The translations under genes were made by a program, and so were the position numbers. 12,466 bases of DNA from Peptococcaceae bacterium UBA4997. Lineage in GTDB: Bacteria; Bacillota; Dehalobacteriia; UBA4068; UBA4997. Positions 1 through 12,466 of the stretch are shown in pieces. How positions within the stretch are numbered: position 1 is the stretch's first letter; each line of letters starts with the position of its first letter. The stretch covers positions 1-12,466 of the forward strand of contig DGYV01000015.1 in assembly GCA_002398485.1 (NCBI GenBank). Reading direction: 5' to 3'. The notes beneath the pieces are model-generated. The model was given only the letters and a program-made list of their open reading frames with translations, made no database searches and was not told the DNA's origin.

Positions 1-45
1 TTATTCTACTTTTTACCCGACAATATGGATAAGCCTTCTCCTTAG
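1..45 (+). pseudogene. Possible AgrB C-terminal fragment, truncated
   Basis: Frame 1 is open from the window edge to a TAG at 43-45 and reads LFYFLPDNMDKPSP. The Y..(P)DN.(D/N)KP pattern resembles the conserved segment of clostridial AgrB membrane proteases, commonly of the form YAPVDNxNKP, and it aligns without a gap. In AgrB this segment is normally followed by several dozen further residues with membrane helices. Here a stop comes after only two more codons, so if the match is right the gene is truncated. An AgrD-like ORF follows 47 bases later, the gene order expected of agr. Only 14 residues are visible and most of the gene lies outside the window, so the call is tentative. Confidence 0.25.
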
Positions 46-92
46 TATAGACCCATAAACCTGTAAAAATGAATAGAAAAGAGGTGAATCCA

Positions 93-215
93 TTGAAACA
101 GAATGTTGCAAAAGTTATTTCCGGTACGGTTAAAAACATTGCCAGGATTTCATCTATCTATTACCGGCTGCAATTGGATAACATACCAGCCGAAAGTACC
201 GCAAAAACTGCTTGA
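93..215 (+). CDS. AgrD-like short peptide lacking the canonical cysteine
   Basis: A 40-residue ORF starts at TTG 93, six bases after a GAGGTG ribosome binding site (81-86). In-frame upstream starts (GTG 84, ATG 69) exist but overlap or precede that site. The N-terminal half (KQNVAKVISGTVKNIARISS) is a plausible amphipathic helix and resembles the AgrD leader of Staphylococcus (ITGILKNIGNIAA). The C-terminal part, LQLDNIPAES, has the acidic xxxPxE tail typical of autoinducer precursors. The central thiolactone-forming Cys is absent. Serines (ISSIYY) occupy that place, which would allow a lactone only if the peptide is functional. It sits behind a possible AgrB stub. It may equally be a decayed or unrelated peptide. 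No family search was possible. Confidence 0.35.
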   Translation: MKQNVAKVISGTVKNIARISSIYYRLQLDNIPAESTAKTA

Positions 216-234
216 AAAAAAGTAGTTTCGCATT

Positions 235-285
235 AAATATGGCGTATTGGATAGGCAATAAGCCATTATTCAATACGCCATATTT
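235..285. repeat. Perfect 15-bp inverted repeat (hairpin)
   Basis: AAATATGGCGTATTG at 235-249 is exactly complementary to CAATACGCCATATTT at 271-285, with a 21-nt loop that itself contains GGC/GCC. It lies 20 bases after the AgrD-like stop. No T-run follows, so it is not a standard terminator. It may stabilise the transcript end or be a remnant of a repeat element. Confidence 0.7.
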
Positions 286-765
286 GTATCTATCACTTAT
301 ATCACTGCGAATCAATGGCCATTTGTTTCTTTTCCTTCCTGTAGTTATGCCTATTGTAGGAGATTTGGGGTTGTGCATTACTAACGGACAACAATACGGT
401 AATAAATTTTCATTATATTATAAAGATATGGCATTTGTTTTTGTCACAATTAAAAGTGAAGCTGGTATACATGCTATTATGAAAGCTGTTATAAAAAAGC
501 TATTTAATGGTATCCAATGTTTAAATAGAAAACCCCACATGTCATATCTACCCTCACAAAGTACATTATGACACATGGGGCCGCACCTACACAAAATGTA
601 AGTATATTCATTATATACTTCCTTGGGATATTTGTGAAGGTAGAATTTGCAAAGGAGGGTAAAAGCAGTATTTTTTAATCCCAAAAATGACTTTTAAAAA
701 TGATTTTTAATTTATGCTTCTACTATTCTACTAAATCACAAAAAATAATCTAAGGGGGTAACAAA
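286..765. other. AT-rich intergenic stretch without a supported gene
   Basis: ORFs of up to about 119 codons exist on both strands, but none has a ribosome binding site, a recognisable domain or convincing composition. An imperfect hairpin pairs 533-546 with 567-580 (two mismatches; arms contain CCCCACATG and CACATGGGG). An AAAGGAGGG motif at 651-659 is not followed by a usable start. No confident promoter for the 766 gene was found. Confidence 0.5.
751..758 (+). promoter_or_regulatory. Ribosome binding site of the M23 peptidase gene
   Basis: TAAGGGGG is followed by seven bases and ATG at 766. It fixes the start in front of a typical signal peptide. Confidence 0.7.
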
Positions 766-1782
766 ATGCATAAACAAACTAAATCTTTTCTGTTTTTACC
801 TTTCTTATGTTTAATAATCGCTTTGATGGCTATTTTCAATCCTGTAGCAAAGGCATCTGAAAAAAAAGCTTATTCCGAAACACCTGTATACGAATTAGGA
901 TTAAACCAATCCCAAATTGAACTTCTAAAAGATTGGGGATTATCATCAGAAGATTTGCAAACAATGACCTTAGCGGATTTAAAAAAATTCCTTAGCAAGC
1001 CTATAGAAAAAGATAATTCTAAGTACAATGCTGATAATACCCTATTTCCAGATATGCATACAGTCGTAGCAAGAACTGATATTCCACAAAAAACCATTAA
1101 TTTGCTAAGCAATCTTGGTTTTAACGATCAGGAAATTCAGCATATGACATTAACTGACATATATGAAATAATTATACCATATGCCCTTGCTGCCTATGCA
1201 GTGCCAAGTAATTACATATATGTTCCTTTTGTGCAATATATAGGTGGTAATGATGAATATTTTCATCCAAATGGCCATTCAGGTAGTGCAAATATGCAAA
1301 GAGAAGCTAACTATGCAAAAACGATAGCAGAACATTCCTTTTCCAGAACATATAACTATGCAACAACACAGGCTAATCAAAATATAAGATTTTCATACTA
1401 TTTGTTTGGTGAGTTTGATGCAAGCATTGGCACGCATGAAGGTATTGATATGGTAGACCAGCTACAAACTAATAGAACTATTATGTCGACTATGCCTGGG
1501 CAAGTAATCAGAAAAGATGCCACGAATGGAATTCTTGTTGTTTATAATAGTCAGCTTGATATCTCGGTTGCATATATGCATTTGAAAATAAATGCTAATT
1601 TATCCGTTGGTTCCAATGTAACACAAAATACAGCATTGGGAACACAGGATAAAATATTAGCTGACGGTAGACATTTGCATATACAAGTTACAGATGGTAG
1701 AACCACTAATGTGGCAAGTGGCAAAGACCTTACATTAACATCAGTATATCCATATAATTATTTAATCGTTTTGTTAAATTAG
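766..1782 (+). CDS. Exported M23-family metallopeptidase with two N-terminal 32-residue repeats
   Basis: The 338-residue protein begins with a signal peptide (residues 1-30, Lys-containing start, hydrophobic 8-26, AKA cleavage site after 30). Two helical repeats follow at residues 45-76 and 105-136, each with the pattern LxxxGxxxx(E/D)(I/L)xxMT. The C-terminal domain (about 215-338) has the LytM/M23 zinc site: H224-E-G-I-D228, H272 in YMHL, and H303-L-H305. All expected ligands and catalytic histidines are present, so it is probably active, cleaving peptide cross-links of peptidoglycan or a similar substrate outside the membrane. The segment 137-210 has no recognised domain. The gene is followed after 34 bases by another gene carrying the same repeats, probably in one transcript. 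Substrate and physiological role are not shown by the sequence. Confidence 0.85.
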   Translation: MHKQTKSFLFLPFLCLIIALMAIFNPVAKASEKKAYSETPVYELGLNQSQIELLKDWGLSSEDLQTMTLADLKKFLSKPIEKDNSKYNADNTLFPDMHTVVARTDIPQKTINLLSNLGFNDQEIQHMTLTDIYEIIIPYALAAYAVPSNYIYVPFVQYIGGNDEYFHPNGHSGSANMQREANYAKTIAEHSFSRTYNYATTQANQNIRFSYYLFGEFDASIGTHEGIDMVDQLQTNRTIMSTMPGQVIRKDATNGILVVYNSQLDISVAYMHLKINANLSVGSNVTQNTALGTQDKILADGRHLHIQVTDGRTTNVASGKDLTLTSVYPYNYLIVLLN

Positions 1783-1816
1783 CAAATTAACTGATTATTT
1801 ATTGCAGGTGATAAAA

Positions 1817-2407
1817 TTGAAAAAAACTATTTTCATTCTCGTTTTAATCTTCATCATCGCAGCTATAGCCTTAAGCATCTTTTTCTTGAGCGGATTATCC
1901 GAAGAAGACTATCAATTTTTAATATTTAGGGGCTATACAGATGATGAAATAAAAAATATGAATAAAAATAAACGGGAGGAAATTCTTGCAGGCAAATTTG
2001 CCATAAGGGAAGGCCTAACCTATAGCCAGCACAAAACCTTGTTTAATCTGGGCTACACGGATGTTGAAATTATGCAGTTGAGCCAAGAGGAAATCGATTA
2101 TATTTTTGCTCCTGGCACACATCTGGACGGCGCGGCTTTTGATGGTACGCCAGAACAATATAATGCCTTAAAAAGCATCGGTATAGACAATACCATGAGC
2201 AATATTCTTTTTAACCTTGGTTTCACATACAAAGAAATGCTTGATTTAACAACTGCCCAATTAAACTTTATTTTCCCGAATACAAAGCTGGTTCATGAGC
2301 TGTTGGTTCTTGGCATAAGCCAGGAGGAGATAGATAAAGCCCTCTCGCCTGAAACAAATATGAAATTGCTTCTGTTAAAAGTATTCAATGAGTATGCTAT
2401 AAAGTAA
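1817..2407 (+). CDS. Membrane-anchored protein of 32-residue helical repeats
   Basis: I choose TTG 1817 as the start because GCAGGTG (1804-1810) lies six bases upstream and the protein then begins MKKTIFILVL. Alternative in-frame starts are TTG 1802 and GTG 1808. The 196-residue product has one hydrophobic segment (about 4-25), either an uncleaved anchor or a signal peptide. Three full repeats follow, at 26-57, 66-97 and 122-153, with a partial fourth near 155-178. Each repeat has GL/GI at its first position, a conserved Gly at position 14 followed by an aromatic residue, and E(I/M) at 19-20. The same unit occurs twice in the preceding M23 peptidase. I see no catalytic motif. It is likely an extracytoplasmic partner or regulator of that peptidase, an inference from shared repeats and gene order. 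The family is not recognised. Confidence 0.8.
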   Translation: MKKTIFILVLIFIIAAIALSIFFLSGLSEEDYQFLIFRGYTDDEIKNMNKNKREEILAGKFAIREGLTYSQHKTLFNLGYTDVEIMQLSQEEIDYIFAPGTHLDGAAFDGTPEQYNALKSIGIDNTMSNILFNLGFTYKEMLDLTTAQLNFIFPNTKLVHELLVLGISQEEIDKALSPETNMKLLLLKVFNEYAIK

Positions 2408-2451
2408 CTTTTATCACTGAACAAAAGCAAACCTTTTGAACTTAATAGCAG

Positions 2452-2568
2452 ATTTTGCTCACAAAACAAAAGATGCTGTTGCATTAACAGCATCTAAAAA
2501 ACCAAAAGACGGTAACTGGCATAGACCAGAAGCTGTCTTTTGTTGAAAAATGTAGTTGTGAGCAAAAT
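2452..2568. repeat. Nested inverted-repeat structure (three-way junction)
   Basis: An outer perfect 13-bp inverted repeat (ATTTTGCTCACAA 2452-2464 with TTGTGAGCAAAAT 2556-2568) encloses two hairpins. Hairpin 1 is a perfect 10-bp stem (2471-2480 with 2486-2495, 5-nt loop). Hairpin 2 pairs 2503-2513 with 2532-2542 (two wobbles), then after a 2x2 internal loop CTGG 2516-2519 with CCAG 2526-2529. It starts 45 bases after the repeat-protein stop. No T-run follows on the plus strand. On the minus strand hairpin 1 is followed by TTTTGTTTTG, so it could terminate transcription in that direction. A small mobile repeat or structured RNA is also possible. Confidence 0.7.
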
Positions 2569-3100
2569 TTTACAATGTATTTTAGGGGTTTTGCACTTTT
2601 TTCTGAATCTTTTTTGGCCGTGATTTTTGTGATTTCTTCCAGTTTTAATCTTTCATCGTTATCAGAAAACTTACTATTTATAATACGGAACTGATGATTA
2701 TTTCAGCTGCTACGCATACTGTCCGATATGATAGAGTAGATATAATTCCATTTTTTCTGTGTCCTAAAGTCTCTACCTACAAAGTTTTAGGACTTTGCTG
2801 TATCACTGAATGTCTAATTTTCTACATCCCTAAACCTCGCAAATGTCATTTTAGCAAGCGACGGGCAGTATTTGATTACACTATGAAAGAGCAACAGTGG
2901 ATTTAATTAAGAAGCGAATGATATTAAAGCTTTCAAAAAAAAATTGTTGTTCACTAAGGACTGGAAAACCCCGTCAAAAAGTTCAATGAAAGAACCGATA
3001 GATGATCAATTGGCTTGAAGTAAATCTCGGTAGATGTCTGTGTGATAGTTCAAATCCCTAACCCAAACGACATGATATCCATATTACGAACACAACACAG
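2569..3100. other. Intergenic stretch without a supported gene
   Basis: No ORF here has both a ribosome binding site and plausible composition. On the minus strand about 2570-2707 reads as a charged, protein-like but start-less frame. Short self-complementary pieces (GTTC/GAAC near 2980-2995) and the TTCAAATCCC string near 3050 do not assemble into a recognised RNA. Confidence 0.4.
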
Positions 3101-3102
3101 AA

Positions 3103-3139
3103 CCCCCCTGCTAAACAATAGTTTAACAGGGGGTTTTTT
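3103..3139 (+). terminator. Rho-independent terminator
   Basis: CCCCCTG-C-TAAAC pairs with GTTTAACAGGGGG (13 positions, one mismatch) around an AATA loop, followed by TTTTTT at 3134-3139. It lies about 700 nt after the 2407 stop, farther than expected for that operon, so it may end an unannotated transcript. Confidence 0.85.
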
Positions 3140-3355
3140 ATTTAAGTATTTGCTTGGTTTAAAAAATAAATTTTTATTAGGCAAAAAATTTTGAACCTGT
3201 GCTTAGCCTTGTTTAACAATTGTTACGTGTGTTAAAGCCATTATAAATAAAGTAATGATATTAAGGGTAAAATAGTATATAATTTATTTAATAATATCAT
3301 TGACGAATAGATTAATGTATGTCTCTTGCAAAATTAGTTAAAATATCAATAACTT

Positions 3356-3378
3356 TGTGAATGTTTTCACGGTATAAT
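3356..3378 (+). promoter_or_regulatory. Putative promoter -10 box with adjacent CRP/FNR-like palindrome
   Basis: TATAAT at 3373-3378 lies 36 bases before the 3414 start. Immediately upstream, at 3356-3371, is TGTGA-N6-TCACG, matching the half-site spacing of CRP/FNR-superfamily operators. No good -35 hexamer is visible, as would suit an activator-dependent promoter. The operator assignment is inference. Confidence 0.4.
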
Positions 3379-3395
3379 TTAAAATATAATCGATT

Positions 3396-3404
3396 AGGAA
3401 AGGG
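3396..3404 (+). promoter_or_regulatory. Ribosome binding site of the DUF4153 gene
   Basis: AGGAAAGGG precedes ATG 3414 by nine bases and supports that start. Confidence 0.6.
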
Positions 3405-3413
3405 TTAAAAATA

Positions 3414-5204
3414 ATGACAAAACTGCAAAAATTACAAAACAGGATTACAGGTTTTTATAATGCCATTGCCCGTTACCCGTTAACAGCTTTGTTCCTTTTG
3501 GCGGCTGCGGTGATAAATGCCATTGATATAAGTACAGATGGTGATTATATCAAGTACCTGCTTGCCTGTATAGTAGGTGCTTTCCTTAGCGCAGTCTTTC
3601 AGGTAGCTTATGAAAGGTTTGCTGTTAAAAATTTTGTACGTAAACTGTTAATGGTTATAGCAGTTCTTATGGCAGGCAGTTATTACCTTATCATCAGGGG
3701 CGCTCCCGAACTCAGTATGGAAATAGAAATACGCACAGCGGTTGCCCTATTTGCACTTTTGATAGCTTTTATTTGGGTGCCCGTTATCAAAAGCAGAATA
3801 AGTTTTAATGAAAGTTTTATGGCGGCTTTCAAAGCCCTTTTTATTGCGGCATTTTTTGCGGGTGTTATTTTCGGTGGTGTAAGGCTGATTTTAGCAGCCA
3901 TAAATCATCTGCTTTTTATCTTACCTTATACTTCTTATTCTCATATGGCAAACCTTATTTTTGTTATATTTGCGCCTATGTATTTTCTTTCTCTTATACC
4001 TGTTTATCCGAGAAAAGCGTCTGAAAGCGGTTCTTTGGCTTTAACAGAGCAGCAGGAAGAAAAAATAGTTCGTGCATCAAGCTGCCCTAAGTTTTTGGAA
4101 ATACTTATTTCCTACATTATAATCCCGCTTGTTGCTGTTTTTACGGTGATTTTATTGATCTATATAGTATTGAATATAGGCAGCAAGTTCTGGACAGACA
4201 ATCTATTGGAACCTATGCTTATTTCTTATGCTATTACAGTTATTTTGGTTTATATACTGGCAAGCAGGCTGGAAAATAAATTTGCCTTATGGTTTAGGAA
4301 AATTTTCCCCAAAGTATTGGTGCCTATAGTTATTTTTCAAATCGTATCCTCTATAATCAGTTTGGGCGATACGGGTCTTACCCATACCCGCTATTATGTG
4401 ATATTATTTGGTATTTTTGCGGTGGCTTCGGGTATTATTTTAAGCTTTATGCCCGTACGCAAAAACGGTATCATTGCCGCAATGCTTATAGCTTTTGCCT
4501 TAGTATCTATTATACCGCCGGTGGATGCTTTCACACTCAGCCACGCTAATCAAATAAATATGCTGGAAAATGTGCTCATCAAAAACAATATGCTGGAAAA
4601 CAACACAGTAAAGCCGAATGCGGCTATTCCCAATGCAGATAAACAAAAAATTACCCAGGCCGTGTATTATCTGGAGAGAATGAACTATATAGACGAAGTC
4701 GAATGTCTGCCCAATGATTTTAAAACCTATACCGATTTTTACAAAACCTTTGGTTTTAATGAATATGAAGAACCCGGCAATATGGGTGAATCGGTTTATG
4801 TTAGCTTGAACCAAGAAGCAACAATTGATATTACAGGTTATGACAGCTTTATCTACACGCATATAGCAAAAGACGGCACTAATGATTACGAAGGAGAAAA
4901 AAGCAACAATATTTATGCTTTTGCCAAAGCAGGCAAAAACTATACTCTGCAAAAGGATATAACCAAAACTAAATACGATATAAAACTGCTGGATGAAAAT
5001 AACAAAGAGCTTTTGAGTTTTGCTACCACAGATATTTTTGAAAAATTTGTCGATTTCAGTATAAATAAAAATATGATATCGGTTGATGAGGCTGCTTTGG
5101 TAAAAGAAAATGATGCTGCAAAGATAATGGTTATTGTACAAAACCTGAATATGGACAAATATTATTCAGGGGCAGATGTATATATATTTATAAAAATCAA
5201 GTAA
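3414..5204 (+). CDS. DUF4153-type multi-pass membrane protein
   Basis: The 596-residue protein has about eleven hydrophobic segments between residues 18 and 372 and a hydrophilic C-terminal part (about 373-596). The N-terminal ARYPLTALFLLAAAV and the later LGDTGLTHTRYYVILFGIF segment resemble the hallmark regions of DUF4153 proteins, whose usual size is also near 600 residues. Known members are integral membrane proteins without an established biochemical activity. The C-terminal domain contains no motif I recognise, and its topological side is not clear. The gene stands alone, with its own promoter region and a very strong terminator at 5298-5340. DUF4153 membership comes from recalled family features, not a search. 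Confidence 0.75.
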   Translation: MTKLQKLQNRITGFYNAIARYPLTALFLLAAAVINAIDISTDGDYIKYLLACIVGAFLSAVFQVAYERFAVKNFVRKLLMVIAVLMAGSYYLIIRGAPELSMEIEIRTAVALFALLIAFIWVPVIKSRISFNESFMAAFKALFIAAFFAGVIFGGVRLILAAINHLLFILPYTSYSHMANLIFVIFAPMYFLSLIPVYPRKASESGSLALTEQQEEKIVRASSCPKFLEILISYIIIPLVAVFTVILLIYIVLNIGSKFWTDNLLEPMLISYAITVILVYILASRLENKFALWFRKIFPKVLVPIVIFQIVSSIISLGDTGLTHTRYYVILFGIFAVASGIILSFMPVRKNGIIAAMLIAFALVSIIPPVDAFTLSHANQINMLENVLIKNNMLENNTVKPNAAIPNADKQKITQAVYYLERMNYIDEVECLPNDFKTYTDFYKTFGFNEYEEPGNMGESVYVSLNQEATIDITGYDSFIYTHIAKDGTNDYEGEKSNNIYAFAKAGKNYTLQKDITKTKYDIKLLDENNKELLSFATTDIFEKFVDFSINKNMISVDEAALVKENDAAKIMVIVQNLNMDKYYSGADVYIFIKIK

Positions 5205-5297
5205 TCGGCAATTTGCTTTACCAAAATTTTTAATAAACTTTTCTTATCATGTTGCAAAGGTAAAGATAAATTTAATCCTAAATGCAAAAAGTGCTTT

Positions 5298-5340
5298 AAT
5301 AACAAAACGCTCTTCATGTTAAGAGCGTTTTGTTATTTTT
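5298..5340 (+). terminator. Strong Rho-independent terminator
   Basis: A perfect stem of about 17 bp (5298-5314 with 5321-5337, core AACAAAACGCTCTT) has the 6-nt loop CATGTT and a tail of Ts. It ends the DUF4153 transcript about 95 nt after the stop. Confidence 0.92.
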
Positions 5341-5411
5341 AGAAATCAAACAAGTATTTAACATAAAAAGCAGTTTAAAGTAAGAGTTTTTTTAATATTC
5401 TTAAATCAAGG

Positions 5412-5440
5412 TTGATTTTATCTTCTTATAAGAATATAAT
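5412..5440 (+). promoter_or_regulatory. Sigma-A type promoter
   Basis: TTGATT (5412-5417), a 17-base spacer and a perfect TATAAT (5435-5440). Transcription would begin near 5447, about 290 bases before the glycosyltransferase start, giving a long leader. Confidence 0.75.
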
Positions 5441-5446
5441 AATATT

Positions 5447-5669
5447 ATATAATAGTGGGAAAAAGTAAATTAAAACTCAATAATAACAAACAGATTCAAT
5501 AATTACTTGTAACAACCAAATTTTGGGGTGAAACAAAATTTGCTGTTTGGGGCCGTCTATTGGCCTTAATGTATCAGCTGATTTCGTAATATTTTAAAAA
5601 GAAAACAAGATTTGCCGTATTTACTATAATGTTTTTAGATACTACGAATTAGCTATTCGTAGTTTTTTT
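5447..5669 (+). ncRNA. Structured leader RNA with attenuator
   Basis: Between promoter and terminator lie an 8-bp hairpin (AAATTTTG 5518-5525 with CAAAATTT 5534-5541) and a GGCC/GGCC hairpin (5551-5554 with 5562-5565). A segment at 5576-5588 (AGCTGATTTCGTA) can pair with 5643-5654 (TACGAATTAGCT): 12 pairs, one bulge and one G-U. That pairing uses the left arm of the terminator at 5641-5663, so the two structures exclude each other. This is the arrangement of a riboswitch or protein-controlled attenuator. The upstream part matches no aptamer class I know. It could instead be an independent small RNA of about 220 nt. Confidence 0.5.
5641..5669 (+). terminator. Leader terminator upstream of the glycosyltransferase
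   Basis: ACTACGAAT (5641-5649) pairs perfectly with ATTCGTAGT (5655-5663) around TAGCT, followed by a run of seven Ts. It lies only 68 bases before the gene start with no obvious promoter in between, so the gene probably depends on readthrough. Confidence 0.88.
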
Positions 5670-5736
5670 AATAAACGGAAAAACTTTAAATAAATATATA
5701 TTTGCAATTTTAATTATCTTGAAAGGAGTGGCTGTG

Positions 5737-6978
5737 ATGTCGAATTTAAAAAAAGTTAAAGTTGGTATTGGGTTTGCTACGGGGAGAAAAAATTTCCAAA
5801 AGGTTTTAAGAACCCAAATTTATAATTGGGAAGAGTCGGGTTTGGTAGATAATAATAATATTACCTTAAACCTGTTTGTGGCGTATGATCTTAGTTATAA
5901 TAAAACCAGATCCAAAGATTATACAAATATTCATCCTGAATTAGTGGATCTTATTGATGAAAGAGTATTTATCGGAGCAGAAAAGATACATGAAGAAATT
6001 GATTTCCTCATAAGGGACAAGGTTGTTTCATTAGAAGAGGCTGCCATTATTTTTGGTAAGGGGTATGCTGCCCAGCGTAATGCTATATTATATTTTGCCA
6101 TAAAGCATAATGTGGATTATCTTATTTTTCTAGATGATGATGAATACCCGTTAGCTGTTACCCATACACGTAAAACTGCGGTTTGGGGAGGGCAGCATGT
6201 TTTGGCATCACATCTTCAATTTATTAGTCAAGCCGATATTACGCATGGCCATCATTGTGGATATATATCACCTATTCCATATGTCGAATTTAATGATGTG
6301 ATGTCGGAAGATGATTTCCGTATTTTTATTGAGGCCATTAGTAATGATATTATTACATGGGATAAAATAAAAGAGGTTATGGAGCACGGCGGAGTTACAT
6401 ATGCAGATACATCTATTCTAATTAACGATAAGGCAGTTGAGGTGGATGAAGTAAATCATGCCAAATTTATATCCGGTGCAAACCTGTGTATAAATCTTAC
6501 TGATCCATCACGGGTATATCCCTTTTATAACCCGCCTAAGGCACGGGGGGAGGATACCTTTTTAAGTACTTGCCTAACTGATAGAAAAGTGTTGCGGGTT
6601 CCTTGTTATGCCTTCCATGATGGATTTTCAACATATAATCATCTTCTTGAAGGTGTTTTGCCAATACATTTAAATTTTGTTAAGGCGGATAATCAAAAAA
6701 TAATAAATCGGTTTTGCAAAGCTTGTGTTGGCTGGATTCGGTATAAACCATTATTGTTATATATAACCCAGCCGGATGATTACGATTTGAAAATTGCTAA
6801 GATGAAAGAGCAGCTTCAAATGACAGTGCCTAAAATATGCGAGTTTTTTGGGTGTCAAGATTTTCAAAAACTTAATAAAGAATTGGAAAAGTATCATAAA
6901 AATGTTGAAAAACACTATCAGGAGTTTCTTGAAACAAAACGGGTTTGGGCTAAAATAATGGAATACTTCGCCAAATAA
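5737..6978 (+). CDS. GT-A-fold glycosyltransferase-like protein
   Basis: ATG 5737 is chosen because AAAGGAG (5722-5728) lies eight bases upstream; GTG 5734 and TTG 5719 are in frame but worse placed. The product has 413 residues. The N-terminal VKVGIGFATGRKN strand and YLIFLDDDEYP (D133-D135) resemble the nucleotide-binding fold and metal-binding DxD motif of GT-A transferases. A later SGANLCINL stretch (246-254) and RGEDTFLS (270-277) resemble the acceptor/catalytic ED region. H294 in AFHDGFS could be the third metal ligand. The C-terminal 100 residues are helical and charged. No signal peptide or membrane segment is seen, so it is probably cytoplasmic. Donor and acceptor are unknown. No other glycan gene is nearby, and expression probably depends on the leader attenuator. 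Confidence 0.6.
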   Translation: MSNLKKVKVGIGFATGRKNFQKVLRTQIYNWEESGLVDNNNITLNLFVAYDLSYNKTRSKDYTNIHPELVDLIDERVFIGAEKIHEEIDFLIRDKVVSLEEAAIIFGKGYAAQRNAILYFAIKHNVDYLIFLDDDEYPLAVTHTRKTAVWGGQHVLASHLQFISQADITHGHHCGYISPIPYVEFNDVMSEDDFRIFIEAISNDIITWDKIKEVMEHGGVTYADTSILINDKAVEVDEVNHAKFISGANLCINLTDPSRVYPFYNPPKARGEDTFLSTCLTDRKVLRVPCYAFHDGFSTYNHLLEGVLPIHLNFVKADNQKIINRFCKACVGWIRYKPLLLYITQPDDYDLKIAKMKEQLQMTVPKICEFFGCQDFQKLNKELEKYHKNVEKHYQEFLETKRVWAKIMEYFAK

Positions 6979-7144
6979 ATATAAGTATGTAAATTATTGT
7001 TGGTGCTTAAAACATATACCTTTCTAAAAAGCGAGAGGACTTTTTATTGTTTATAATGCCGGCTGCTGATCTTTTTTAATATTCTTTTTTAATATTATAG
7101 TAAGATTGGTTTTTGAATTTACAAGCTATTAATGTATATGTTTT
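6979..7144. other. 3' intergenic region with a short tandem repeat
   Basis: No gene is seen. CTTTTTTAATATT occurs twice in direct succession at 7071-7083 and 7084-7096. Confidence 0.5.
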
Positions 7145-7180
7145 AGGTACTTAGCTTTTTAACTAAGTACCTTTTGTTTG
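7145..7180 (+). terminator. Rho-independent terminator after the glycosyltransferase
   Basis: AGGTACTTAG (7145-7154) pairs perfectly with CTAAGTACCT (7163-7172); the loop is CTTTTTAA and the tail TTTGTTTG. It lies about 165 nt after the stop. Confidence 0.85.
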
Positions 7181-7312
7181 CTAAGAGATAGTTTAGGATT
7201 TTAATACCTCTTAAAAACAATTCTATAATACTTGAATAAGTCTTGTTCTGGTCTGTTTTTTAATTTGAAATTTTTTACTAATAAAGACACGCTTTATATT
7301 AAATTAATTTTT

Positions 7313-7450
7313 TCATTTATCTTCTGCGCTAACTATTATACTGTCTTTAAGCTCTTCTTTATCAAATTTTGGTGTTTGTGCATCTACAAGGTGTTCCATG
7401 TGTTCAACTTTTTTCTTTTGTTTATTGGCAAGTTCATATTGCGTATCCAT
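7313..7450 (-). CDS. Small charged protein, tandem paralogue A (45 aa)
   Basis: Reading leftward from ATG at 7450, the ORF ends with TGA at 7313-7315. Its ribosome binding site is AAAAGGAGGTG, seven bases from the start, identical to that of the second copy at 7890. The first 38 residues, beginning MDTQYELANKQKKK and continuing VEHMEHLVDAQTPKFD, are identical to paralogue B. The C-terminus then diverges to VSAEDK, so this copy is 16 residues shorter. It is hydrophilic, rich in Lys, Glu and Asp, without membrane segment or cysteine. I do not recognise the family. Near-identical coding and upstream sequence shows a recent duplication. The 3' end may have been replaced or truncated at the duplication edge. 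Confidence 0.7.
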   Translation of the reverse strand: MDTQYELANKQKKKVEHMEHLVDAQTPKFDKEELKDSIIVSAEDK

Positions 7451-7498
7451 AATTTCACCTCCTTTTAAGAACAGTATGTGCGGCTTGCTCAACTTTTA
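7332..7498. repeat. Direct duplication, copy 1
   Basis: About 167 bp matches 7772-7938 at an offset of exactly 440 bp with roughly seven substitutions and no indel. It covers most of the small gene, its ribosome binding site and about 50 bp upstream. Similarity stops sharply at both ends. Confidence 0.9.
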
Positions 7499-7632
7499 AT
7501 CTATAAGCAAAATAGTTGAAAATACTATAAACAATGCAATTAAAATTATTATTTGGTTTGCGGATGATAAAGTAGTAATTATGTCATAATAAAAGCCGGT
7601 TTTTAAAAACATTTAAGTATTTTACCAATAAA

Positions 7633-7669
7633 AAGCAAGGCTAAAGGTATTCTAGCTAAAGCCTTGCTT
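7633..7669. terminator. Bidirectional terminator
   Basis: AAGCAAGGCT (7633-7642) pairs with AGCCTTGCTT (7660-7669). On the plus strand CATTTTTTATT follows; on the minus strand TTTTTATTGG follows. It ends paralogue B about 35 bases after its stop. Confidence 0.8.
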
Positions 7670-7704
7670 CATTTTTTATTAGGTTATCTGCTTCAAAAAA
7701 CTTT

Positions 7705-7890
7705 TTATTCAGTAAATGCTTGTCTCCATTTATTAGCTTCATCAGCTTTATCAGATTGGTCCATTTTATCTACCATTATACTGTCTTTAAGCTCTTCTTT
7801 ATCAAATTTTGGTGTTTGTGCATCTACAAGGTGTTCCATGTGTTCAACCTTTTTCTTTTGTTTATTGGCAAGTTCATATTGTGTATCCAT
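7705..7890 (-). CDS. Small charged protein, tandem paralogue B (61 aa)
   Basis: ATG at 7890 follows the strong site AAAAGGAGGTG (7896-7906) by the usual spacing. The 61-residue protein is highly charged: its N-terminal 38 residues match paralogue A, then come MVDKMDQSDKADEANKW and a short tail. It is probably cytoplasmic, with no signal peptide or cysteine. The A..A..W ending faintly recalls small clostridial proteins of the DUF3787 type, but I would not assign it. It has its own terminator at 7633-7669 and lies divergent to the B12-regulated gene. A copy of its start region lies 440 bp downstream as paralogue A. Confidence 0.8.
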   Translation of the reverse strand: MDTQYELANKQKKKVEHMEHLVDAQTPKFDKEELKDSIMVDKMDQSDKADEANKWRQAFTE

Positions 7891-7938
7891 TATTTCACCT
7901 CCTTTTAAGAACAGTATGTGCGGCTTACTTAACTTTAA
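7772..7938. repeat. Direct duplication, copy 2
   Basis: Partner of 7332-7498. The coding part of this copy continues into a longer C-terminus, so it may be the ancestral copy. Confidence 0.9.
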
Positions 7939-8029
7939 ACCATGGGGCTTTATCTGCCATATTCAATAAAAAATTGTTTTATAAACTAAAAAATAATCCA
8001 TCCATTAGCACGCAGAAGTAGATATTGTA

Positions 8030-8178
8030 GCCTAAGCGGTCAGGGCGTAAGCCTCCCTTTCCTTAGGCAAGGGGGATAGGGTGAAAGCTATTTTAAGATT
8101 TTTTACTTATATTAAAAATTACAGAAACAATTTGTTTACATATCACTCTGAACGCAGTGAAGAATCTTTAAGGATTCC
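8030..8178. repeat. Dispersed palindromic repeat-like sequences
   Basis: GCCTAAG (8030-8036) pairs with CTTAGGC (8062-8068), overlapping a second possible hairpin between CTCCCTT and AAGGGGG (8053-8076). At 8143-8160 TCACT/AGTGA brackets CTGAACGC, followed by the palindrome GAATCTTTAAGGATTC (8163-8178). The string CTGAACGCAGTGAAGAATC resembles a repeat type (CTGAGCGAAGCGAAGAATC) that I recall from many bacterial genomes. Copy number in this genome cannot be seen here. Confidence 0.45.
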
Positions 8179-8215
8179 GCATTTGAACTAAGAATTTTTA
8201 GAAAAACAAGAAACC

Positions 8216-8244
8216 TGTACAAGTGCTTTTTAAAATGGTATAAT
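8216..8244 (+). promoter_or_regulatory. Promoter of the B12-riboswitch transcript
   Basis: TGTACA (8216-8221, 4/6 to consensus), a 17-base spacer and a perfect TATAAT (8239-8244). The start of transcription would be near 8251, about 30 nt before the riboswitch. Confidence 0.65.
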
Positions 8245-8279
8245 TAACCTGCTATAAAAAACTTAATATTCTTATATAC

Positions 8280-8438
8280 ATATACGGTCAAAGCAAACAC
8301 TTTGATAATAGGGAAGGGGGTGTAATTCCCCCACAGCTGCCTTTACTGTAATTGGCGACTTGAAAACACTAGGCCACTGTGTAAATGGGAAGGCGTTTTC
8401 AAAAGGATGAACCATAAGTCAGGAGACCTGCCGTATAT
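8280..8438 (+). promoter_or_regulatory. Cobalamin (B12) riboswitch
   Basis: The closing stem P1 is ATATACGG (8280-8287) with CCGTATAT (8431-8438). Inside are the conserved core blocks AATAGGGAAGGGGGTGTAAT, the ACTGTAA block near 8345, GCCACTGTG near 8373, GGGAAGGCG near 8387, and the B12 box AAGTCAGGAGACCTGCC (8416-8432). It binds adenosyl- or methyl-cobalamin and represses the downstream gene when B12 is plentiful. It precedes an exported protein with a transcobalamin-like domain order, which fits B12 acquisition. Confidence 0.95.
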
Positions 8439-8443
8439 TCAGC

Positions 8444-8468
8444 AATATTCTTGGGTAAGGGGAATATT
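8444..8468 (+). promoter_or_regulatory. Hairpin in the riboswitch expression platform
   Basis: AATATTC (8444-8450) pairs with GAATATT (8462-8468), just after the aptamer and before the terminator. Its role is not shown. Confidence 0.45.
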
Positions 8469-8493
8469 AGTGTGCAACAGTGTTTTTTTGCGG

Positions 8494-8533
8494 CCTTTTC
8501 CCAATACAGGGAAAAGGTTCTTTATTTGTTTTA
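8494..8533 (+). terminator. Riboswitch-controlled terminator
   Basis: CCTTTTCCC (8494-8502) pairs perfectly with GGGAAAAGG (8509-8517) around AATACA, followed by TTCTTTATTTGTTTT. It lies between the aptamer and the ATG, as expected for transcriptional control. The T-run is interrupted. Confidence 0.75.
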
Positions 8534-8593
8534 CGCTTAAAGGGGGGAATGGAACAGTTTAACTGTTTGAAAACAAAACAAGTATAAATTTTT

Positions 8594-8599
8594 AGGAGG
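8594..8599 (+). promoter_or_regulatory. Ribosome binding site of the surface protein gene
   Basis: AGGAGG lies six bases before ATG 8606. Confidence 0.85.
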
Positions 8600-8605
8600 T
8601 TTAAA

Positions 8606-10660
8606 ATGAAGAGAGGGAATTGGAAAAACTCAAAACTAATGCCGCTTTTAGTGCTTATTTGCCTTTTAATAAGCATTTGCGCCTTTAGCAGTACTGCTTT
8701 GGCACTTCCCGTTGAGGAAGTGGCATTGAATGATGTAGTGAATTATTATGAAAACCACAATGATCGTGAATTGGCAGATTGGGGGGAATGGCTGGGTGTT
8801 GCTAGCTGCACTAATGATTTGGGCAGTTTTGTGCCCACCGCCACCAATACTGATTCGGAAGTTGGCAAAATTATTGCCAAACTGATACGCGGCAAGGATG
8901 TAACGGCAGAAGCCACTGCTGTAGCCGCAAAAATAGATGATGGAACTTATACCACACCCAATGATTTGCCTTGGGCCATTATAGCGGTAGATGCCGCTAA
9001 CCGCAGTCAGGAAACTCCCGTAGCAAGCTATGATAAAGCAGTGACTTTAGCCAAATTTGCTACCTGGCAAAAGGCGGATGGTGGTTTTGATTTTAACACT
9101 AATACCACAGGTACAGGTGATGTAGATGTTACCGCTGTTGTAGCCATAGCCTTGGCGCCTTATAAGGATGATGTAAATTACCAAGGCGTTGTAAACAATA
9201 TAAAAACCTTTTTGGCAGCTTCCCAAAATGCGGATGGCGGTTATTCCAGTGCGGATATGGAATGGGCGGGTGATATATACCCCGGTTCACCCAATGCCAA
9301 TACTACAGCTATGGCTATTTGCGCTTTGGAAGCCTTGGGTGAAGATAGCCTTACCTGGCATGGTACCGCAAGTACAACCAGCCCTGTTACGGCTCTGTTG
9401 AACTACCAACTGCCCGATGGTGGTTTCAAATTTGTAAGCACGGATACTGTTTCTAATACTTTTGCTACCAAACAGGCGGCTTTAGCTTTGGGGGATGCGG
9501 TAAACAGCCGTTCCTTCCTAAACACATTGCAAAAAAACACCATAGAATACTTTACCGTAACCCTTAATATAGATAACGGCACCCCTCAACCATTGTTGGT
9601 AAAACGCAGTGTGCCTAAGAATACCACTTTAGCAGCGGCGGCAAATGCGGCTTGGAGTGCTTCCGGTTTAGCAGGCAGCTTTGAGCCAGCCAGCAAAGAA
9701 TATTATTTGAATAATACTTTGGCTTCAGGTACTACAGAAATTACAGCTGATAGCAGTGTACTGATAATTCCCGATTTAACTGTTGAAGCAGGCAAAAAAG
9801 ATTATATAGGCTATTTCGATAAAAGCACCGCAACCATAAATGTTGGCGGTACTTTTACCCTGAACTTAAAAGGTAAAACCGCTATAGATGCAGTAAGCGG
9901 TGATAATATAGCATATTCCTACATTACTGTAAACGGTGTTGCTGGCTTTGATTATACAAATGGGGATGGCAATGTTAGCCTAACCTTCCTTAATGCAGGC
10001 ACTTATATTATAAGTGCAGGTAATCCTAAGGCAAGTGCCTATGGTGCTGATTCAGGTGATAAAATATCCCGCCCTTATTGCAAAGTAGTAGTAAATCCTG
10101 TATCTGCCCATTCTGCTAAAGTAAGTGTACGTGTGGAAGGTAAAACAGCTAATCTTGTTTATGAACCAACACTTACTGTAAATAGTGACGGTACTAAAGC
10201 TATTACAGCATTGGATGCTTTAAAGGCGGCAACTACAGATATTGATTTTTCGGGCGGTCAGCTTAATCGTGTTAAAACCGATTCAGCGGTATGGGAACCT
10301 AATGGTTATTCCTATAGCATTTTTTATAACGGTGTTTTAGCTCCGGTAGGTTTATCTGACTTAGCAATGCATAATGGTGATGAGCTTTTAATATTCTTTT
10401 GTGTTTCTAATAATGACTGGACACCTATCACCAAACATGTTTCAAACCTTACCGCAGTAAAACAGGATGACGGCAGTTATAAGCTTACCTTTACTAATAA
10501 CTATACACCTTGGGGTGCACCCGAGCCTATTGTATCGCCCATAACAGGCGCTACCGTAACTTGGGGTTATGATAGCACTACAAATACTTATACCACAGAT
10601 GAAAACGGGCAAGTGTTGATTCCTGCTATTCAGGCGGCGGCAGGCACAGCCTGCAAATAG
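8606..10660 (+). CDS. B12-regulated surface protein, N-terminal part (alpha/alpha barrel + DUF4430-like), frameshifted
   Basis: 684 codons are open before a TAG at 10658-10660. Residues 1-33 form a signal peptide (ALA before LPVEE). Residues about 115-305 contain three prenyltransferase/terpene-cyclase-type repeats marked by QKADGGF (155), QNADGGY (207) and QLPDGGF (268), the alpha/alpha-barrel type also found in intrinsic factor. Residues about 314-390 are a beta-rich segment, and about 391-497 an Ig-like segment. Residues 501-601 form a DUF4430-like domain (NGYSYSIFYNGVLAP, GDELLIFF). From 621 an Ig/carboxypeptidase-regulatory-like domain begins and is cut by the frameshift. The downstream ORF in the -1 frame completes it and adds a second DUF4430 and three SLH domains. 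Inferred role: cobalamin capture at the cell surface. It is the first gene after the B12 riboswitch. Confidence 0.85.
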   Translation: MKRGNWKNSKLMPLLVLICLLISICAFSSTALALPVEEVALNDVVNYYENHNDRELADWGEWLGVASCTNDLGSFVPTATNTDSEVGKIIAKLIRGKDVTAEATAVAAKIDDGTYTTPNDLPWAIIAVDAANRSQETPVASYDKAVTLAKFATWQKADGGFDFNTNTTGTGDVDVTAVVAIALAPYKDDVNYQGVVNNIKTFLAASQNADGGYSSADMEWAGDIYPGSPNANTTAMAICALEALGEDSLTWHGTASTTSPVTALLNYQLPDGGFKFVSTDTVSNTFATKQAALALGDAVNSRSFLNTLQKNTIEYFTVTLNIDNGTPQPLLVKRSVPKNTTLAAAANAAWSASGLAGSFEPASKEYYLNNTLASGTTEITADSSVLIIPDLTVEAGKKDYIGYFDKSTATINVGGTFTLNLKGKTAIDAVSGDNIAYSYITVNGVAGFDYTNGDGNVSLTFLNAGTYIISAGNPKASAYGADSGDKISRPYCKVVVNPVSAHSAKVSVRVEGKTANLVYEPTLTVNSDGTKAITALDALKAATTDIDFSGGQLNRVKTDSAVWEPNGYSYSIFYNGVLAPVGLSDLAMHNGDELLIFFCVSNNDWTPITKHVSNLTAVKQDDGSYKLTFTNNYTPWGAPEPIVSPITGATVTWGYDSTTNTYTTDENGQVLIPAIQAAAGTACK
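10640..10654 (+). other. Probable frameshift site with small hairpin
   Basis: Reading must move from frame 2 to frame 1 (a one-base loss) somewhere in 10603-10660, where both frames are open. Sense is continuous across ...AIQAAAGT and SLQIEKDDVNG. Exactly there GCAGGC-ACA-GCCTGC forms a 6-bp triloop hairpin. No X-XXY-YYZ slippery heptamer is in frame, so an indel mutation or a sequencing error is more likely than programmed frameshifting. Confidence 0.75.
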
Positions 10661-10692
10661 AAAAAGATGATGTAAATGGTGCTCCTACCGTT

Positions 10693-12231
10693 GTGCGCCT
10701 TACGCCCGATTATACTATAAATATAGCGGAAACCGTGGCAAGCGTTTTCACTACCAAAACCCTTACCGATACAACTACACCTGTGGATTTGGTAGTACCT
10801 AATGATATTACCACAGCCAATATTGTTGCAAGCGGTGCGGCAGGCGGTACGGCTACCCTTCCCGCTATAACCGTAGTGAACGAACAAAGCACAGGCAGTG
10901 CTTTAAGTATGGAAATAGCGGCAGGCACAGTAGTAACCAGCTATGATAACGGTTGGAACGGTACCATTCAAGTACCTACTGTAACTACTGCCAGTGTTAC
11001 CGGTCAAACCGTACAAAAAGCAATTTCCGTTGGTTTAGCAGGGCAAACCCTTAATTTTGATAAGCCTGTACGTTTGGTAATACCGGGCGCCGCCAACTAT
11101 AAAGTTGGTTTCTTGAAAACGGATGGCTCGCTTCAGGAAATAACAACTGTTTTGGCTAATGATAATATAAATGCCGCAACCGCCGCTCTTACAGGTGGTA
11201 TCAACGAAGCTAAAATAGCTGTGGGAGCGGATATGGTAGTATGGACAAAGCACTTTACCAGCTTTGTGGCCTATACTACGCCTACTTCGGGCGGCGGCAC
11301 TGCTCAACAGGTTTATATAAGCGTTAAAAATCCTAAAGGGCAAACCTATTTAAGCAAAAAATCCTATACCTTTGAAACAGGTATGACAGCCTTGAGTCTT
11401 TTGCAAAAAACAGATTTAGATATTGAGTTAAGCGGTAATTATGTAGTTGCCATTGAGGGTCTTGCCGAAAAAAGCGCAGGTTATCCAAACAGTGGTTGGA
11501 TGTATAAAGTAGGCAGTAAATTCCCAACTATAGCTACCTCCAGCTATAAACTGGAAGCGGGAGACTATGTACAATGGCTCTATTCTTACGATCTGGGCAA
11601 GGATTTAGGTGCCGATTATAAGGAAGAAGACCCCAAGAAACCCGAAGAAAATGCCCAAACAGGCAAAGCTTTCTTTAAGGATGTTGCCGAGAACCATTGG
11701 GCACATGATCATATTTATTATCTTGCCAATAAAGGCATCATAAAAGGTAAAACTGCAGATACTTATGCCCCCGGCAGTAATATAACACGTGCCGAATTTG
11801 TAACTGTATTGGCCAGGATGAGCGGTGCTGATCTAACAAAATATACCGCTGCTTCTTATCTTGATGTTAAAAACAATGCTTGGTATATATCAGCGGTGGC
11901 TTGGGCTACCAAAGTAGGTGTGGCAGGTGGTACGGACGGCAAATTTAACCCCAACGCCAATATCAGCCGTGAGGAAATGGCGGCCATGATAAGCCGTTAT
12001 GCAGCAAAAATTGCCAAATATACTTTGCCCGAAACCAATCCTGTCGCAAATTTTGCAGACAATACGGAAATAAGCTTTTTCGCTAAGGATGCCGTAATAG
12101 CAATGCAAAAAGCAGGTATAATAAATGGCGTGGGTGAAAACAAATTTGCTCCCAAAAACTCCGCAACTCGCGGTGAGGCCGCCAAAATGCTGGCAGTTCT
12201 TTTACGGGATATTGAAAAAGCCGCAAAATAA
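10693..12231 (+). CDS. B12-regulated surface protein, C-terminal part (DUF4430 + three SLH domains)
   Basis: The frame is open from 10603; the listed GTG at 10693 is only the first possible start and has no ribosome binding site, so this is the continuation of the 8606 gene. Restoring one base gives a single protein of about 1208 residues. In order: the end of the interrupted Ig-like domain (to about 10860), a beta domain ending in VVWTKHFTSFVAYT (about 10870-11275) that recurs in SLH proteins, a Gly-rich linker, a typical DUF4430 domain (about 11308-11626, with SGWMYKVGSKFP and GDYVQWLY), and three SLH domains (about 11668-11835, 11848-12000, 12040-12210). The SLH motifs are ITRAE, ISREE and ATRGE. 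SLH domains bind pyruvylated cell-wall polymer, so the protein is wall-anchored by its C-terminus. Two terminators follow. Confidence 0.85.
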   Translation: MRLTPDYTINIAETVASVFTTKTLTDTTTPVDLVVPNDITTANIVASGAAGGTATLPAITVVNEQSTGSALSMEIAAGTVVTSYDNGWNGTIQVPTVTTASVTGQTVQKAISVGLAGQTLNFDKPVRLVIPGAANYKVGFLKTDGSLQEITTVLANDNINAATAALTGGINEAKIAVGADMVVWTKHFTSFVAYTTPTSGGGTAQQVYISVKNPKGQTYLSKKSYTFETGMTALSLLQKTDLDIELSGNYVVAIEGLAEKSAGYPNSGWMYKVGSKFPTIATSSYKLEAGDYVQWLYSYDLGKDLGADYKEEDPKKPEENAQTGKAFFKDVAENHWAHDHIYYLANKGIIKGKTADTYAPGSNITRAEFVTVLARMSGADLTKYTAASYLDVKNNAWYISAVAWATKVGVAGGTDGKFNPNANISREEMAAMISRYAAKIAKYTLPETNPVANFADNTEISFFAKDAVIAMQKAGIINGVGENKFAPKNSATRGEAAKMLAVLLRDIEKAAK

Positions 12232-12282
12232 GTTATTAAAGGCTAGTCTATAAAATTTAAAATTAAAAGTGATTGAGTGATT

Positions 12283-12322
12283 AAGGCTGTGTATTCTTAA
12301 AAATACACAGCCTTTGTTTTTG
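12283..12322 (+). terminator. Rho-independent terminator of the surface protein gene
   Basis: AAGGCTGTGTATT (12283-12295) pairs perfectly with AATACACAGCCTT (12302-12314), followed by TTGTTTTT. Confidence 0.9.
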
Positions 12323-12329
12323 AAAATTA

Positions 12330-12369
12330 AACAAAAAAACCTTATACATTTAATGTATAAGGCCTTTTT
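12330..12369. terminator. Bidirectional terminator
   Basis: CCTTATACAT (12340-12349) pairs with ATGTATAAGG (12353-12362) around a triloop. Ts follow on the plus strand (12365-12369), and a run of seven As precedes the stem (Ts on the minus strand). It suggests a converging gene on the minus strand beyond the window. Confidence 0.75.
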
Positions 12370-12466
12370 GTGCGATATTTATGACCATGACAGATAGTTT
12401 CAATATAAAGTCAGTTTCGATATGAAATGTTAGGAAATGAACATATAGCAGTTTTTATAAAAACTG

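What the first reader, a model, noticed from the sequence alone, without database searches (positions are those of the whole stretch)
8280..12231. Riboswitch-controlled bacterial analogue of intrinsic factor/transcobalamin, anchored by SLH domains
A complete B12 riboswitch controls a single exported protein. Its alpha/alpha-barrel-type repeats (Q..DGG at residues 155, 207, 268) and two DUF4430 domains repeat the domain logic of animal B12 carriers, in which an alpha/alpha barrel plus a DUF4430-like beta domain clamp cobalamin. The C-terminal SLH triplet would hold it on the wall. No B12 transporter gene is adjacent, so it may deliver B12 to a transporter encoded elsewhere. Regulation and domains are seen directly; cobalamin binding is inference.
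Basis: partly seen in the sequence, partly recalled or inferred. Interest (0 to 1): 0.72.

Follow-up and report, generated by a model that had tools for sequence, protein, structure and literature searches.

The report
Bacterial cousin of vitamin B12 carriers
A B12-sensing RNA switch precedes a wall-anchored bacterial protein built from the same two kinds of domain as the animal B12 carriers, and the same genome carries a B12-type importer behind a second switch of the same kind, so this is most likely part of a predicted but untested bacterial B12 capture system.

Summary
A full cobalamin riboswitch (8268-8449) precedes an exported protein with an alpha/alpha toroid, one clear and one divergent DUF4430-like domain, and three SLH repeats. 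In this assembly a frame break near 10650 splits the gene; a near-identical database protein, which lacks the toroid part, is continuous there.

About 5 kb past the window a second cobalamin riboswitch leads a DUF4430 lipoprotein and an ECF importer whose S component is closest to CbrT, the proven B12 S component. A third riboswitch precedes a stand-alone toroid protein. In relatives (Paenibacillus, Clostridia) these parts often share one riboswitch-led operon. A relative's toroid-DUF4430 pair, folded with high confidence, has animal B12 carriers as its 14 best Foldseek matches, though not in the closed clamp pose.

Best reading: surface corrinoid capture feeding ECF-CbrT. B12 binding is untested. 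The core idea was published in 2007; added here are the riboswitches, the CbrT match, SLH anchoring and the structural match. New member of a known, untested kind.

The parts
8216..8244 (+). promoter-like hexamers (TGTACA-17-TATAAT, TG before the second)
   Evidence: consensus match only, about as many expected by chance
8268..8449 (+). cobalamin riboswitch aptamer RF00174
   Evidence: 107.7 bits, whole model; also (one of 7 in the genome)
8492..8519 (+). terminator-like hairpin with T-rich tail; possible expression platform (OFF with cobalamin)
   Evidence: mechanism inferred
8594..8599 (+). AGGAGG ribosome-binding site
   Evidence: read from sequence
8606..10660 (+). ORF1: signal peptide (read from sequence), toroid, beta domains; ends at the frame break
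8843..9514 (+). alpha/alpha toroid, ORF1 residues 80-303
   Evidence: (pLDDT 60-97, mostly over 70)
10115..10417 (+). divergent DUF4430-like domain, ORF1 residues about 504-604
   Evidence: E 7e-7 and 1e-4 to DUF4430-bearing stretches of a relative; searches do not see it
10645..10660 (+). frame break between ORF1 and ORF2
   Evidence: a copy continuous here exists (P0001)
10657..12231 (+). ORF2 frame: beta domains, DUF4430, SLH triplet
11380..11586 (+). DUF4430 domain (PF14478)
11674..12183 (+). three SLH repeats (11674-11799, 11857-11982, 12079-12183)

Best explanation
It is the wall-anchored capture component of a corrinoid (vitamin B12 family) uptake system. When intracellular cobalamin is low, the riboswitch lets the gene be transcribed. 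The protein is exported and held on the wall by its SLH triplet. Its toroid and DUF4430 domains bind corrinoids and hand them to membrane-side parts encoded elsewhere in the same riboswitch regulon: a DUF4430 lipoprotein, a secreted stand-alone toroid protein and an ECF importer with a CbrT-like S component. Shown by computation: riboswitches, domains, operon conservation in relatives, CbrT match, fold match. Inferred: corrinoid binding, a toroid/DUF4430 sandwich (within one chain or between chains), the relay order, and repression by cobalamin.
For: Riboswitch 107.7 bits. Three of the 7 cobalamin riboswitches in the genome sit before parts of this system: the window's gene; a DUF4430 lipoprotein-EcfT-EcfA-EcfS operon at contig positions 17315-21561; and a 384-aa toroid protein on contig C29, about 400 nt after its riboswitch. 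The other four precede cbiM/cbiQ/cbiO, cbiL/cbiD, a BtuC-like ABC operon and a DASS-type symporter. The EcfS profile's best solved match is 6FNP (ECF-CbrT, a proven B12 importer), E 2e-15, next 0.08. In 80 named loci anchored on EcfS, 58 of 80 have a DUF4430 gene within 2 kb upstream of the ECF genes and 59 of 80 a toroid within 8 kb. For 42 of 61 riboswitches there, the next gene carries toroid, DUF4430 or SLH, against 148 of 1144 genes overall. Toroid-DUF4430 pair of a relative: pLDDT 90.7, pTM 0.81; top 14 Foldseek rows all animal B12 carriers. A CsaB-family gene, tied to SLH anchoring, is present.
Confidence: 0.72

Rival explanations
1. The toroid/DUF4430 proteins bind something other than B12, such as cobinamide or other corrinoid precursors, cobalt or heme, or are surface scaffolds; the riboswitch only marks them as part of a wider low-B12 response.
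For: This genome has corrin-synthesis genes, so it may want precursors or cobalt. Cobalamin riboswitches also precede a cobalt-type importer and a symporter here. A solved R. gnavus protein that matches the beta domain of the modelled relative is titled 'putative metal binding' (3u7z).
Against: The S component's only strong solved match is CbrT, which moves cobalamin and cobinamide (PMC5997447, passages). The domain pair matches B12 carriers first.
Confidence: 0.17
2. The toroid is an enzyme of the squalene/terpene cyclase or prenyltransferase type displayed on the wall.
For: Sequence and fold of the toroid alone are closest to squalene-hopene and related cyclases, with RabGGTase beta also matched.
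Against: An alpha/alpha toroid is also the animal carriers' N-terminal domain (PMC1796856 passage); in the family the toroid is joined to DUF4430, SLH and ECF genes. In the alignment the cyclase stretch DVDD faces DvDi in the profile (importance of that motif recalled).
Confidence: 0.05
3. The window's copy is a decaying pseudogene with no present function.
For: Frame break near 10650; the one near-identical protein found, P0001, also lacks the toroid part.
Against: Both halves remain open on either side of the break, the riboswitch is intact, and P0001 is continuous there; a draft assembly of 72 contigs makes a sequencing or assembly error plausible.
Confidence: 0.06

Closest known systems
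Bacterial transcobalamin-like SLBB proteins with alpha/alpha toroids (Burroughs, Balaji, Iyer, Aravind 2007, PMC1796856; passages read)
   Same: Toroid plus SLBB domain, mostly with signal peptides, several wall-anchored; often a second paralogous SLBB protein; CbiO/CbiQ-like genes in the operon; B12 scavenging predicted.
   Different: The words riboswitch, SLH and S-layer do not occur in the text held (counts). Here the parts are spread over three cobalamin riboswitches, the S component is identified as CbrT-like, and the genome has corrin-synthesis genes, whereas they say such genomes usually lack key ones.
Animal B12 carriers: intrinsic factor, transcobalamin, haptocorrin
   Same: Toroid followed by a DUF4430-type beta domain; top Foldseek matches of a bacterial relative's pair. 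PMC4350170 (one passage read) places DUF4430 in the C-terminal region of TCN proteins.
   Different: Bacterial proteins are often larger, many with several toroids or DUF4430s and SLH repeats; the window's protein has extra domains between toroid and the clear DUF4430; no PF01122 match; clamp pose not seen.
ECF-CbrT of Lactobacillus delbrueckii (PMC5997447, passages read)
   Same: Its S component is the only strong solved match of the neighbouring S component; same kind of importer.
   Different: Here an own EcfT and a double ATPase in one chain, an accompanying DUF4430 lipoprotein, and a longer S component; no surface partner is mentioned in the passages read.
BtuG/BtuH surface B12 binders of gut Bacteroides (PMC6143338, PMC8941943; search listings and abstract starts only)
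   Same: Surface proteins that capture B12 for a transporter.
   Different: Belong to Bacteroides; BtuG is a beta-propeller (passage in PMC6977713). May work alike; relation not tested.

Membership tests
Cobalamin riboswitch (RF00174) | aptamer sequence and structure above curated threshold | tested here: met
   107.7 bits against gathering 31.5, whole model
Cobalamin riboswitch (RF00174) | expression platform that ends transcription or blocks translation | tested here: inconclusive
   one terminator-like hairpin 8492-8519; 0.7 expected in shuffles
Cobalamin riboswitch (RF00174) | binds cobalamin and changes expression | not testable with these tools
   needs in-line probing or a reporter
Bacterial toroid+SLBB (transcobalamin-like clade) | alpha/alpha toroid | tested here: met
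Bacterial toroid+SLBB (transcobalamin-like clade) | SLBB/DUF4430 domain in the same protein | tested here: met
   PF14478 E 2e-11 in ORF2, which lies past the frame break; the divergent domain in ORF1 is on the toroid's side of it. The continuous copy P0001 lacks the toroid
Bacterial toroid+SLBB (transcobalamin-like clade) | neighbouring CbiQ/CbiO-like genes and a second SLBB protein | tested here: met
   same contig, about 5 kb on, behind a second cobalamin riboswitch; not the same operon
Bacterial toroid+SLBB (transcobalamin-like clade) | host lacks key B12 biosynthesis genes (described as usual, not strict) | tested here: not met
   cbiL, cbiD, cbiK, cbiM present; completeness of the pathway not tested
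Animal B12 carriers (PF01122 + DUF4430) | PF01122 toroid match | tested here: not met
   no PF01122 match in ORF1 at E<=1; the genome's stand-alone toroid has a sub-threshold match, E 0.084
Animal B12 carriers (PF01122 + DUF4430) | toroid and beta domain close over cobalamin | tested here: inconclusive
   relative's model matches the carriers over both domains in Foldseek, whole-chain rmsd about 22 A; window's own pair not modelled with confidence
Animal B12 carriers (PF01122 + DUF4430) | binds cobalamin | not testable with these tools
   needs protein
ECF-CbrT type B12 importer (the neighbouring operon) | S component of the CbrT family | tested here: met
   profile of 19 S components, 6FNP E 2.2e-15, next 0.082
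SLH wall-anchored proteins | three SLH repeats and a CsaB pyruvyl transferase in the genome | tested here: met
Squalene/terpene cyclases | catalytic activity | not testable with these tools
   fold shared, function not shown

The most novel reading that the evidence does not exclude
The riboswitch regulon encodes a split, modular ancestor-type transcobalamin: toroid and DUF4430 halves, fused in animals, work in these bacteria both as fused wall proteins and as separate chains (a stand-alone toroid and a DUF4430 lipoprotein) that sandwich corrinoids between them and pass them along a wall-to-membrane relay into ECF-CbrT. The animal carriers would be a soluble offshoot of this system.
Probability: 0.3. 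Interest if true: 0.82.

Novelty: new member of a known kind. Interest (0 to 1): 0.56.

Why it matters
How Gram-positive bacteria without an outer-membrane receptor capture B12 at the surface is little known (my judgement), and the toroid+DUF4430 family (692 proteins at E<=1e-10 to one pair region, 120 listed) carries, where the listed ones have names, names such as SLH, DUF4430 or prenyltransferase-like. The cobalamin riboswitches give substrate evidence that the 2007 domain-based prediction does not mention, and short intact members (about 700 aa: toroid, DUF4430, SLH) make the idea testable with one purified protein. If true, it also gives a bacterial counterpart to the origin of intrinsic factor and transcobalamin.

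Tried and rejected
Searching the PDB by sequence for B12 carriers with the toroid and DUF4430 profiles found none; in the VIA list for the window's ORF1 no B12 carrier is among the 50 rows shown, nor among the 50 Foldseek rows shown, so the toroid alone is not diagnostic.

The idea that the stretch right after the window's toroid (residues about 316-395) is a hidden DUF4430 found no support (0 phmmer hits; hhalign E 0.63). The divergent domain 504-604 is kept only as DUF4430-like.

The search for homologous proteins with ORF1 gave 2 hits only; the family was reached through EcfS loci and a relative's pair instead. An ordinary-SLH explanation was checked: the genome's 19 SLH matches lie in 8 open frames, and by comparing coordinates only the window's one follows a cobalamin riboswitch directly. 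Methionine synthase as a B12 user: PF02965 not found, in a genome 81% complete.

Ten paper searches in the CC-licensed PMC library: in the listings I noticed no paper that ties a cobalamin riboswitch to DUF4430/toroid/SLH proteins; 6 papers hold 'DUF4430'. I saw listings and, for five papers (PMC1796856, PMC5997447, PMC4350170, PMC6977713, PMC2667541), passages; no full text. Rodionov 2009 is not held and nothing of it was read. From recall only: that group may have named extra components (CbrX, CbrY or similar) of predicted cobalamin ECF systems, so riboswitch or lipoprotein remarks may already be in print.

Counting limits: one search kept the best 80 of 246 relatives. One search used 61 of the 66 hits (the five weakest, in L092, L101, L107, L108 and L154, left out); one search used 47 of the 54 hits (the 7 in the window's own genome left out). 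The 40 stretches were chosen for their DUF4430 matches. Binomial p values treat genomes as independent, which they are not. Gene calls and profiles are homemade. Alignment rows: 35 of 39 toroid stretches in A3, 36 of 106 DUF4430 stretches in A4, 18 of the 80 loci in A5.
Full report
WHAT IS IN THE WINDOW. A complete cobalamin riboswitch lies at 8268-8449 (RF00174, 107.7 bits, E 1e-26), with a promoter-like site before it and a terminator-like hairpin at 8492-8519 after it, then AGGAGG and an ATG at 8606. The gene is in two frames: ORF1 8606-10660 (684 aa; signal peptide by eye) and the frame 10657-12231 (524 aa, here ORF2; the ORF listing starts it at 10693). The frame break is near 10650. A database protein, P0001 (903 aa, named as from a Clostridia MAG), is continuous over the break. 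Over ORF1 326-684 it differs at one residue plus the four residues at the break, and from there it equals the ORF2 frame to the end; its own start is different and it has no toroid. So the break is not a general property of the gene; error or recent decay cannot be told apart here.

WHAT LIES OUTSIDE THE WINDOW. The window is the start of a 36,973-base contig of a draft genome (1.71 Mb, 72 contigs, 81% complete). The genome has two DUF4430 matches, both on this contig, and seven cobalamin riboswitches. One is at contig 17315-17484. It is followed on the same strand by a 267-aa DUF4430 protein with a lipobox-like signal (my reading; 17525-18328), EcfT (CbiQ family), a double EcfA ATPase and an EcfS. 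A FeoB-like gene (my reading) lies between the two riboswitch units. A third riboswitch, on contig C29, precedes by about 400 nt a 384-aa toroid protein with a signal peptide by eye, 49% identical to the toroid protein that in Peptococcaceae UBA5757 sits directly upstream of the DUF4430 lipoprotein and ECF genes. The remaining four riboswitches precede cbiM/cbiQ/cbiO, cbiL/cbiD, a BtuC-like ABC operon with cbiK, and a DASS-type symporter. So three of seven cobalamin riboswitches serve the parts of one apparent system.

CONSERVATION. Among 61 genomes (the window's and 60 relatives) 39 have DUF4430 and 57 a cobalamin riboswitch. In 21 of 40 stretches fetched for their DUF4430 matches, a DUF4430 gene lies within 2 kb upstream of EcfT. 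A scan of named genomes with one EcfS gave 246 relatives, of which the best 80 were kept, in Paenibacillus, Cohnella, Bacillus, Clostridium, Tissierella, Ruminiclostridium, Peptococcaceae and others. In these, 58 of 80 have a DUF4430 gene within 2 kb upstream of the ECF genes and 59 of 80 a toroid within 8 kb upstream. My RNA model R1 found 66 riboswitch hits in the 80 loci; I used 61. For 42 of 61 the next gene on the strand carries toroid, DUF4430 or SLH, against 148 of 1144 genes in the same loci. For the unnamed relatives it is 25 of 47 against 85 of 467. On the other side, 29 of 80 named loci have none of the 61 hits (24 of 80 if the five weak ones are counted), and of 42 operon runs whose first gene is clear of the edge only 26 have a riboswitch within 700 nt. 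The riboswitch link is strong but not universal.

SUBSTRATE OF THE IMPORTER. A profile of 19 S components (window's genome plus 18 relatives) has 6FNP_A as its one strong match among solved structures (E 2.2e-15; next 0.082). 6FNP is ECF-CbrT of L. delbrueckii, shown to import cobalamin and cobinamide (PMC5997447, passages).

MECHANISM. Most likely (0.72): low cobalamin turns the riboswitch ON; the protein is exported and tethered by SLH (a CsaB-family gene is present); toroid and DUF4430 domains bind corrinoids at the wall; the lipoprotein and the free toroid pass them to ECF-CbrT. Shown: genes, switches, co-occurrence, folds. Inferred: binding, sandwich, relay, direction of regulation. The presence of corrin-synthesis genes and a second, BtuC/BtuF-like system leaves room for cobinamide or other corrinoids as the main ligand.

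KNOWN OR NEW. New relative to that text, by its word counts and the passages read: cobalamin riboswitches in front of the parts, SLH anchoring, CbrT-type S components, and the structural ranking. I noticed no paper joining these in the listings of ten searches of a partial library. It is not filed as an animal-type carrier: PF01122 was tested and not met.

VERDICT. Observation real with corrections; interpretation partly supported and improved by context; new member of a known, untested kind; interest 0.56.

Noticed in passing
G041 contig C1:5455521-5526268 (L072-L075): One relative has 10 of its 15 cobalamin riboswitches and all 9 of its DUF4430 matches within about 71 kb, with proteins up to about 3600 aa: a dense B12 surface-protein island.
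   Followed up: partly
L013:8897-10051 (-), contig C29: Stand-alone 384-aa toroid protein about 400 nt behind its own cobalamin riboswitch; sub-threshold PF01122 match (E 0.084).
   Followed up: yes
L011:4665-6518, contig C63: Cobalamin riboswitch about 285 nt before a DASS/CitMHS-type anion symporter, not a member of B12 regulons that I recall.
   Followed up: no
L044:668-1131 and L047:3812-4274: Two cobalamin riboswitches in tandem before a SLH-toroid-DUF4430 protein of about 2000 aa.
   Followed up: no
L092, L101, L107, L108: Very weak riboswitch model hits (about 25-27 bits) about 150-220 nt before toroid+DUF4430 genes of Clostridium-type genomes; may be divergent cobalamin riboswitches, another RNA or chance.
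   Followed up: no
window 7232-7969: Two short open frames (7232-7468 and 7720-7908) with nearly the same translation, a sign of a local duplication.
   Followed up: no
window 5719-6978: 419-aa open frame with no NCBIfam match at E<=0.01 and no Pfam match above its cut-off.
   Followed up: no
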